Assembly (NCBI GenBank): GCA_902635455.1
Contig: CACPNW010000002.1
Coordinates: forward strand, 48,869 to 112,868
DNA from: an uncultured Alphaproteobacteria bacterium
Lineage (GTDB): Bacteria; Pseudomonadota; Alphaproteobacteria; HIMB59; GCA-002718135
Direction of reading: 5' to 3'
DNA: 64,000 bases
In this document: piece after piece, positions 1 through 64,000 of the stretch
Numbering within the stretch: the stretch's first letter is position 1
How the letters are laid out: the number at the start of each line of letters is the position of its first letter
Position numbers and translations under genes: made by a program
Notes under the pieces: model-generated
Databases searched by the model: none
Told to the model about the DNA's origin: nothing
What the model saw: only the letters and a program-made list of their open reading frames with translations

Positions 1-255
1 AATTCTTCTTGTTAATGCTAAAACCACTTTTTGAGTTAATACTTCTACTGTTTTATGAATACTATCTTGCTGTTCTTTTTCTTTGCTTTTATTGTTTCTT
101 ATTTTTGTCTGAGCTAAAAAAGCTTTCTTAATTGCATTAGAAATTTTATCAGATTTAAATGGAGTGATTTTCCCATCTCTTCTGACCACACTTAAGCTAA
201 GTAAATTAATCTCAGGCTTATTTACATTTGCTGATACGAGTGAGTTGTCTGCCAT
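1..255 (-). CDS. nrdA: Ribonucleoside-diphosphate reductase alpha subunit, N-terminal part (cut by window edge)
   Basis: The window starts inside this gene; only the first 85 codons are present, read from an ATG at 255-253. The visible protein begins MADNSLVSANVNKPEI and continues with VVRRDGKITPFKSDKI, the signature of an ATP-cone, the allosteric nucleotide-binding domain at the N-terminus of many ribonucleotide reductases. The stretch ending QKVVLALTRRI resembles the helix that follows the cone in class I NrdA proteins. The enzyme would reduce ribonucleotides to deoxyribonucleotides for DNA synthesis. An NrdR-like operator sits about 40 bp upstream, which supports the call. A class II or anaerobic reductase with the same cone cannot be fully excluded because the catalytic barrel is outside the window. 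Confidence 0.75.
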   Translation of the reverse strand, partial: MADNSLVSANVNKPEINLLSLSVVRRDGKITPFKSDKISNAIKKAFLAQTKIRNNKSKEKEQQDSIHKTVEVLTQKVVLALTRRI

Positions 256-294
256 TTAATCCTTATCTAATTTTTTAAAATTTATTGTCGAATA

Positions 295-310
295 ACACAA
301 TATGTAGTGT
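295..310. promoter_or_regulatory. NrdR box upstream of the ribonucleotide reductase gene
   Basis: The 16-mer acacaatatgtagtgt matches the known NrdR consensus (acaCwAtATaTwGtgt) at all but one position and is a near-perfect inverted repeat. It lies 40 bp before the reductase start codon. NrdR is the zinc-finger/ATP-cone repressor of ribonucleotide reductase genes. Boxes usually come in pairs about 31 bp apart; I could not find a convincing second one. The rest of the 256-545 intergenic stretch is AT-rich, and I see no other feature in it. Confidence 0.7.
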
Positions 311-545
311 CGCCGAAAATTGACAATACAACATTTGCCTAATATCGCAATAAGAACAAAAAGAGAACATATAAAATTTTTTACTTTAAGTCAAAATATT
401 TTTAAACTTTTTAAAATATTTATACCCAAGTTGTTGATATTTTTAAATTTACTTATTCACCCCATTTTACATACTTTTAGATTAAAATTAAATTTTTATA
501 AATTTTTGAACTTAAATATGCCATAAATAATTAATAAAAAAATCT

Positions 546-1268
546 ATGAAACAAATTGCCCTTGTAGATGATGAAGAATCTATATTAACTTCGGTTTCCA
601 TAGCCCTCGAATCTGAGGGGTATGCCGTTGACACATATAAAAATGGAGTAGAAGCACTTGCAGGACTAGAATCGAAGGATTACGATTTAGGTCTTTTTGA
701 TATTAAAATGCCAAAAATGGATGGTAACGAATTATTAACAAAAGTAAGATCAAATAAAAAAACTTCTTTAAGAGAAATGCCTATCATTTTTTTAACTTCA
801 AAAGATCAAGAGCAAGATGAAATAATTGGATTAAGAATGGGAGCTGCTGATTATATTAAAAAACCATTCTCACAAAAACTTTTAAACGAAAGAATTAGAA
901 CTGTTCTTAGGGCATATTCTTATAGAAAGAATGAAGAGCTAAACAACAATGAAGATAATTTAAACTTTAAAAATATAAAAAAAGGAAATCTTGAGTTAAA
1001 TGAGATGAAGCAATTGTGTTTCTGGAAAGATAAGGTTATCGAGCTGACAGTTGCTGAGTTTAATTTAATCAAATCTCTGGCTCAATATCCTGGTGTAGTA
1101 AAAGATAGAAACCAATTGATGGACGCCATGTATGGTGACACCATTTATGTTGATGATCGTACAATTGATAGTCATATTAAAAGATTAAGAAAAAAATTTA
1201 AATCATATGATCCTGAATTTGATCAAATACGCACTCGCTATGGGTCCGGGTATTCATGGCGTGAGTAA
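546..1268 (+). CDS. chvI: OmpR/PhoB-family response regulator, ChvI-like
   Basis: This 240-residue DNA-binding response regulator has a receiver domain (about 1-120) and a C-terminal winged-helix domain (about 145-238). In the receiver I see acidic residues D8/D9, the phospho-acceptor D52 in LFDIKMPKMDG, and K106 before P107. The C-terminus contains DDRTIDSHIKRLRKKF, the recognition-helix region of the OmpR family, and ends RYGSGYSW, typical of ChvI. The sensor kinase gene follows directly and overlaps by 8 nt, so the two form an operon. In other alphaproteobacteria ChvI-ChvG responds to envelope stress or acid; here the stimulus is unknown. Length is normal for the family. OmpR-type assignment is firm; ChvI is inferred from the partner and the clade. 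Confidence 0.85.
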   Translation: MKQIALVDDEESILTSVSIALESEGYAVDTYKNGVEALAGLESKDYDLGLFDIKMPKMDGNELLTKVRSNKKTSLREMPIIFLTSKDQEQDEIIGLRMGAADYIKKPFSQKLLNERIRTVLRAYSYRKNEELNNNEDNLNFKNIKKGNLELNEMKQLCFWKDKVIELTVAEFNLIKSLAQYPGVVKDRNQLMDAMYGDTIYVDDRTIDSHIKRLRKKFKSYDPEFDQIRTRYGSGYSWRE

Positions 1269-2916
1269 ATTTTATAAATTTAGACTCTCTAATTATTCAC
1301 TAACTTATCAACTTCTAATTATTAATTTAATTACAGCATTTATAGGTTTTATTTCTTTATTGGTTTTTAATTTTTATTTAATTCAGGATGATAGAAATAT
1401 TTTAATAGAATATGATAGCACTTTATTGAAAGTAAATAAAATAAGTAATTTTTTAAGCAATAATGCTATTTCAAGAGTACCTTTGTTTAATGAAAATTGT
1501 GATAACAATACTGAAGATCAAGACTGTGTTATTAACATTTCTGAACCAACTTTAGACCCAACAACTACTCAGCAATATATAATGCAAAATTATCTACAAA
1601 CCAATTTCGATGTTATTGTTTATAATGACGGATGGGTTAAGTTTGCCGATACTGAAGATATGTACATTTCTAACGAAGTTTCAGAAATTGCTATTGATGC
1701 TAAAATTGGCACATCTGATAATTTTATTGATAATTATCGCCAATTTTATATAGATTTTTTTAACAAATTCAGAAAAAATTTTATAAAAAATAAATATATC
1801 AAAGTAGCTCAAAAATTTAGAAGTGAAATTAATTTAGTTTCAGAGACTATTAAGAATAAAAAAATAATTATAAATAAATTTTATAATAATGAAAAAGATA
1901 TCATCCAAATCATCTCATCCCCAGTTTTATATAATGATAAAATTTATGGCGTAGTTATAGTTTCATATCCACTTGTTCACAATAATTATAATTTAGGATT
2001 GAATTCATATAATTTATTTAATTTTTATATTTTTTTAGTTTTGATAATACTATTTATATCTTTCTTTTTTTCTAAGAGTTTAGTGAGTCCAATTAAAACA
2101 CTATCCAAATTAACTTTAATTGAAAGAACAAAAATCAAGCCTAAAATAACTTTTTCATATCCAGTTAGGGGTGATGAAATAGGAACTTTATCAAATGAAA
2201 TTCAAAAAATGTCTTTAGATCTAAAGACACAAATAAATCAATTGGAAAAATTTGCAGCGGACGTTTCTCATGAATTAAAAAATCCTTTGACTAGCTTACA
2301 ATCTGCAAATGAACTTATCTTGAATGATAATATTGCTGAGAAAGATAAAGATATACTAAATAAAAATATTACAAAAGATATTAAAAGAATGAACAAGTTA
2401 ATTTCTGATATTTCAAATTTTACTCAAATTAAGGCAGAAATTGAAACTGAAAGTTTTGAGTATATAAATATAAATGAATTTTTAATTGATGTTGCAAATA
2501 GCTATAATGAAAATAAGAAAAATATAAAAATTGAAATAGAAACTAATGATCAAAAATTATATGTAGCGGCAAATAAAGATAAATTATCTCAAGTTTTTTA
2601 CAATTTAATTGATAACAGTATTTCGATTTTATCTAAAAATCAAAATGTGTTTATCCAGTCAAGGTCGCTAGACCAAAAAAATATTGAAATTAAAGTATAT
2701 GACCAAGGTAAGGGAATACCCCTAAAAGATGCAGAAAAGATATTTTATAGATTTTATACAGATAGGGATGCTGATAAGGGGGATCATAGTGGGCTAGGGT
2801 TGTCAATTTCTAGGGAAATTGTGAATTCTTTTGGCGGTGTTATAAAATTAGTAAAATCTGACAGGCGACTGTATCCTGGAGCTTGTTTTATTATTAATTT
2901 ACCTTTAAAAGTCTGA
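1261..2916 (+). CDS. chvG: Membrane sensor histidine kinase, ChvG-like
   Basis: The partner kinase of the preceding regulator, 551 residues from a GTG at 1261. An ATG at 1207 is in frame but lies deep inside chvI and gives an unlikely leader, so I prefer the GTG with its 8-nt overlap. Domains: membrane segment about 15-37; periplasmic sensor region; second membrane segment about 252-272; a HAMP-like stretch; HisKA with FAADVSHELKNPLTSL, where the phospho-accepting residue is His337; and an ATPase domain with the N-box QVFYNLIDNS, DQGKGIP and GLGLSISREIV. The sensor region is rich in Asn and Lys and has no recognisable ligand motif. Autophosphorylation and transfer to D52 of the regulator are expected from the family. 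Confidence 0.85.
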   Translation: MSKFYKFRLSNYSLTYQLLIINLITAFIGFISLLVFNFYLIQDDRNILIEYDSTLLKVNKISNFLSNNAISRVPLFNENCDNNTEDQDCVINISEPTLDPTTTQQYIMQNYLQTNFDVIVYNDGWVKFADTEDMYISNEVSEIAIDAKIGTSDNFIDNYRQFYIDFFNKFRKNFIKNKYIKVAQKFRSEINLVSETIKNKKIIINKFYNNEKDIIQIISSPVLYNDKIYGVVIVSYPLVHNNYNLGLNSYNLFNFYIFLVLIILFISFFFSKSLVSPIKTLSKLTLIERTKIKPKITFSYPVRGDEIGTLSNEIQKMSLDLKTQINQLEKFAADVSHELKNPLTSLQSANELILNDNIAEKDKDILNKNITKDIKRMNKLISDISNFTQIKAEIETESFEYININEFLIDVANSYNENKKNIKIEIETNDQKLYVAANKDKLSQVFYNLIDNSISILSKNQNVFIQSRSLDQKNIEIKVYDQGKGIPLKDAEKIFYRFYTDRDADKGDHSGLGLSISREIVNSFGGVIKLVKSDRRLYPGACFIINLPLKV

Positions 2917-2955
2917 AATTATAAAATAACAATCTTAATAAAAATAGGGAATAAT

Positions 2956-4245
2956 ATGACTTCTGATTTTAAAGTAAAAGATATTAGTTTAGCAGATTGG
3001 GGTAGAAAAGAAATTGCAATAGCAGAAACAGAGATGCCTGGTCTAATGGCTATTCGTGAAGAAAACAAAGGAAAAAAACCTCTTGAAGGTGCAAGAATTG
3101 TTGGTTGTTTACACATGACAATTCAAACAGCAGTATTAATAGAAACCCTTGTTGAGTTAGGCGCATCAGTAAGATGGAGCTCATGCAATATCTTTTCAAC
3201 ACAAGATCAGGCTGCATCAGCTATTGCTGCAGAAGGAATACCAGTATTTGCATGGAAAGGCATGAATGATGAGGAGTTTTGGTGGTGTATTGAACAAACT
3301 TTAACTGGACCTAATAACTGGAAACCAAACATGATTCTTGATGATGGTGGAGATGCAACACAAATTATTCATGAAAAGTATCCTGAATTATTAAATGATA
3401 TTAAAGGTTTATCAGAAGAAACAACTACAGGGGTGCATCGATTAAAGGAAATGGAAAAGAAAGGTTTGCTCAAGGTCCCGGCAATTAATGTAAATGACTC
3501 TGTAACAAAATCAAAATTTGATAATCTTTATGGGTGCAAGGAGAGTTTAGTTGATGGCATTAGAAGAGGTACAGATGTTATGATGGCAGGGAAGATAGCT
3601 GTTGTTGCAGGTTATGGAGATGTAGGCAAAGGTTCGGCAGCAAGCTTAAGAGGAGCTGGAGCAAGAGTTTGCGTAACTGAAGTAGATCCAATCAATGCAT
3701 TACAGGCAGCTATGGAAGGATATGAAGTTGTAACCATGGATGATGCATGTGAATATGGTGATATATTTGTTACTGCAACAGGGAATCTTGATGTAATAAC
3801 ATTGGACCATATGAGAAAAATGAGAGATAGAGCTATAGTTTGCAATATTGGACATTTTGATAATGAAATTCAAACAGAAGCTCTAAGGAATTACAAAACT
3901 GATGAAATAAAGCCTCAAGTTGATGAAATTGAGTTTCCAGATGGTAAAAAATTGTTACTTTTATCACAAGGAAGGCTTGTAAACTTAGGCAATGCTACTG
4001 GTCATCCAAGTTTTGTTATGAGCGCATCTTTTACAAATCAAGTGATGGCACAATTGGAATTATGGCATAATTACAAAAATTATGAGAATAAAGTATATGT
4101 TTTACCAAAACACTTAGATGAAAAAGTTGCTTTGTTACATCTTAAAAAAGTTGGAGCTAAATTAACCACTTTATCTGATAAACAAGCAGAGTATATTGGA
4201 GTTAAAAAAGAAGGGCCATTTAAAGATGACTCTTATCGTTATTAA
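2956..4245 (+). CDS. ahcY: Adenosylhomocysteinase
   Basis: Hydrolyses S-adenosylhomocysteine to adenosine and homocysteine, removing the inhibitory product of SAM-dependent methylation. The 429-residue protein has the NAD-binding loop [13 protein letters not shown] (about residues 216-228), the substrate-region motif [13 protein letters not shown] near residue 53, and the conserved C-terminal DSYRY. It is cytosolic and normally tetrameric. A 39-nt gap separates it from the kinase gene upstream, and metK follows 13 nt downstream, so the methionine/SAM cycle genes are paired. I looked for a SAM or SAH riboswitch in the short leader and see no room for one. Confidence 0.97.
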
Positions 4246-4258
4246 TTTAGGAGGATAA

Positions 4259-5425
4259 ATGAAAAGATCTTATTTATTTACAAGTGAATCAGTTTCAGAA
4301 GGACATCCTGATAAAGTATGTGACAGAATATCAGATATGGTTGTTGATAGTTATTTATCTCAGGATCCAAATTCAAGAGTTGCCTGTGAAACTCTAACTA
4401 CAACAAATAAAGTTGTTCTAGCTGGTGAAGTTAGAGGACCGTCTATTTCAAAAGATGAGATAATTTCTAACGTAAGAGAATGCATAAAAGATATAGGATA
4501 TGAACAAGATGGATTCCATTGGCAAAATTGTGAAGTTGATTATCATTTACATCCACAATCTTCTGACATTGCAATGGGAGTTGATGCTGGAGATAACAAA
4601 GATGAAGGTGCAGGTGATCAAGGTATAATGTTTGGCTATGCTTGTAAGGATACAGATAGTCTAATGCCAGCCCCAATTCACTATTCGCATCAAATATTAT
4701 ACAAAATGGCAAAAGCAAGAAAAGATGGAACTGCTAATGGACTAGAGCCTGATTCTAAAAGTCAAGTAACTATGCTTTATGAAAATGACAAACCTAGCAA
4801 AGTAACATCATTAGTTATTTCTTCACAGCACAAGGAGGGATTATCCCCTTCTGATGTTAGAGAAATTGTTAAACCTTATGTCTATGAGTGTATACCCAAT
4901 CATCTATTGGAAGATTTAAAAGATGAAGATTTTTACGTTAATCCAACTGGAAATTTTGTAATTGGTGGACCAGACGGAGACTCTGGATTAACAGGAAGAA
5001 AAATTATAGTTGACACGTATGGTGGGGCCGCACCACATGGTGGTGGTGCTTTTTCAGGAAAAGACCCATCAAAAGTTGATAGATCTGCAGCTTATGCAGC
5101 AAGGTATTTAGCAAAAAATATTGTTGCTGCTGACTTAGCTGATCAATGTGTAATACAACTTTCATATGCTATTGGTGTATCTAAACCACTGTCTATCTAT
5201 GTTAATACAAATAGCACAAACAAAATTGATGAAGCAAAGATAGAAAAAATGATTCCTGATTTATTTGATCTCAGTCCCAGAGGGATAATCGAACATTTAA
5301 AATTAAGAAACCCAATATATGTTCCAACCGCTGCTTACGGACACTTTGGACGTAATCCTAGTGATAATGGTCAATTTAGTTGGGAGAAAACTGATTTGGT
5401 AGATAAATTAAAAAGTGCAATTTAA
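4259..5425 (+). CDS. metK: S-adenosylmethionine synthetase
   Basis: Makes SAM from methionine and ATP. The 388-residue protein shows [14 protein letters not shown] near the N-terminus, the ATP-binding [12 protein letters not shown], and the Gly-rich [19 protein letters not shown], all diagnostic of MetK. It carries one of the clearest Shine-Dalgarno sequences in the window (AGGAGG at 4249-4254, four bases before the ATG), which suggests strong translation. It sits directly behind ahcY and is probably cotranscribed. tsaE begins five bases after its stop. Confidence 0.98.
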
Positions 5426-5430
5426 ATAAT

Positions 5431-5889
5431 TTGATCAAAAAAAAACAGAAATATTATGATTTAAAAGATTTAGAAATTTTTGCAAAAAATATTAGTAAAG
5501 ATTTTACTAAAGGAACTATCATTTTTTTAAAAGGAGAATTAGGTGCTGGTAAAACAACACTTGCAAGATTTTTAATTAACAGTTTGTATGATTTAAAAAA
5601 AATAGATAAACCAAATTCAATTAAAAGTCCTACGTTCCCAATATTATTAACATACGACTTGCTAGATTTTGATATATTTCACTATGACTTATATAGAATT
5701 TCGAATAATTCTGAATTAAATGAATTAAATATTGAAGAAAATATAAAAGAGTCAGTAACTTTAATTGAATGGCCAGAAATATTGTTGAAAAGCAAATTTA
5801 GTTATAATTTTTATTTAATTGAATTAGAAATGGTTAGTGAAAATAAAAGAATCCTTAAAATAAAGTTTAAAAATAATATTAATGTATAA
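5431..5889 (+). CDS. tsaE: tRNA threonylcarbamoyladenosine biosynthesis ATPase TsaE
   Basis: TsaE is the ATPase that drives turnover of the TsaBD complex making the t6A37 modification of ANN-decoding tRNAs. The 152-residue protein has a Walker A loop GELGAGKTT at residues 35-43, then SPTFP, and FHYDLYRI, all family hallmarks. It starts at a TTG with no good Shine-Dalgarno; no in-frame ATG is available before the P-loop, so the TTG is the best start. Its end overlaps amgK by 8 nt. The order tsaE-amgK-murU is typical of alphaproteobacteria. Confidence 0.93.
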   Translation: MIKKKQKYYDLKDLEIFAKNISKDFTKGTIIFLKGELGAGKTTLARFLINSLYDLKKIDKPNSIKSPTFPILLTYDLLDFDIFHYDLYRISNNSELNELNIEENIKESVTLIEWPEILLKSKFSYNFYLIELEMVSENKRILKIKFKNNINV

Positions 5890-6805
5890 AAATTTTGAAA
5901 ATTTAATCTTGCTTAAAGGTGGTGCATCTGAAAAAAAAATTTATCGATGTAATAAAAAAAATAAAAATTTTATAATTTTAGATTTTTCTCAAAATAAAGC
6001 TGAATTTAATAATCATTTAATTATTTATAATATTTTAAAAAATATTAATATATCGATACCAAGTATTTATGAAATTGATTTTAAAAATTATACAATTGTA
6101 ACTGAAGATTTTGGCAATCAAAGATATGACAAAATAATCGACAAGTATCAAATTAATTTTCTTTTAGAGTGCGCAATAGAATCATTAATTATAATAAATA
6201 ATTCATCAATAAATCAATATGGGTTTGAATCTCTACCAAAATACAATTATCAAATTTTTAAAAATGAAATAAGTGAATTGGTTGATTATTTTTGTCCTTA
6301 TAAAAAAATTAATAGCTCAATAAATAAATCTTTTTTTGAAATTTGGAAAAAGTATTACAAAAAATTAGATTTTGAATTTAATACTTTTGTACATAAAGAT
6401 TTTGAATTAACTAATTTAATTTACCTTCCTAAAAAAAATAGTCATTTAAGGTGTGGAATTTTAGATTTTCAAAGTGCATTTATTGGATTTAAGGGATGGG
6501 ACCTCTTTTCACTTCTTGAAAATTCAAGAATATACTTTTCTACTGAAAAAAATGAACATTTTCTTAGAAAATATTATAATCAAACATATCCAAAAATTGA
6601 TTTTGATTCATTTAAAAAACAGTATTATTTTTTAAATACTTCAAGACAGACGCGTCTTTTAGGTAGATGGGTAAAATTTGCTAAAGTTGATAAAAATAAA
6701 TCCTATTTAAAATTTATTGATACTACAATTAAAAGGCTTAAAAATAGTTTAGAGATTTTAGAAATTAGAGAATTAAATGGCATTTATGAGCGTATTTTGA
6801 ATTAA
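5882..6805 (+). CDS. amgK: Anomeric MurNAc/GlcNAc kinase, aminoglycoside-phosphotransferase fold
   Basis: A small-molecule kinase of the aminoglycoside phosphotransferase family, 307 residues. The catalytic loop reads HKDFELTNL (His171, Asp173, Asn178) and is followed by the metal-binding LDFQSA (Asp195). FKGWDLFSLLENSR is the form seen in AmgK proteins. AmgK phosphorylates the anomeric carbon of N-acetylmuramate in peptidoglycan recycling, and the next gene, murU, uses that product to make UDP-MurNAc. It overlaps tsaE by 8 nt and ends one base before murU, so the three genes are one transcript. The N-lobe is Lys/Asn-rich and poorly conserved, as is common in low-GC genomes. Substrate is inferred from the murU pairing. 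Confidence 0.85.
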   Translation: MYKNFENLILLKGGASEKKIYRCNKKNKNFIILDFSQNKAEFNNHLIIYNILKNINISIPSIYEIDFKNYTIVTEDFGNQRYDKIIDKYQINFLLECAIESLIIINNSSINQYGFESLPKYNYQIFKNEISELVDYFCPYKKINSSINKSFFEIWKKYYKKLDFEFNTFVHKDFELTNLIYLPKKNSHLRCGILDFQSAFIGFKGWDLFSLLENSRIYFSTEKNEHFLRKYYNQTYPKIDFDSFKKQYYFLNTSRQTRLLGRWVKFAKVDKNKSYLKFIDTTIKRLKNSLEILEIRELNGIYERILN

Positions 6806-6806
6806 A

Positions 6807-7514
6807 ATGATGAAAAACTTTACAACAATGATTCTAGCAGCAGGTTTTGGAAGTCGCATGAAAGATTTAACTGAGAAAATACCAAAACCCTTATTAAAAA
6901 TAAAAAATACAACCCTTCTCAGCAATACTATAAATTTTTTTGAAAACATTGGGTGTAATAGATTTATTTTGAATACTCACTACTTATACAAAGAATTAAA
7001 CAATTATATAAATTCAATGCATTCAGATAAAGATATTATATTAATACATGAACCTGAAATTTTAGATACTGGTGGGGGGATTAAAAATGCACTCAAATTT
7101 TTTAACAATAAGAATTTTTTGGTTACTAATTGTGATATATTTTGGAGAAAAAATAACATTTTAGATATTAAAGATTTTCTTTTTGATTTACAAAAAGTGA
7201 AAAATTGCCAATTGCTATTGGCAAGAAAAAGCAAAACATATGGTGTAAATAAAAATTCTGGAGATTTTGTTTTAGAGAATAATTCTTTACGAAGATGGAA
7301 AAAAAATGATCAAATTAATTTTTATTCAGGCCTCCAAGTTTTGAATCCTTCAGTTTTTAATAATATATACAAGTCTAAATTTTCGATTAATGAAATTTGG
7401 GATAATTTAATAAAAAAAAAAGAATTGTCAGGTGTTATTATGCAATCAGATCTATTTCATATAGGGGATATCAATACTTATCTTGATATAACTAAAAACT
7501 TACCTCTTGACTAA
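6807..7514 (+). CDS. murU: N-acetylmuramate-1-phosphate uridylyltransferase
   Basis: A nucleotidyltransferase of 235 residues with the N-terminal signature MILAAGFGSRMKDLTEKIPK and the pyrophosphorylase motif KPLLKI. NCDIFW, around residue 112, supplies the metal-binding Asp. With amgK it gives the recycling route from free MurNAc to UDP-MurNAc that bypasses de novo synthesis. A sugar-1-phosphate nucleotidyltransferase of another specificity would look similar; the amgK neighbour decides the call. In many alphaproteobacteria addB and addA lie between this gene and trxA. Here only 27 bases do. Confidence 0.85.
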   Translation: MMKNFTTMILAAGFGSRMKDLTEKIPKPLLKIKNTTLLSNTINFFENIGCNRFILNTHYLYKELNNYINSMHSDKDIILIHEPEILDTGGGIKNALKFFNNKNFLVTNCDIFWRKNNILDIKDFLFDLQKVKNCQLLLARKSKTYGVNKNSGDFVLENNSLRRWKKNDQINFYSGLQVLNPSVFNNIYKSKFSINEIWDNLIKKKELSGVIMQSDLFHIGDINTYLDITKNLPLD

Positions 7515-7541
7515 ATAATAAGAATACTTATTTCTTTATAT

Positions 7542-7862
7542 ATGACAACATATTCCACTACTGATGAAAATTTTGAAAAAGACATATCGGAACCTAATTT
7601 TCTAGTTCTGGTTGATTTCTGGGCAGAATGGTGTGGTCCATGCAAACAAGTTGGACCAATTCTTGAAGAAATAGCAAATGAATACGAAACTAAGATTAAA
7701 ATTTTAAAAATTAATATAGATGAAAATCCTCAAACTCCACAAAAATATGGCGTAAGAGGAATACCTACACTTATGCTATTCAAGAATGGTAATTTAGCTG
7801 ATTCAAAAGTAGGTAGTTTACCCAAGTCTGCGCTAGAAGCTTGGTTAACAACTAATTTATAA
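7542..7862 (+). CDS. trxA: Thioredoxin
   Basis: A 106-residue cytosolic thioredoxin with the redox motif W-CGPC (Cys31 and Cys34) preceded by FWAEW, and the cis-proline in RGIPTLMLF. It supplies electrons to reductases such as ribonucleotide reductase and repairs protein disulfides. It lies at the end of a plus-strand run and its stop overlaps the folC stop from the other strand by 6 nt, so there is no space for a dedicated terminator. Confidence 0.96.
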   Translation: MTTYSTTDENFEKDISEPNFLVLVDFWAEWCGPCKQVGPILEEIANEYETKIKILKINIDENPQTPQKYGVRGIPTLMLFKNGNLADSKVGSLPKSALEAWLTTNL

Positions 7863-9116
7863 GTATTTTTTTCTTAATTTTCCAACTAAATATAAAGATC
7901 CAGTAATTAAAATATACTTTGTTTTTGTTTTTGAAATAAATTTTTTTGCTTCTATTATACTTGTTTTTTTCTGACAACTAATAAATAGTTTTTTACAATT
8001 CTTTTCTATTTCGGATGGAGTGAAAGAATTTTTTTCATTAGGAATTTTGATTGCAATAATTTTTTCAACACTGTCTTTAATTGTTTTTAAGAAATCAAAC
8101 ATTTTTTTATTATTCAGCATACCAAACAATACTATAGGTTTAATTTTTTTTTGCTTCAAAAAAATATTTAGTTTTTCTGATCCACTTATATTATGTGAGC
8201 CATCAAAAATTATTATTTTGTTTTTATAGTTTATCATTTCTAATCTACCAGGCCATTTAGTTTTATATATACTTGCATTAAATAGATTGCATTTTATTTT
8301 AAATCCTAAACTTTTAATTATCATTGCACCAGCTAATGCAGAAGTTGCGTTTTCTAATTGATGATCACCCAACAACTGTGGTTTTTTAATTAAATAATTT
8401 TTATTGTTAAATTTGAATATAAATTTGGATTTACTTTTGTTTTTAAAGTTATAATCTTTATCATAGTAATATACGTTTTTTTTATTTTTTAGGTTTAATT
8501 TTATTATTGTTTCGACATCACTGCTTTGTTTAGATATTAATATTTTTTTGCTGTATTTTGTTATCCCAAGTTTTTCTTTTGTAATTTTTTTAATAGTTTT
8601 GCCCAAGAATTCTTCATGATCCATACTAATATTAGTTATGATGCTTAATAATTTATTTGGTATAATATTTGTTGCATCTAATCTTCCTCCTAATCCTGTT
8701 TCAAGAATTAAAAAATCTGCCTTTTTCTTTGCAAATAAAACAAAAGCTGCTGCAGTTGTAATTTCAAAAAATGTTATTGGATTACCATTGTTAATTTTCT
8801 TAACATATTTTAAAGTATCATATAATTTTTTTGAACTTATTTCACAGTTGTTAATAATAATTCTTTCATTAAATTTATTTAAATGAGGAGAAATATATGC
8901 ATGGCAAGAATATCCATTTAGAGTTAATATATTTCTAAGATAACTTAGTGTTGATCCTTTTCCATTAGTTCCAGCTATATGAACTGTCTTAGGAAGGTTG
9001 TAATGAGGATTTTCAAGTTTTTTTAATAGAACCTCCAATCTTTTTAATGACAAGTCTATATACTTTGGGTGCAAATTCATTAATTGAATTAACAACCTGT
9101 CTATTTTTGAGTTCAC
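7857..9116 (-). CDS. folC: Bifunctional folylpolyglutamate/dihydrofolate synthase
   Basis: Adds glutamate to dihydropteroate or to reduced folates in an ATP-dependent ligase reaction of the Mur-ligase type. The 419-residue protein shows the ATP loop HIAGTNGKGSTLSYL, LETGLGGRLDATN, ITNISMDHEEFLG, and a C-terminal ligase domain with IIFDGSHN. It is the last gene of the fifteen-gene minus-strand run, four bases behind accD, and converges on trxA. Family and length fit well. Confidence 0.94.
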   Translation of the reverse strand: MNSKIDRLLIQLMNLHPKYIDLSLKRLEVLLKKLENPHYNLPKTVHIAGTNGKGSTLSYLRNILTLNGYSCHAYISPHLNKFNERIIINNCEISSKKLYDTLKYVKKINNGNPITFFEITTAAAFVLFAKKKADFLILETGLGGRLDATNIIPNKLLSIITNISMDHEEFLGKTIKKITKEKLGITKYSKKILISKQSSDVETIIKLNLKNKKNVYYYDKDYNFKNKSKSKFIFKFNNKNYLIKKPQLLGDHQLENATSALAGAMIIKSLGFKIKCNLFNASIYKTKWPGRLEMINYKNKIIIFDGSHNISGSEKLNIFLKQKKIKPIVLFGMLNNKKMFDFLKTIKDSVEKIIAIKIPNEKNSFTPSEIEKNCKKLFISCQKKTSIIEAKKFISKTKTKYILITGSLYLVGKLRKKYL

Positions 9117-9120
9117 TCTA

Positions 9121-9963
9121 TCAATTTATATGATTTAAAATATTTACAAGTATATTTTTTAGATCTTTTCTATGACAAACTATATCTACCATACCGTGAT
9201 CTTTTAGATATTCTGCTTTTTGAAAATCAATTGGTAATTCTTCTCTTATTGTATCTTGTATCACTCTTTTGCCTGCAAATCCAATTGTTGATCCTTGCTC
9301 TGCTATTGTAATATCTCCTAACATAGCAAATGAAGCAGTTACACCACCAGTTGTTGGCTCTGTTAACACCACAATATAAGGAATTTTATTTTGATTTAAT
9401 AATTCTACTGCAGCTACTGTTCTTGGCATTTGCATCAAACTAATTATACCTTCTTGCATTCTGGCACCACCAGAAGAGGTTATGATTATCATAGGTAATT
9501 TTTTTTGAACTGCGATCTTAGCTCCTTTTACTATTCCAGCTCCAACAGATCTTCCCATTGAGCCTCCCATAAATTCAAAATTCATTATAGCACAGAGCAC
9601 ATTAATCCCTCCAAGATCACCCTCTAGTAATAATAAAGCATCCTTACGATTTGTTTTTTTTCTATATTCTTTAAGTCTATCTTTATACTTCTTCTTATCG
9701 CTAAAACTTAAGGGATCATCAGATATATTTTCTAGTTCTACCTCATTTATATTTTTATTTCCAAATAAATTTTTAATTCTATCATCTACAGACATTCTAA
9801 AATGATAATTACATGACAAACATACATATATATTTTCTTTTAGATCTTTATGATGAATCATATTTGCGCATTTCGGGCAGTTTTGCCAAAGATTATCAGG
9901 AACCTCTTTTCTTTTAACTAGAGCAGATAATCTAGGTTTTACAAAATTAGTAAGCCAATTCAT
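9121..9963 (-). CDS. accD: Acetyl-CoA carboxylase carboxyltransferase beta subunit
   Basis: The beta half of the carboxyltransferase that makes malonyl-CoA for fatty acid synthesis. The 280-residue protein has the N-terminal four-cysteine zinc ribbon (Cys29, Cys32, Cys48, Cys51) and the crotonase-fold motifs SSGGARMQEG and EPTTGGVTASFAMLGD. Its partner AccA is not in the window. The start codon shares one base with the trpA stop, and folC follows, in the standard alphaproteobacterial order trpA-accD-folC. Confidence 0.97.
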   Translation of the reverse strand: MNWLTNFVKPRLSALVKRKEVPDNLWQNCPKCANMIHHKDLKENIYVCLSCNYHFRMSVDDRIKNLFGNKNINEVELENISDDPLSFSDKKKYKDRLKEYRKKTNRKDALLLLEGDLGGINVLCAIMNFEFMGGSMGRSVGAGIVKGAKIAVQKKLPMIIITSSGGARMQEGIISLMQMPRTVAAVELLNQNKIPYIVVLTEPTTGGVTASFAMLGDITIAEQGSTIGFAGKRVIQDTIREELPIDFQKAEYLKDHGMVDIVCHRKDLKNILVNILNHIN

Positions 9964-10754
9964 TACACAGAACCTTTTTTTAATTCTTTAGTAAAATTAA
10001 AAATTTTATTTAACATAATAGATTTATTTTTATAATTTTCTTCAATAATTTTTACTATACTTGAACCCACAACAGCTCCATCAGCTATTTGACAAATTTC
10101 TTTTACATCATTAGCATCTTTAATTCCAAACCCAGCTATAACCGGTAAATTAGTGTGATTTTTAATTATTTTTATTGAGTTTTTCAACTCCTCTAAGTTA
10201 GCAGAATGTTGTCCAGTAATTCCTGTTATTGTGACGTAGTATAAAAAACCACTTGCATTATTTAAGATTGTTTTAAGCCTATCCTCATTTGTTGTAGGTG
10301 TAATAAGCCGAATAAGATCAATATTATTTTTTTTTAATAACTCGTTTAATTCAGTATCTTCTTCAGGTTGGAGGTCAACAATAATTAGTCCATCAATTTG
10401 ATTGTTTTTGCACTTGTTAACAAAACTATTAATACCATAACTATGAATTACATTATAATAACCCATTAAAATTATAGGTATGTCTGGTTTTTTGTTTCTT
10501 AAATAATTCGCTATATTAAATATATCATCAAGGGTTATTCCGTTATTTATAGCTCTACTGCTAGATAATTGTATTGTTGGTCCATCAGCCATAGGATCTG
10601 AGAAAGGCATACCTATTTCAACTATATCTATATTATTATCAGCTATTATTTCTAATATTTTTTTGCTTGTTTCTAGATCTGGATCTCCGCCTGTTGTAAA
10701 AGTTACAAGTTTTTTACTTTGTCTTTCAAAAATTTTTTTAAAACGTAAAGACAT
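9963..10754 (-). CDS. trpA: Tryptophan synthase alpha subunit
   Basis: Cleaves indole-3-glycerol phosphate to indole and glyceraldehyde-3-phosphate, passing indole to TrpB. In the 263-residue TIM barrel the catalytic acids are visible as Glu46 (VEIGMPFSDP) and Asp57 (ADGPT). The phosphate-binding AGFGI and GSSIV come later. It overlaps trpB by one base and accD by one base, so the subunits are translationally coupled. Confidence 0.97.
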   Translation of the reverse strand: MSLRFKKIFERQSKKLVTFTTGGDPDLETSKKILEIIADNNIDIVEIGMPFSDPMADGPTIQLSSSRAINNGITLDDIFNIANYLRNKKPDIPIILMGYYNVIHSYGINSFVNKCKNNQIDGLIIVDLQPEEDTELNELLKKNNIDLIRLITPTTNEDRLKTILNNASGFLYYVTITGITGQHSANLEELKNSIKIIKNHTNLPVIAGFGIKDANDVKEICQIADGAVVGSSIVKIIEENYKNKSIMLNKIFNFTKELKKGSV

Positions 10755-11965
10755 TATAAGTTGATATTTAGTTTTTCAGCTACTGTAAAAATATCTTTAT
10801 CTCCTCTTCCACACATATTCATTACAATAATATTATTTTTATTATAGTTTTTAGCTATTTTTCTTAATACAGCTAAAGCATGTGAAGGCTCAAGAGCTGG
10901 GATTATACCTTCTAGTTTGCAACAATATTTAAAAGCATCTAAAGCTTCATCATCTGTTGCTGACATATACTTAACTCTTTTTTCTTCAAATAAATAAGAA
11001 TGTTCAGGTCCAATACCAGGATAGTCTAAACCTGCAGAAATAGAGTGAGCCTCTTCAATTTGACCACTTTTAGATTGTAGTAAATAAGTTTTATTTCCAT
11101 GAAGAACTCCTGGTTTGCCCCCACTTAAACTTGCAGCATGTTTATTTGTATCTAAACCTAAACCAGCAGCCTCAACTGCAATCATTTCAACATTTTTATC
11201 ATCTAGAAACTCATGAAACAAACCTAAAGCATTAGATCCTCCTCCTATACAAGCTAATAAGACATCAGGCTCACGATTTTCTATCTTAGATAGTTGATCT
11301 CTCACTTCTTTTCCTATTATAGACTGAAAATCTCTTACCATAGATGGGTAAGGGTGAGGGCCAGCAGCTGTTCCAATTATATAAAAAGTATCTTTTACAT
11401 TTGTAACCCAATCTCTTAAAGCTTCATTCATAGCATCCTTTAAAGATTTAGAGCCATTAGAAACGCTACGAATTTCAGCTCCCAACAATTTCATTCTAAA
11501 AACATTTGGAGATTGCCTTTTAATATCTTTTTCTCCCATATAAATAATACAATCCAATCCAAATAATGCACAAACAGTTGCAGTAGCTACACCATGCTGT
11601 CCGGCCCCTGTTTCAGCAATAATTCTTTTTTTACCCATTTTTTTTGCTAAGAGAATTTGTCCCATGCAATTATTTATTTTATGAGCTCCTGTGTGATTAA
11701 GTTCATCTCTTTTAAAATATATTTTAGGGCCACCTAGATCATTTGTTATTCTTTTAGCAAAAAATAAAGGACTTGGCCTCCCAACATATGTTTCAAGATA
11801 ATAATTTAATTCTTTTTTAAAATTATCATCATATTTAATTTTATTATATTCTTTATCCACTTCTAAAATTAAAGGCATTAAAGTTTCAGAAACATATCTA
11901 CCCCCAAAATCTCCAAAATATCCTTTTTCATCAGGTAAGTGCTTATAGCTATTTTTATTTTGCAT
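10754..11965 (-). CDS. trpB: Tryptophan synthase beta subunit
   Basis: PLP enzyme that joins indole with serine to make tryptophan. The 403-residue protein has the Schiff-base lysine Lys96 in HTGAHKINN, the ETGAGQHG loop, and the phosphate-binding CIGGGSNA. It lies between trpF (11-nt overlap) and trpA (1-nt overlap). The remaining trp genes (trpE, G, D, C) are not in this window, which is the usual split arrangement in alphaproteobacteria. Confidence 0.98.
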
Positions 11966-12587
11966 TATATTTTTTAAATAAATTGTTAATCATTTCATTA
12001 TTTTTAATTCCAGGTGCATCTTCTACACCTGAAGATAAGTCAATTCCATCAGGATTTGTAAAATTTTTAATTTTATTAATATTAGAAGCATTAATTCCCC
12101 CAGACAAAAACCATGGTTTTTCAATCTTTTTTTCAGATAAAAGGGACCAATTAAATTTTTTAGCATTTCCACCAGGCTGATCACCTTCTTCAGGTTTATA
12201 ATCAAATAAAAACAAATCATTAGATTTGTAATTATTTAAAATATTAAAATCCTGATTATTCTTTATTGATATCGCTTTTATTATAGTTACTTTTGTAGTT
12301 TTTTTTACTTCATTAATATAATCATTATTTTCTGAGCCATGAAGCTGAATATACTTTAATTCTAGTTTATCTATAAACGATTTAACCTTATCAATTTTTT
12401 CATTAACAAACACGCCCACCGGTTTGATTTTTTTACTTTTACTAAATTCTATAAGTTTAAATGCTTGGCTTAAATCAATATATCTAGAACTTTTATTATA
12501 AAAAATTAATCCAAAATAATCGGCGCCATTATTATCACAACATAAAATAGTATTTGTATCTTTCAATCCACAAATTTTAATTAACAC
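11955..12587 (-). CDS. trpF: Phosphoribosylanthranilate isomerase
   Basis: Isomerises N-(5-phosphoribosyl)anthranilate in the tryptophan pathway. The 210-residue TIM barrel starts [10 protein letters not shown], containing the general base Cys6. Later motifs are QLHGSE and the phosphate-binding [10 protein letters not shown], with [11 protein letters not shown] near the end. It overlaps trpB by 11 nt, and its ATG follows the pyrF stop by one base. Confidence 0.95.
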
Positions 12588-12588
12588 T

Positions 12589-13275
12589 TTAGATAATAGA
12601 CTTATTTAATTGTTTAATAGTTTTAAGAGGATTCTTAGATTTTGTTATTGGCCTACCAATTACTAAGTAATCTGCTCCTAACCTAATTGCTTCTTTGGCA
12701 CCTATAGTTCTTTTTTGATCATCATTTTTTTTAGTATAATTATCCGGCCTAATTCCAGGCACTACAATTATCAGCTTTTTACCCCCAATTTTTCTAGCTG
12801 TTTTAATCTCTAAAGGACTACAAACTATTCCATCTAATTTATTTTTATAAGCATTTTTTACAAATTTAGTTACTAATTTTTCAATATTAGCCTCATTATA
12901 ATATTTTTTTGTTTGTAGTGAGTTTAAGCTTGTTAATATTGAAACCCCAAGTATTTTAAGCTTTCTGTTTTTTTTTGAATGTGTTGATTTTTGCATTTCA
13001 TCACCTCCAGAAATATGTATTGTTGTAAATTTAGGAGATAATTTTTCAATTGCTTTAATTCCTTTTTCAACTGTATTAGGGATATCATGCAATTTTAGAT
13101 CAAGAAAAATATTTGGACAAATCTTTTTAATTTCAAAATATCCATTAATTCCAAAATTTAAAAAAAATTCATAACCAATTTTAAAAGCATATACTTCACT
13201 TCGTAATTCTGAAACTAGGGATTTAATTTTTTTTAAATTGTTGCTATCTAAAGCAACAATTATTTTATTACTCAT
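12589..13275 (-). CDS. pyrF: Orotidine 5'-phosphate decarboxylase
   Basis: Final step of UMP synthesis. The 228-residue protein shows IIVALDSNN at the start, the catalytic LDLKLHDIPNTV with its Asp-Lys-x-x-x-Asp set, VPGIRPD, and GADYLVIGRPIT for the phosphate site. It overlaps ihfB by 8 nt and precedes trpF by one base. This is a normal single-domain bacterial enzyme. Confidence 0.96.
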   Translation of the reverse strand: MSNKIIVALDSNNLKKIKSLVSELRSEVYAFKIGYEFFLNFGINGYFEIKKICPNIFLDLKLHDIPNTVEKGIKAIEKLSPKFTTIHISGGDEMQKSTHSKKNRKLKILGVSILTSLNSLQTKKYYNEANIEKLVTKFVKNAYKNKLDGIVCSPLEIKTARKIGGKKLIIVVPGIRPDNYTKKNDDQKRTIGAKEAIRLGADYLVIGRPITKSKNPLKTIKQLNKSII

Positions 13276-13561
13276 TACTTATCTGGTTATTAATTAGATT
13301 GTGTAAAATTTTTCCAATTTTGAAATGAATTTTAAAAGTTTCCTTTTTTAAAATCTTTTCATTTGTTTTGGGGTTTCTGACTAGCTTAGATTTATTCACC
13401 TTTTTTTTAAATGTACCAAAACCTCTAATTTCTATGTTGTTATCTTCGTTTAAGCTTTTTGTAATTTTTTTAAAAAAAAGGTTAGTAATTAATTCAATAT
13501 CATTTTGACTAAGGTTTTTGTGTTTTTTTTGAATATTTGAAATCAGTTCTGATTTTAACAT
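13268..13561 (-). CDS. ihfB: Integration host factor beta subunit
   Basis: A 97-residue HU/IHF-family DNA-bending protein. The beta-arm has RNPKTNEKI at 62-70, with Pro64 as the intercalating proline, and the signature IEIRGFGTF precedes it. Directly downstream of rpsA, where ihfB is found in many proteobacteria, so IhfB is favoured over HU. Its start shares one base with the rpsA stop. It is very lysine-rich even by family standards, in line with the AT bias. Confidence 0.88.
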   Translation of the reverse strand: MLKSELISNIQKKHKNLSQNDIELITNLFFKKITKSLNEDNNIEIRGFGTFKKKVNKSKLVRNPKTNEKILKKETFKIHFKIGKILHNLINNQISNE

Positions 13562-15267
13562 CAGTTGTCTTTATTTTTATCTAAAACTGAACCTAAAATA
13601 TCGCCTAATGAAGCTCCAGAGTCGCTTGAACCATATTTATTTAAAGCTTCTTTTTCATCTTTAATCTCTAGATCTTTAATAGATAAATTAATTGATCTTG
13701 TTTTTGAATCTATTGAAACAACCATAGAATCTATGTTTTCATCAATTGCATATCTATCAATTTTTTGCTCAGTTTTTTCTTTTGAAAGGTTTGATTTTTT
13801 TATAAATCCATTTAAATTTTCTTCTAATTTTATAGTCAAACCTTTATCATCTATGTTTATAATTTTACCACTTACCTTTGATTTAATTGGATGCTTTTCT
13901 AAATATTCTTGAACTGGATCCTTGTTTAATTGCTTAATTCCAAGACTGATCCTTTCTTTTTCAATGTTAATATCTAAAATTTTAACAGTTAGCTTATCTC
14001 CTTTTTTATAATCTTGTAGCATTTTTGTGCACTCTGATTCATCCCAGCTTAGATCTGAAATATGAACCATGCCATCAATTTCATCATGAACTTTTACAAA
14101 GATTCCGAAATCTACAACATTTACTATCTCTGTTTCAAATGAGTCATTAATTGCAAAACTATTTGTTAGTTTAGACCAAGGATTGTCTTTCAATTGTTTT
14201 AAACTACAAATTAGTTTTCTTTTTTCATCATCAATTTCCAAAATTTTAACTTCAATCTCATCATTATTATCAATAATTTTTGAAGGATGAGGAGGTTTTT
14301 TTAGCCAAGTTAGTTCCCCTAAAGTAATAACAGCATCAAATTGATTTTCTATTATCAAGTTAACATTTTGATCTCCAACTGATACTACTTTTGCCTTTTG
14401 AATTTCATTTATTTTAACAAAATCATTTATTTTATCCCATGGGTCATCTGTTAATTGTTTTATTCCTAAACTTAATCTTTCTTGCTCTTGGTCAAATTTC
14501 AAAATTTTAACTTTAATTTTTTGTCCTAATTCTAATATTTCATTTGGTGAGCTAATTTTTGTCCAAGATATATCAGTAACATGAACAAGACCATCCAAAC
14601 CACCTAGGTCTATAAATGCTCCATAATCTGTAATGTTTTTTACCTTTCCTTCAATTATTGATCCTTCTTTTATATTACTTAAGAGTTCTTTTTTCTGAAC
14701 TTCAAATTCTGCATCAGATATAGCTTTTCTTGAAACAACTATATTACCTCTAAACTTATCCATTTTTAAAATCATTAGCTCTAAAGGTTTATTTAGGAGT
14801 TCTTTTGTATCTTTAGTTATTTGTCGGGTATCAATTTGACTACCAGGCAAAAAGGCCGTAACTCCATTTAAATCTACACTTAATCCACCTTTAACCTTAT
14901 TAAACGGTATTCCTTTTACAACATTATTTTTGGAAAAAGCGTCTTGTAAATGATTCCAAGAATTTTGTTTTACAGCTTTTTCTCTTGATAATATTGTTTC
15001 ACCATTCACACTATCAACATTTTCAACATATACTTCTAGTTTGTCCCCAATATTTATTTCTAGTTCTTTACCAGGCCTAGAAAATTCAGAGGTAGGAACC
15101 CTGCCTTCACTTTTTAAACCAACATCAATAATAATAATATCTTTTTCTACAGAAACAACTTTTCCAGTTACTATAGACTTTTCTTTAATATTCTTATTAT
15201 CAATAGTTTTAGAAATGAGCTCTTCATATTGTTCATTACTAATTTTTGATTCTACTTTATTTTGCAT
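13561..15267 (-). CDS. rpsA: 30S ribosomal protein S1
   Basis: A 568-residue mRNA-binding ribosomal protein made of tandem S1 (OB-fold) domains. The better conserved ones read EGSIIEGKVKNITDYGAFID and, further on, INDSFETEIVNVVDFGIFV, each followed by GLDGLVHVTDISW or EIDGMVHISDLSW. The pattern LSLGIKQL...DPW repeats between domains. Length matches the six-domain E. coli S1 (557 residues). S1 helps recruit mRNAs with weak Shine-Dalgarno sequences, which are common here. It starts immediately after the cmk stop. Confidence 0.97.
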   Translation of the reverse strand: MQNKVESKISNEQYEELISKTIDNKNIKEKSIVTGKVVSVEKDIIIIDVGLKSEGRVPTSEFSRPGKELEINIGDKLEVYVENVDSVNGETILSREKAVKQNSWNHLQDAFSKNNVVKGIPFNKVKGGLSVDLNGVTAFLPGSQIDTRQITKDTKELLNKPLELMILKMDKFRGNIVVSRKAISDAEFEVQKKELLSNIKEGSIIEGKVKNITDYGAFIDLGGLDGLVHVTDISWTKISSPNEILELGQKIKVKILKFDQEQERLSLGIKQLTDDPWDKINDFVKINEIQKAKVVSVGDQNVNLIIENQFDAVITLGELTWLKKPPHPSKIIDNNDEIEVKILEIDDEKRKLICSLKQLKDNPWSKLTNSFAINDSFETEIVNVVDFGIFVKVHDEIDGMVHISDLSWDESECTKMLQDYKKGDKLTVKILDINIEKERISLGIKQLNKDPVQEYLEKHPIKSKVSGKIINIDDKGLTIKLEENLNGFIKKSNLSKEKTEQKIDRYAIDENIDSMVVSIDSKTRSINLSIKDLEIKDEKEALNKYGSSDSGASLGDILGSVLDKNKDN

Positions 15268-15906
15268 TTAACTATTTTTTTGAATTATTTTATTGATCTG
15301 AAATATAGTATTTGAAAATGACTCAGAATTATCAATAATATGAGCCTTATAAGGCACTTTCATTGGTGAGTTTTTTCTTTTTTTATCTTTATTATCTCGC
15401 AACTTTATTTCCTCTAAAATTTTTGCGTATATAGACTTTTCGCCTATATCAATCAACTGTTTATATCTTCTTTTTGCCCTTATTTTAGCATTCACAATTA
15501 CAAATATTTTTATATTCGCTTCTTTAAAGACTACAGAGCCTATATCTCTTCCATCTATTACGCAGCCCCTGTTTTTTAGCTCTTTTTGTATGATATTTTT
15601 TTGTTGTATATTAATATAATTTCTAATTTTTTTATAAATTGCAATTTTTGATGCAGCCTTACTTATTTTTTCAGTTCTTAATTTAATGCTATTTCGAGGA
15701 GAAATAGTATTAGTTTTAGCTAAAAAGTTTTCAATCTGTTTTTTATCACTTAACTTTATCTTATTTTTTAAAATTAAATATGCCAATCTTCTATATAAAA
15801 TTCCTGAATCTAAATGATAATATTTCCACTTTTTTGCAATATAGCTAGCTATCCTTGCCTTCCCAGATCCCGCAGGACCATCAATGGTGATGATTTTATG
15901 TTTCAA
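15268..15906 (-). CDS. cmk: Cytidylate kinase
   Basis: Phosphorylates CMP and dCMP. The 212-residue protein has the P-loop GPAGSGKA (residues 10-17), the lid-region VIDGRDIGSVVF, and a C-terminal NSPMKVP that is close to the usual family motif. It begins at a TTG (15906-15904) inside the last codons of aroA, an 11-nt overlap, so translation probably depends on coupling. The order aroA-cmk-rpsA is widely conserved. Confidence 0.95.
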   Translation of the reverse strand: MKHKIITIDGPAGSGKARIASYIAKKWKYYHLDSGILYRRLAYLILKNKIKLSDKKQIENFLAKTNTISPRNSIKLRTEKISKAASKIAIYKKIRNYINIQQKNIIQKELKNRGCVIDGRDIGSVVFKEANIKIFVIVNAKIRAKRRYKQLIDIGEKSIYAKILEEIKLRDNKDKKRKNSPMKVPYKAHIIDNSESFSNTIFQINKIIQKNS

Positions 15907-17200
15907 TTAAATTTCCACCAGCATTATTAAATATTTCTTTAAATTTAGGAAAGCTAGTACTGATTGAATTGGAGTCTTCAATTAATAAATCTCCTTTTTT
16001 GGAAGCTAAAATTGAAAAGGCCATGGCAATACGATGATCAAAATTAGTTTTTATTTTATTATTTTTAATATCTGAAACTTTTGTCGGATCTATATACAAG
16101 TCATCACCATTTATTTTACAATCCACACCGCTTCTTTCAAGATTCAGCTGAATTAATTCTAGCCTATTACTTTCTTTTACTTTTAATTCACCCAAGCCTC
16201 TAAATATACTTGGTGATTTAGCAAATGAGGCAGCTATTGCTAATATTGGATATTCATCAATCATTAGTTCCGCCATGCTTTCACTGAGTTCACAACCACT
16301 AAGTATAGAAGATTTTACAATTATATCAGCTATATTTTCATTATTTAATTTTCTTGTATTTTCTAATTTAATATTTGCTCCCATTAATTCTAGAGCAGTT
16401 AAAATACCATTTCTTGTTGGATTGATATTAATATTTTTTAATTTAATTTCTGAATTAGAATTTATAAGTGCGGCTACAATTAGAAAAGCAGCACTTGATA
16501 AATCAGAGGGGACTTCAATATTTTTTCCAATTAATTCTTTTTTTCCATTTATTAATATTTTTTTTGTTGAGCTATTTTTTTCTATTTCAATATCAGCACC
16601 AAAATAACCTAACATAATCTCTGTATGATCCCTAGTAATATGGTTTTCTAAAATTGTTGATTTACCTTTTGTATTTAGACAAGCTAATATTAGTCCAGAT
16701 TTTATTTGCGCAGATGGTATCTTTATTATGTGATTATACTTCTTCAGTTCAGAACCTATAATTTTTAAAGGAAGTTTATTATTAGTAGTATCAAATTTAG
16801 CATTCATATTTGTTAACGGATCAATAATTCTTTTCATAGGTCTTGAGCTGAGAGATTTATCTCCTGTTAATAAACTGCTAAAGTTTTGTGATGAAAGTAA
16901 TCCTGTTAATAATCTTGCACCAGTTCCTGAGTTTCCTAAATATATTTCCTTATTTGGTTTTTTTAATGAGTTGAGACCAAGCCCATGAATAATTAGTTTA
17001 TTTTTGACTTCTTCTATTTTTACACCCATTAGCTTAAATGCATTAATGGTATGAATTACATCATCAGACATCAATAAATTAGAGATTTCAGAGACTCCGT
17101 TTGCAAGAGAAGGAATAATTACAGATCTATGTGAAATAGACTTATCGCCAGGAATAATTATTTCACCATTAATACCAAAAGTTGTTTTTTTACTTAACAT
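15896..17200 (-). CDS. aroA: 3-phosphoshikimate 1-carboxyvinyltransferase (EPSP synthase)
   Basis: Condenses shikimate-3-phosphate with PEP in the aromatic pathway. The 434-residue protein shows PGDKSISHRSVI, then LGNSGTGARLLTGLLSS. It also has SSAAFLIVAAL and, late in the chain, KVKESNRL and DHRIAMAF. The LGNSGTGAR form, rather than LGNAGTAMR, is that of the class II type common in alphaproteobacteria. It feeds chorismate to the trp genes further down the same run. Confidence 0.96.
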   Translation of the reverse strand: MLSKKTTFGINGEIIIPGDKSISHRSVIIPSLANGVSEISNLLMSDDVIHTINAFKLMGVKIEEVKNKLIIHGLGLNSLKKPNKEIYLGNSGTGARLLTGLLSSQNFSSLLTGDKSLSSRPMKRIIDPLTNMNAKFDTTNNKLPLKIIGSELKKYNHIIKIPSAQIKSGLILACLNTKGKSTILENHITRDHTEIMLGYFGADIEIEKNSSTKKILINGKKELIGKNIEVPSDLSSAAFLIVAALINSNSEIKLKNININPTRNGILTALELMGANIKLENTRKLNNENIADIIVKSSILSGCELSESMAELMIDEYPILAIAASFAKSPSIFRGLGELKVKESNRLELIQLNLERSGVDCKINGDDLYIDPTKVSDIKNNKIKTNFDHRIAMAFSILASKKGDLLIEDSNSISTSFPKFKEIFNNAGGNLIET

Positions 17201-17204
17201 TTAA

Positions 17205-17948
17205 TTAAAGAGTAAATTCATTACCTAGATAAAATTTTTTAATTTTATCATTATGAATCGCGTCTTTAGGATTTCCTTCGAAAAAAATTGCCCCCTCATT
17301 TACAATATAAACTTTATCAACAATTTTGAGTGTTTCTCTAACATTATGATCAGTAATTAAAACTCCAATATTTTTATTTTTTAATTTTTTAATAATTGTT
17401 TTAATCTCCTCTATTGATACAGGATCAATACCTGTAAGTGGCTCGTCTAATAATAGATATTTTGGCTTAGACGCTAAAGTTCTTGCTATTTCTAATCTTC
17501 TTCTTTCGCCTCCTGAAAGCACTATAGATTTTGATTTTCTGACATGATTAATATCAAATTCGTTAAGCAAGTTATTTAAAATTATTTCTTGTTTTAATTT
17601 CTCTTTTTCTATTATTTCTATCACTGCTAGCAAGTTATCTTCAACATTCATTCCTCTAAAAATAGAAGGTTCTTGAGGTAAATAGCTTATTCCCATTTTA
17701 CCTCTTGCATAAATGGGAAATTTAGAAATATTCATTTTATCTAAATAAATTGAACCGTTGTCAGGCTTGATTAAACCAACAATAGTGTAAAAGGTCGTAG
17801 TCTTTCCTGCACCATTTGGGCCTAACAAACCAACAACTTGACCACTATTTATATTGAGGCTTATATCTCTTATTACTTGTTTATTGCCATAGGATTTTGA
17901 TACCTTGTTTACAACCAGACCGTCGTTTAATATATTAAATTTATTCAT
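17205..17948 (-). CDS. lptB: LPS export ABC transporter ATP-binding protein LptB
   Basis: The cytoplasmic ATPase that, with LptFG, extracts lipopolysaccharide from the inner membrane. The 247-residue protein has Walker A at 43-50 (GPNGAGKT), the signature LSGGERRR, Walker B LLLDEPLTGIDP, and the switch histidine in LITDHNVRE, all typical of LptB. lptA and lptC precede it with overlaps of 8 and 4 nt. In most proteobacteria rpoN, hpf and ptsN follow lptB; here aroA follows after four bases. Confidence 0.95.
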   Translation of the reverse strand: MNKFNILNDGLVVNKVSKSYGNKQVIRDISLNINSGQVVGLLGPNGAGKTTTFYTIVGLIKPDNGSIYLDKMNISKFPIYARGKMGISYLPQEPSIFRGMNVEDNLLAVIEIIEKEKLKQEIILNNLLNEFDINHVRKSKSIVLSGGERRRLEIARTLASKPKYLLLDEPLTGIDPVSIEEIKTIIKKLKNKNIGVLITDHNVRETLKIVDKVYIVNEGAIFFEGNPKDAIHNDKIKKFYLGNEFTL

Positions 17949-18702
17949 TACTTTGTTTTATTAATACTTTAACTTTTTTAGAGTTGTTTGATGTTACTTT
18001 ATAAGAGTTTTTTTCTAAATCAACATATCCATAATCACCAGTAATAATTTCATCCCCCCTTATTACTTTAACTTTTTCATTAAGCTCAATAAGATTATTA
18101 TTTTTATTATATTTAGCTTTTAAAGAATACATGTCAATTTTTTCTGTTTTAATGTTAGATATATTTTCATCTTCAACATTTAATTCAACAATTTCATTTA
18201 TGTTATTATTTGACAAAAATTTACCATCAATTATTTTACCACTTACAAATATATCTTCATTTTTTAAAGTAGAATCATTACCATTTAAATAAAATGTTCC
18301 AATAGAATTATTGACATGAATAATACCATTTGAAAACATAGAGCAATTAGTTAAATTTAAAACAGAATTAGCACCAGTTATTTTAATAGTTTCTTCATTG
18401 AAAGAGAATTCTAAAACATTTCCTGTAGCGTTTATGCCTTTTTCTTTAGAATCTAAACTAACATTACCTTCTGCATATATATTTATGATATCATATAAAT
18501 CTTTTTCAAAATAGGCTTTAACGACATCTGCATTAAGATTAAAATTGTCGGAAACTATTTCAACATTTTTTTTTAATAAATAATATTTTTCTTTCTGAAA
18601 TACTTCTATACCTTCTTCAGCTGTAATTTGTGTTTCACCTAATTCTCCCTTGGCTTGAATTGAAACTAAAAATATAATTAAGGTATAGATAGTTTTTTTC
18701 AT
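17941..18702 (-). CDS. lptA: LptA/OstA-like periplasmic LPS transport protein
   Basis: A 253-residue exported protein with an N-terminal signal peptide (MKKTIYTLIIFLVSIQAKGE) and no further membrane segment. The body consists of beta-strand-rich repeats such as LNADVVKAYFEK and GEIITG-like turns that fit an OstA/LptA beta-jellyroll bridging LptC and LptD. Sequence alone is weakly diagnostic. Position between lptC and lptB is the main evidence. It is longer than E. coli LptA (185 residues), which may mean an extra OstA repeat. Confidence 0.75.
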   Translation of the reverse strand: MKKTIYTLIIFLVSIQAKGELGETQITAEEGIEVFQKEKYYLLKKNVEIVSDNFNLNADVVKAYFEKDLYDIINIYAEGNVSLDSKEKGINATGNVLEFSFNEETIKITGANSVLNLTNCSMFSNGIIHVNNSIGTFYLNGNDSTLKNEDIFVSGKIIDGKFLSNNNINEIVELNVEDENISNIKTEKIDMYSLKAKYNKNNNLIELNEKVKVIRGDEIITGDYGYVDLEKNSYKVTSNNSKKVKVLIKQSNE

Positions 18703-19148
18703 TTTAATTTTATAACAGTTTTTCCATAAAAATTAATTTTATTTCCTTCATCTAATATTTCAAACCCGTTAGCCAAAATAGACGTATTAGAGGATATAAA
18801 TCTTGACTTTTTAGTGCTTGATGCAGTTTGTTGGTTTTTATTAAAAATTACATCATCAGAAAAGATTGTAAATTTTTTTGATTTGAAAACGACGTCGTTT
18901 TTAAGTAAGATTTCATTTTTGTTTAAAAAATTTCCTTCATTTGCAGATATAGAAATTTTTTGATTTTCACTGTTGATTGTAAACTTAGGCTTAGTTATGT
19001 CTGAATTATTAATATTTATACTTATATCTTCATCTAAATTTATTGATGCATTCATTGATTTATAACCAAATACAAACAAAGATATAATTACAATAACTAA
19101 GATTATTGATATTACATATTTTCTTTGAAGTGAAAGTAAATAATTCAA
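18699..19148 (-). CDS. lptC: LptC-like LPS export membrane protein
   Basis: A 149-residue protein with one N-terminal membrane anchor (about residues 13-31, ISIILVIVIISLFVFGY) and a periplasmic domain containing ISANEGNFLNKNEILLKNDV, which resembles the LptC/OstA fold. Position directly ahead of lptA and lptB, with kdsD upstream, supports LptC. Slightly shorter than typical (about 190). Confidence 0.72.
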   Translation of the reverse strand: MNYLLSLQRKYVISIILVIVIISLFVFGYKSMNASINLDEDISININNSDITKPKFTINSENQKISISANEGNFLNKNEILLKNDVVFKSKKFTIFSDDVIFNKNQQTASSTKKSRFISSNTSILANGFEILDEGNKINFYGKTVIKLK

Positions 19149-19149
19149 T

Positions 19150-20106
19150 TTAGCTACTTAGTCTTAATAAATCGTGAATATGAATTATTCCTATGGGTTT
19201 ATTTTGTTCACAAACAAAAATGCTAGTAATTTTTTTTGTATTCATTATGTTTAAGGTTTCACCGACTAGTGAGTTTTTATTTATAGTAGTTGGATTTTTT
19301 GTCATAATTTCTTCAGATTTTTTATTAAAAAAATTATCCCCAATATTTCTTCTCAAATCACCATCTGTAATTATGCCAACTAACTTATTATTTTTATTAA
19401 TAACTCCTACACAACCAAAACTTTTTTTGGTCATTTTCAAAAGAGCTGATGATACAGACTCATTAGCTTTTGCTAATGGAAGTTCCGGTTTTTTATGCAT
19501 AATATCTGATATGCTTGTTAAATCTTTACCAAGATTACCACCCGGATGTAAATTTTTGAATTGATTAGATTTAAAGCCTCTTAATTCTAACAATGAAATT
19601 GCAATACAATCACCAATAATCAAAGTCATTGTTGTAGACGTTGTAGGTGCAAGATTTAGAGGGCATGCCTCAACAGGTTTTTGATATAAAATTCCAAAAG
19701 TTGATTTTTTATAAAGCACGCTTTTTGCGTTACCAGAAATGCTAATAAGCGGAATATTAAATCTTTTTGAATAATTAATTATATTAATTAATTCTGATGT
19801 TTCTCCTGAATTTGAAATAGCTAAAATACAATCGTTTTTTTTGATGGTACCAAGATCACCATGACTAGCTTCGGTGGCATGTATAAAATAAGAAGGTGTT
19901 CCTGTTGATGATAAAGTTGAAGCGATTTTGTTTCCAATATGGGCACTTTTACCTATCCCTGTAACGATAACTTTGCCTTTGGCATTGAATAAAGTTTTTA
20001 CAGCATTGTAAAAATTTTTATTAAATATCTTAGATAATGTTTTAATACCTTTAATTTCTGTTGTTAAAGTTTTTTTTGCAGAATTAATAATTTTGTTCGA
20101 ATTCAT
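19150..20106 (-). CDS. kdsD: Arabinose-5-phosphate isomerase (KpsF/GutQ family)
   Basis: Interconverts ribulose-5-phosphate and arabinose-5-phosphate, the first step of KDO synthesis. From the ATG at 20106 the protein has 318 residues: an SIS sugar-isomerase domain (about 30-165, with GIGKSAHIGNKIASTLSSTG and HASEASHGDLG-like TEASHGDLG) and two CBS domains (about 195-318, GCVGVINKNNKLVGIITDGD). A longer in-frame start exists inside rnd, but the chosen ATG follows the rnd stop by one base and matches the family N-terminus. Together with kdsB (57474) and the lpt genes it supplies and exports LPS. Confidence 0.92.
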   Translation of the reverse strand: MNSNKIINSAKKTLTTEIKGIKTLSKIFNKNFYNAVKTLFNAKGKVIVTGIGKSAHIGNKIASTLSSTGTPSYFIHATEASHGDLGTIKKNDCILAISNSGETSELINIINYSKRFNIPLISISGNAKSVLYKKSTFGILYQKPVEACPLNLAPTTSTTMTLIIGDCIAISLLELRGFKSNQFKNLHPGGNLGKDLTSISDIMHKKPELPLAKANESVSSALLKMTKKSFGCVGVINKNNKLVGIITDGDLRRNIGDNFFNKKSEEIMTKNPTTINKNSLVGETLNIMNTKKITSIFVCEQNKPIGIIHIHDLLRLSS

Positions 20107-20107
20107 T

Positions 20108-20713
20108 TTAATGTTTAAATATATCTTGATCAGCCCACCCTTGAAGATCAAGATTGGTTCTTTGTTCTATAAAGTCAAAACAAGATTTTGCCAATTTAGT
20201 TCTACCTTCTCTTTTAAGTATTTTTTCTAATTTATCTTTAATTTTATTTAAATGTAACACATCTGTTGCTGCATATTCTTTCTGTTGTTTGGTTAAATCA
20301 CTGCCCCAATCCGAACTTTGTTCTACTTTTGATATAGTTTTATTAAGAAGCTCTTTACATAAATCTTTATAACCATGTTTGTCAGTATAAGTTCGAGCTA
20401 ATTTTGAAGCTATTTTAGTGCAATATATATTATTAATACTTATTTTGTAATTGTGCTTAAATACGGCTACATCAAATCGAGCAAAATGAAAAATTTTTAA
20501 TATTTTTTTGTTTTTTAAAATACTTAATAAATTTTTTGGCTTAGATTGATTGCTAATCTTCAATAGGTGGCATGTGCCATCCCCATTTGAAAGCTGAACT
20601 AAACATAATTTATCTCTTAGAGGATTTAGACCCATTGTTTCAGTGTCAATTGCCACTTCTAATCCAAGTTTAAGATTTGAGGGAATATCATTTTGGTAAA
20701 GTTTAATTTTCAT
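20108..20713 (-). CDS. rnd: Ribonuclease D-like 3'-5' exonuclease
   Basis: A 201-residue DEDDy exonuclease. Visible metal ligands are Asp23 and Glu25 in AIDTETMGL, Asp81 in HFARFDV, and the Tyr/Asp pair in QKEYAATDVLHL. It lacks the C-terminal HRDC domains of E. coli RNase D (375 residues), so it is the short alphaproteobacterial form. Expected role is 3'-end trimming of tRNA and other small RNAs. It is the first gene of the minus-strand run, divergent from the gene at 20781 with only 67 bp between them for both promoters. Confidence 0.87.
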   Translation of the reverse strand: MKIKLYQNDIPSNLKLGLEVAIDTETMGLNPLRDKLCLVQLSNGDGTCHLLKISNQSKPKNLLSILKNKKILKIFHFARFDVAVFKHNYKISINNIYCTKIASKLARTYTDKHGYKDLCKELLNKTISKVEQSSDWGSDLTKQQKEYAATDVLHLNKIKDKLEKILKREGRTKLAKSCFDFIEQRTNLDLQGWADQDIFKH

Positions 20714-20780
20714 AAAAACAAATATTATATATCTTTAATTTCAATCAATTAGTGCTATATCATTTATTTTTTAAAACGTC

Positions 20781-21686
20781 ATGAAATCAATAGTTATTTT
20801 TGGGGGCTCAGGATTTGTAGGGAAAAATCTTGTTAGAATATTGGCTAAAAATGGCTTTAAGATTATTGTCCCTTACCAAACTCCAACAAATGAACCAAAG
20901 CTTAGGCTTTTGGGTGCTTTAGGACAAGTTATACCAATTTATTTTTCATCATTAAAAGACAGGAGGATAAGATTAGTTTTACAAGAATGCACCATATGTA
21001 TTAACTTAAAAACTACTTGGGATAAAAAAAAAGGGTCTTTTAATAAAAATATTTTTGAGTTTAATTCTGATCTTATAACAATTTTAAAGAAAAATAATGC
21101 GCTTGAAAAATATATATTTTTTTCAGGCCTAGGTATTGATAAAAATGATAAATCTTTAAGAATTCAGGCTATTCTTAAGACTGAAAATTATTTAAAAGAA
21201 AAATTAGCTAATGTTATAATTATTAGGCCAGGAGTAATAATAGGTGATGAAGATCATTTTATAAAAAAATTAATACCAATCTTTAAATTATTCTATTTAA
21301 TCCCTTTATTTGGAGATGGAAAATCAAAATTTCAACCAGTGTTTGTTGATGATATCTCAATAGTAATTAAGAGAATAGTTTTAGACAGGCTTTTTGGCTC
21401 GCATATTTTTGAGCTAGCTGGACCAAATGTATTGACTTATGCTGAACTTTACAAGGAAATTTCCCGTTTCATTGGGAAAAAAAAGGTTTTTGTGCCAATT
21501 CCTTTGCTAGTTTCAAAAGTTATAATTGGTATCGCAGAAAAAACACCTTTTTCTCCTATAAATCTTGAGCAGTTATCTCTTTTTACTAAAGATAATATTA
21601 AAACAGGGATAGATAAAGATTTTAGTTTTTATAATATTAGTCCACAAGATACTCTAGGAATTATAAAAAAAATCTGCAGAAAATAA
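20781..21686 (+). CDS. NDUFA9-like atypical short-chain dehydrogenase/reductase
   Basis: A 301-residue Rossmann protein of the extended SDR group. The N-terminus has GGSGFVGKNLVRILAKNG, followed by PYQTPTNEPKLRLLGALGQV, the pattern of the complex I NDUFA9 family found in alphaproteobacteria and mitochondria. The catalytic YxxxK of classical SDRs is not clear. PVFVDDISIVI and LAGP in the second half are typical. It probably binds NADPH and assists or stabilises complex I, but a different quinone-related role is possible. It stands alone between rnd and gltD. Confidence 0.8.
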   Translation: MKSIVIFGGSGFVGKNLVRILAKNGFKIIVPYQTPTNEPKLRLLGALGQVIPIYFSSLKDRRIRLVLQECTICINLKTTWDKKKGSFNKNIFEFNSDLITILKKNNALEKYIFFSGLGIDKNDKSLRIQAILKTENYLKEKLANVIIIRPGVIIGDEDHFIKKLIPIFKLFYLIPLFGDGKSKFQPVFVDDISIVIKRIVLDRLFGSHIFELAGPNVLTYAELYKEISRFIGKKKVFVPIPLLVSKVIIGIAEKTPFSPINLEQLSLFTKDNIKTGIDKDFSFYNISPQDTLGIIKKICRK

Positions 21687-21700
21687 GGTTTTTTTAAATA

Positions 21701-21721
21701 TTAGTACCGAAGCTGTACTAA
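21701..21721 (+). repeat. Perfect 7-bp inverted repeat after the NDUFA9-like gene
   Basis: TTAGTAC and GTACTAA are separated by a 7-base loop, fifteen bases after the stop at 21686. A T-run comes nine to ten bases beyond the stem, too far for a standard intrinsic terminator. It could be a weak terminator or an operator for the gltD-gltB operon; I cannot tell which. The rest of the gap to 21803 is AT-rich. Confidence 0.35.
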
Positions 21722-21803
21722 ATTAAGCATTTTTTTGTATATTTTATAAAAATACTTATGTATTGCTTTTCGCCTTAATAAATTAGTAAACAAAATTGAC
21801 TAT

Positions 21804-23249
21804 ATGCTGAAATTTACATCAATTAATCAGGAAAACCCAAAAAAAACTTCTTCTAAAGAGCGAATAAAATCTTTTAAGGAAATATATTCAAAATATGAAA
21901 ATAATATAGCTAAAGAACAAGCATCAAGATGTTCCCAGTGCGGCATACCTTTTTGCCAGGTTCACTGTCCATTACATAACCACATTCCAGATTGGCTTAA
22001 ATTAGCAGCTGAAGAAAGATTAGAAGAAGCTTTTCAAATTTCATCATTAACAAATAATATGCCTGAAATTTGTGGCAGAATATGTCCTCAGGATAGATTG
22101 TGTGAAGGCAATTGTGTAATTGAACAATCTGGTCACGGAACAGTTACAATAGGATCAATAGAAAAATATATTAACGATACTGCATGGGAAAAAGGTTGGA
22201 TCAAACCAGTTATTCCATCTGCTGAAAAAAAACAAAGTGTTGGTATAATTGGTTCTGGTCCAGCAGGTTTAGCTGCAGCTGAAGAGTTAAGAAAAAATGG
22301 ATACAAAGTTACAATATATGATCGATATGACAGACCGGGTGGACTATTAATTTATGGAATACCAAATTTTAAATTAGAAAAAGAAATAGTTGAAAGAAGA
22401 ACAAATCGTCTAAAAGAAAGTGGCATAAATTTTGAATTAAATTGCAATATTGGATCTGATATTCTTTTTGATGATATTAGAAGCAAACACAGTGCTGTTT
22501 TAATAGCTACAGGAGTTTATAAATCTAGAGAAATTAATCTTAATAAATTAAATTTTAATAATGTTGTGCCCGCGTTAGATTATTTAATTACTAGTAATAA
22601 GTTTGGACTAAATGATAAAGTTGATGATTTTAGTAATGGAAGATTAAATGCAAATGGTAAAAATATTATTGTAATTGGAGGTGGTGATACTGCAATGGAT
22701 TGTGTTAGAACAGCTATAAGACAAGGTGCTAATTCTGTTAAATGTTTGTACAGAAGAGACAAAACTAACATGCCTGGATCGCAACGTGAAGTTGAAAACG
22801 CTATTGAGGAAGGAGTTGATTTTAAATGGTTAACCTTACCAACAGCGTATTTGGGGAATGGTTCACTTAAAAATATCACGACTGTTCTTATGCAACTTGG
22901 AGAACCCGATGAATCTGGTAGAAGAAGACCAGAACCTAAAGAAGGAACTGAACAAAAGTTAGATGCTGATCTTGTTATTGAAGCTTTAGGTTTTGAACCT
23001 GAAAATCTTCCTAAGCTTTTTGATGATGAAAACTTAAAAGTTACAAGGTGGGGAACACTTAAAATTAATTATAAAAATATGATGACATCTATTGATGGTG
23101 TTTTTGCAGCTGGCGATATTGTAAGAGGAGCAAGTTTGGTTGTTTGGGGCATAAAAGATGGAAGAGATGCTGCAAAAAATATTCATGATTTTATTGAGAA
23201 TAATTCAAAAACAGAAACTAATAATTATCAAAGAGCAATTAATGAATAA
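21804..23249 (+). CDS. gltD: Glutamate synthase (NADPH) small subunit
   Basis: Passes electrons from NADPH through FAD to the large subunit. The 481-residue protein has two N-terminal cysteine clusters (RCSQCGIPFCQVHCPLHNHIP and CGRICPQDRLCEGNCV) for iron-sulfur centres, the FAD site GIIGSGPAGLAAAEEL, and the NADPH site VIGGGDTAMDCVRTA, and ends with the usual GVFAAGDIVRGASLVVW. gltB follows with an 8-nt overlap. The order gltD before gltB is the reverse of that in E. coli. Confidence 0.97.
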   Translation: MLKFTSINQENPKKTSSKERIKSFKEIYSKYENNIAKEQASRCSQCGIPFCQVHCPLHNHIPDWLKLAAEERLEEAFQISSLTNNMPEICGRICPQDRLCEGNCVIEQSGHGTVTIGSIEKYINDTAWEKGWIKPVIPSAEKKQSVGIIGSGPAGLAAAEELRKNGYKVTIYDRYDRPGGLLIYGIPNFKLEKEIVERRTNRLKESGINFELNCNIGSDILFDDIRSKHSAVLIATGVYKSREINLNKLNFNNVVPALDYLITSNKFGLNDKVDDFSNGRLNANGKNIIVIGGGDTAMDCVRTAIRQGANSVKCLYRRDKTNMPGSQREVENAIEEGVDFKWLTLPTAYLGNGSLKNITTVLMQLGEPDESGRRRPEPKEGTEQKLDADLVIEALGFEPENLPKLFDDENLKVTRWGTLKINYKNMMTSIDGVFAAGDIVRGASLVVWGIKDGRDAAKNIHDFIENNSKTETNNYQRAINE

Positions 23250-26200
23250 AGATTTTGTAAATAATTATCAAAGAAACAAGAGATTTCTCGAAGAAAATCA
23301 TGTTTATAAAGAAAGTGATGAACATTCTTCATGTGGAGTTGGTTTAATAGCTTCTTTAGATGGATCTTCAACGAGGGAAATTGTTCAGTTTGGAGTCCAA
23401 GCTTTAAAAGTTTTATATCATAGAGGAGCAGTAGATGCAGATGGTAAGACGGGTGATGGAGCAGGGATTCAATTATCTATTCCGAAAGATTTTTTTATAG
23501 AAAAAATTGAACGAACGGGGCACAAACCAAACGATTATCCTTTTGGTGTTGGCATGGTTTTTCTTCCAAGAACTGATTTTGCTGCTCAAGAACAAGCAAG
23601 AACAATTGTTGAATCTGAAATTTTGAAAGAAGGTCTTAAAATTTATGGATGGAGACACGTTCCTATCAACTCATCTATTATTGGTGATAAAGCAAAAGCA
23701 ACTCGTCCAGAGATTGAGCAAATACTTATTTGTAATGATAAAATTAAGGATGAAAATGAATTTGATATAAAACTTTTTTTAGTAAGAAAAAGAATTGAAA
23801 AAGAAATCAGAAATCAAAATATCGCTGACTTTTATATTTGTTCACTTTCTTGTCAATCAATTGTGTACAAAGGAATGTTTTTGGCCGAACAACTGTCTAA
23901 TTTTTATCCTGATATACAAAAAGAAAGTTTTATTTCAAAATATGCTGTTTATCACCAAAGGTACTCTACGAACACATTTCCTACTTGGTCATTAGCTCAG
24001 CCATTTAGGGTAATTGCACATAATGGTGAAATTAATACACTAAAAGGAAATAAAAATTGGATGAATGCTCATGAACCACGCATGAGTCACCAAAATTTTG
24101 AAAATACAATTGATGATTTAAAGCCAATTATTGATTCTAATGCTTCTGATTCTGCTGCTTTAGATTCAACAATTGAATTATTAGTTAAAACAAACAGATC
24201 GCTGCCTATGGCTAAAATTTTAACTATTCCTGAGGCATGGGCCCATAGAAGAGACTTTCCAAAAAAATTAAAAGATCTTTATGCTTATGGTGGAGCAGTT
24301 ATGGAACCATGGGATGGACCAGCAGCGATATGTGGAGTGCATAATGAATGGGCAATAGCAGGTATGGATAGAAATGGATTGAGACCAATTAGGTATACAC
24401 TTACTAAAAATCTTTTAATTGCAGGATCTGAAACAGGTATGGTTAATGTTGATGAAAAAGATATTTTACAAAAAGGAAGAGTTGGACCAGGACAATTAAT
24501 TGCTGTTAATTTTAAGGAAAAAAAATTTTACACAAACAATGAAATAAAAAAATATTTATCAGAAACCAAACCTTTTGGAAATTGGACAAAAAAAATTACT
24601 TATATAGATAAACTTGTACAATCTACTGATGAAGAATTCAGAGACCTAGATCAAAGTGATTTAAGAAAAAGAATGGCCTGTTTCGCATGGTCAATGGAAG
24701 ATATTGAGTTAATTCTTCATCCAATGATAGCAGAAAAGAAAGAGGCAGTAGGCTCAATGGGTGATGATACCCCACTAGCAGTACTTTCAACAAAATATAG
24801 AGGTTTACATCATTTTTTTAGACAAAATTTTAGCCAGGTAACGAATCCTCCAATCGATTCTTTAAGAGAAAGAGTTGTCATGAGTTTGCGAACTAGGATT
24901 GGAAATTTAAGTAACATTCTTGATGAAAATGAAAACCAGTGTGATCATCTTCAATTAAATTCACCAGTTTTATCCATTGATCAATTTAAAGCTATGCGAA
25001 AATATATGAAAGACTCTGTAAAGATTATAGATACAACGATGGATAAAGATAATGATCAAAATACTTTTGAAAATCAGATTATTAGAATTAATAAAGAGTC
25101 AGAGCAAGCTGTAAGAGAAGGATATATACATATAATACTTAGTGATAAAGAAATGTCTAAAGAAAAAATAGCTTTGCCTATGATTTTAGTCACTAGCTCA
25201 GTTCATCATCATTTAATTAAGAAAAATTTAAGAACTTTTATATCATTAAATGTACAGTCAGCAGAATGTTTAGATGTTCATTATTTTGCAGTTTTAATTG
25301 GTGTAGGAGCAACTAGTGTTAATGCTTATATGGCTCAACAAGCTATTGCAGAAAGACATAAAAAAGGACTATTTAAAAATCTTTCGTATGAGGATTGTGT
25401 AGATAGATACATTAATTCAATTAATAATGGCCTTCTTAAGACTATGAGCAAAATGGGAATTTCAGTTATAAATTCTTATCGCGGTGGATGTAATTTTGAA
25501 GCAATTGGTCTTAGTAGAAATTTAATGAGTAAGTTTTTTCCTTCAATGAGTTCTAAAATTTCTGGAATTGGTATCAGCGGTATTGAGAGTAGATCAAGAT
25601 TAGCACATAATAAAGCATTTGAAGAAAATATTATTACTTTGCCTATAGGTGGAAATTATAAGTATAGGTTTGGAGGAGAGAAACATGCTTTTGAAGCTCG
25701 CTCAATTCATATGTTACAGACTGCCGTATCTACAAACAATTATTCTTTGTTTAAAAAATATTCTTTGATGATAGATGAAATGGATCCTATAAACATCCGT
25801 GATCTTTTAAATTTTAAAAAAAATAAAAAAAATCAAAATCTCTCAATAGATGTAGAACCATCTCAAGAAATTAGAAAAAGACTAGTTGCCCCTGGAATAT
25901 CTCTTGGAGCTCTAAGTCCTGAGGCTCATGAAACACTATCTATAGCAATGAATAGAATTGGAGCTAAATCAGATTCTGGTGAAGGTGGAGAAGATCCAGT
26001 TAGATTTAAACTCAAAGCGAATGGAGATAATGCTTCTTCAAAAATTAAACAAATTGCAAGTGGTCGTTTTGGTGTAACAGCAGAGTATTTAAACAACTGT
26101 GAAGAAATCGAAATTAAAGTTGCCCAAGGTGCTAAACCAGGAGAAGGAGGTCAACTACCAGGTGGAAAAGTTACAGGTTTAATTGCAAAATTAAGACACT

Positions 26201-27774
26201 CAACCGAAGGTGTAACCCTTATTAGTCCGCCACCTCATCATGATATTTATTCAATAGAAGACTTAGCTCAACTTATTTATGATCTTAAACAAATTAATCC
26301 AAGAGCTAAAGTTTGTGTAAAACTTGTAGCACAATCTGGCATAGGAACAGTAGCTGCTGGTGTTGCCAAAGCAAAAGCTGATACGATTTTAATTTCTGGT
26401 CATAATGGTGGCACTGGGGCAAGTCCACAAACTAGTATAAAATATGCAGGACTCCCATGGGAGCTTGGATTAAATGAAGTTCATCAAGTTTTATCTTTAA
26501 ATAATTTGAGAGATAAAGTTGTCCTTAGAACTGATGGAGGATTAAAAACTGGTAGAGATATAGTTATAGCAGCAATGCTAGGCGCGGAGGAATATGGAAT
26601 TGGAACAGCTAGTTTGGTTGCAATGGGATGTATTATGGTAAGACAATGCCACTCTAATACATGTCCTGTTGGTGTGTGCTCTCAAGATGAAAAATTAAGA
26701 GATAGATTTACTGGAACTCCTGAAAAAGTGATTAATTTATTTAGTTTTGTAGCTGAAGAAGTAAAAGAAATATTAGGATCTCTGGGATTTTCAAAACTTG
26801 ATCAAATTGTGGGTAGATCAGATCTTTTATATCAAGTTAGTAGAGGGAGTTCAGATTTAGATGATTTGGATTTAAATCCAGTTATTCAAACAATCGACTC
26901 ATCAGTTGGTGAGTTCAAAGAAAAGAAAAATAGAATTAATCAAGTATCTGAAAGTTTAGATATTAAAATCATTGGGGATGCAAAATCTTTTTTTGAAAAT
27001 GATCAAAAAATTCAACTAAATTATAATATTAAAAATACTGATAGGGCTATTGGAACTCGTTTAGCTTCTGAAATCACAACGACGAAAGGAATGAATAAAC
27101 TTAAGGATGATTTCTTTACTGTTAATTTTCATGGATCAGCAGGTCAATCTTTTGGTGCATTTAGTGTTAAAGGAACAACACTAAGGGTATATGGAGATGC
27201 AAATGATTATGTAGCAAAAGGACTATCAGGAGGTAAAATTATAATCCAACCAAATTCTTCGTCATTATTACAAACAAACAAAAATGTAATCATTGGTAAT
27301 ACTGTTTTATATGGTGCTACAAGTGGTAAACTTTATGCAGCTGGAACAGTTGGTGATAGATTTGCAGTAAGGAATTCTGGCGCTGATGCTGTAATTGAAG
27401 GATGTGGAGATAATGGATGTGAATACATGACTGGAGGAAACGCTGTAATAATAGGAGAAGTTGGAAATAATTTTGGTGCAGGAATGACTGGAGGAATGGC
27501 ATTTGTTTATGATAAAGAAGGGACTCTTCCCCTAAGAATTAATCTTGAAGATGTTATTTACCAGCAACAGATGACCTCACATTGGGAAAATTTTCTTTTG
27601 GAAAAAATTAAACTTCATATTTTAGAAACTCAATCAAAATATGCTAAAAATATTTTAGATAATTGGAAAAATGAAAAGTATTTATTTTGGCAGGTTGTTC
27701 CTAAAGAAATGGTAACTAAGTTTGATCAACCAATTATTATTGAAGAAGAAAAAGAGCTTAAAATTTCTCTTTAA
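23242..27774 (+). CDS. gltB: Glutamate synthase (NADPH) large subunit
   Basis: Makes two glutamates from glutamine and 2-oxoglutarate. From the ATG at 23242 the protein has 1510 residues. A further upstream in-frame start lies within gltD and adds an unconserved leader, so it is rejected. Cys31 in HSSCGVGLIAS is the N-terminal nucleophile after removal of a 30-residue propeptide. Domains in order: class II glutaminase, a central domain, the FMN/3Fe-4S synthase domain with GEGGEDPVRF, GAKPGEGGQLPG and the cysteines of QCHSNTCPVGVCSQ, and the C-terminal GXGXG beta-helix. The last 17 nt overlap the hydrolase gene on the opposite strand. Confidence 0.97.
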   Translation: MNKDFVNNYQRNKRFLEENHVYKESDEHSSCGVGLIASLDGSSTREIVQFGVQALKVLYHRGAVDADGKTGDGAGIQLSIPKDFFIEKIERTGHKPNDYPFGVGMVFLPRTDFAAQEQARTIVESEILKEGLKIYGWRHVPINSSIIGDKAKATRPEIEQILICNDKIKDENEFDIKLFLVRKRIEKEIRNQNIADFYICSLSCQSIVYKGMFLAEQLSNFYPDIQKESFISKYAVYHQRYSTNTFPTWSLAQPFRVIAHNGEINTLKGNKNWMNAHEPRMSHQNFENTIDDLKPIIDSNASDSAALDSTIELLVKTNRSLPMAKILTIPEAWAHRRDFPKKLKDLYAYGGAVMEPWDGPAAICGVHNEWAIAGMDRNGLRPIRYTLTKNLLIAGSETGMVNVDEKDILQKGRVGPGQLIAVNFKEKKFYTNNEIKKYLSETKPFGNWTKKITYIDKLVQSTDEEFRDLDQSDLRKRMACFAWSMEDIELILHPMIAEKKEAVGSMGDDTPLAVLSTKYRGLHHFFRQNFSQVTNPPIDSLRERVVMSLRTRIGNLSNILDENENQCDHLQLNSPVLSIDQFKAMRKYMKDSVKIIDTTMDKDNDQNTFENQIIRINKESEQAVREGYIHIILSDKEMSKEKIALPMILVTSSVHHHLIKKNLRTFISLNVQSAECLDVHYFAVLIGVGATSVNAYMAQQAIAERHKKGLFKNLSYEDCVDRYINSINNGLLKTMSKMGISVINSYRGGCNFEAIGLSRNLMSKFFPSMSSKISGIGISGIESRSRLAHNKAFEENIITLPIGGNYKYRFGGEKHAFEARSIHMLQTAVSTNNYSLFKKYSLMIDEMDPINIRDLLNFKKNKKNQNLSIDVEPSQEIRKRLVAPGISLGALSPEAHETLSIAMNRIGAKSDSGEGGEDPVRFKLKANGDNASSKIKQIASGRFGVTAEYLNNCEEIEIKVAQGAKPGEGGQLPGGKVTGLIAKLRHSTEGVTLISPPPHHDIYSIEDLAQLIYDLKQINPRAKVCVKLVAQSGIGTVAAGVAKAKADTILISGHNGGTGASPQTSIKYAGLPWELGLNEVHQVLSLNNLRDKVVLRTDGGLKTGRDIVIAAMLGAEEYGIGTASLVAMGCIMVRQCHSNTCPVGVCSQDEKLRDRFTGTPEKVINLFSFVAEEVKEILGSLGFSKLDQIVGRSDLLYQVSRGSSDLDDLDLNPVIQTIDSSVGEFKEKKNRINQVSESLDIKIIGDAKSFFENDQKIQLNYNIKNTDRAIGTRLASEITTTKGMNKLKDDFFTVNFHGSAGQSFGAFSVKGTTLRVYGDANDYVAKGLSGGKIIIQPNSSSLLQTNKNVIIGNTVLYGATSGKLYAAGTVGDRFAVRNSGADAVIEGCGDNGCEYMTGGNAVIIGEVGNNFGAGMTGGMAFVYDKEGTLPLRINLEDVIYQQQMTSHWENFLLEKIKLHILETQSKYAKNILDNWKNEKYLFWQVVPKEMVTKFDQPIIIEEEKELKISL

Positions 27775-28495
27775 TTATTGATAGTATTGAATCATTTATT
27801 ATTTTCAAATCAATTTTATTAGATAAACTATGATCACTGTTTTTTAAATATATAACTCTTGCAAAATTTCCTTTTATTTTTTTTAAAATTTTTAATGGTA
27901 CTTTTTCTGATACAACCTTATCTTTAAGACCATGTATTAGTATTAAAGGCTTGTTCCACTTAAAAGTTTTTTTTAAAATTTTGTTTTTAAATCCATCATC
28001 AATATATTTTTTTCTTATTAAATAAGTAAACCCATAAGATGAATACTTTATAATTCCATTTTTCTTCAGTTTAGATTTGTTTGTTTTGGAAAGACTCGCA
28101 TAAAAATCATCAATATAATCTGGTGCTGCAGCCAAACCTATCATTCCACAAATTCTAGCTGATCTTGCTTTTGCTGCTAAAAGCATTAGCCACCCACCCA
28201 TACTACTTCCAACTAGTATCTGAGGGCCCTTTGCAATTTTATCGATTATGTTTAACAAATCTTTTTTCCAGTCGGATATTGTAAAATCTTCAAATTTTCC
28301 ATAAGATTTTCCATGTCCTCTGCAGTCGAATTTAATGAAGTTTAGTTTATTTTTTTTTGCATATTTCTCAATAGATATAGCTTTTTGGCCAGTCATGTCT
28401 GAATTTAGACCATGAATAAATATTATTCCAGGTTTTTTACCGCTGATTTGTTTGTAATGAATTTTTTGATTATTATTGTTAAGAATGTAACTCAT
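27758..28495 (-). CDS. Alpha/beta-hydrolase
   Basis: A 245-residue hydrolase-fold protein. IFIHGLNSDM supplies the oxyanion loop, GSSMGGW the nucleophile Ser, LILIHGLKDKVV the acid, and NSDHSL the His. KFDCRGHGKSYG is common in carboxylesterases and in the YqiA/BEM46 groups. The substrate cannot be read from sequence. It is divergent from the glycosyltransferase cluster, with only 42 bp between, and convergent with gltB. No signal peptide is visible, so it is cytosolic. Confidence 0.8.
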   Translation of the reverse strand: MSYILNNNNQKIHYKQISGKKPGIIFIHGLNSDMTGQKAISIEKYAKKNKLNFIKFDCRGHGKSYGKFEDFTISDWKKDLLNIIDKIAKGPQILVGSSMGGWLMLLAAKARSARICGMIGLAAAPDYIDDFYASLSKTNKSKLKKNGIIKYSSYGFTYLIRKKYIDDGFKNKILKKTFKWNKPLILIHGLKDKVVSEKVPLKILKKIKGNFARVIYLKNSDHSLSNKIDLKIINDSILSIIKEKF

Positions 28496-28537
28496 GTTAT
28501 TTTTATAAATAATTAGTTTATAACATTATAAAAATAA

Positions 28538-29662
28538 ATGGAAAATTTTAAATTATTACAGTTAGTGCCATCTATGCATTCAGGTGGTGTCGAACAAGGA
28601 ACCATAGATCTTGCTAATTTCTTATCAGAAAAAAATTTTTTGAATTATATAGCTTCAAGTGGGGGAAGATTATTAAACAACTTAAAGCATAAAAATACGC
28701 AACACATAGATTTGCCATTAAATTCTAAATTTTTTTTCAAATACCCATTTTTAGCAAATAAATTACAAACAAAAATTGATCAATTCGGTATAAATGTGAT
28801 TCATTTTAGATCTAGAGCCCCGGCTTGGTTATTGCCATTTTTATCAAAAAAAAATGTTTTATCTGTTTCTACATTTCACAACGTTTATGGTAATGAAAAT
28901 ATTATAAAATCATTTTATAACAAACAACTTGGTAATGTTAATTCTATAGTAGCAATTTCTGAATATGTTAAAAATGAAATTATAAAACAATATGGTTTTC
29001 CTGAAAAAAAAATTACAGTCATTAATAGGGGTTGTGATATTGAATTTTTTGACCCTAATCAGGTAACTAATAATAAAATAAATAAAATTATATTAGAAAA
29101 TAAGATACCATTTAATAAAAAAATAATATTATTTCCAGGAAGAATAACAGAATGGAAAGGCCAAATTAAATTTTTAGAAGTTGTTAAATTTTTTAAAGAA
29201 AAAGATTTGTTTTTTATATTTGTTGGGGATACTAAGAACTATTCTTTTGCAAATAAATTTTTGAAAAAAATAAAAGATTACAATTTAAGCAATATTTGTA
29301 AAGTCATTGATAATGTGAGTCATGATGATTTAAGAACTATGTATTTTATGTCTAAAATTGTTATTTCTGCTCCTTTAAAACCAGAAGGTTTTGGAAGAAT
29401 AATAAGCGAATCTCTATTAATGAAAAAAATAATTTTAGCATATAATTTTGGTGGAGCAAAGGATCAATTAAACAAATTAAATGATCTTTATAAAGTTGAA
29501 CCTAAAAATATAAAAATGTTAATAAAAAAAATAAATATAGCTTTAAATTATAATTTTGAAGAGCATGAGAATTTATCTAATGAATCAAGATTGCATATAA
29601 TTAAATATTTTTCAAAACAAAATATGTTAAGTAAATATTTAGATCTTTATTTAAATTTATAA
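28538..29662 (+). CDS. Glycosyltransferase family 4
   Basis: A 374-residue GT-B glycosyltransferase. LVPSMHSGGVEQGTIDLANF is the acceptor-side N-terminal motif, and ILFPGRITEWKGQIKFLE and APLKPEGFGRIISESLLMKK form the nucleotide-sugar site, with the conserved Glu in the E-x7-E pattern. It likely transfers a sugar during LPS core assembly, as suggested by the neighbouring GT9 gene and the nearby lpt and kds genes. Its stop is immediately followed by the next start. Donor and acceptor are unknown. Confidence 0.85.
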   Translation: MENFKLLQLVPSMHSGGVEQGTIDLANFLSEKNFLNYIASSGGRLLNNLKHKNTQHIDLPLNSKFFFKYPFLANKLQTKIDQFGINVIHFRSRAPAWLLPFLSKKNVLSVSTFHNVYGNENIIKSFYNKQLGNVNSIVAISEYVKNEIIKQYGFPEKKITVINRGCDIEFFDPNQVTNNKINKIILENKIPFNKKIILFPGRITEWKGQIKFLEVVKFFKEKDLFFIFVGDTKNYSFANKFLKKIKDYNLSNICKVIDNVSHDDLRTMYFMSKIVISAPLKPEGFGRIISESLLMKKIILAYNFGGAKDQLNKLNDLYKVEPKNIKMLIKKINIALNYNFEEHENLSNESRLHIIKYFSKQNMLSKYLDLYLNL

Positions 29663-30583
29663 ATGCAAAAAATACTGATAATTAAGCATGGTTCTTTAGG
29701 AGATATAATATCTTCAACTGCTGCAATCAAATCAATCAATAACTATTATAATAATTCTTCAATAACTATTTTAACTGCAAATAATTATATATATTTTTTT
29801 AAAAAATCTAATTTTTGTGAATCATTAATACAGGATAATAGAAGAGGTTTTTTAAATTTTGTAATAGTAATTTTTAAATTATTAATTACAAATTTTGATA
29901 TCATAATAGATCTGCAAAATTCTAATAGATCTTCATTTTATTGCATGTTTTTAAGGATTTTCTCAAAGGCTAAAATTAATGGAACTCATGTTTTTTCTCA
30001 TTATCGTTATAAATATGATAAAAAAAATCCACCACATGTAATTGATGGTTTGGGGAAACAGATAAATCTTTTAGGTATTAAAACTATTGAAAAGCCATTT
30101 ATATCATGGCTTTTAAATGAAAATTTTTCAATTAATGAACTTAAAAATAAAAAATATTTTATAATTAACCCTGGTTGTTCAGCTAAGAATTTTATTAAAA
30201 GATGGTCTTCAAAAAACTTTGCAGAGGTATGTACTTTCCTTTTAAATAAAAACATTCTACCTGTTGTTATAGGTGCAGGGGAAGATAAAAAAACTATAAA
30301 TGAGATTCAAGAATTAGAAAGCAGAATTTTAAATTTATATGATAAGTCTCCCATTGAAGTTATTTATAATTTAGCTTTAAATGCAGAAGGTGCATTATCC
30401 AATGACACTGGGCCTGCTCATTTAATTGCTGCTACAAATTGCAAACTTCATCTTGTTTTATCTTCGTTTTCAAATACAAAATCTGTTATACCACAATCTA
30501 ATAATGTTACTTTTACACAATCAAAACTAATTAATGAAATTACTTCAGATAGTATAATAAAAAAAATAAAATTATTTTTATAA
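29663..30583 (+). CDS. Glycosyltransferase family 9 (heptosyltransferase-like)
   Basis: 306 residues with the GT9 N-terminal pattern ILIIKHGSLGDIISSTAAIK and the C-terminal donor motif SNDTGPAHLIAATNCKLHLVL, as in WaaC/WaaF/WaaQ. The protein probably adds heptose or a related sugar to the LPS inner core on the cytoplasmic face of the inner membrane. It directly abuts the previous gene and ends two bases before the next one. Which core position it serves cannot be told. Confidence 0.87.
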   Translation: MQKILIIKHGSLGDIISSTAAIKSINNYYNNSSITILTANNYIYFFKKSNFCESLIQDNRRGFLNFVIVIFKLLITNFDIIIDLQNSNRSSFYCMFLRIFSKAKINGTHVFSHYRYKYDKKNPPHVIDGLGKQINLLGIKTIEKPFISWLLNENFSINELKNKKYFIINPGCSAKNFIKRWSSKNFAEVCTFLLNKNILPVVIGAGEDKKTINEIQELESRILNLYDKSPIEVIYNLALNAEGALSNDTGPAHLIAATNCKLHLVLSSFSNTKSVIPQSNNVTFTQSKLINEITSDSIIKKIKLFL

Positions 30584-30585
30584 AA

Positions 30586-31692
30586 ATGAAAATTGATATA
30601 ATTTTACCTTACAAAGAAATTTTTTCAGAAAATAAAGCTTCTGCAGTATCGTTAACAGTTAAAAACTCATTTGAATTTTCTAAATTTAAAAAAAAAATAA
30701 TTATATATGGTCAACATACAAATGAACCATTTTACAAAAAAAATTTTATAGGAATAAAGCCTAGAAGAATAATTCATTTTGGAAATAATTTATCTATAGT
30801 AAAGCAATATATAAAGTTAACAAAAAATAATGATAATAAAAAAATAATTGAAATACATAATCGTCCATATTTATTTAATTATTTAATTAATAAAATAAGC
30901 AACATACCCATTGTTATCTATTATCATAATGATGCAACAACAATGAAGGGATCCAAAACAGTAAATGAAAGAAAAGAAATTATAAAAAATGCTGCTGGTA
31001 TTGTTTTTGTTAGTGAGTTTATAAAAAAACAATTTTTAAAAGGCATTAAGTCTAGACCAAAAAATATTTATGTTCTTCCAAATGGTATAAAGAGAATAAG
31101 TAAAAAAAAACCTGTCAAAGAAAAAAAAGTTTTGTTTGTAGGAAGATTGGTAGAGGAAAAAGGGGCACATATATATGTTAATTCTTTAGTGAATATAGTA
31201 AAAAAATTTCCTGATTGGAAATTTATAATTATTGGAACCTCAAAAGCAGGGCAAAAAAAATTAATAACAAGTTATGAAAAGAAAACTGTTGATACTTTTT
31301 TAAGATTAGGCAAACGAGTTAAATATTATGGTTTTTTACCTAATTCAAAGGTTAAACAAATTATGAGCAAATCCTCAATTTTAGTTGTGCCGTCTATTTG
31401 GGATGATCCCTTTCCTTTAGTAGCTTTAGAAGGGCTGGCAACTTCTCAGGCTGTGATCGCCTCTTCTAGAGGTGGACTAGTAGAAATGTTGAATAATTCT
31501 GGTATTCTAATTAAAAATATTGACTCAAAAAAATTGGAGAAGAAGTTATATGATTTAATTAAAAATAGAAAAAAATTATTATATTACCAAAATATAGCTT
31601 GGAAAAACTTTAAATATGAACAAAAAATTATTTCAAAAAAACAAGATGTTATAAGGCAAGAAATCATAAATAAATATTTAGTTGAAAAATAA
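30586..31692 (+). CDS. Glycosyltransferase family 4
   Basis: A 368-residue GT-B enzyme. VLFVGRLVEEKGAHIYVNSL is the donor-domain start, and VVPSIWDDPFPLVALEGLAT contains the E-x7-E region, followed by ASSRGGLVEML. It differs clearly from the other GT4 at 28538, so it is not a recent duplication. Third and last gene of the glycosyltransferase transcript; 109 bp separate it from infC. Confidence 0.86.
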   Translation: MKIDIILPYKEIFSENKASAVSLTVKNSFEFSKFKKKIIIYGQHTNEPFYKKNFIGIKPRRIIHFGNNLSIVKQYIKLTKNNDNKKIIEIHNRPYLFNYLINKISNIPIVIYYHNDATTMKGSKTVNERKEIIKNAAGIVFVSEFIKKQFLKGIKSRPKNIYVLPNGIKRISKKKPVKEKKVLFVGRLVEEKGAHIYVNSLVNIVKKFPDWKFIIIGTSKAGQKKLITSYEKKTVDTFLRLGKRVKYYGFLPNSKVKQIMSKSSILVVPSIWDDPFPLVALEGLATSQAVIASSRGGLVEMLNNSGILIKNIDSKKLEKKLYDLIKNRKKLLYYQNIAWKNFKYEQKIISKKQDVIRQEIINKYLVEK

Positions 31693-31705
31693 AACAATTC
31701 ATACC

Positions 31706-31734
31706 TTGAAAAAAAAATTAAAACATCATATATG
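31706..31734 (+). promoter_or_regulatory. Candidate promoter for the infC operon
   Basis: TTGAAA (31706-31711) and TATATG (31729-31734) are separated by 17 bases, a good sigma-70 layout, in the 109-bp gap ahead of infC. In such AT-rich DNA chance matches are frequent, so the call rests mainly on spacing and on position. Confidence 0.4.
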
Positions 31735-31801
31735 ATTTAGCAATATGGTAATAAATTCTTAAAATGCAATTTTCTGCAAATTTAATAACTACTGTTTAGC
31801 T

Positions 31802-32341
31802 TTGATAATTAATAACCGAGTAAAGAAGGACTCTGGTCTTAGAACTAATGAGCAAATAACTGCAAGTGAGGTTCGCGTTATATCTTCTTCAGGAAAACAA
31901 CTAGGTATTATAAGTATAAGAGAGGCCTTAAACCATGCTGAAGATGAAGGCTTTGACCTTGTTGAAGTTTCTCCTGATGCTAATCCACCAGTTTGTAAAA
32001 TAATAGATTATGGAAAATTAAAATATAGGGAACAAAAAAGCAAAAAAGAATCAAAGAAAAAACAGAAAACTATTGAAGTAAAAGAAATTAAATTGCGTCC
32101 AGGTATTAATAAACACGATTATCAGGTAAAATTAAAATCTTTATCAAAATTTATTGGTGATGGAAATAAAGTAAAGGTTTCCTTAAGATTTAGAGGTAGA
32201 GAAATTGAACACCAACATATAGGAATGGATGTTCTTAAAAAGTTAACAACAGAAGTTGCTGAATATGCCAAAGTTGAGGTCCCACCTAAATCAGAAGGCA
32301 AACAGATTATGATGATTTTAGTGCCCCAGAATTTAAAATAA
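31802..32341 (+). CDS. infC: Translation initiation factor IF-3
   Basis: IF-3 binds the 30S subunit and rejects non-cognate start codons. The 179-residue protein contains GIISIREALNHAEDEGFDLV, the linker DYGKLKYREQKSKKESKKKQ, and FRGREIEHQHIGMDVL, as in all IF-3 proteins. There is no ATG near the conserved N-terminus. In-frame options are TTG at 31802, ATA at 31805, ATT at 31808 and, further up, ATT at 31769; the first gives the usual N-terminal length. A non-AUG start fits the known autoregulation of infC, where IF-3 discriminates against its own AUU start. rpmI and rplT follow. Confidence 0.95.
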   Translation: MIINNRVKKDSGLRTNEQITASEVRVISSSGKQLGIISIREALNHAEDEGFDLVEVSPDANPPVCKIIDYGKLKYREQKSKKESKKKQKTIEVKEIKLRPGINKHDYQVKLKSLSKFIGDGNKVKVSLRFRGREIEHQHIGMDVLKKLTTEVAEYAKVEVPPKSEGKQIMMILVPQNLK

Positions 32342-32377
32342 CTTCTAAATTATTGCTAAATTAATATTTTTTGACTA

Positions 32378-32421
32378 TAAGGCCATCCACACTAGTTATG
32401 GCCAGTAGGGCAGCCTGACAG
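32378..32421 (+). promoter_or_regulatory. Structured leader between infC and rpmI, candidate L20 autoregulatory element
   Basis: GGCCAT (32381-32386) pairs perfectly with ATGGCC (32398-32403) around an 11-base loop, followed by the GC-rich stretch agtagggcagcctgacag. Such GC-rich structure is striking in this AT-rich background, and it sits where other bacteria have an L20-binding leader that controls rpmI-rplT. No T-run follows, so it is not an intrinsic terminator. A possible -35/-10 pair (TTGCTA at 32353, TATAAG at 32376, 17-bp spacing) overlaps its start. Confidence 0.45.
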
Positions 32422-32447
32422 TAAATTAAAAAAACAAGGAGTATTTA

Positions 32448-32648
32448 ATGCCCAAGTTAAAAACGAAGAGTAGTATAAAAAAAAGATTCTCTAGAACTGG
32501 AACTGGAAAAATCAAATTTAAACCATCAGGTAAACGTCATGGAATGAGCAAACGCTCAAACAAGTTTGTTAGAAATACAAAAAGATCTGCGATTATGGCA
32601 CCTGGAGATGCAGCATTAATTGATCACATGCTGCCTTATAATAAATAG
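32448..32648 (+). CDS. rpmI: 50S ribosomal protein L35
   Basis: A 66-residue basic protein beginning [20 protein letters not shown] and containing KRHGMSKRS, which identifies L35. A clear Shine-Dalgarno (AAGGAG) precedes the ATG. It lies between infC and rplT in the universally conserved order, and is likely regulated with rplT by L20. Confidence 0.98.
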
Positions 32649-32657
32649 GAGATTTTT

Positions 32658-33011
32658 ATGGCTAGAGTTTCAAGAGGTGTAACAGCGAGAGCTCGACACA
32701 AAAAAGTAATTAAAAAAGCAAAAGGTTATTACGGGCGAAGAAAAAATGTTTTTAGAGTTGCGGTTCAAGCAGTTGAACGAGGTATGCAATATTCTTACAG
32801 AGATAGAAGAAAGAGAAAAAGTGATTTTAGAGGTCTGTGGATTCAAAGAATAAACGCAGGAGTAAGATTGCATGGTATGACATATTCTCAGTTCATTTCG
32901 GGGTTAAAAAAATCATCAATTGAAATTGATAGAAAGATTTTAGCTGAATTAGCTGTAAATCAACCTGATGCCTTTAAAGCTTTAGTTGAAAAAGCTCAAT
33001 CTGCCAGGTAG
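32658..33011 (+). CDS. rplT: 50S ribosomal protein L20
   Basis: A 117-residue 23S rRNA-binding protein needed early in 50S assembly. [20 protein letters not shown] is the basic extended tail, and the globular part has [20 protein letters not shown]. Length is standard. It follows rpmI by nine bases, with a GGAG-type ribosome binding site. Confidence 0.98.
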
Positions 33012-33045
33012 TATTTAGGTTTTAATTAACTTATACTAACCAAGT

Positions 33046-34107
33046 ATGACATTAACGGTTGATCAAGATATTATTTTAAAAAAAATAAATAAAATTTCAT
33101 CTCATCAAGAGTTGGAGAAGTTGAGATTAGAGTATTTAGGAAAAAAAGGTTTAATACCTCAGGAAATGAAATTACTCAGTACTCTTTCAATTGATGAAAA
33201 AAAAATTAAAGGTCAAGAGCTTAATTTACTTAAACAAAGTATAGAAAATGCTGTAAAAAATCAAAAGTCTCATATTGAAAATACTGAAATTAACAAAAGA
33301 ATTCAAAACGAAAAGATTGATGTAACTCTCTCACCTAACTTATCTAATCAAGGCAGTATACATCCTATTACTCAATCAATTTTTAATATAATAAATATAT
33401 TTGGAAATCTAAATTTTTCAGTCGAATCAGGTCCTGATATAGAAACCGATTTTAACAATTTCACAGCACTCAATATTCCTGCTCATCATCCAGCAAGAGA
33501 AATGCAAGATACCTTTTATATAGAAAATAAAGAGGGTGAAAAGCATGTGCTAAGAACACATACAAGCCCTGTTCAGGTTAGAACGATGATAGAAAAAAAA
33601 CCACCTATTAGGATTATTGTTCCAGGACGAACTTACAGGAGTGACTCTGATATCACTCATACCCCAATGTTTCATCAAGTCGAAGGGTTGGTAGTTGATG
33701 AAAAATCTACAATGGTTGATTTAAAATCAACATTAGTAGAGTTTTTAAAAACATATTTTGAGATTGAAAATTTAAAATATCGTTTTCGACCTAGTTATTT
33801 TCCTTTTACTGAACCTAGTGCTGAAATGGATGTTGCTTATACTAAAAAAGACAATGTAATAAAAATAGGTGAAGGTGATGAATGGTTAGAGATTTTAGGT
33901 TGTGGTATGGTTAATCCAAAAGTTTTAGAAAATTGTAAAATTGACTCAACAAAATACCAGGGTTTTGCTTTTGGCATGGGTATTGAACGCTTATCTATGC
34001 TTAAATATGGCATTCCTGATCTAAGAAGTTTCTTTGAGCTTAATTATAAATGGTTAGAACATTATGGTTTTAGTGTTTTTGATATAAATTCTAAATCAGA
34101 TATTTAA
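33046..34107 (+). CDS. pheS: Phenylalanyl-tRNA synthetase alpha subunit
   Basis: Catalytic subunit that charges tRNA-Phe. The 353-residue protein has an N-terminal coiled-coil (about 1-90), then the class II core with HPAREMQDTFYI (motif 1/2 region), RTHTSPVQVRTM, the motif 2 loop RTYRSDSDITHTPMFHQVEG, and motif 3 GFAFGMGIERLSML. It follows rplT after 34 bases and precedes pheT by one base. Confidence 0.97.
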   Translation: MTLTVDQDIILKKINKISSHQELEKLRLEYLGKKGLIPQEMKLLSTLSIDEKKIKGQELNLLKQSIENAVKNQKSHIENTEINKRIQNEKIDVTLSPNLSNQGSIHPITQSIFNIINIFGNLNFSVESGPDIETDFNNFTALNIPAHHPAREMQDTFYIENKEGEKHVLRTHTSPVQVRTMIEKKPPIRIIVPGRTYRSDSDITHTPMFHQVEGLVVDEKSTMVDLKSTLVEFLKTYFEIENLKYRFRPSYFPFTEPSAEMDVAYTKKDNVIKIGEGDEWLEILGCGMVNPKVLENCKIDSTKYQGFAFGMGIERLSMLKYGIPDLRSFFELNYKWLEHYGFSVFDINSKSDI

Positions 34108-34108
34108 T

Positions 34109-36502
34109 ATGAAATTTACTTTGAGCTGGTTAAATGATCATTTAGAAACTAAAAGTGATCTAAATTCTATTGCAGAAACTTTAACAAAAATTGGTTTAGA
34201 GGTGGAAAGTGTTGAAGATAAATCAGAAGCATATAAAAATTTTACAGTAGGCAAAGTTCTTAAAGCAGAAAAACATCCTGATGCAGACAAACTAAAAGTT
34301 TGTGAGGTTGAAACAATTCTGGGTAAATTCCAAGTTGTTTGTGGTGCGCCAAATGCAAGAGCCGGAATGCTCGGTATTTTTGCACCTGAAAATAGTTTTA
34401 TTCCAGGAACAGAATTACATCTCAAAAAATCAAAAATTAGAGGAATTGAATCTTGTGGTATGCTTGTATCGGAGAGAGAAATGGGTATTTCTGATGAACA
34501 TGATGGTATTATAGAAATTGATCAAAAATTCAAAATTGGTGATAAATTTGCTGAAATATTTAATTTAGACGATCCTATTATAGATATTAATATAACTCCT
34601 AATAGATCAGATTGCTTATCTGTTAGAGGCATTGCTAGAGATTTAGCTGCTGCAGGTTTAGGTAAACTTAAAAAATTAGGATTTAAAAACATAAAAAACA
34701 CTTTTAAAAGTCCATTAAAGTGGGAAAAAAATTTCAAAAAAGATCAGTTAAATATATGTCCTGGGGTATCAGGTAGATATTTTAAGAATGTAAAAAATGA
34801 TTTAAGCCCAAAATGGCTCCAACAAAGGTTAACTGCAATCGGATTAAGACCTATTTCAAAACTAGTCGATATAACCAATTATATTACCCATGATTTAGGA
34901 AGACCCCTTCATGTTTATGATGCTGATAAAATTTCTGGAAACTTAAAGATGCGATATGCAGAAAATGGTGAAAGATGTCTTGCATTGAACGAAGTAGAGT
35001 ATGATTGCTCTGATCAAATGGTTGTAATATCTGATGATAAAGAATTACATGGAATTGGTGGGGTCATGGGTGGCTTAAATAGTGGCTGTAGCTTAGAAAC
35101 AAAAAATGTTTTTTTAGAAGTAGCTTTGTTTGATCCTATTTCGGTAACTAAGACAGGTAGAAAATTAAACCTTCAAAGTGATGCAAGATATCGTTTTGAA
35201 AGAGGAATTGATTCTGAATCTATTTATTGGGGGGTTGAAGCAGCTTCTCAAATGATAACTGAACTTTGTGGTGGAGAGTGTAGTGAAATAGTTTCTACAG
35301 AAATTTATAAAGAAAATTTCGAAGATTTTTATTTTGATACTGATAAAATACTATCATACGGTGGTATTAAAATTAGTATTGACGAGCAAATAAAAATTTT
35401 AGAATCACTAGGATTTAAATGTTTAAAAAATGAAAATAAACTAAAATTAACTGTACCAACTTATCGACCAGATATAGTAGGTGAAGCAGATATTGTAGAG
35501 GAAATTTTAAGAATATATAGTTTTGACAAGATTCCAGTTCATCGTTTAAATTTAGATGAAGAAAAAAAAGATATACTTAATTCAAATTTAAAACCCTATT
35601 ATAAATCAAGACGTTTCATAGCTAAGCATGGGTATTCAGAAGTAGTAACTTGGTCTTTTATGGATAAGCTTAAAGCAAGTATAATAGCAAGTGACTTAAT
35701 AAATATCGAAAATCCAATTAGCGAAGATTTAAGTATTATGAGACCTTCAAATTTTCCAAACCTCTTAGAGTCAATAAACCAAAACAAAGCCAGAATGTGT
35801 TTAAGTGGAAAAATTTTTGAAATAGGGCCTAATTTCTCAAAATCATTTGAAAATTATCAAAAAAATGTAGCGACTGCTATAGCTTACGGTTTAGTAGATG
35901 AGGATAATTGGCTATCTTCTAAAAAAAATGTTGATTTTTACTCGTTAAAAACTGACTTGTTTCAAGTTTTAAAAGAATTAAATGTTCCAATAGAAAATTT
36001 GATTTATGAAGATATTAATAATAACATTTTTCATCCAGGCAAATCTTCTTTAATAAAACTAGGAAATAATCCCATAGCAAATTTTGGAGAATTACATCCA
36101 ATATTATTAAAAACAATGGATGTTGAAAATGAAGTTTTCGGTTTTGAGATTTTTTTAGATAATTTATCACAATTTCAAAACAAAAAACCTTCAACAAAAA
36201 AATCTTTTGATAACAATCCCTACCAAATGGTTGAAAGAGATTTTGCATTTTTATTTAACAAAGATATCAAAGCTAATGAAATTATTAATAAAATTAAAAA
36301 AATAGATAAAAAAATTATTAATAAAGTTACTATTTTTGATTTGTATGAAGGTGATAAATTGCCAAAAGATAAAAAAAGTATTGCATTAAGAGTTCTTTTA
36401 CAGCCACAAGAAAAAACATTTACTGATCAGGAAATTGAAAACATTTCTAGTAAAATTATAGATTCAATTAAAACTGGATTTGATGCAACTTTAAGACAAT
36501 AA
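34109..36502 (+). CDS. pheT: Phenylalanyl-tRNA synthetase beta subunit
   Basis: The 797-residue structural and editing subunit. It has an N-terminal tRNA-binding OB fold (about 40-150, [20 protein letters not shown]), the B3/B4 editing domain, B5 with [20 protein letters not shown], and a C-terminal anticodon-binding FDX-ACB domain ending GFDATLRQ. Length is typical (about 795). The last base of its stop is the first base of the lepA start codon. Confidence 0.97.
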
Positions 36503-38304
36503 TGTTGGAACTAAAAAATATTAGAAATTTTTCAATAGTTGCGCACATTGATCATGGTAAATCTACACTAGCAGATAGACTTATTCAATATTGTGGTGGT
36601 TTAACAGATAGAGAAATGAAAGAGCAAGTTTTGGATACTATGGAATTAGAAAGGGAAAGAGGCATTACGATAAAAGCTCAAACTGTAAGATTAAATTATA
36701 AAGCTAAAGATGGAAATAATTTTATATTAAATATAATGGACACACCAGGGCATGTGGATTTTTCGTATGAAGTTTCAAGGTCTTTAGCAGCTTGTGAATC
36801 TTCACTACTAATAGTTGATTCTACACAAGGTGTTGAGGCTCAAACATTAGCAAATGCATATCAGGCGATAAATAACGATCATGAAATTTTACCTGTTTTA
36901 AATAAAATAGATCTACCGTCTTCTGAACCTGAAAAAATTAAAGAACAAATTGAGGAAGTGTTAGGAATTGGCACTGATGATTCAGCATTAATATCAGCTA
37001 AAACTGGTGTAGGAATTGATATTTTATTAGAAAAAATTGTAAATAATCTTCCTTGTCCAAAACACCAAGACAACCAGCCTCTAAAATGCATGTTAGTTGA
37101 CAGTTGGTATGATAGTTATTTAGGTGTTGTAATTTTAGTAAGAGTAATAAACGGTAGATTAAAAAAAAATCAAAAAATTAGATTTATGGCAGCTGAAGCT
37201 GTTCACACAATTGATAGAGTAGGAATTTTTACTCCTAAAATTATAGAAGTTGACAGTTTAGGCCCTGGTGAAATAGGTTTTATTAATGCAGGAATAAAAA
37301 GTGTATCTGACTGTAAGGTTGGAGATACTATAACTGATGAAAGAAATCCAACGCAAGATCCCTTACCTGGTTTCAAACCTTCTCAACCTGTTGTTTTTTG
37401 TGGAATGTTTCCAGTTGACTCAGATGATTATGAACACATGAGAGATAGCATGGTCAAACTTGCATTGAATGACTCAAGTTTTTCTTTTGAACCTGAAGTT
37501 AGTCCAGCTTTAGGTTATGGATTCCGTTGTGGTTTTTTAGGTCTGCTTCATCTTGAAATTATAAGAGATAGGTTTGAGTTAGAATTTAATTTAGAACTTG
37601 TAACAACTGCTCCTTCAGTTGTTTACAAAATTAATATGAAAGATGGTTCTGTAAAAGACTTACACAATCCTACTGATATGCCTGATCCAGTTAAAATAGA
37701 TTCAATAGAAGAACCATGGATTAAATCTACAATTATAGTTCCAGATGAATATTTAGGAGCTGTATTAGAGTTATGTACATCAAAAAGAGGTTTACAAACG
37801 CATCTTAGCTATGCAGGAACAAGAGCAATGGTTGAATATAAATTACCACTAAATGAAGTTGTTTTTGATTTTTATGATAGACTGAAATCTATTACAAAAG
37901 GTTATGCAAGTTTTGATTATGAGGTGATTGGTTATGAAATCAACAATTTAGTTAAAGTAAGTATTTTAATTAATGGAGACCCTGTTGATGCATTGTCTTT
38001 AATTGTTCATAAGGATAGGTCTCAGGAAAGAGGAAGATCTTTATGCCAACGCTTAAAAGATCTAATTCCAAGACAACAATTTAAAGTAGCTATTCAAGCT
38101 GCGATAGGAGGTAAAATTATTGCACGTGAAACAGTTGCTTCTTTTAGAAAAGATGTAACTCAGAAATTATATGGTGGTGATGTTACAAGAAAAAATAAAT
38201 TGTTAGATAAACAAAAAAAAGGGAAAAAGAGAATGAAGCAATTTGGTAAAGTAGATATACCTCAAAATGCATTTTTAAATGCTCTAAAAATGTCAGATAA
38301 TTAA
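36502..38304 (+). CDS. lepA: Elongation factor 4
   Basis: A ribosome-associated GTPase of 600 residues. G1 is [15 protein letters not shown]3 [15 protein letters not shown], and G4 NKIDLP. The unique LepA C-terminal domain is visible in [20 protein letters not shown]. It is translationally coupled to pheT by a one-base overlap. In many proteobacteria lepA pairs with lepB; here no signal peptidase gene follows. Confidence 0.97.
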
Positions 38305-38903
38305 TTTAGATTTATATTAAAACTAATTACTATTCTCTCGTCATTAGATTGATTTACTTCTACAGAATGATGCAAATAACTTGGAAATAGAACCAGTAGT
38401 CCTTCTTTGGGTTTTATTGAATGGGAGTCGCTATTTAATTTATTAGGTTTTTTTATAATAGGGTGGTTAAACACAGGTGCAGATCTAGGATCATAAAAAA
38501 CAATATTGCCACATTTTTCAGGTGCTTTTACATAGTAGGCTGCACTTATGTGGTTATTTCCATGTATATGCCTTCCATTAAAAGCTTCCTTAGTATTTAT
38601 AATTGACCACATACTTGTAATCTTAACTTTTTGTTTAAACAAATCCCACTCCATATCATTAAAAAGTTCTTTAAGAGGGGTTTGAATAGAATTAACAAAT
38701 TCTTTTGGTTTAGGCTCATTAAGATCAAAATTATTAGAGTGCCAGCCTTTAAAGTTGCTCCTTTTTAAACCTTCTGAATCTTTTGACTTCAATTCGTATA
38801 TATATTCCAGAATCGAATCATTAATATTTTGAAAATTTGGAACTATACAAGTCCAAACTGGAGTAGAAAAGAATAAGTTAATCTCAGATATTCTATTAGT
38901 CAT
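38301..38903 (-). CDS. Putative 2OG-Fe(II) oxygenase, TIGR02466 family
   Basis: A 200-residue protein of the TIGR02466 / 2OG-FeII_Oxy_5 type. It starts with the family pattern [14 protein letters not shown]. The double-stranded beta-helix carries [24 protein letters not shown], and near the end [20 protein letters not shown] and RIVISFNI. The first metal-ligand motif is H-x-H rather than the usual H-x-D, as I recall is common in this family. The substrate is unknown. It converges on lepA with a 4-nt overlap and is divergent from the sulfotransferase gene by 48 bp. Confidence 0.75.
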
Positions 38904-38951
38904 TAATTTTTGTTATATTAAACGATAATATCTATAAAAACTATTTAATTT

Positions 38952-40667
38952 ATGAATTTTATTGAGGAATTAAAGAAAGCCCGGAATCTTCAAAATAAAA
39001 GATTATTTACTGAAGCTAAATCTATATACAATCAAATAATTAATAAAGATAAAAATAATTTTGAAGCAAATATTGGTTTGGCAATAATATATTTTCTAGA
39101 AAACAAAGTTTCTGATTCAACTAACTTATTTAAAAAATTAATCGCAGTCTACCCTAATAGGGTAGAGTCATACCAAAATTTTTCAAATATTTTGATTTCT
39201 CAAAATAAATTTGAAGAAGCAATTGTATGTCTATTAAATGCTTATAAAATAAATAATAAAAATGTTAAAATTTTAGAAAATTTATGTTTTTTATATTATC
39301 AATTAAATAATTTCTATGAGTCAAAAAAATTTGCTAAATTGGCAATAAATTTAGATTTTAAAAATTTTTTTATTTATAATATATTTGGTCAAATTTATTC
39401 AAAAGAAGGTGAAATTGATGAAAGTATAATAAATTTTAAACTTTCAATAAAATTCAATAAATTCTTTTGGCCTGCATATGATAATTTGCTTACAATTTAT
39501 GAACAAGTAAACAATATTAAAGAATTTAATAAATTATTAATTAAGTGTAATGAAATATTTAAAGATAAAAAAAATATTTTTAGACTCAAGTATTTCGAAT
39601 CATTATTACTATTTAGAAATAATGAATTTTCGAAATCTTTAAGCATTCTAAAAGAAATTGAAAATAAATTTGATAAAAAAGATGCAAAGTATTATCAATT
39701 TTTTTATGATTTGTTAGGTAAAAATTATGATAAGTTAAAAAAATATGATTTAGCTTTTGATGCCTTTAATAAAAGAAATGTTAAAATATTAAATTTAAAA
39801 GAAAATAAAAAATTTGATAAGAAAATATTGTACAATTTAATTGAAAGTTATTCTAATTTTTTTGTAAAAGAAAATATCAATAAATATAATTTATTTAATA
39901 AGATTGACAATTATCCAGACCCAGTTTTTTTGGTTGGTTTTCCTAGATCTGGCACTACTCTTTTAGACACTATTTTAAGAACTCATTCTCACACTATTGT
40001 TTTGGAGGAAAAGCCTTATATTTCTAATGTAAGAGATGAGTTTTTCAAATTTAATAATAATAAAATTAGTTCTTTAGAAAAAATAGATTTGGATAAAATA
40101 AAAGATGTTAGAAAAAATTATTTTGAAAATATAAAAAATTTTGATGAAATAAATTTTTCTAAAATAATTGTAGATAAATTACCTTTAAATATTATTGAGA
40201 TAGGTTTTATAAAAAGAATATTTCCAAAAAGTAAATTTATTCTTATGATGAGGCATCCTGTTGACTCAATATTAAGTTGTTTTGTTACTAACTTTGCTGT
40301 TAATGAGGCTATGATACATTTTCTTGAACTTGATGATGCAGCAAAGTTGTATAAAGAAGTTTTTAATTTATGGAAGCAATATAAAAAAAATTTAGATTTA
40401 GATTTTCATGTAATAAAATATGAAAATATAATTACTGATTTTGAAAAAACTATTAAAAAATTATTAATATTTCTTAATATTGAATGGGAGGATAATATCA
40501 AAAACTTTAATAAGATAGCTTTAAAAAGGAATAGAATTAATACACCTAGCTATAATCAAGTAATAAAACCTCTAAGCCAAGACTCAATTGGAAGATGGAA
40601 AAATTATGATGAAGTTAAAAAAATTAAAAATAAACTTGATACATGGATAGAATACTTTGATTATTAA
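38952..40667 (+). CDS. TPR-repeat sulfotransferase
   Basis: A 571-residue fusion of N-terminal tetratricopeptide repeats (about 1-280, for example KAINNKNVKILENLCFLYYQ-type helices) with a C-terminal PAPS-dependent sulfotransferase (about 320-560). The latter shows the 5'-phosphosulfate loop PVFLVGFPRSGTTLLDTILR and the 3'-phosphate motif KFILMMRHPVDSILSCF. It is soluble as far as I can see. This architecture is frequent in marine alphaproteobacteria and is linked to modification of proteins or surface glycans, but the acceptor is unknown here. Confidence 0.85.
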   Translation: MNFIEELKKARNLQNKRLFTEAKSIYNQIINKDKNNFEANIGLAIIYFLENKVSDSTNLFKKLIAVYPNRVESYQNFSNILISQNKFEEAIVCLLNAYKINNKNVKILENLCFLYYQLNNFYESKKFAKLAINLDFKNFFIYNIFGQIYSKEGEIDESIINFKLSIKFNKFFWPAYDNLLTIYEQVNNIKEFNKLLIKCNEIFKDKKNIFRLKYFESLLLFRNNEFSKSLSILKEIENKFDKKDAKYYQFFYDLLGKNYDKLKKYDLAFDAFNKRNVKILNLKENKKFDKKILYNLIESYSNFFVKENINKYNLFNKIDNYPDPVFLVGFPRSGTTLLDTILRTHSHTIVLEEKPYISNVRDEFFKFNNNKISSLEKIDLDKIKDVRKNYFENIKNFDEINFSKIIVDKLPLNIIEIGFIKRIFPKSKFILMMRHPVDSILSCFVTNFAVNEAMIHFLELDDAAKLYKEVFNLWKQYKKNLDLDFHVIKYENIITDFEKTIKKLLIFLNIEWEDNIKNFNKIALKRNRINTPSYNQVIKPLSQDSIGRWKNYDEVKKIKNKLDTWIEYFDY

Positions 40668-40744
40668 TTTTTATAAAAATGATTTATTTCTTACTTCCAT
40701 CATTAAATGTCCCAAAAAATTTATCCCATGGTGATTTTTTAAAG

Positions 40745-42223
40745 TCATGATTTAAACGGATCAGGTTGGTGAGGTTCAGTTGCTAACCATGTAGATTTAG
40801 TTTGCATATAACATTGCATACCTTCCCAACCATTTTCTCTTCCATATCCTGATTGCTTAAAACCTCCCACTGGAGATTGGGTAGCTGCATTAAAATAATT
40901 ATTTATATAAACAGTACCTGCTTCTATTTTTGCTGCAAATCGAATTGCTTTATTAACATCATTAGTCCAAATACCTGCGGCCAAACCATAAACAGTATCA
41001 TTGGCTATTTTAATAACATCTTTTTCATTTTCCCAAGAATGAATTGATACCACGGGGCCAAAAACTTCATTTTGAGCTAAATCATCATTATTTGGAACAT
41101 CATCAAATATAGTTGGCCCAATGTAATATCCCTGAGATTTACATTCTTTTCTTCCATCTAATAATAATTTTAAACCTCTTTTTTCCGCATTATCTATTTT
41201 TGATAGAATGAATTCATATTGTTCTTTATTTGCGATAGGTCCTATCTGTGTATTGGGATCATTCGGATTACCAACTTTGGCTTTTTTTACTACATCCAAT
41301 AATTTCTTAATAAATTGATCTTTAATTTTTTTGTGTACTAATATCCTGGACCCTGAAATACAACTATGTCCAGTTACAGGAAAAATACCAGAAACTACTC
41401 CATTAACAGATAAATTTAAGTCGGCATCCTCAAAAACTATTTGAGGAGATTTTCCACCTAATTCCATTATAATTGGTTTAACTTTTTTAGAGGCGGCTAA
41501 ACTTGCTGCACTTCCACCTTTAGTGCCTCCAGTAAAACTAATCATTCTAACATCGTCATGTTCTATTAGAGGGACTCCAGTAGTTGTTCCAAATCCAGTA
41601 ATAACATTAATTAATCCTTCTGGTAAGTCTGCTTCTTCAAGCACCTTCATTAATTCTAATGACGAGCAAGATGCTCTTTCTGAAGGTTTAATTACCACAG
41701 TATTGCCTGCAGCAAGTGCTGGAGCAAGTTTCCAAATAAGAGTTCCAATAGGAGAATTCCACGGAAGTATTAATGCTACTACTCCAAAAGGTTCCCACTT
41801 CAAATAGTTGTGCATATTTGGAACTTCTGATGGGATCAATCGCCCTTCAAATTTGTCACACATGCCCGCGTAGTAATAAAAGCTCTCAGTTTGCCAACTC
41901 GTTAAAGAGGGTGTTATATTTTTTGGCAACTTTCCATTATCTTTTGTTTCAATTTGTCCAATTCTTTCAGCATTTTTAGCAATAATATCACCAATTCTGT
42001 TTAAAATCCTTCCTCTTTCAGCTGGATGTATTTTTCCCCAAGGTCCATCATAATAAGCCTTTTTAGCACTTTTAACCGCAATATTAATATCTACTGCATT
42101 ACAATCAGGAAGTTTTGCCCAAACCTTGCCAATTGAAGGATCTTCACTTTCAAAGTATTGACCAGATGAAGGATCATGCCATTTGTTATCAGCATAATAT
42201 TTATAGGTTTTTATTTCTGTCAT
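40745..42223 (-). CDS. Aldehyde dehydrogenase (NAD(P)+)
   Basis: A 492-residue member of the ALDH superfamily. ILPWNSPIGTLIWKLAPALA is the cofactor-site region, FTGGTKGG the Rossmann turn, ELGGKSPQIV contains the general base Glu, and GHSCISGSR the catalytic Cys. It lies two bases after the GMC oxidoreductase on the same strand, so the pair probably oxidises an alcohol to an acid through an aldehyde, for example choline to betaine, though other alcohols are possible. C-terminal ATQSPVGGFKQSGYGRENG is standard for the betaine-aldehyde-like group. Confidence 0.88.
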   Translation of the reverse strand: MTEIKTYKYYADNKWHDPSSGQYFESEDPSIGKVWAKLPDCNAVDINIAVKSAKKAYYDGPWGKIHPAERGRILNRIGDIIAKNAERIGQIETKDNGKLPKNITPSLTSWQTESFYYYAGMCDKFEGRLIPSEVPNMHNYLKWEPFGVVALILPWNSPIGTLIWKLAPALAAGNTVVIKPSERASCSSLELMKVLEEADLPEGLINVITGFGTTTGVPLIEHDDVRMISFTGGTKGGSAASLAASKKVKPIIMELGGKSPQIVFEDADLNLSVNGVVSGIFPVTGHSCISGSRILVHKKIKDQFIKKLLDVVKKAKVGNPNDPNTQIGPIANKEQYEFILSKIDNAEKRGLKLLLDGRKECKSQGYYIGPTIFDDVPNNDDLAQNEVFGPVVSIHSWENEKDVIKIANDTVYGLAAGIWTNDVNKAIRFAAKIEAGTVYINNYFNAATQSPVGGFKQSGYGRENGWEGMQCYMQTKSTWLATEPHQPDPFKS

Positions 42224-42225
42224 AA

Positions 42226-43869
42226 TTAATTTATGTTTTCTAATATCATATCTGCAGCTTTTTCTGCTAACATAATAACAGAAGCATTTATATTTCCGCT
42301 AATCATATCGGGAAAGGATGAGGCGTCAACTACTCTTAAATTTTTTATTCCTTTAACTCTCAGTTTTTCATCTAAAACTGCTAATTTATTATTATCAGAC
42401 CCCATTGCACATGTAGATGCAGGATGATGGCCTGTTTGCACATGATTACGAATTGACTCTTTCATATCTTCGTCATTTCTTATATTTTTTCCAGGTAATA
42501 ATTCATCTGATACAATTTTACTTAAACTTGGTTTTGATAATACTTCTCTAGTGTGTTTCATACCTTCAAGTAAATCATCCATATCTGATAAATCTGAAAA
42601 CCAATTAGGATTTATTTGTAAGTCTTCATCTGGATTTGAACTTTTTAATCTTATAGTTCCAGTACTTTTAGGTCTTAACAAGTTAATTTGAAAATGCAAA
42701 CCTGGAAAAGCTTTTTTCCCTCTTGCAAAAAATATAGAACCAAAATTTAATAAATTATCTATATTAAATGAAGAAGTATATTTTTCCTCTTTAAAACACA
42801 TTGGAGTCATAAATATTTGCAACTCAGGCATTTCTTTTTCTCTAATAGAATGAAAAAGATTAGTAGACCAAAATGGTGCAGATGTTACTCCTTTTTTAAA
42901 AAAAATATATTGGAGACCTACTATTATTGCTTTGTCAATTCTTTGATATTTTGAAAAACTCATATTATTGTTTTTAAATCCCCAATTCATTGGCATAATA
43001 GGATGATCATGAAGATTTTCACCAACACCTGGTAAATCATTAACTACATCAATTCTAAATTCCTTTAAATGTTCGTAAGGACCAACTCCAGATAACATTA
43101 AGCATTTTGGACTACCAAAAGCACCAAGAGATAATATAATTTCTGATGAGGCATAAACTTCACCTTTCGATAAAAGTAAACCTATAGCTTTAGATTTTTC
43201 AAATAAAATTTTAATTACTGATGTATTTTTATAAATTGTTAAATTTTTTGGTTTATATTTTAAATATGCTTCTGCTGAAGATTGTCTTTTTCCATTCCAA
43301 ACCTTAACATCATATCTTCCTACACCGTTTAAATTTTCATTATAAAAATCATTATTTATTTCTGAACCTGCTTCAACACATGCATTAATAAATGCTTCAT
43401 CAACTAGATTATAATTACCAGCTGGTGTAAGCTTTAACGGACCTGAATGTGAATGATATTTGTCTTCTTTTCTATGGTAAGCAGATGCTGATTTTTTAAA
43501 ATATGGCAATACATCTTCATATGACCACCCATTCAAACCTTTTTGTCTCCATCGATTAAAATCACCTGAAGCTCCTCTCATATATATCATTCCATTTAAC
43601 AATGATGATCCACCCAATCCTTTTCCTCTGGGGTATAAAATTTTCCTATTATTAAGACGTGGTTGAGGAACTGACTCAAAACCCCAATCAAATTTTGGAT
43701 TTCCAAATATGTATCCATTTCCTCCAGGCATTTTTGTAAATAAACTTTTACCTGAGCCACCAGCTTCTACTAATAAGACATTGATATGTTTGTTTTCACA
43801 TAATCTGGAAGCTAAAGTACATCCTGCAGAGCCTCCACCTGCAATTATATAATCAAAATATTTTTTCAT
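42226..43869 (-). CDS. GMC-family FAD oxidoreductase (choline-dehydrogenase-like)
   Basis: A 547-residue flavoenzyme. IIAGGGSAGCTLASRL binds FAD, PRGKGLGGSSLLNGMIYMRG is GMC signature 1, and GAFGSPKCLMLSGVGP is signature 2. GHHPASTCAMGSDNN carries the catalytic His, and RVVDASSFPDMISGNINA ends the fold. It is closest in pattern to choline and alcohol dehydrogenases. The ALDH gene two bases downstream supports an alcohol-to-acid pathway; betaine synthesis would be a plausible osmolyte or carbon route but I infer it only from gene pairing. No betaine transporter lies nearby. Confidence 0.85.
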   Translation of the reverse strand: MKKYFDYIIAGGGSAGCTLASRLCENKHINVLLVEAGGSGKSLFTKMPGGNGYIFGNPKFDWGFESVPQPRLNNRKILYPRGKGLGGSSLLNGMIYMRGASGDFNRWRQKGLNGWSYEDVLPYFKKSASAYHRKEDKYHSHSGPLKLTPAGNYNLVDEAFINACVEAGSEINNDFYNENLNGVGRYDVKVWNGKRQSSAEAYLKYKPKNLTIYKNTSVIKILFEKSKAIGLLLSKGEVYASSEIILSLGAFGSPKCLMLSGVGPYEHLKEFRIDVVNDLPGVGENLHDHPIMPMNWGFKNNNMSFSKYQRIDKAIIVGLQYIFFKKGVTSAPFWSTNLFHSIREKEMPELQIFMTPMCFKEEKYTSSFNIDNLLNFGSIFFARGKKAFPGLHFQINLLRPKSTGTIRLKSSNPDEDLQINPNWFSDLSDMDDLLEGMKHTREVLSKPSLSKIVSDELLPGKNIRNDEDMKESIRNHVQTGHHPASTCAMGSDNNKLAVLDEKLRVKGIKNLRVVDASSFPDMISGNINASVIMLAEKAADMILENIN

Positions 43870-43928
43870 AAGTTAAAAAAATCAAACTATACTTATTATG
43901 TTTTTAAAAGTAAAACAGTACATAAGAA

Positions 43929-44018
43929 GGAGAGATGTGAGAGCGGTTTAATCAGCACGCTTGGAAAGCGTGTATAGTGGCAACACTATCGAGGGTTCGA
44001 ATCCCTCTCTCTCCGCCA
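43929..44018 (+). tRNA. tRNA-Ser (anticodon GGA), intact
   Basis: A complete class II tRNA. The acceptor stem GGAGAGA pairs with TCTCTCC; the D stem is a three-pair TGA/TCA. The anticodon stem-loop CACGC-TTGGAAA-GCGTG gives anticodon GGA, a long variable arm (TATAGTGGCAACACTATC) follows, and the T loop is TTCGAAT. The CCA end is encoded (44016-44018). It decodes UCC and UCU. Its 3' portion is repeated twice downstream, which marks it as an integration site. It is divergent from the GMC gene. Confidence 0.97.
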
Positions 44019-44024
44019 TAAATT
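43947..44024 (+). repeat. 78-bp direct repeat, copy 1 (tRNA-Ser 3' portion and six flanking bases)
   Basis: From the D loop of the tRNA to six bases past its CCA end. It is identical to 44768-44845, an offset of exactly 821 bp. It is the host-side attachment sequence if the downstream blocks were integrated by a tRNA-targeting recombinase. Confidence 0.9.
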
Positions 44025-44058
44025 TATAAATTTTGATGAGCTATTTGTTACAAAAAAT

Positions 44059-44076
44059 CTATTTGGACTCAAATAG
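44059..44076. repeat. Perfect 7-bp inverted repeat beside the block 1 motif
   Basis: CTATTTG and CAAATAG flank a GACT loop, four bases before the CACTT motif at 44081. No T-run follows, so it is not a usual terminator for the tRNA. It may be part of a recombinase arm site. Confidence 0.45.
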
Positions 44077-44111
44077 GCCTCACTTGCTAATCCGATAATT
44101 AAAAAAAAAGA

Positions 44112-44567
44112 TTAATTAATTAAATTAAAGGTTTCTTTAGTAACTTGTTGACTAGGAAAAGGTCCTCCAACAATTGCAGAACCTATAATTCCACCTAATA
44201 CTGCTCCTGCTACGTTATCTTTGTTTACCCCAGTTATGAAATAATAACTTTGTCCATTTTCAAAGTTTGCAGTAATAATTGTTTGACCAATAACGCCTGA
44301 TATAGGATCTGCTTTAATAGTAAGAGTATGAGTTCCCTCTGAAAGATTAAATTTTATATATTCTTTTGGATAAAGTGAACCTTGTTTTATTCCATTTGCA
44401 AATACATTTGCTCTTACACCCATATACATAAAACCTGATTGTCTTTTAAAATATATATTTGCTAAGTCAGATCTATCAACAGATAGGGACGAAAAATCTT
44501 TTACTCCAGTTGAACTACAACTACTTAAAAAAAATCCTAGAACTAATAAAAGTAAGAAATTTCTCAT
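44112..44567 (-). CDS. Small lipoprotein, DUF2846-like (cargo of block 1)
   Basis: A 151-residue lipoprotein. The signal peptide MRNFLLLLVLGFFLSSC ends in a lipobox (LSSC) with Cys17 as the lipidation site. The body has IYFKRQSGFMYMGVRANVFA, then GTHTLTIKADPI, in the order seen in DUF2846-type proteins (a beta-sandwich with a PEGA-like G-x-H turn). The C-terminal part contains a glycine-rich AGAVLGGIIGSAIVGG that may contact the membrane. Function is unknown. It is the only gene in block 1 and is oriented against the tRNA. The 200 bp upstream of its start (44568-44767) hold the CACTT motif at 44709 and nothing else I can recognise. Confidence 0.75.
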   Translation of the reverse strand: MRNFLLLLVLGFFLSSCSSTGVKDFSSLSVDRSDLANIYFKRQSGFMYMGVRANVFANGIKQGSLYPKEYIKFNLSEGTHTLTIKADPISGVIGQTIITANFENGQSYYFITGVNKDNVAGAVLGGIIGSAIVGGPFPSQQVTKETFNLIN

Positions 44568-44767
44568 TAGATTAGTTTATATTTAATTGATATTTATTCA
44601 ATATTATTTTTATTATTGAGAATTTAGTAATTAAATAATTAAAATTTGCCACAATATAAGATTATTTAAAAGTTAAAATATGTTAAAAATTTGGTCTCAT
44701 ATTTGTCTCACTTCCTATGGTAAAAATTATAAAATAATCCTTAAAATCCTTTTTATGCTAAAATATA

Positions 44768-44845
44768 TTTAATCAGCACGCTTGGAAAGCGTGTATAGTG
44801 GCAACACTATCGAGGGTTCGAATCCCTCTCTCTCCGCCATAAATT
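44768..44845 (+). repeat. 78-bp direct repeat, copy 2 (truncated tRNA-Ser)
   Basis: Identical to 43947-44024 at all 78 positions. It lacks the tRNA 5' half (acceptor 5' strand and D-stem 5' strand), so it cannot fold to a working tRNA. The bases before it share nothing with the tRNA 5' part, which places the boundary sharply at the D loop. Perfect identity means either recent insertion or continued gene conversion with the intact gene. Confidence 0.9.
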
Positions 44846-44975
44846 AAGATTTTCCTTTAACTATTTTTCAACAAAAAGCGTTTTGTCGTACTTAAGTTTC
44901 ACTTACGCACCACTATTATTTTAATTTTCCCAATTTATAGTTTACTTTTTTAATTATTATTGATTATTTAAATAT

Positions 44976-45761
44976 ATGTATTTGATAAAAATTATTTTTT
45001 CTTTAATTTCTTTTATTTTTTCGCTAAATTTATATGCTGCTGAACCTAAAGAAATTCCAAATAATCAATCAAATATTATTTTACATGATGGTATGTTTGA
45101 AGATGGTTTACCAAATAGATTCTTACTTGATTCAAGTAAAAAAACAGCAAAATGGGGTTATGGAAATTGGGGAAGCAATGATGGTTTTGCAAATATAGGT
45201 TTTGATCAAATGGGACCAGAATGGATATTGCATGAAAAGGGAATGATAGCAAAAAAAGTATTAAAGAATTGGGGTGTTGAAAATTATAAATTTGGTAAAA
45301 AGAAAGGGTTTAAAAGTTCAGGAAATAGATCTTTAGTTCAGTTAGTGGAAATTGACAATCAAAAATGTGCAGTAATTATCTCAAAATTCGGGAGTAGTAG
45401 AGATGCTAATAATAGATTAAGGTCTAGTATAGCTGGGTTTGTTTGTGTAAATTCAGGTGAGTTTACAATCGATGATGCTATTAATTTTATGCATTGTGTT
45501 GAATTAAAAGGTGAAGGAACTAATTACATTGGTAAAGATATTGATGATAAGTGCATTAAACAAAAGAAAGATGCAAAAGTTGAAAACAAAACAATCAATA
45601 ATGATGAGAATAATTCAGAAGGTATAGAAAGTTCAACGACAAATAGTGATCAAGATACTATTGTTGAGAAATTAGAGAAATTAAAAAATTTATATGATCA
45701 AAAACTAATAACAAAAGAAGAATATGATGAAAAACGTAAAGAAATTTTAGATGAAATGTAA
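44976..45761 (+). CDS. Exported protein with C-terminal SHOCT-like segment (cargo of block 2)
   Basis: 261 residues. A signal peptide (MYLIKIIFSLISFIFSLNLYAA, cleavage after A-A) leads into an extracytoplasmic domain of about 170 residues with FLLDSSKKTAKWGYGNWGSN and four cysteines spaced through the middle, which could form disulfides. A charged linker follows, then a C-terminal LKNLYDQKLITKEEYDEKRK, which is the short SHOCT helix-turn-helix motif. I do not recognise the main domain. It is the only gene of block 2. The gap before it (44846-44975) holds a CACTT motif at 44900. Confidence 0.7.
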   Translation: MYLIKIIFSLISFIFSLNLYAAEPKEIPNNQSNIILHDGMFEDGLPNRFLLDSSKKTAKWGYGNWGSNDGFANIGFDQMGPEWILHEKGMIAKKVLKNWGVENYKFGKKKGFKSSGNRSLVQLVEIDNQKCAVIISKFGSSRDANNRLRSSIAGFVCVNSGEFTIDDAINFMHCVELKGEGTNYIGKDIDDKCIKQKKDAKVENKTINNDENNSEGIESSTTNSDQDTIVEKLEKLKNLYDQKLITKEEYDEKRKEILDEM

Positions 45762-45849
45762 ATAATTTTGGTTTTACATAGGTTGCACTTACGCACACGT
45801 TATTTATTTTTTCACGTTTAATTTTTCCTTACAAACCCTACACTTTGTT

Positions 45850-45929
45850 TTTAATCAGCACGCTTGGCAAACGTGTATAGTGGTAATGCTAATGAGGTTT
45901 CGAATCCCATCTCTTTCCAACATAAATTA
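45850..45929 (+). repeat. Decayed third copy of the tRNA-Ser 3' portion
   Basis: Aligns to copies 1 and 2 over their full length with, by my count, 11 substitutions and one inserted base. The changes break the anticodon stem (CACGC against ACGTG), the variable arm and the acceptor stem, so it is non-functional. The sharp ends, at the same D-loop position and just past the CCA, are kept. It would be the oldest and outermost boundary of the stack. No CACTT motif is visible within 60 nt beyond it. Confidence 0.8.
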
Positions 45930-45969
45930 GTATATTTTCAATTTAATTTTGATAATATTGTCAAAAGTA

Positions 45970-47304
45970 ATGTTAAATAAAAAAAAATTAATTGAATATT
46001 TTGAAAAAGGAATCAAAAATACCTCAAAACTAAAAATTGGAACAGAGCACGAAAAATTTATTTTAAACAAAACTTCCCTAAAACCTCTAATTTATGATGA
46101 AAAAGATGGAATACTTGATGTCTTTAAAAGTTTAATAGATTTAGGTTGGAAGCCTATTTACGAAGAGGGAGAAAAAATAGTAGGATTAAAATATGGGCAA
46201 CAAAATATCAGTCTTGAGCCAGCTGGTCAGTTTGAGTTATCTGGACAACCACTAGATAATATTCATCAAACTTGTGATGAAATTACCAGTCATCTAAATC
46301 AAATGAAAAAGATTTCTTTAAAGCACAATTTTATTTTATTAGGCATGGGTGTAGAGCCTAGTAAAAATCTTAAAGATTTTTCTTTGATGCCTAAAGAACG
46401 TTACAATATTATGAGTAACTATATGCCCAAAGTTGGTATGAATGGTTTAGATATGATGAAAAGAACCTGTTCAACTCAGGTTAATCTTGATTTTTCATCT
46501 GAAAAGGACATGATTAAAAAATTCAGAGTGTTATTGTCTTTGGAATCTCTCGGAACATCAATATTTGCTAATTCACCATTTGATAACGAAACTTTGCAAA
46601 GTTATAAAAGTTTACGTTCTTTATATTGGATGAATACTGATAATCAAAGGACCGGAATTTTGCCCTTTGTGTTTAATGATAATTTTAATTTTGAAACATA
46701 TGTTGATTATGCACTTGATGTACCAATGTATTTTATAAAAAGAAATCAAAACTACATTGATATGACGGGCTGTAGTTTTCGTAAATTTATGGAAGGAAAA
46801 CTTGAAAAGGTTCCAAATGATAAGGCCACATTAGATGATTGGCAAAATCATTTAACCACTTTATTTCCACAAGTAAGACTTAAGCAGTATCTTGAGTTAA
46901 GATCTATGGATGCATGTTCTTGGAATGAAATCTGTGGTCAGCCCGCGTTTTGGACAGGTATTTTATATGATAATGATTGTTTAGATGAAGTTAATAATAT
47001 TATTAAAGACTGGACATTAGAAGATAAGTTTTTTCTTTATAAAAACGCTCCAATATATGGTTTAGACACTCCATTTAAAAAAGGCAAATTGATTGACATA
47101 GCTAGACTTTTATTAAAAATTTCTCAAACTGGCTTAAAAAATAGAAATTTTGTATCTAAAGGTGGCTATGATGAAAGACATTACCTAAAAAATATAGAAA
47201 TAAATCTTGAGAATAATCTTTCTCCTGCTGATAAATTAATTAATAAGTATAATCAAGATTGGGGAAAATCAACCAAGAACATTTATAAAGAAAATATTTT
47301 CTAA
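45970..47304 (+). CDS. gshA: Glutamate-cysteine ligase
   Basis: First step of glutathione synthesis, joining glutamate and cysteine. The protein has 444 residues from the ATG at 45970; an in-frame TTG at 45949 would add seven residues but lacks support. Motifs IGTEHEKFIL, SLEPAGQFELSGQPL, and LELRSMDACSW are those of the plant/alphaproteobacterial GCS2-type ligase rather than of E. coli GshA. gshB begins on the last base of its stop codon. The decayed tRNA fragment ends 40 bp before its start, so its promoter region may have been altered by the insertion. Confidence 0.92.
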   Translation: MLNKKKLIEYFEKGIKNTSKLKIGTEHEKFILNKTSLKPLIYDEKDGILDVFKSLIDLGWKPIYEEGEKIVGLKYGQQNISLEPAGQFELSGQPLDNIHQTCDEITSHLNQMKKISLKHNFILLGMGVEPSKNLKDFSLMPKERYNIMSNYMPKVGMNGLDMMKRTCSTQVNLDFSSEKDMIKKFRVLLSLESLGTSIFANSPFDNETLQSYKSLRSLYWMNTDNQRTGILPFVFNDNFNFETYVDYALDVPMYFIKRNQNYIDMTGCSFRKFMEGKLEKVPNDKATLDDWQNHLTTLFPQVRLKQYLELRSMDACSWNEICGQPAFWTGILYDNDCLDEVNNIIKDWTLEDKFFLYKNAPIYGLDTPFKKGKLIDIARLLLKISQTGLKNRNFVSKGGYDERHYLKNIEINLENNLSPADKLINKYNQDWGKSTKNIYKENIF

Positions 47305-48251
47305 TGCCTATAAATAAAATAGCTATTCAAATGGACTCAATTGAAAAAATTGATTTAGAATTTGATACATCTTATCTTTTAATCATGGAAGCTCAAAAAA
47401 GAGGTTATGAAATTTTTTATTTTAATCCTATAGATCTTCAATTCAACCAGGGTATAATTCAAGCTTGGGGATTTTTTATTGAGGTTATAAACGATAGTAA
47501 TAATCACTTTAAATATATTAGTAAAAAAAAAGAACTGCTTAATCTTGCAGATTTTAATGTTGTTTTAATTAGACAAGATCCACCTTTTGATATGAATTAT
47601 ATTTCTTCAACTTATATTTTAGAAAAATTACCATCCTCAACTATTGTTTTAAATAATCCTACTTCAATTAGAAATGCAGCTGAAAAATTCTATCCTTTTA
47701 AATTTGAAAAATATATACCACCAACAATAGTTACACAAAATATTCAAATGATTAAAAATTTTTTAAAAGAACATAAGGATATAGTAACAAAGCCACTTTA
47801 TGGAAATGGTGGAGAAGGAATTTATAGATCAAAATTTAATGATTCAAATTTAAATGGCATAGATGAAAGTAAAAATTTTTTAGAGGAACCAATAATGGCA
47901 CAAAGATATATTCCAGAAATAATTGATGGAGATCGAAGAATAATTTTAATTGATGGTGAGTATTTCGGTTCAGTTGCTCGTATTCCTCAAAATAATAAAC
48001 TAAAAGCTAATTTTCATGCAGGAGGAAAGCCAAAAAAAACTGATTTAATATATAGAGACCAAGAAATATGTAATGTATTAAAAAATGATCTCAAAGAAAA
48101 AAACCTTTTTTTAGTTGGTATAGATATAATAGGTAATTATTTAACTGAGATTAATGTTACTTCTCCAACTGGATTAAAACAAATAAATGAACTTAATAAA
48201 ATTAATTTAGAAAAGGTTTACTGGGATAAATTAGAATCAAAATTTTTTTAA
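47304..48251 (+). CDS. gshB: Glutathione synthetase
   Basis: Adds glycine to gamma-glutamylcysteine. The 315-residue ATP-grasp protein shows IAIQMDSIEKI at the start, VLIRQDPPFDMNYI, KPLYGNGGEGIYRS for the ATP loop, and EINVTSPTG for the metal/ATP site, all as in prokaryotic GshB. It is coupled to gshA by a one-base overlap. Confidence 0.96.
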   Translation: MPINKIAIQMDSIEKIDLEFDTSYLLIMEAQKRGYEIFYFNPIDLQFNQGIIQAWGFFIEVINDSNNHFKYISKKKELLNLADFNVVLIRQDPPFDMNYISSTYILEKLPSSTIVLNNPTSIRNAAEKFYPFKFEKYIPPTIVTQNIQMIKNFLKEHKDIVTKPLYGNGGEGIYRSKFNDSNLNGIDESKNFLEEPIMAQRYIPEIIDGDRRIILIDGEYFGSVARIPQNNKLKANFHAGGKPKKTDLIYRDQEICNVLKNDLKEKNLFLVGIDIIGNYLTEINVTSPTGLKQINELNKINLEKVYWDKLESKFF

Positions 48252-48290
48252 ATACTAAAAAACTAAATTAAAAATTTTTTTTTATCACAA

Positions 48291-49217
48291 TTAATTTTTA
48301 TGTTTAGCTTCCCAAGGAGCAGTCCAATTACCCTCAACTTGAAGCTTAACATTAGCATCTTCTTCTATGAGCTTACATACCGTCATTTCACCAGCATTTT
48401 TACCATAACGATTTGCTGCTTCATTAAAACGATCATGACATGCTTGAGTTAATTCAGAACGTGTCCCATATTCTTTAATTAAATCTTGTATTAAGTCTAA
48501 ATCTTTTAAAGCTAGTTCAACGCGAAAAGATGGATCATAATGACCTGCAAAAATAGATGGTACATCATGTTGCAAAACAAAACTATCTGCAGCTCCACCT
48601 TTCATTATTTGCCACCAGAGATCAGGTTCAAGTCCAGCTTTTTTAGCCAACACCATAGCTTCCCCTATAGCTGCAGCATGAATTTTCCATAATTGATTAT
48701 TTACTAACTTTGCAACATAGCCATTACCATATTTTCCTACCCTTCTTATTTCTCCAATAGCATCAAGGATATTTTTAACACTTTCAAAAGCTTCATCAGA
48801 TCCACCAACAAACATTATCATATCTCCTCTAATAGCAGCATCTAATGATCCGGTTACAGGAGCATCAACAGCAAGCCCTCCTAATGATTCAAATTTTTTT
48901 GCTAATTTACGCATCAAAGAAGGACTACTTGTTGTTAAGTCTATCCATTTTTTTTTATTGCAATTAGCTTTTAAAATACCATCTTCATCTTTCATTACTG
49001 ACTCAATTTCTTTTGGTCCAAAAACCATTGAAACAATGGTATCAACTTCATTCATCAATTCTTTTGGGGAATTTTTCCATATAGCACCTTCTTGAATAAG
49101 TTTATCGCCAACTTCTCTTCTTATATCGTAAATATAAAGTTTAAAATTTGAACGTAAGATATTACGTGCAATAGCACTACCCATATTTCCTAGTCCTACT
49201 AAACCTATTTTATTCAT
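48291..49217 (-). CDS. Beta-hydroxyacid dehydrogenase, 3-hydroxyisobutyrate dehydrogenase-like
   Basis: A 308-residue NAD(P)-dependent dehydrogenase. GLVGLGNMGSAIARNIL is the dinucleotide-binding start, DAPVTGSLDAAIRGDMIMFVGG the substrate-binding signature, and KLVNNQLWKIHAAAIGEA carries the catalytic Lys (N-x-x-x region). It lies one base behind an oxygenase gene on the same strand, which suggests that the two act on the same metabolite. The exact substrate is unknown. Confidence 0.85.
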   Translation of the reverse strand: MNKIGLVGLGNMGSAIARNILRSNFKLYIYDIRREVGDKLIQEGAIWKNSPKELMNEVDTIVSMVFGPKEIESVMKDEDGILKANCNKKKWIDLTTSSPSLMRKLAKKFESLGGLAVDAPVTGSLDAAIRGDMIMFVGGSDEAFESVKNILDAIGEIRRVGKYGNGYVAKLVNNQLWKIHAAAIGEAMVLAKKAGLEPDLWWQIMKGGAADSFVLQHDVPSIFAGHYDPSFRVELALKDLDLIQDLIKEYGTRSELTQACHDRFNEAANRYGKNAGEMTVCKLIEEDANVKLQVEGNWTAPWEAKHKN

Positions 49218-49218
49218 A

Positions 49219-50064
49219 CTAATCCTTTAATGAATCACTTCTAACTCTTTTTTCCTTATGAACATCAAGAGTTTTTCCATATAATTCTTCTGATCGGTAG
49301 CTAGAACCAATAACATTTTCTTTTTCAGTATAAGTGAAGACAACAAGATTTCGGGTTTTAGATCCCTCTGCCCTTGTCGCGCGGTGTAAAGCATATCGTC
49401 CTTTAAATAATTGAAGATCTCCTTCATTTAATTTAATTTCTTTAATTCGAGACTTGTCGCCTTTAAGTAATTTTAAGACTTCATCATAACATTCATCTTC
49501 TTTATTACGAATATTTGGCACGTATTGAAATATACCACCTTTATCACTGTCCTGAACAAGTAAAGTAACAGTAAATTCATTGGTATCATAATGCCAAGAA
49601 AATCTATCACCGGGTTTGTTGACATTAATAGTCAAGGAAGCAAGAGGATCGGCATAATGATATATCTTGATATCTAAACACTCAGAAATAAAATTTTTAA
49701 GATTTTCAGAATAATATAATTCTTTTATTAATGATTTTTTAGCAAATTTATCACCAGACACAAAACCATTACTTCGTTCCATAAAAAAACGTCGAGGATG
49801 ATCCTTAGGGTATTTTAGGTCATCTTTTGAAAAGTAAACATTAACTTTATTTGTAGTGTAGTGAGCTTGATCTTCAATAGTTGATGCTTCTTTTTGCATT
49901 TCATAAATAGCTTCAGTATTTATAATTGATTTAAAAACATAACAACCATCTGTTACTAAAGCTTTTTTTGCTTCTTGAATAATTTTTTTGTATTTTGAAT
50001 TTTTCCTATCATGAATTGGAAATTTTTCTAAATTTATAAAATATGATAAATTATTTTTTTTCAT
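49219..50064 (-). CDS. Fe(II)/2-oxoglutarate-dependent oxygenase
   Basis: A 281-residue protein with a beta-helix oxygenase core. WHYDTNEFTVTLLVQD has the H-x-D metal motif (so hydroxylase rather than halogenase chemistry is expected). GRYALHRATRAEG contributes the distal His, and the Arg in KTRNLVVFTY would bind 2-oxoglutarate. The pattern is like the ArpA/BesD-related amino-acid oxygenases. Coupling with the dehydrogenase one base downstream suggests hydroxylation followed by oxidation of the new alcohol. No signal peptide is visible. Confidence 0.75.
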   Translation of the reverse strand: MKKNNLSYFINLEKFPIHDRKNSKYKKIIQEAKKALVTDGCYVFKSIINTEAIYEMQKEASTIEDQAHYTTNKVNVYFSKDDLKYPKDHPRRFFMERSNGFVSGDKFAKKSLIKELYYSENLKNFISECLDIKIYHYADPLASLTINVNKPGDRFSWHYDTNEFTVTLLVQDSDKGGIFQYVPNIRNKEDECYDEVLKLLKGDKSRIKEIKLNEGDLQLFKGRYALHRATRAEGSKTRNLVVFTYTEKENVIGSSYRSEELYGKTLDVHKEKRVRSDSLKD

Positions 50065-50227
50065 AAATATTTTCTATTATTCAAATTGCTAAATTTAGAA
50101 CAAATATCTATCAATCATAAAATTTTTAGAAAACGAATTTCTTGTTGATAATTATATTTATGTAAAAGAATTTTATGCCAAATTATCAAACTTTTTCTTA
50201 ATATTTTTTATCTAATATATTTTTTTT

Positions 50228-50256
50228 TTTACATATAAGTAAATGTTGTATATAAA
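50228..50256 (+). promoter_or_regulatory. Promoter of the 22-codon gene
   Basis: TTTACA (50228-50233) and TATAAA (50251-50256) are separated by 17 bases. The predicted start of transcription, about 50263, leaves a leader of some 14 bases that contains the Shine-Dalgarno AGGAG (50267-50271). Confidence 0.6.
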
Positions 50257-50276
50257 AATCTAAAGTAGGAGAAATT

Positions 50277-50345
50277 ATGAATAAATGGACTTGGATTATT
50301 GGAATAATAGTAGTTGTTGTTATACTTTATTTCGTATTTGCTTAG
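50277..50345 (+). CDS. Single-pass membrane microprotein, 22 residues
   Basis: An ATG five bases after an AGGAG opens a 22-codon frame that ends in TAG: MNKWTWIIGIIVVVVILY then FVFA. After a short charged N-terminus (Asn, Lys) nearly all residues are hydrophobic and long enough to span a membrane once. A well-spaced promoter precedes it and an intrinsic terminator follows 55 bp after the stop, so this is a complete one-gene transcription unit in an otherwise empty 371-bp gap. Function is unknown; regulators of membrane enzymes are often of this size. Codon use is ordinary. Confidence 0.65.
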   Translation: MNKWTWIIGIIVVVVILYFVFA

Positions 50346-50400
50346 TAATTATAATTTTAAATATTTAATTTATACTTTATTTTAAAAAATTTTAAATTTA

Positions 50401-50430
50401 GAGCTCACTTTTTAAGTGAGCTCTTTTTTT
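50401..50430 (+). terminator. Intrinsic terminator
   Basis: GAGCTCAC (50401-50408) and GTGAGCTC (50416-50423) form a perfect 8-bp stem with a 7-base loop, followed by seven T. It ends the transcript of the 22-codon gene. It also lies five bases past the stop of the ABC transporter operon on the minus strand and may stop that as well, though the T-run there is poor. It is the clearest intrinsic terminator I see in the window. Confidence 0.87.
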
Positions 50431-50435
50431 AATTA

Positions 50436-52010
50436 TTAGATAACAGCGCTTAATAATGTTTTTGTATAATCATTTTTTGGATTATTAAAAATTTCATCTG
50501 TGTTTCCTGATTCAATTAAATTTCCATTTTTTAATACTAGAATGTTGTCCGCAACTGATTTTATTACTTTCATATCATGACTAATAAATAAATAACTTAT
50601 TAAATATTTTTTTTGGAGATTATTTAGTAAATCAATTATTTGTTTTTGAATTGTTATATCAAGTGCTGAAGTTGGTTCATCAAGAATTAAAATTTTAGGA
50701 TTTAATATTAGAGCCCTAGCAATTGCTATTCGCTGTCTTTGACCTCCAGAAAATTCATGAGGAAATCTATTATAAGTTTCTGAATATTTTAAACCTACTT
50801 CATTTAAAATCGATTCAACTTTTAAATTTTTTTCATCAACTGAAATATCTGGATAATGGACATAGAGCCCCTCAGAAACAATTTGCTCTACAGTCATTCT
50901 TGGACTTAATGAGGAAAATGGATCTTGAAAAACTATTTGTATGTCTTTTCTTAATTTTTTGAATTCTTTTTGTTTTAAATTAGATAGCTCTAAATTATTT
51001 ATCTTAATTTTACCTTCAGAATTTATTAGTTTTAATATTGCTAGCACCAATGATGTTTTTCCTGATCCTGATTCTCCGACTATGCCTATAGTTTCTTTTT
51101 TATTTAAATTAAAACTAAGATTGTTGATTGCCTTTACATGATCAACAGTTTTTTTAAGTATTCCTTTTTTAATTGGATACCATACTTTTAAATTTTCAAC
51201 GTTTAAAATACTATTTTTTATAAATTCATTTTCTCTTTTTTTGTTTTGAGAATTAATTAATTCTTTGGTGTAATTATGAATTGGGTTATTAAAAACTTCA
51301 TCTTTTGTATTTTTTTCAATTATTTTACCTTCTTTCATTACACATATGAAATCAGCCATATGTTTAACAACAGAAAGATCATGACTAATAAATAAAATAG
51401 ACATGTTTAATTTTTTTTGAAGCTTTTTAAGCAACTCAAGGATTTGAATTTGTACCGAAACATCAAGAGCAGTTGTAGGTTCATCAGCAATTAATAAATC
51501 TGGATTATTTGCAATACTCATAGCAATCATAACTCTCTGCCTTTGACCTCCTGAAAGTTCATATGAATAAATATTTGGTCTTTTTGCAATTTCTTCTAAA
51601 CCAACTTCTTTTAAAAGTTCTAAAGTTTTCAGCCTTGCACTTTTTGTAGAGCTATTTGAGTGAGTTGTTATTATTTCTTCTATTTGCCTATCGATTGTAT
51701 GAAGTGGGTTTAAGCTTAACATGGGTTCTTGAAAAATTGTAGTAAAATTTTTACCACGTATCTTTTGCATTTGTTGGTCAGTATTAGCTAATAGATTTTT
51801 ATTATTATATATTATCTCACCATCAGCATTAGTTGCTGCACTAGGTAAAAGTTTTAATATGCTTAATGCAGTTATTGTTTTTCCTGAACCTGATTCTCCT
51901 ACTAGCGCAACTGTTTTACCTTTTGGAATATCAAAAGAGATATTATCTATAATTTTTTTATCTTTATTAAAAACAACACTTAAATTGCTTATTGTTACTA
52001 GATTATCCAT
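50436..52010 (-). CDS. yejF: Peptide ABC transporter ATPase with two ATP-binding modules, YejF-like
   Basis: A 524-residue fusion of two ABC ATPases. Each has a GESGSGKT Walker A (near residues 37-44 and 311), a signature (LSGGQRQRVMIAMSI and FSGGQRQRIAIARAL), and a Walker B with D-E-P-T-(S/T)-A-L-D. The double form is typical of YejF. Overlaps and small gaps join it to yejE, yejB and yejA. The transporter would import oligopeptides or similar compounds. Confidence 0.92.
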   Translation of the reverse strand: MDNLVTISNLSVVFNKDKKIIDNISFDIPKGKTVALVGESGSGKTITALSILKLLPSAATNADGEIIYNNKNLLANTDQQMQKIRGKNFTTIFQEPMLSLNPLHTIDRQIEEIITTHSNSSTKSARLKTLELLKEVGLEEIAKRPNIYSYELSGGQRQRVMIAMSIANNPDLLIADEPTTALDVSVQIQILELLKKLQKKLNMSILFISHDLSVVKHMADFICVMKEGKIIEKNTKDEVFNNPIHNYTKELINSQNKKRENEFIKNSILNVENLKVWYPIKKGILKKTVDHVKAINNLSFNLNKKETIGIVGESGSGKTSLVLAILKLINSEGKIKINNLELSNLKQKEFKKLRKDIQIVFQDPFSSLSPRMTVEQIVSEGLYVHYPDISVDEKNLKVESILNEVGLKYSETYNRFPHEFSGGQRQRIAIARALILNPKILILDEPTSALDITIQKQIIDLLNNLQKKYLISYLFISHDMKVIKSVADNILVLKNGNLIESGNTDEIFNNPKNDYTKTLLSAVI

Positions 52011-53036
52011 TTATAAAAAAGTCTTTCTTGGATCAAGAGCATCACGAATTGCTTCACCTACAAAAACTAAAAGACCCAACATTAATCCAAGAGTAAAAAA
52101 ACTAGTGATTCCTAACCATGGCGCTTGTAGATTATTTCTTCCTTGATTAACCATTTCTCCTAATGAGGCTGATCCTGGAGGAAGTCCAAATCCTAAAAAA
52201 TCAAGACCAGATAAAACTGTTACTGAGGCGCTCAAACTAAAAGGTAAAAAAGTTATAGTAGCTACAGTTGCATTAGGCAACAAATGTCTAAAAATTATTA
52301 CTATATTTGACACACCTAATGCTTTTGCAGCTCTTACATAATCAAAATTTCTGGCTCTTAAAAATTCTGCTCTAACAACACCGACATATCCCATCCAACT
52401 AAAAAGCAAAAGTATAATTAATAGCCACCAAAAATTTGGCTGAATAACACTTGCGAGTATTATTAATACATAGAGTGTAGGTATAGCAGACCAAATTTCC
52501 ATAAAACGCTGAAAAAATAAATCTATTTTTCCACCAAAGTAACCTTGAATTGCTCCAGCTGTAACACCAATAATCATTGATAAAAAAGTCAAAGCAAATC
52601 CAAAAAGTATCGAAATTCTAAATCCATAAATTAATCTAGATAGCACATCCCTTGCTTGGTCATCAGTTCCAAGCCAGTTTTTTATAGAGGGAGGTGAAGG
52701 TGCAGGAGAGTCCATATCTCTAATAATAGTATTATACGAATAGGGTATAATGGGCATAATCATCCATCCATTTGAATTGATTAAATCTATAACAAATGGA
52801 TCTCTATAATCTGCCTCTGTATCAAAATCTCCTCCATAAATAGTTTCTGGATAAGATTTGAGTATAGGCAAATAATACTCAGAATCATATTTTACTAAAA
52901 GAGGTTTTTCATTTGCAATAAAATTAGCAAAAAGAGATATAATAAATAAGATTGTAAAAATCCAAAATGAATAATATCCTCTTTTATTATTTTTAAAATT
53001 TTTTAATCTTCTTTTATTTAATGTTGAATTAATCAT
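52011..53036 (-). CDS. yejE: Peptide ABC transporter permease, YejE-like
   Basis: A 341-residue inner-membrane permease of the OppC type. It starts with a transmembrane segment (about 20-42), a periplasmic loop with IYGGDFDTEADYRDPFV, the form found in YejE, and further segments; the EAA-type loop AKALGVSNIVIIFRHLLPN contacts the ATPase. It ends right before yejF and shares one base with the yejB stop. Confidence 0.9.
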   Translation of the reverse strand: MINSTLNKRRLKNFKNNKRGYYSFWIFTILFIISLFANFIANEKPLLVKYDSEYYLPILKSYPETIYGGDFDTEADYRDPFVIDLINSNGWMIMPIIPYSYNTIIRDMDSPAPSPPSIKNWLGTDDQARDVLSRLIYGFRISILFGFALTFLSMIIGVTAGAIQGYFGGKIDLFFQRFMEIWSAIPTLYVLIILASVIQPNFWWLLIILLLFSWMGYVGVVRAEFLRARNFDYVRAAKALGVSNIVIIFRHLLPNATVATITFLPFSLSASVTVLSGLDFLGFGLPPGSASLGEMVNQGRNNLQAPWLGITSFFTLGLMLGLLVFVGEAIRDALDPRKTFL

Positions 53037-54139
53037 TAATTTCTTGATTCAAAATCAATTCTTGGATCGATTACTGAATACATAAAATCCCCAATTATTC
53101 CCATAACCAAACCCAGTAATGAAAAAAAATATAAAGTAGCAAATATAACAGGATAATCTCTAGTTAGTGCTGCTTCATATCCTAATAGTCCGAGACCATC
53201 TAAAGAAAAAATTACTTCAATAAAAAGGGAGCTCGAAAATAAAATACCTATAAAAGCAGAAGGAAAGCCGGCTATAACAATTAACATGGCATTTCTAAAA
53301 ACATGACCATATAATACTTTTCGTTCGGTTAACCCCTTTGCTCTCGCTGTCATTACATATTGTTGATTGATTTGATCTAAAAAAGAATTTTTAGTTAAAA
53401 ATGTTAATCCTGCAAAGCCGCTTACTAGCATAGCTATTAAAGGCAATGTTAAGTGCCAAAAATAATCTTTTATTTGAGATAAAAAATTTAATTCTTCAAA
53501 ATTTTCAGATACTAAACCTCTAAGAGGAAAAATATCATAAAAACGTCCACCGGCAAAAAAAACAATTAAAATTACAGCGAATAAAAAATTAGGAATGGCA
53601 TAGCCAATTGTCACAATAGTGCTTGTAACTATATCAAATTTTGAACCATCTTTTATTGCTTTTCTTATGCCTAGAGGAATTGAAATTAAATATACTAGTA
53701 TGGTTGTCCATAAACCAAGAGAAATTGAAACTGGTAATTTATCTATAACCAGTGAGATTACTTTTTGATCTCTAAAAAAACTTTCACCAAAATCAAATAC
53801 AATATAATCTTTAATCATTTTAAAAAATCTTTGATGAGCAGGTTTGTCCATGCCATACATTATCTCAATTTCTTTAATAATATCAGGATCCAAACCTTGT
53901 GAGCCTCTATACTTTGACTCACTTTTAGACAAATCCTCTATGTTAAAATTTTCTAGAGATTCACCCTCGGCATTTCCTGAAAAACGGGCAGTAGATTCTA
54001 TTGCAGTACCAGTCATTTGAGCAATCATTTGCTCTACTGGTCCTCCTGGAACAATTTGAACAACAGCAAAGTTGATTAACATTATGCCAAACAATGTTGG
54101 TATTATTAAAAGGAGGCGCCTTAATAAATAAGAACTCAT
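53036..54139 (-). CDS. yejB: Peptide ABC transporter permease, YejB-like
   Basis: A 367-residue permease of the OppB type. After the first segment (LLLIIPTLFGIMLINFAVVQ) comes a long periplasmic loop with GRYRGS-like SKYRGSQGLDPDIIKEIEIM, as in YejB, then DFGESFFRDQKV and the EAA loop TARAKGLTERKVLYGHVFRN. It heads towards yejE with a one-base overlap and starts 40 bases after the yejA stop. Confidence 0.92.
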   Translation of the reverse strand: MSSYLLRRLLLIIPTLFGIMLINFAVVQIVPGGPVEQMIAQMTGTAIESTARFSGNAEGESLENFNIEDLSKSESKYRGSQGLDPDIIKEIEIMYGMDKPAHQRFFKMIKDYIVFDFGESFFRDQKVISLVIDKLPVSISLGLWTTILVYLISIPLGIRKAIKDGSKFDIVTSTIVTIGYAIPNFLFAVILIVFFAGGRFYDIFPLRGLVSENFEELNFLSQIKDYFWHLTLPLIAMLVSGFAGLTFLTKNSFLDQINQQYVMTARAKGLTERKVLYGHVFRNAMLIVIAGFPSAFIGILFSSSLFIEVIFSLDGLGLLGYEAALTRDYPVIFATLYFFSLLGLVMGIIGDFMYSVIDPRIDFESRN

Positions 54140-54179
54140 ATTATAATATTATATTATATATCAGAAAACTTCTAACGTA

Positions 54180-56015
54180 TTAGTTAGTAGATCTTTTTGA
54201 CTGAATTAAGTCATATTTTTTTTGATTAATCCACCAAGTATCAAAACCTAAGGAATATTTAGGCTTAATATTTGGTTGGTCAAAAAAATCCCAATATAAA
54301 ACTCGATATGAAGAAATGTGCCAATTTGGAATTAAGTAATAATTCCAAAGTAACACTCTATCTAAGGCTTTAGTAATAGTTATTAATTCATTTCTGTCTT
54401 TAGCATTAATTAATTTTTCTATCAGGCTATCAACAACATAGTTATTGATACCAATTATATTTCTTGATCCATTTGTTTTTGCCGCATCTGATCCCCAAAA
54501 ATTTCGTTGTTCGTTTCCAGGGGAAAGTGATTGAGAAAAAGTTTGAACAACCATATCAAAATCAAAAGTTTCTATTCGTTTTTGATATTGAGCACTATCT
54601 ATAGTTCTAACACTTACTTCTATACCTAGTTTTTCCAAATTGTCCTTAAAAGGAAAAACAATTCTTTCAAAAGCGGGTGAATAAAGAAGTATTTCAAATT
54701 TGAAATACTCTTTAGAAGAAATATTTTGCAATTTTCCATTATTTAACTTCCATCCAGCTTCTTTTAGCAACTTAGTAGCAGCCTGAAGTTGCGTTCTTAT
54801 ATAACCAGATCCATCATTAACTGGATTAGTGAATTCTAAGGTAAAAATTTCCTTAGGAAGTATATCAGTGTATGGTTCAAGATAATAAAGTTCATCTTTT
54901 GACGGCAAGCCACTTGAAGCTAATTCAGAATTTTCAAAATAACTATCTGTTCTTGTATAAGCTTCATAAAAAAGATTCTTATTTGACCACTCGAAGTCAA
55001 AAGCATATGTCAAAGCTTCTCTAACTCTTTTGTCCTTAAAAATATTTTTTCTAATATTAAATACAAAACCTTGCATTCCCTGAGGGTTTTCATGCGGAAT
55101 TAATTGTTTTTTAATATAGCCATTTTTAACAGAATCAATTTCATATGCAGTTGCCCATTCTTTAGATGAATTTTCAGAGAAAAAATCTATATCTCCTGAT
55201 TTAAAGGCCTCTCTCTCTATTCCCCGATCTTTGTAATAATCATAGCGTATTGTTCCAAAGTTATTTTTTCCAATATTAATTGGAGTTTTGTTATATTTAA
55301 AACCCCAATAATTTTTATCTAATTCATATGTAATAGAACGACCAGCATCAAATGATTTAATTTTATAAGGACCGCTACCTATTGGTATGTCAAGTGAGGT
55401 TTCGTCAAAATTTTTATTTTCCCAGTAGTGTTTTGGAAGTATGGGTAATTGACCAACAATTAAAACTAATTCTTTATTTGTGTTAGATTTAAAATTAAAT
55501 TTTACCTTTAAATCACTCTCTTTAATTACTTCTTTAACATCTCCATAATAATATTGATAAAACGGATGTCCTTTTTCCATTAACGTATTAAAGGTCCAAA
55601 CAACATCATCAGCAGTTACTTTTTTTCCATCGTGCCATCTAGCTTCTTCTCTAAGAATATAAGATACCCAAGACCTATCCTCAGACCATTCAATCGTTTT
55701 AGCTAATAATCCATATTCTGTAAAAGCTTCATCACTTGAGCCCGAAGTTAAAGATTCAAATAACCCATAAATACCTGATGGACTTGTTCCTTTTAAGATA
55801 AACGGATTAAAAGTATCAAAAGTCCCTATTGAGCTTCTTACTATTGAACCACCCTTCAAGGCTAAAGGATTTATATAGTCTACATGTAAAAAGCCTTCTT
55901 CATATTTTGGTATTCCATGCATGGCAATCGCATGAGAAGAATAGGTTTTTGCATTTGCATTGGAAATAATTAAAACCAAAAAAGTTAATAAAATATATTT
56001 TAAAAATCTTAACAT
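54180..56015 (-). CDS. yejA: Extracellular solute-binding protein, YejA-like
   Basis: A 611-residue periplasmic binding protein of family 5. A signal peptide (MLRFLKYILLTFLVLIISNANA) precedes AIAMHGIPKYEEGFLHVDYI and NPLALKGGSI, which is the N-terminus characteristic of the YejA group. The family motif ITYELDKNYWG comes in the middle, and the fold ends about residue 600. First gene of the transporter operon. Binding proteins of this group take up peptides, including some antimicrobial peptides in other bacteria. Confidence 0.93.
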   Translation of the reverse strand: MLRFLKYILLTFLVLIISNANAKTYSSHAIAMHGIPKYEEGFLHVDYINPLALKGGSIVRSSIGTFDTFNPFILKGTSPSGIYGLFESLTSGSSDEAFTEYGLLAKTIEWSEDRSWVSYILREEARWHDGKKVTADDVVWTFNTLMEKGHPFYQYYYGDVKEVIKESDLKVKFNFKSNTNKELVLIVGQLPILPKHYWENKNFDETSLDIPIGSGPYKIKSFDAGRSITYELDKNYWGFKYNKTPINIGKNNFGTIRYDYYKDRGIEREAFKSGDIDFFSENSSKEWATAYEIDSVKNGYIKKQLIPHENPQGMQGFVFNIRKNIFKDKRVREALTYAFDFEWSNKNLFYEAYTRTDSYFENSELASSGLPSKDELYYLEPYTDILPKEIFTLEFTNPVNDGSGYIRTQLQAATKLLKEAGWKLNNGKLQNISSKEYFKFEILLYSPAFERIVFPFKDNLEKLGIEVSVRTIDSAQYQKRIETFDFDMVVQTFSQSLSPGNEQRNFWGSDAAKTNGSRNIIGINNYVVDSLIEKLINAKDRNELITITKALDRVLLWNYYLIPNWHISSYRVLYWDFFDQPNIKPKYSLGFDTWWINQKKYDLIQSKRSTN

Positions 56016-56055
56016 GAATTATTTATAATTTGTTTTAGACAAAAAATAAATTTAT

Positions 56056-56832
56056 TTAAGAATTAATTATAGAAATTAAGTCTTTATGAATGCTTTTATT
56101 ACAAGAAGCTACAAGGCTACCATCAGAATTTATGTTAATATCGTTACCAAATTTATCAGAAACTTTACCACCAGCGCCCTCAATGACATTAATTAGAGCC
56201 ATATAATCATGAGGTTTTAATGTATCTTCAATAACCACATCAATCAAACCAGAAGCTAACATTCCATACATATAGCAGTCTCCACCTAATCGATAATATC
56301 TACTTTTATTTTTTATTTTTTCAAAACCATTTCTTAAAATTGGTTCATCAAAATATATTCCTGAAGTAAACATGTAACTTTCTTCAATATTTTTAATTGA
56401 TGAAGTTGAAATTAATTTATTATTTAATGTTGTTTGTTGGTTTTCAATTCCTATCCATCTTTCTTTATGAGCAGGACAGTTTATAATGCCAATTACAGGT
56501 TTGTTTTTGTATAATAGAGCAATTAATGTTCCAAAATCTTTATGACCTGCTATAAAACTTCTTGTTCCATCAATTGGATCAATCACCCATACAAATTCTG
56601 AATCTATTTTAAAACTTTCATATTCTTCACCTAAAATGCCGTGAGATGGAAATTTGGAATTAATCAATTCTCTAATTCTTAATTCAACTTTTTGATCTGC
56701 TATAGTGACTGGACTATTATCTTCCTTATTTTTTATATCTATTTTTTTTCTAAAATAATTAAAGATAATGTTTTCTGATTCATCAGCTAAAAGGTTAGCA
56801 AAATTTAAATACTCATCATATGGACTAGCCAT
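56056..56832 (-). CDS. hisN: Histidinol-phosphatase, inositol monophosphatase family
   Basis: A 258-residue Mg-dependent phosphatase. The metal ligands are in ILGEEYES, WVIDPIDGTRSFIAG and, later, DYMALINVIEGAGG. The DGTRSFI form and length are those of the HisN-type histidinol-phosphatases of alphaproteobacteria. An inositol monophosphatase or related sugar phosphatase is the alternative. It is followed by yejA on the same strand and starts five bases after the cytochrome gene. Confidence 0.82.
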   Translation of the reverse strand: MASPYDEYLNFANLLADESENIIFNYFRKKIDIKNKEDNSPVTIADQKVELRIRELINSKFPSHGILGEEYESFKIDSEFVWVIDPIDGTRSFIAGHKDFGTLIALLYKNKPVIGIINCPAHKERWIGIENQQTTLNNKLISTSSIKNIEESYMFTSGIYFDEPILRNGFEKIKNKSRYYRLGGDCYMYGMLASGLIDVVIEDTLKPHDYMALINVIEGAGGKVSDKFGNDININSDGSLVASCNKSIHKDLISIINS

Positions 56833-56837
56833 CGTTA

Positions 56838-57383
56838 CTAAGGTAGAGGAGCTAAAGTTTCAGCCTGGTCTCTTAAAAACAAAATTAAGTCTGCCCTTTC
56901 CTCAATTTTTTTAAGACCAGAAAAATTCATTTTAGTTCCTTTTATGTATTCTTTAGGTTTATATAAAAAATTATTTAATTCTTCATAACCCCATTTTCCG
57001 CCTGTTTCAGCCAAAGCTTGAGAATATGCAAAGCCTTCAACATTTGCTTTTTGATTATTAATTAAACCCCATAAGTTAGGACCAACTTTGTTGGCACCAT
57101 CTTTTTCATATGTATGGCATGCGGTACATTTTTTGAATAATTTTTCACCATTATCTGAAGAAGCAGAACTTAAAAATACTGCTATTTCTTCTATTTCAAG
57201 GTTTTGTGTTTCTTCTGCAACATCACCAGAGTCTTCCTCATCAATTTCAATCAAATAAGCATTTTTAGCTTTTTGAGTCATATTTTGGTTTATTAAAATA
57301 TCGCCAAATATACTAATCAAAGATACTATAATTACAGCAACTATAATTGATGCTAAAATTTTGTTAACTTCAAGCCAAGACAT
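56838..57383 (-). CDS. cycM: Membrane-anchored cytochrome c, CycM-like
   Basis: A 181-residue protein with one N-terminal membrane anchor (about 8-30), an acidic linker (about 48-68), and a class I c-type haem domain. CTACH (86-90) binds the haem; Met152 in KGTKMNFSG is the likely sixth ligand, and GPNLWGLINN is standard for mitochondrial-type cytochromes. CycM in other alphaproteobacteria passes electrons from the bc1 complex to the aa3 oxidase. It is divergent from kdsB with 90 bp between. Confidence 0.9.
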   Translation of the reverse strand: MSWLEVNKILASIIVAVIIVSLISIFGDILINQNMTQKAKNAYLIEIDEEDSGDVAEETQNLEIEEIAVFLSSASSDNGEKLFKKCTACHTYEKDGANKVGPNLWGLINNQKANVEGFAYSQALAETGGKWGYEELNNFLYKPKEYIKGTKMNFSGLKKIEERADLILFLRDQAETLAPLP

Positions 57384-57473
57384 GTGTAGAAAACATATAT
57401 ATATTTTTTATAAAATGAATAGAAGTGAAAATATAAAGTAATTATACAAATCTGCTTAATTGTCGCAAAAAAT

Positions 57474-58199
57474 ATGAAAACAGCAATTATTATACCAGCA
57501 CGAATGGCCTCAAAACGATTCCCTAATAAACCTATGGCTTTAATAAACGGCATTCCAATGATTCAAATGGTATGGGAGAAAGCGCAAAATACTAGTTGTG
57601 AGGATGTTTATGTGGCCTGTTCAGAAAAAATTGTTTTTGATACTATTATAAATTTGGGTGGAAAAGCTATTATGACCGATCCTAACTTACCATCTGGAAC
57701 AGATAGAATATATTCTGCTTTAAAAGAAATTCAGAATTATAATAAATTTGAAAGTATAATAAATTTGCAAGGAGATATGCCCTTAATTGATTCTAAAGAT
57801 ATATTAAAAGTTAATGACCCTATAATAAATGGTTTTGATATAGGAACTTTAGGAACAAATTTATCATCAAAAGAAGAATCAAATATTAATATAACAAAAG
57901 TAAAAATTGATTGGATAAAAAGAATGTATATAGGCAATGCAACAGATTTTTATAAAAAACCAAAAGGTTATTTAGAAAATATTTACCATCATGTTGGTAT
58001 TTATTCATATACAATTGATTCATTATCTAAATTTGTTTCAATGAAACCTTCTTCAAATGAAATAGACTATAAATTAGAGCAATGGCGCGCTTTAGATGCG
58101 AATATGTCCATAGGTGTAAGTTATGTTAATAATGTCCCAATTAGTGTAGATACAAAAGAAGATTTAATTCAGATAGAAAATATTATAAAGAGCAATTAA
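57474..58199 (+). CDS. kdsB: 3-deoxy-manno-octulosonate cytidylyltransferase
   Basis: Activates KDO as CMP-KDO for LPS inner core. The 241-residue protein has IIPARMASKRFPNKPMALI at the start, the CTP-binding LQGDMPLID, and HVGIYSYT with EQWRALD near the end, as in KdsB. It is coupled to pheA by a one-base overlap. With kdsD at 19150 the window holds two KDO steps. Confidence 0.95.
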   Translation: MKTAIIIPARMASKRFPNKPMALINGIPMIQMVWEKAQNTSCEDVYVACSEKIVFDTIINLGGKAIMTDPNLPSGTDRIYSALKEIQNYNKFESIINLQGDMPLIDSKDILKVNDPIINGFDIGTLGTNLSSKEESNINITKVKIDWIKRMYIGNATDFYKKPKGYLENIYHHVGIYSYTIDSLSKFVSMKPSSNEIDYKLEQWRALDANMSIGVSYVNNVPISVDTKEDLIQIENIIKSN

Positions 58200-59041
58200 T
58201 GATAAAAATTGATAAATTTTCTTTTCAAGGAATACCAGGTGCATATAGTGAAATGGCTGGAAAAAACTTGTTTCCTTCTGCAATTAGTGTTCCATGTTCT
58301 ACATTTGAAGAAATGTTTCAAAATGTAATAGATAAAAAAGCTGAAGCTGCAATAGTTCCAATTGAAAATTCTCAAGCTGGAAGAGTAGCCGATACTCAAA
58401 GATTGATTCCAGACTCAGAATTAAAAATAATTAAAGAATATTTTTTAGAAGTTAATCATAATCTTTTAGCTGCCCCTGGAACCAAGTTGTCATCTATAAA
58501 AAGAATTCATAGTCATGAACAAGGTATAGCCCAATGTAGGAAAAAAATTATTAACCTTAATAAAGAAATGGTAGTAGTTGCAGATACAGCTGGTGCCGCT
58601 AAATATATCTCAGATCTTCAAAGTAAAGAGGATGCTGCTATAGCTTCTGAATTAGCAGCCAAAATTTATAATTTAGAAATTTTAGAAACTAATTTTCAAG
58701 ACGTATCAAATAATGTCACCAGATTCTTGGTTATGGCTCCTAATTTAAATAATTTAGATAAAGATGAAGATAATCTTATCACAACACTAGTTTTTAATGT
58801 CAGGAGCATTCCAGCAGCTCTTTATAAGTGCTTAGGTGGATTCGCAAGCAATGGGATTAATATTACCAAATTGGAGAGTTATGTGCATCCACAGGGGTTC
58901 GATGTAGCTCAATTTTATATAGATTTTGAAGGACATCCGGAACAACCTTTTGTAAAATTAGCTTTAGAAGAGATGAAATTTTTTTGTAAACATATGAATA
59001 TCTTAGGTGTTTACAAAAAATCTGAATTTAGAAAAAAGTAA
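58199..59041 (+). CDS. pheA: Prephenate dehydratase
   Basis: Makes phenylpyruvate from prephenate. The 280-residue protein has the catalytic domain (about 1-185: FQGIPGAYSEMAG, VPIENSQAGRV, NNVTRFLVM with the key Thr-Arg-Phe), and an ACT domain (about 195-275: FNVRSIPAALYKCLGGFAS) for feedback by phenylalanine. The ACT motif reads ITKLESYV where many have ESRP. No chorismate mutase domain is fused. kdsB-pheA is a common alphaproteobacterial pair. Confidence 0.95.
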   Translation: MIKIDKFSFQGIPGAYSEMAGKNLFPSAISVPCSTFEEMFQNVIDKKAEAAIVPIENSQAGRVADTQRLIPDSELKIIKEYFLEVNHNLLAAPGTKLSSIKRIHSHEQGIAQCRKKIINLNKEMVVVADTAGAAKYISDLQSKEDAAIASELAAKIYNLEILETNFQDVSNNVTRFLVMAPNLNNLDKDEDNLITTLVFNVRSIPAALYKCLGGFASNGINITKLESYVHPQGFDVAQFYIDFEGHPEQPFVKLALEEMKFFCKHMNILGVYKKSEFRKK

Positions 59042-59091
59042 TCCTTTTAATAAAGTATAGGTTTTTTGGACATTAGTGTTATATTAGAGCA

Positions 59092-59178
59092 GGGAGGTTT
59101 AAGGGCAAATAAATTGCTAATTCAGTCAGGTCTGAAAAGAAGCAGCTGTAACAATCTTGTTTGGGTCTTGAACCTTCC
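59092..59178 (+). ncRNA. ffs: Signal recognition particle RNA (4.5S)
   Basis: The ends form a 12-pair stem (59092-59103 with 59167-59178: GGGAGGTTTAAG and CTTGAACCTTCC, two wobble pairs). The apical part has CAGG-TCT-GAAA-AGA-AGCAG, that is a GAAA tetraloop and the asymmetric loop that binds Ffh. A T-rich stretch follows. It is the short bacterial form lacking the Alu domain. It lies just upstream of dnaX, its classical location in many bacteria. Confidence 0.92.
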
Positions 59179-59189
59179 TTTTATTTAAA

Positions 59190-60887
59190 ATGGATAATAA
59201 AGAATATAAAGTTTTAGCGAGAAAATACAGACCTCAAAAATTTGAAGATCTTATAGGTCAAGAAATTTTAGTTAGTATTTTAAGTAACTCAATTGTTGCT
59301 AAAAGAACTGCCCATTCTTATGTTTTGACTGGTGTCAGGGGTGTTGGAAAAACAACCACAGCTCGCTTAATTGCAATGAGCTTAAATTGTAATGAAAGAC
59401 AAAAAAATAACCCTGAACCATGTGGAGAATGTGATTCATGTTTATCAATAAAAAAAGATAGTAATATTGACGTTATAGAAATGGATGCTGCTAGTAAAAC
59501 CGGGGTAGATGATGTTAGAGAAATTATTGATAATATTAAATACAAGCCAGTAAATAATTCATATAAAATTTTTATAATTGATGAAGTACATATGTTATCG
59601 ACCAATGCCTTTAATGCTCTTTTAAAAACTCTTGAAGAACCTCCTAATCATGTTAAATTTATTTTTGCAACTACTGAAGTAAAAAAAATTCCAATTACAA
59701 TTTTATCTAGATGCCAGCGTTTTGATTTATTAAGAATCGAAAGAGAGGCTCTTACTAATCATCTATTTAAAATTTCAAAGTTAGAAAACATTGATATTGA
59801 TAAGGAGGCAATGGGATTAATTGTTAGAGCTGCTGATGGATCAGTAAGAGATGGATTAAGTTTGCTTGACCAAGCAATGTCTAATCAAAATAATAAAATT
59901 GATACAAAAACTATCAATAGCATGCTCGGTTTAGCTGACAGAAATAAAATTTTTGACTTGTTAGAATTTATATTTCAAGGCAATGCAACAAATGCACTTA
60001 ATGGTTATAAAGATTTATATAACTCAGGTGCAGATATAGTTATGATATTTGATGAAATGCTTAATTCAGTTCATTTCATTACACAAATTAAAATTTATCC
60101 TGATTTAGTAAAAAATATTTATATTCCAGAAATTGAAAGAACAAGAGGTTTAGAAATATCTAAAAAAATTAATATGAATTCATTAGGTTTGATTTGGCAA
60201 GTTTTGTTCAAAGGATATCAAGAACTTCAAGAAGGCTTTCATTTATTTCAACACGGAGAAATGATTATTTTAAGGTTAATTTACATCCATGATGGACCAT
60301 CTCCTGAGGAGTTATTAAGTAAAATAGAGAATAAAAAAAATAATGACACTGATAAAGCAGTAATAGAAAAAGATGCAACAACTAATATTAAAAATAATTC
60401 TACTAAAAGTATCGAGCTAGACAATGAAAAGCTAAGTAAAAATTTGCCGGAAACTTCAGATAAATCGATAATAAATATTAGCTCTTATAGAGAATTTGTT
60501 GACTTATTTTATATTAAAAAAGAGGGTATGATTCATTCTAACCTTTATAATAAAGTAAAACTAATATCTTTTAAAGAAGGTGAGGTAATCTTAAATACAG
60601 ATTCAATAATAGATAAACATTTTAATAGAACTGTAGGGAAAAATATTTCAAAATGGACTGGAAGAATTTGGCAAATTCACTCTTCAAATAGTAATATTGG
60701 TAAATCGTTGTTTGAAGAAGATTTATTAAAACAACAAGAAGAAATAAAAGAAATGCAAAATAATTCTGAGGTAAGACAAATATTAGAAGTTTTTCCAGGT
60801 ACAACTATACATTCTATTTCTGATATAAATGAAATAAATGATGAAAATAAAATTGAAAATATAAATAAAAATAAAAAGGAGTTTTAA
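59190..60887 (+). CDS. dnaX: DNA polymerase III subunits tau/gamma
   Basis: The clamp-loader ATPase, 565 residues. RKYRPQKFEDLIGQE begins domain I; Walker A is GVRGVGKTT (48-56). The zinc ligands Cys67, Cys78, Cys81 and Cys84 follow, then IIDEVHMLS and the SRC motif (ILSRCQRFD). Domain III ends near residue 370; a charged linker and a C-terminal domain (about 430-565) follow. A run of eight A (60333-60340) lies at codons 382-384 and is followed out of frame by TAA, so slippage there would give a 384-residue gamma-like product. ybaB starts on the last base of its stop. Confidence 0.96.
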   Translation: MDNKEYKVLARKYRPQKFEDLIGQEILVSILSNSIVAKRTAHSYVLTGVRGVGKTTTARLIAMSLNCNERQKNNPEPCGECDSCLSIKKDSNIDVIEMDAASKTGVDDVREIIDNIKYKPVNNSYKIFIIDEVHMLSTNAFNALLKTLEEPPNHVKFIFATTEVKKIPITILSRCQRFDLLRIEREALTNHLFKISKLENIDIDKEAMGLIVRAADGSVRDGLSLLDQAMSNQNNKIDTKTINSMLGLADRNKIFDLLEFIFQGNATNALNGYKDLYNSGADIVMIFDEMLNSVHFITQIKIYPDLVKNIYIPEIERTRGLEISKKINMNSLGLIWQVLFKGYQELQEGFHLFQHGEMIILRLIYIHDGPSPEELLSKIENKKNNDTDKAVIEKDATTNIKNNSTKSIELDNEKLSKNLPETSDKSIINISSYREFVDLFYIKKEGMIHSNLYNKVKLISFKEGEVILNTDSIIDKHFNRTVGKNISKWTGRIWQIHSSNSNIGKSLFEEDLLKQQEEIKEMQNNSEVRQILEVFPGTTIHSISDINEINDENKIENINKNKKEF

Positions 60888-61210
60888 TGGTTAATATTGG
60901 CAATATGATGAAGCAAGCACAGCAATTACAAAAAAAAATGGCTGAAGCTCAAGAAAAACTTAATTCCATAGAGGTTCAAGGTGTTTCTGGCGGAGGTATG
61001 GTTAAAGTTACTGCAACTGCTAAGGGAGATATTAAAAGAATTGTTTTGGATGAAAGTTTATTGAATTCTAATGAAAAAGAAATAACTGAAGATTTAATTG
61101 TTGCTGCTGTTAATGATGCAAAGCAAAAAGGAGAGTTAGCTGCTCAAGAAGAGATGAAATCTTTAACAGGTGGTATGCCTCTTCCTCCAGGAATGAAATT
61201 GCCTTTTTAG
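60887..61210 (+). CDS. ybaB: YbaB/EbfC nucleoid-associated protein
   Basis: A 107-residue dimeric DNA-binding protein. MMKQAQQLQKKMAEAQEKL is the N-terminal helix, and VSGGGMVKVTATAKGDIKRI is the family core, ending GMPLPPGMKLPF. Genes dnaX-ybaB-recR are almost always together and act in replication and repair. A clear AAGGAG precedes its ATG. Confidence 0.96.
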   Translation: MVNIGNMMKQAQQLQKKMAEAQEKLNSIEVQGVSGGGMVKVTATAKGDIKRIVLDESLLNSNEKEITEDLIVAAVNDAKQKGELAAQEEMKSLTGGMPLPPGMKLPF

Positions 61211-61212
61211 TT

Positions 61213-61812
61213 ATGGATAGATCAACAATTGATTATTTGATTAATGATATATCAAAGTTGCCTGGTTTAGGAAGAAGGTCAGCTCAAAGAATAGCATTAT
61301 ATTTATTAAAAAATAAAGATTCATCTCTTATGCCTCTGATTAATACATTAAAAGAATCTCATGACAAAATAATCGAATGTGTGAAGTGCGGGAATGTTGA
61401 TATGATCAATCCCTGTAACATATGTTCAAATCAAAAAAGGGATGTATATTCAATTTGTATTGTTGAGGATGTTTCTGATTTATGGACTTTTGAACGTATT
61501 GGATTTTACAAAGGATTATACCATGTTCTTGGCGGCTCACTTTCAGCAATTAATGGGATAGGAACTGAAGATCTGACAATTAATAAACTTATAAATAGAA
61601 TAAAAACTGAGAAAACTAAAGAAGTGATATTGGCACTAAGCACAACAATGGAAGGACAAACCACAAGCCACGTTTTGGCTGATAAACTTGATTCTTTAAA
61701 AAATTTAACTGTTTCAAAATTAGCACAAGGTATTCCAATTGGAGGTGAAGTTCATTATCTTGATGAAAACACATTAAATACGGCATTTCAATCTAGGAAA
61801 AAAATTATTTAA
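61213..61812 (+). CDS. recR: Recombination protein RecR
   Basis: Works with RecF and RecO in loading RecA at gaps. The 199-residue protein has a helix-hairpin-helix (LPGLGRRSAQRIALYLL), a four-cysteine zinc finger (CVKCGNVDMINPCNIC), and a Toprim domain (SICIVEDVSDLWTFER to GIPIGGEVHYLD). addAB, often nearby in this lineage at another locus, is not in the window. Confidence 0.97.
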   Translation: MDRSTIDYLINDISKLPGLGRRSAQRIALYLLKNKDSSLMPLINTLKESHDKIIECVKCGNVDMINPCNICSNQKRDVYSICIVEDVSDLWTFERIGFYKGLYHVLGGSLSAINGIGTEDLTINKLINRIKTEKTKEVILALSTTMEGQTTSHVLADKLDSLKNLTVSKLAQGIPIGGEVHYLDENTLNTAFQSRKKII

Positions 61813-61817
61813 TATTG

Positions 61818-62330
61818 ATGAAGAAAATTTTATTTGTTCCTCATCCTATTTTGCGGCAAAAGGCATTAGATTTAAAAAGTATTGAAAAAGAGGATATTTT
61901 AATTGCTGAGGAGATGAAAGAAGTGATGCTAAATGCTTCCGGCCTAGGATTAGCTGCAAACCAAATTGGCTATTTAAAAAAAATAATAACTATTAATATT
62001 GAAGATAAAAAGAATAATTTTGAGACAAATTATATTCTATTTAATCCTAAAATACTCTCTTATTCAAAAGATAAAATTAAAATGGAAGAGGGATGCCTTT
62101 CAATTCCTCAGCAATATGCTGATATAGAAAGATCAAGTGAGATTGAAGTTGAGTATATAAATTATAAAAAAAAATTAATTAAAAGAAAAGTAAAAGGTAT
62201 TGAAGCTAGAGTTTTACAACATGAGATTGATCATCTTTCAGGAAAATTATTTATTGATTATTTGTCTTCGCTTAAAAGAAATATTTTAATTAAAAAAGTA
62301 AAAAAATTAGTAAAGAACAAAGAAATTTAA
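61818..62330 (+). CDS. def: Peptide deformylase
   Basis: Removes the formyl group from nascent proteins. The 170-residue protein (from the ATG at 61818; a TTG three bases earlier is also in frame) has motif 1 GLGLAANQIG, motif 2 EEGCLSIPQ with the metal Cys, and motif 3 HEIDH with two His and the catalytic Glu. It is followed by fmt after one base, the usual pair. Confidence 0.97.
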   Translation: MKKILFVPHPILRQKALDLKSIEKEDILIAEEMKEVMLNASGLGLAANQIGYLKKIITINIEDKKNNFETNYILFNPKILSYSKDKIKMEEGCLSIPQQYADIERSSEIEVEYINYKKKLIKRKVKGIEARVLQHEIDHLSGKLFIDYLSSLKRNILIKKVKKLVKNKEI

Positions 62331-62331
62331 T

Positions 62332-63255
62332 ATGAGTAAAAAAATAATTTTTATGGGTACTCCGTCTGTAGCTGAAGTTTATCTAGAATCATTATTAGAA
62401 TTTAAATATAATGTTATTTCAGTATTTACTCAACCACCGAGAAAAAAAAATCGTGGTATGCAATTAGATGTTTCTGCTATTGAAAAATTAGCTAAGAAAA
62501 ATAATATAAAAGTTCATTCCCCAGATAAGCTAGATGACAATTCTTTTCATTTAATAGAGTCATATAAACCTGATCTAATAATTGTGATGGCATATGGACT
62601 AATAATTCCGAAAAATATACTCAACATTCCTACATTTGGTTGCATTAATATCCATTTATCTCTTTTGCCTAGATGGAGAGGTGCTTCTCCAATAGAATAT
62701 GCACTAATTAATGATGATAATGAAACTGGAGTTTCAATCATAAAACTCATTGAAAAATTAGATGCTGGACCAATAATAGATAGTATCAAAACTCAAATAA
62801 ATGAGAATAGCAATAAAGATGAATTAATGGAAAAATTAAATAAAATTGGTTCAAAATTATTAGTTGATACACTGCCTGATTTATTTTTAAGAAAATTAAA
62901 AAATATTAAAAATCAAAATGACAATGAAGCCACATATTCACACAAAATTAATACAACAATGAGAAAGATTAATTTTAATAATTCATCTAAAAATATCTTT
63001 AACCAAATTCGTGCTTTTGCAAAAAAACCAGGCGCTTGGTTTGTTTACAAAAAAGAACGCATAAAAATAATTCAATCTTTAAAAACTAAAACAAAAGGAA
63101 GGCCAGGAGTCATACTTAATGAAAAGTTTGCAATTGGCTGCAATGATGGTTCAATAACGCCTGTTTATCTTCAAAGAGAAGGAAAAAAGATTATGCATAT
63201 TGATGAATTATTAAGGGGCTTTAGATTTAAAATAGGCGATAAGTTAAATGAATAA
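62332..63255 (+). CDS. fmt: Methionyl-tRNA formyltransferase
   Basis: Formylates the initiator Met-tRNA. The 307-residue protein has IIFMGTPSVAEVYLESLLE, the folate-binding and catalytic NIHLSLLPRWRGASPIEYAL, and ETGVSIIKLIEKLDAGPII. It also has a C-terminal OB-like domain. It overlaps truA by 8 nt. Gene order def-fmt-truA is common in alphaproteobacteria. Confidence 0.97.
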   Translation: MSKKIIFMGTPSVAEVYLESLLEFKYNVISVFTQPPRKKNRGMQLDVSAIEKLAKKNNIKVHSPDKLDDNSFHLIESYKPDLIIVMAYGLIIPKNILNIPTFGCINIHLSLLPRWRGASPIEYALINDDNETGVSIIKLIEKLDAGPIIDSIKTQINENSNKDELMEKLNKIGSKLLVDTLPDLFLRKLKNIKNQNDNEATYSHKINTTMRKINFNNSSKNIFNQIRAFAKKPGAWFVYKKERIKIIQSLKTKTKGRPGVILNEKFAIGCNDGSITPVYLQREGKKIMHIDELLRGFRFKIGDKLNE

Positions 63256-63982
63256 ATATAAAATTGTTCTTGAATACGATGGTTCGAATTATGTTGGTTG
63301 GCAAAAGCAAGAAAATGGTAAATCAATTCAAGAAAGTATTGAAATAGCTATTCAAAAACTTATCGGAGAAAAAACTATTGTTCACGGAGCAGGAAGGACT
63401 GATTCTGGAGTACATGCTAAAGAACAAGTTGCTCATTTTGAGATAAATAAAATTTTTGAAACAGACAAAATAAGAGATGGATTAAATCAATATTTGAGAT
63501 CAGAAACTATAGCTGTTTTGAAAGCAGAAAAAGTTAATGAAGATTTTCATGCAAGATTTTCTGCTAAACTAAGATACTATCAGTATAGAGTAATTAATAG
63601 GAGGCCTCATTTAACTTTAGAAAATAACCGGGCTTGGTGTGTTCATAAAAAATTGGATATAAAAAAAATATTAAAGGAGTCAACTTATTTTGAAGGAAAA
63701 CATGATTTTGAATCTTTTCGTTCAATTGATTGCCAATCAGCAAAATCAGTAAAAACAATTAATTTTTTTTTAGTTAATCTCCAAGATGATAATATAACCT
63801 TTAATGTATGTGCTAAATCATTTCTTCATTCTCAAGTAAGAATAATGGTTGGCACATTGATTGATATAGGTAAAGGTATAATTAAGAGACCATTATTAGA
63901 AATTATTGAATCAAAAAAAAGAAGCTTTGCTGGGACTACTGCACCAGCACATGGCTTGTATTTAAAAAAAATAGATTACTAG
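63248..63982 (+). CDS. truA: tRNA pseudouridine(38-40) synthase
   Basis: Modifies U38-U40 in the anticodon arm. The 244-residue protein begins YKIVLEYDGSNYVGWQKQ, has the catalytic Asp in GAGRTDSGVHAKEQV, and later the conserved FLHSQVRIMVGTLIDIGKG. Length is typical. It ends 18 bases before the window edge; dapE or other genes beyond cannot be seen. Confidence 0.97.
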   Translation: MNKYKIVLEYDGSNYVGWQKQENGKSIQESIEIAIQKLIGEKTIVHGAGRTDSGVHAKEQVAHFEINKIFETDKIRDGLNQYLRSETIAVLKAEKVNEDFHARFSAKLRYYQYRVINRRPHLTLENNRAWCVHKKLDIKKILKESTYFEGKHDFESFRSIDCQSAKSVKTINFFLVNLQDDNITFNVCAKSFLHSQVRIMVGTLIDIGKGIIKRPLLEIIESKKRSFAGTTAPAHGLYLKKIDY

Positions 63983-64000
63983 TTTATAGTAATTATTGCC

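Follow-up and report, generated by a model that had tools for sequence, protein, structure and literature searches.

A poly-A run beside a stop codon in dnaX of a HIMB59-lineage alphaproteobacterium is probably ordinary, whereas relatives carry candidate recoding sites for the gamma subunit

The stretch of DNA analyzed here (the window; 64,000 nucleotides) belongs to an uncultured alphaproteobacterium of the HIMB59 lineage and contains a dnaX gene, which encodes the tau subunit of DNA polymerase III and is directly preceded by a gene for the small SRP RNA (Table 1). Its downstream neighbors are open reading frames that we take to be ybaB- and recR-like genes. The Pfam domains DNA_pol3_delta2, DNAX_ATPase_lid, DNA_pol3_gamma3 (residues 239-378) and DUF3646 (residues 431-543) are recognized in the predicted DnaX protein. 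Recoding of dnaX is known in Escherichia coli, Thermus and a few other bacteria, and to our knowledge only three routes to the short gamma form are well described: the ribosomal shift of E. coli, the RNA polymerase slippage of Thermus and the action of ClpXP in Caulobacter. The initial annotation of the window had proposed that a run of eight adenosines (A8) in the linker behind domain III is a slippage site placed to make gamma.

Table 1. Features at the dnaX locus (positions within the window).
Feature	Position	Strand	Remarks
Small SRP RNA gene (bacterial)	59090..59183	+	Rfam RF00169, 59 bits; directly 5' of dnaX
dnaX, DNA polymerase III tau, 565 aa	59190..60887	+	Pfam matches
Second A8 in dnaX	59681..59688	+	Within AAA+ domain (TEVKKIP)
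GAGGAG	60306..60311	+	Codons 373-374; proposed Shine-Dalgarno-like stimulator
Lys/Asn-rich linker	60321..60479	+	Variable; domain III to C-terminal tau domain
A8 run in the linker	60333..60340	+	Codons 382-384 (0-frame AAA AAA AAT)
-1 frame TAA	60341..60343	+	Directly 3' of the linker A8

The A8 and the -1 stop codon immediately behind it are exactly as had been annotated, since codons 381-385 read AAT AAA AAA AAT AAT. The run is the only one of at least six adenosines in the linker. The -1 stop lies four residues past Pfam domain III, which ends at residue 378, so that the position assigned to the stop, just after this domain, stands; the accompanying statement that gamma ends there in other bacteria does not hold exactly for E. 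coli, whose gamma continues far beyond domain III and includes domain IV. Other runs of similar length are present in the gene. Besides the A8 in the AAA+ domain, which can be taken as an internal control because slippage there would only destroy DnaX, the gene contains an A7 immediately followed by a -1 stop, as well as an A7 in domain III with stops in both other frames.

As in E. coli dnaX, whose short product is gamma, the -1 stop in the window follows right behind a poly-A slippery stretch. However, the window contains A_AAA_AAT, which in the 0-frame is not the efficient heptamer, and it lacks both a properly spaced Shine-Dalgarno sequence and a stem-loop. The GAGGAG motif is where it had been placed, but its spacing had to be corrected: it ends 23 nt before the heptamer, beyond the usual stimulatory range, which is shorter, and no Shine-Dalgarno sequence is found at about 10 nt upstream of the heptamer in the window. 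Likewise, a downstream stem-loop is unsupported in the 75 nt that were folded (MFE -5.6, z -0.52). With respect to Thermus thermophilus dnaX, in which transcriptional slippage takes place on an A9, the window does possess nearby stops in both other frames (-1 at +0 and +1 at +20 nt), but its run falls short of nine adenosines, is unconserved and belongs to a genome that does not avoid A8.

The initial annotation had itself warned that poly-A runs are common in this genome, and the counts bear this out: we found 348 runs of at least eight adenosines in 328 kb of coding DNA (251 of exactly A8 and 97 longer), which is about one per kb. These genome statistics are based on 373 kb of the window genome (G000; 1.14 Mb, 68% complete) and on uncurated open reading frames of at least 120 aa. 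AAA accounts for 88% of the lysine codons and AAT for 85% of the asparagine codons, and when codon usage was simulated with the protein held fixed and the codon frequencies of the window genome, an A8 arose at the position of the linker run in 77% of the simulations, and an A8 followed by TAA in 66%. Among 54-codon stretches matched for lysine and asparagine content, 33% contain a run of at least A8 and 12% contain one with an immediate -1 stop. Furthermore, an immediate -1 stop is present at 34% of the phase-0 A8 runs of this genome, and about half of its A8 runs have stops in both other frames within 24 nt. The combination of A8 and TAA in the window is thus no more than chance would give, and an A8 beside a stop in a genome of 28% GC is no evidence by itself.

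Compared with synonymous shuffles, A8 is in slight excess in the window genome (1.18-fold), whereas A10 (0.72) and above all runs of A11 or longer (0.17) are depleted. On the reasoning of Baranov et al. (PMC1088944), this lack of avoidance marks A8 as no costly slippage site in this genome. The same distribution, with A7-A8 over-represented and runs of A10-11 or more under-represented, was seen in both G000 and G110, a complete genome of 1.41 Mb from another family of the same order, and it suggests a length threshold for the cost of slippage. Depletion of longer A-runs is slight at most in the coding sample of the B clade, a subclade of the window's genus, where several of these runs come from dnaX itself and partly account for this.

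A search of all 102 genomes of the window's genus, among them GORG-type single-cell genomes such as AG-337-I02, yielded 79 distinct full-length dnaX genes, including that of the window; the others are 60-66% identical. None of these other genes has an A8 at the homologous position, and GAGGAG is present in only one of the 79. The linker A8 is therefore not a site that has been kept in the genus or the clade, which is the outcome that the initial annotation had named as speaking against its proposal. In a dnaX tree built with FastTree, the window gene branches at the base of a clade that comprises L159, the main clade (A) and ten further lineages. As species counts do not represent independent events, we relied on lineage-level and parsimony counts. 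In the 13 lineages of the window's clade, runs of at least A8 occur in five, against 4.4-4.8 expected, a number at the level of chance. Runs of at least A7 that are followed by a -1 stop after no more than 3 nt occur in six of the 13, slightly more than the 3.3 expected under the synonymous null, which takes the protein as given (P 0.01), but not more than under the codon-order null, which ignores phylogeny (P 0.11). The window A8 is located 25 residues after an EM..R motif, and the sites in other lineages 20-25 residues after it. A further candidate, the 'L(E/K)KNLEL' motif of main clade A (50 genes), which has an A7 or A9 and in nearly all genes a -1 stop, was not outstanding and was dismissed because the genes are too similar and wobble changes are low throughout.

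The B clade presents a different picture. Thirteen of the 15 genes shown have a run of A10-A12 within a motif IKKK(N/I/V), and the other two have an A9 (L150) and an A6 (L151); AAA AAA AAA is found in 14 of the 15. Stops close both other frames soon after the run in nearly all of them, within 2 nt in the -1 frame and within 5-7 nt in the +1 frame; in L161, an exception, the -1 stop is at +13. A run of at least A9 with a near -1 stop was present in all nine B-clade lineages tested, against 0.8-4.0 expected. Judged by its sequence, this arrangement is the Thermus pattern: the runs of A10-A12 reach the nine adenosines of the T. thermophilus site, and both other frames are closed, which makes for a close match.

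A constrained site is also found in the sister family (f2). All 36 of its dnaX genes (L180-L215) read GAA AAA AAA AAG (T/C)(C/T)T (G/A)AA at codons 376-381, with an A11 in L215 instead. This A10G site holds the heptamer A_AAA_AAG of E. coli dnaX, in frame 0 in 34 of the 35 distinct genes, with the -1 stop one codon later, again as in E. coli; unlike in E. coli, both stimulators are missing and the heptamer is part of a longer A10 run. The linker is otherwise variable, with a mean of 4.0 changes per conserved codon, but codons 376-380 and 377-381 show a single third-base change each, the two lowest values among 530 five-codon stretches in the 35 genes. Although codons 380 and 381 change their amino acid four and three times, respectively, the pattern NNT (G/A)AA, and hence the -1 stop, is always retained. 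The internal TAA of L189 was rejected as a linker feature: it lies near codon 127 and is probably an assembly error, and the linker of this gene has a normal A10G.

A ribosomal shift on A10G is one possibility. In G110, the complete sister genome, 35 tRNA genes were found, of which 30 could be typed; a single tRNA-Lys (UUU) is among these, and the five untyped ones resemble Leu/Ser or Cys types by size. In the 68%-complete genome of the window, one tRNA-Lys (UUU) was found. A single tRNA-Lys is a condition that a 2016 review ties to ribosomal shifting (PMC5009743). No consistent upstream Shine-Dalgarno sequence or stem-loop was detected at the sister-family and B-clade sites; stem-loop z-scores were significant in L144 and L146, a feature not common to the other genes. 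Slippage by RNA polymerase appears just as possible as a ribosomal shift in the sister family, because the run extends beyond what a heptamer requires and because A10 is scarcer than expected throughout the G110 genome (0.42).

Poly-A runs in the dnaX linker extend to other alphaproteobacteria. Runs of at least A9 are present in 16 of 30 alphaproteobacteria of 30-50% GC, against 0.9 expected under the codon-order null or 5.0 under the synonymous null, and in this group a (I/V)KK(N/K) motif is often found 22 residues after the EM..R motif. The families represented by L277, L279, L280, L283, L298, L330 and L335-L337 (36-49% GC) share (I/V)KK(N/K) with an A9 or A10, at an equal distance after DnaX domain III. 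SAR11 proper shows a mild enrichment of linker A-runs without a fixed place, and no such runs were found in GC-rich alphaproteobacteria. In the linker of L105, an alphaproteobacterium of 37% GC, a C10 lies no more than a few codons behind an A11 (codons 385-395). In the case of L360 (G164), an alphaproteobacterium of 46% GC, frame 0 ends TTA AAA AAA AAG TCT TAA at about position 1274 of the locus, and the reading frame of the tau C-terminal domain carries on in frame -1. Unless this is an assembly error, L360 would have a reversed layout, in which frame 0 encodes gamma and the -1 frame encodes tau, the two meeting at an A9G; a two-ORF dnaX of this kind is known in Chlorobium and other phyla (PMC3711429), whereas dnaX of the window consists of one ORF. 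No phage record matched the window, and dnaX in viral contigs amounted to two short pieces. A search of the open-access literature on alphaproteobacteria, including Pelagibacter and Rickettsia, turned up no published case of dnaX recoding.

What we observed directly is given above: the sequences, how far they are conserved, and the statistics; slippage at the sites of the relatives, its mechanism and the production of gamma are what we infer from them. Our main reading, to which we assign a probability of roughly 0.6, is that the window A8 is ordinary and that relatives have selected recoding sites that make gamma. The A8 would arise from Lys-Lys-Asn codons in a linker that is rich in AT and under little constraint, and slippage on the run would probably be at background level. 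Its use as a gamma site is doubtful because it is shorter than the runs that are avoided, is not conserved and does not end in a G. In the relatives, the run would let RNA polymerase or the ribosome shift frame, after which the nearby stop would end the protein with domains I-III, that is, as gamma. In the sister family, A10G and the fixed -1 stop may work by a -1 shift of the ribosome, by slippage of RNA polymerase or by a combination of the two, and a share of the products would end just past domain III. The B-clade runs, with their stops in both frames, would act via RNA polymerase slippage, as in Thermus. Thus, the initial idea that gamma is made on a linker A-run is, from the sequences, strongly supported for the sister family, the B clade and other alphaproteobacteria, but weakly for the unkept and tolerated A8 for which it was put forward.

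A less likely reading is that the window A8 does function, with RNA polymerase adding an adenosine or the ribosome slipping by -1 to yield a gamma of 384 residues, the site having been relocated within the linker. The adjacent -1 TAA is in the right place, the run is the best candidate of its linker and lies near the positions of the sites in relatives, where selected sites at shifted positions indicate that the function can persist, and the count of A7 or longer runs with a close -1 stop is slightly above the synonymous null; moreover, if gamma is needed, something must produce it. Nevertheless, codon usage alone leads one to expect this run, which is of an unavoided length, has a poor heptamer and no 3' stem-loop, is equaled by the A8 elsewhere in the gene, and is preceded by a GAGGAG that is unique to the window gene and too distant. 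It is similarly tentative that poly-A recoding is a widespread and probably old route to gamma in AT-rich and medium-GC alphaproteobacteria, at a mobile site that varies in length and alternates between a ribosomal-type A10G and a transcriptional-type A9-A12, and of which the window A8 would be a weak but functional form. The A-run might also be irrelevant, with gamma formed by partial proteolysis of tau. In Caulobacter, itself an alphaproteobacterium, ClpXP generates the second DnaX form in this way, post-translationally and without a slippery site (PMC5422525). By analogy such a route is conceivable but improbable here, as a recoding site that the sister family clearly keeps would then be redundant. 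Finally, it is very improbable that A10G is retained solely for an EKKK protein motif, in which case the relatives would lend no support to recoding. KKK is indeed conserved at the protein level, but so are the third bases: AAG is kept in 34 of the 35 genes even though AAA makes up 82% of the lysine codons in G110, and the -1 stop survives amino-acid changes.

Our preferred reading, an ordinary A8 in the window and selected sites in its relatives, places the novelty in the latter: since dnaX recoding itself is known elsewhere, the sites of the relatives would be new instances of it. So far, Caulobacter with its ClpXP has represented the alphaproteobacteria as regards the making of gamma. If our view is correct and abundant alphaproteobacteria of the ocean do have conserved recoding sites, Caulobacter would be the atypical case. 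The sites would then also form a natural series, ranging from A6 to A13, with or without a terminal G and in both ORF layouts, that may inform on the origin and decay of recoding sites.
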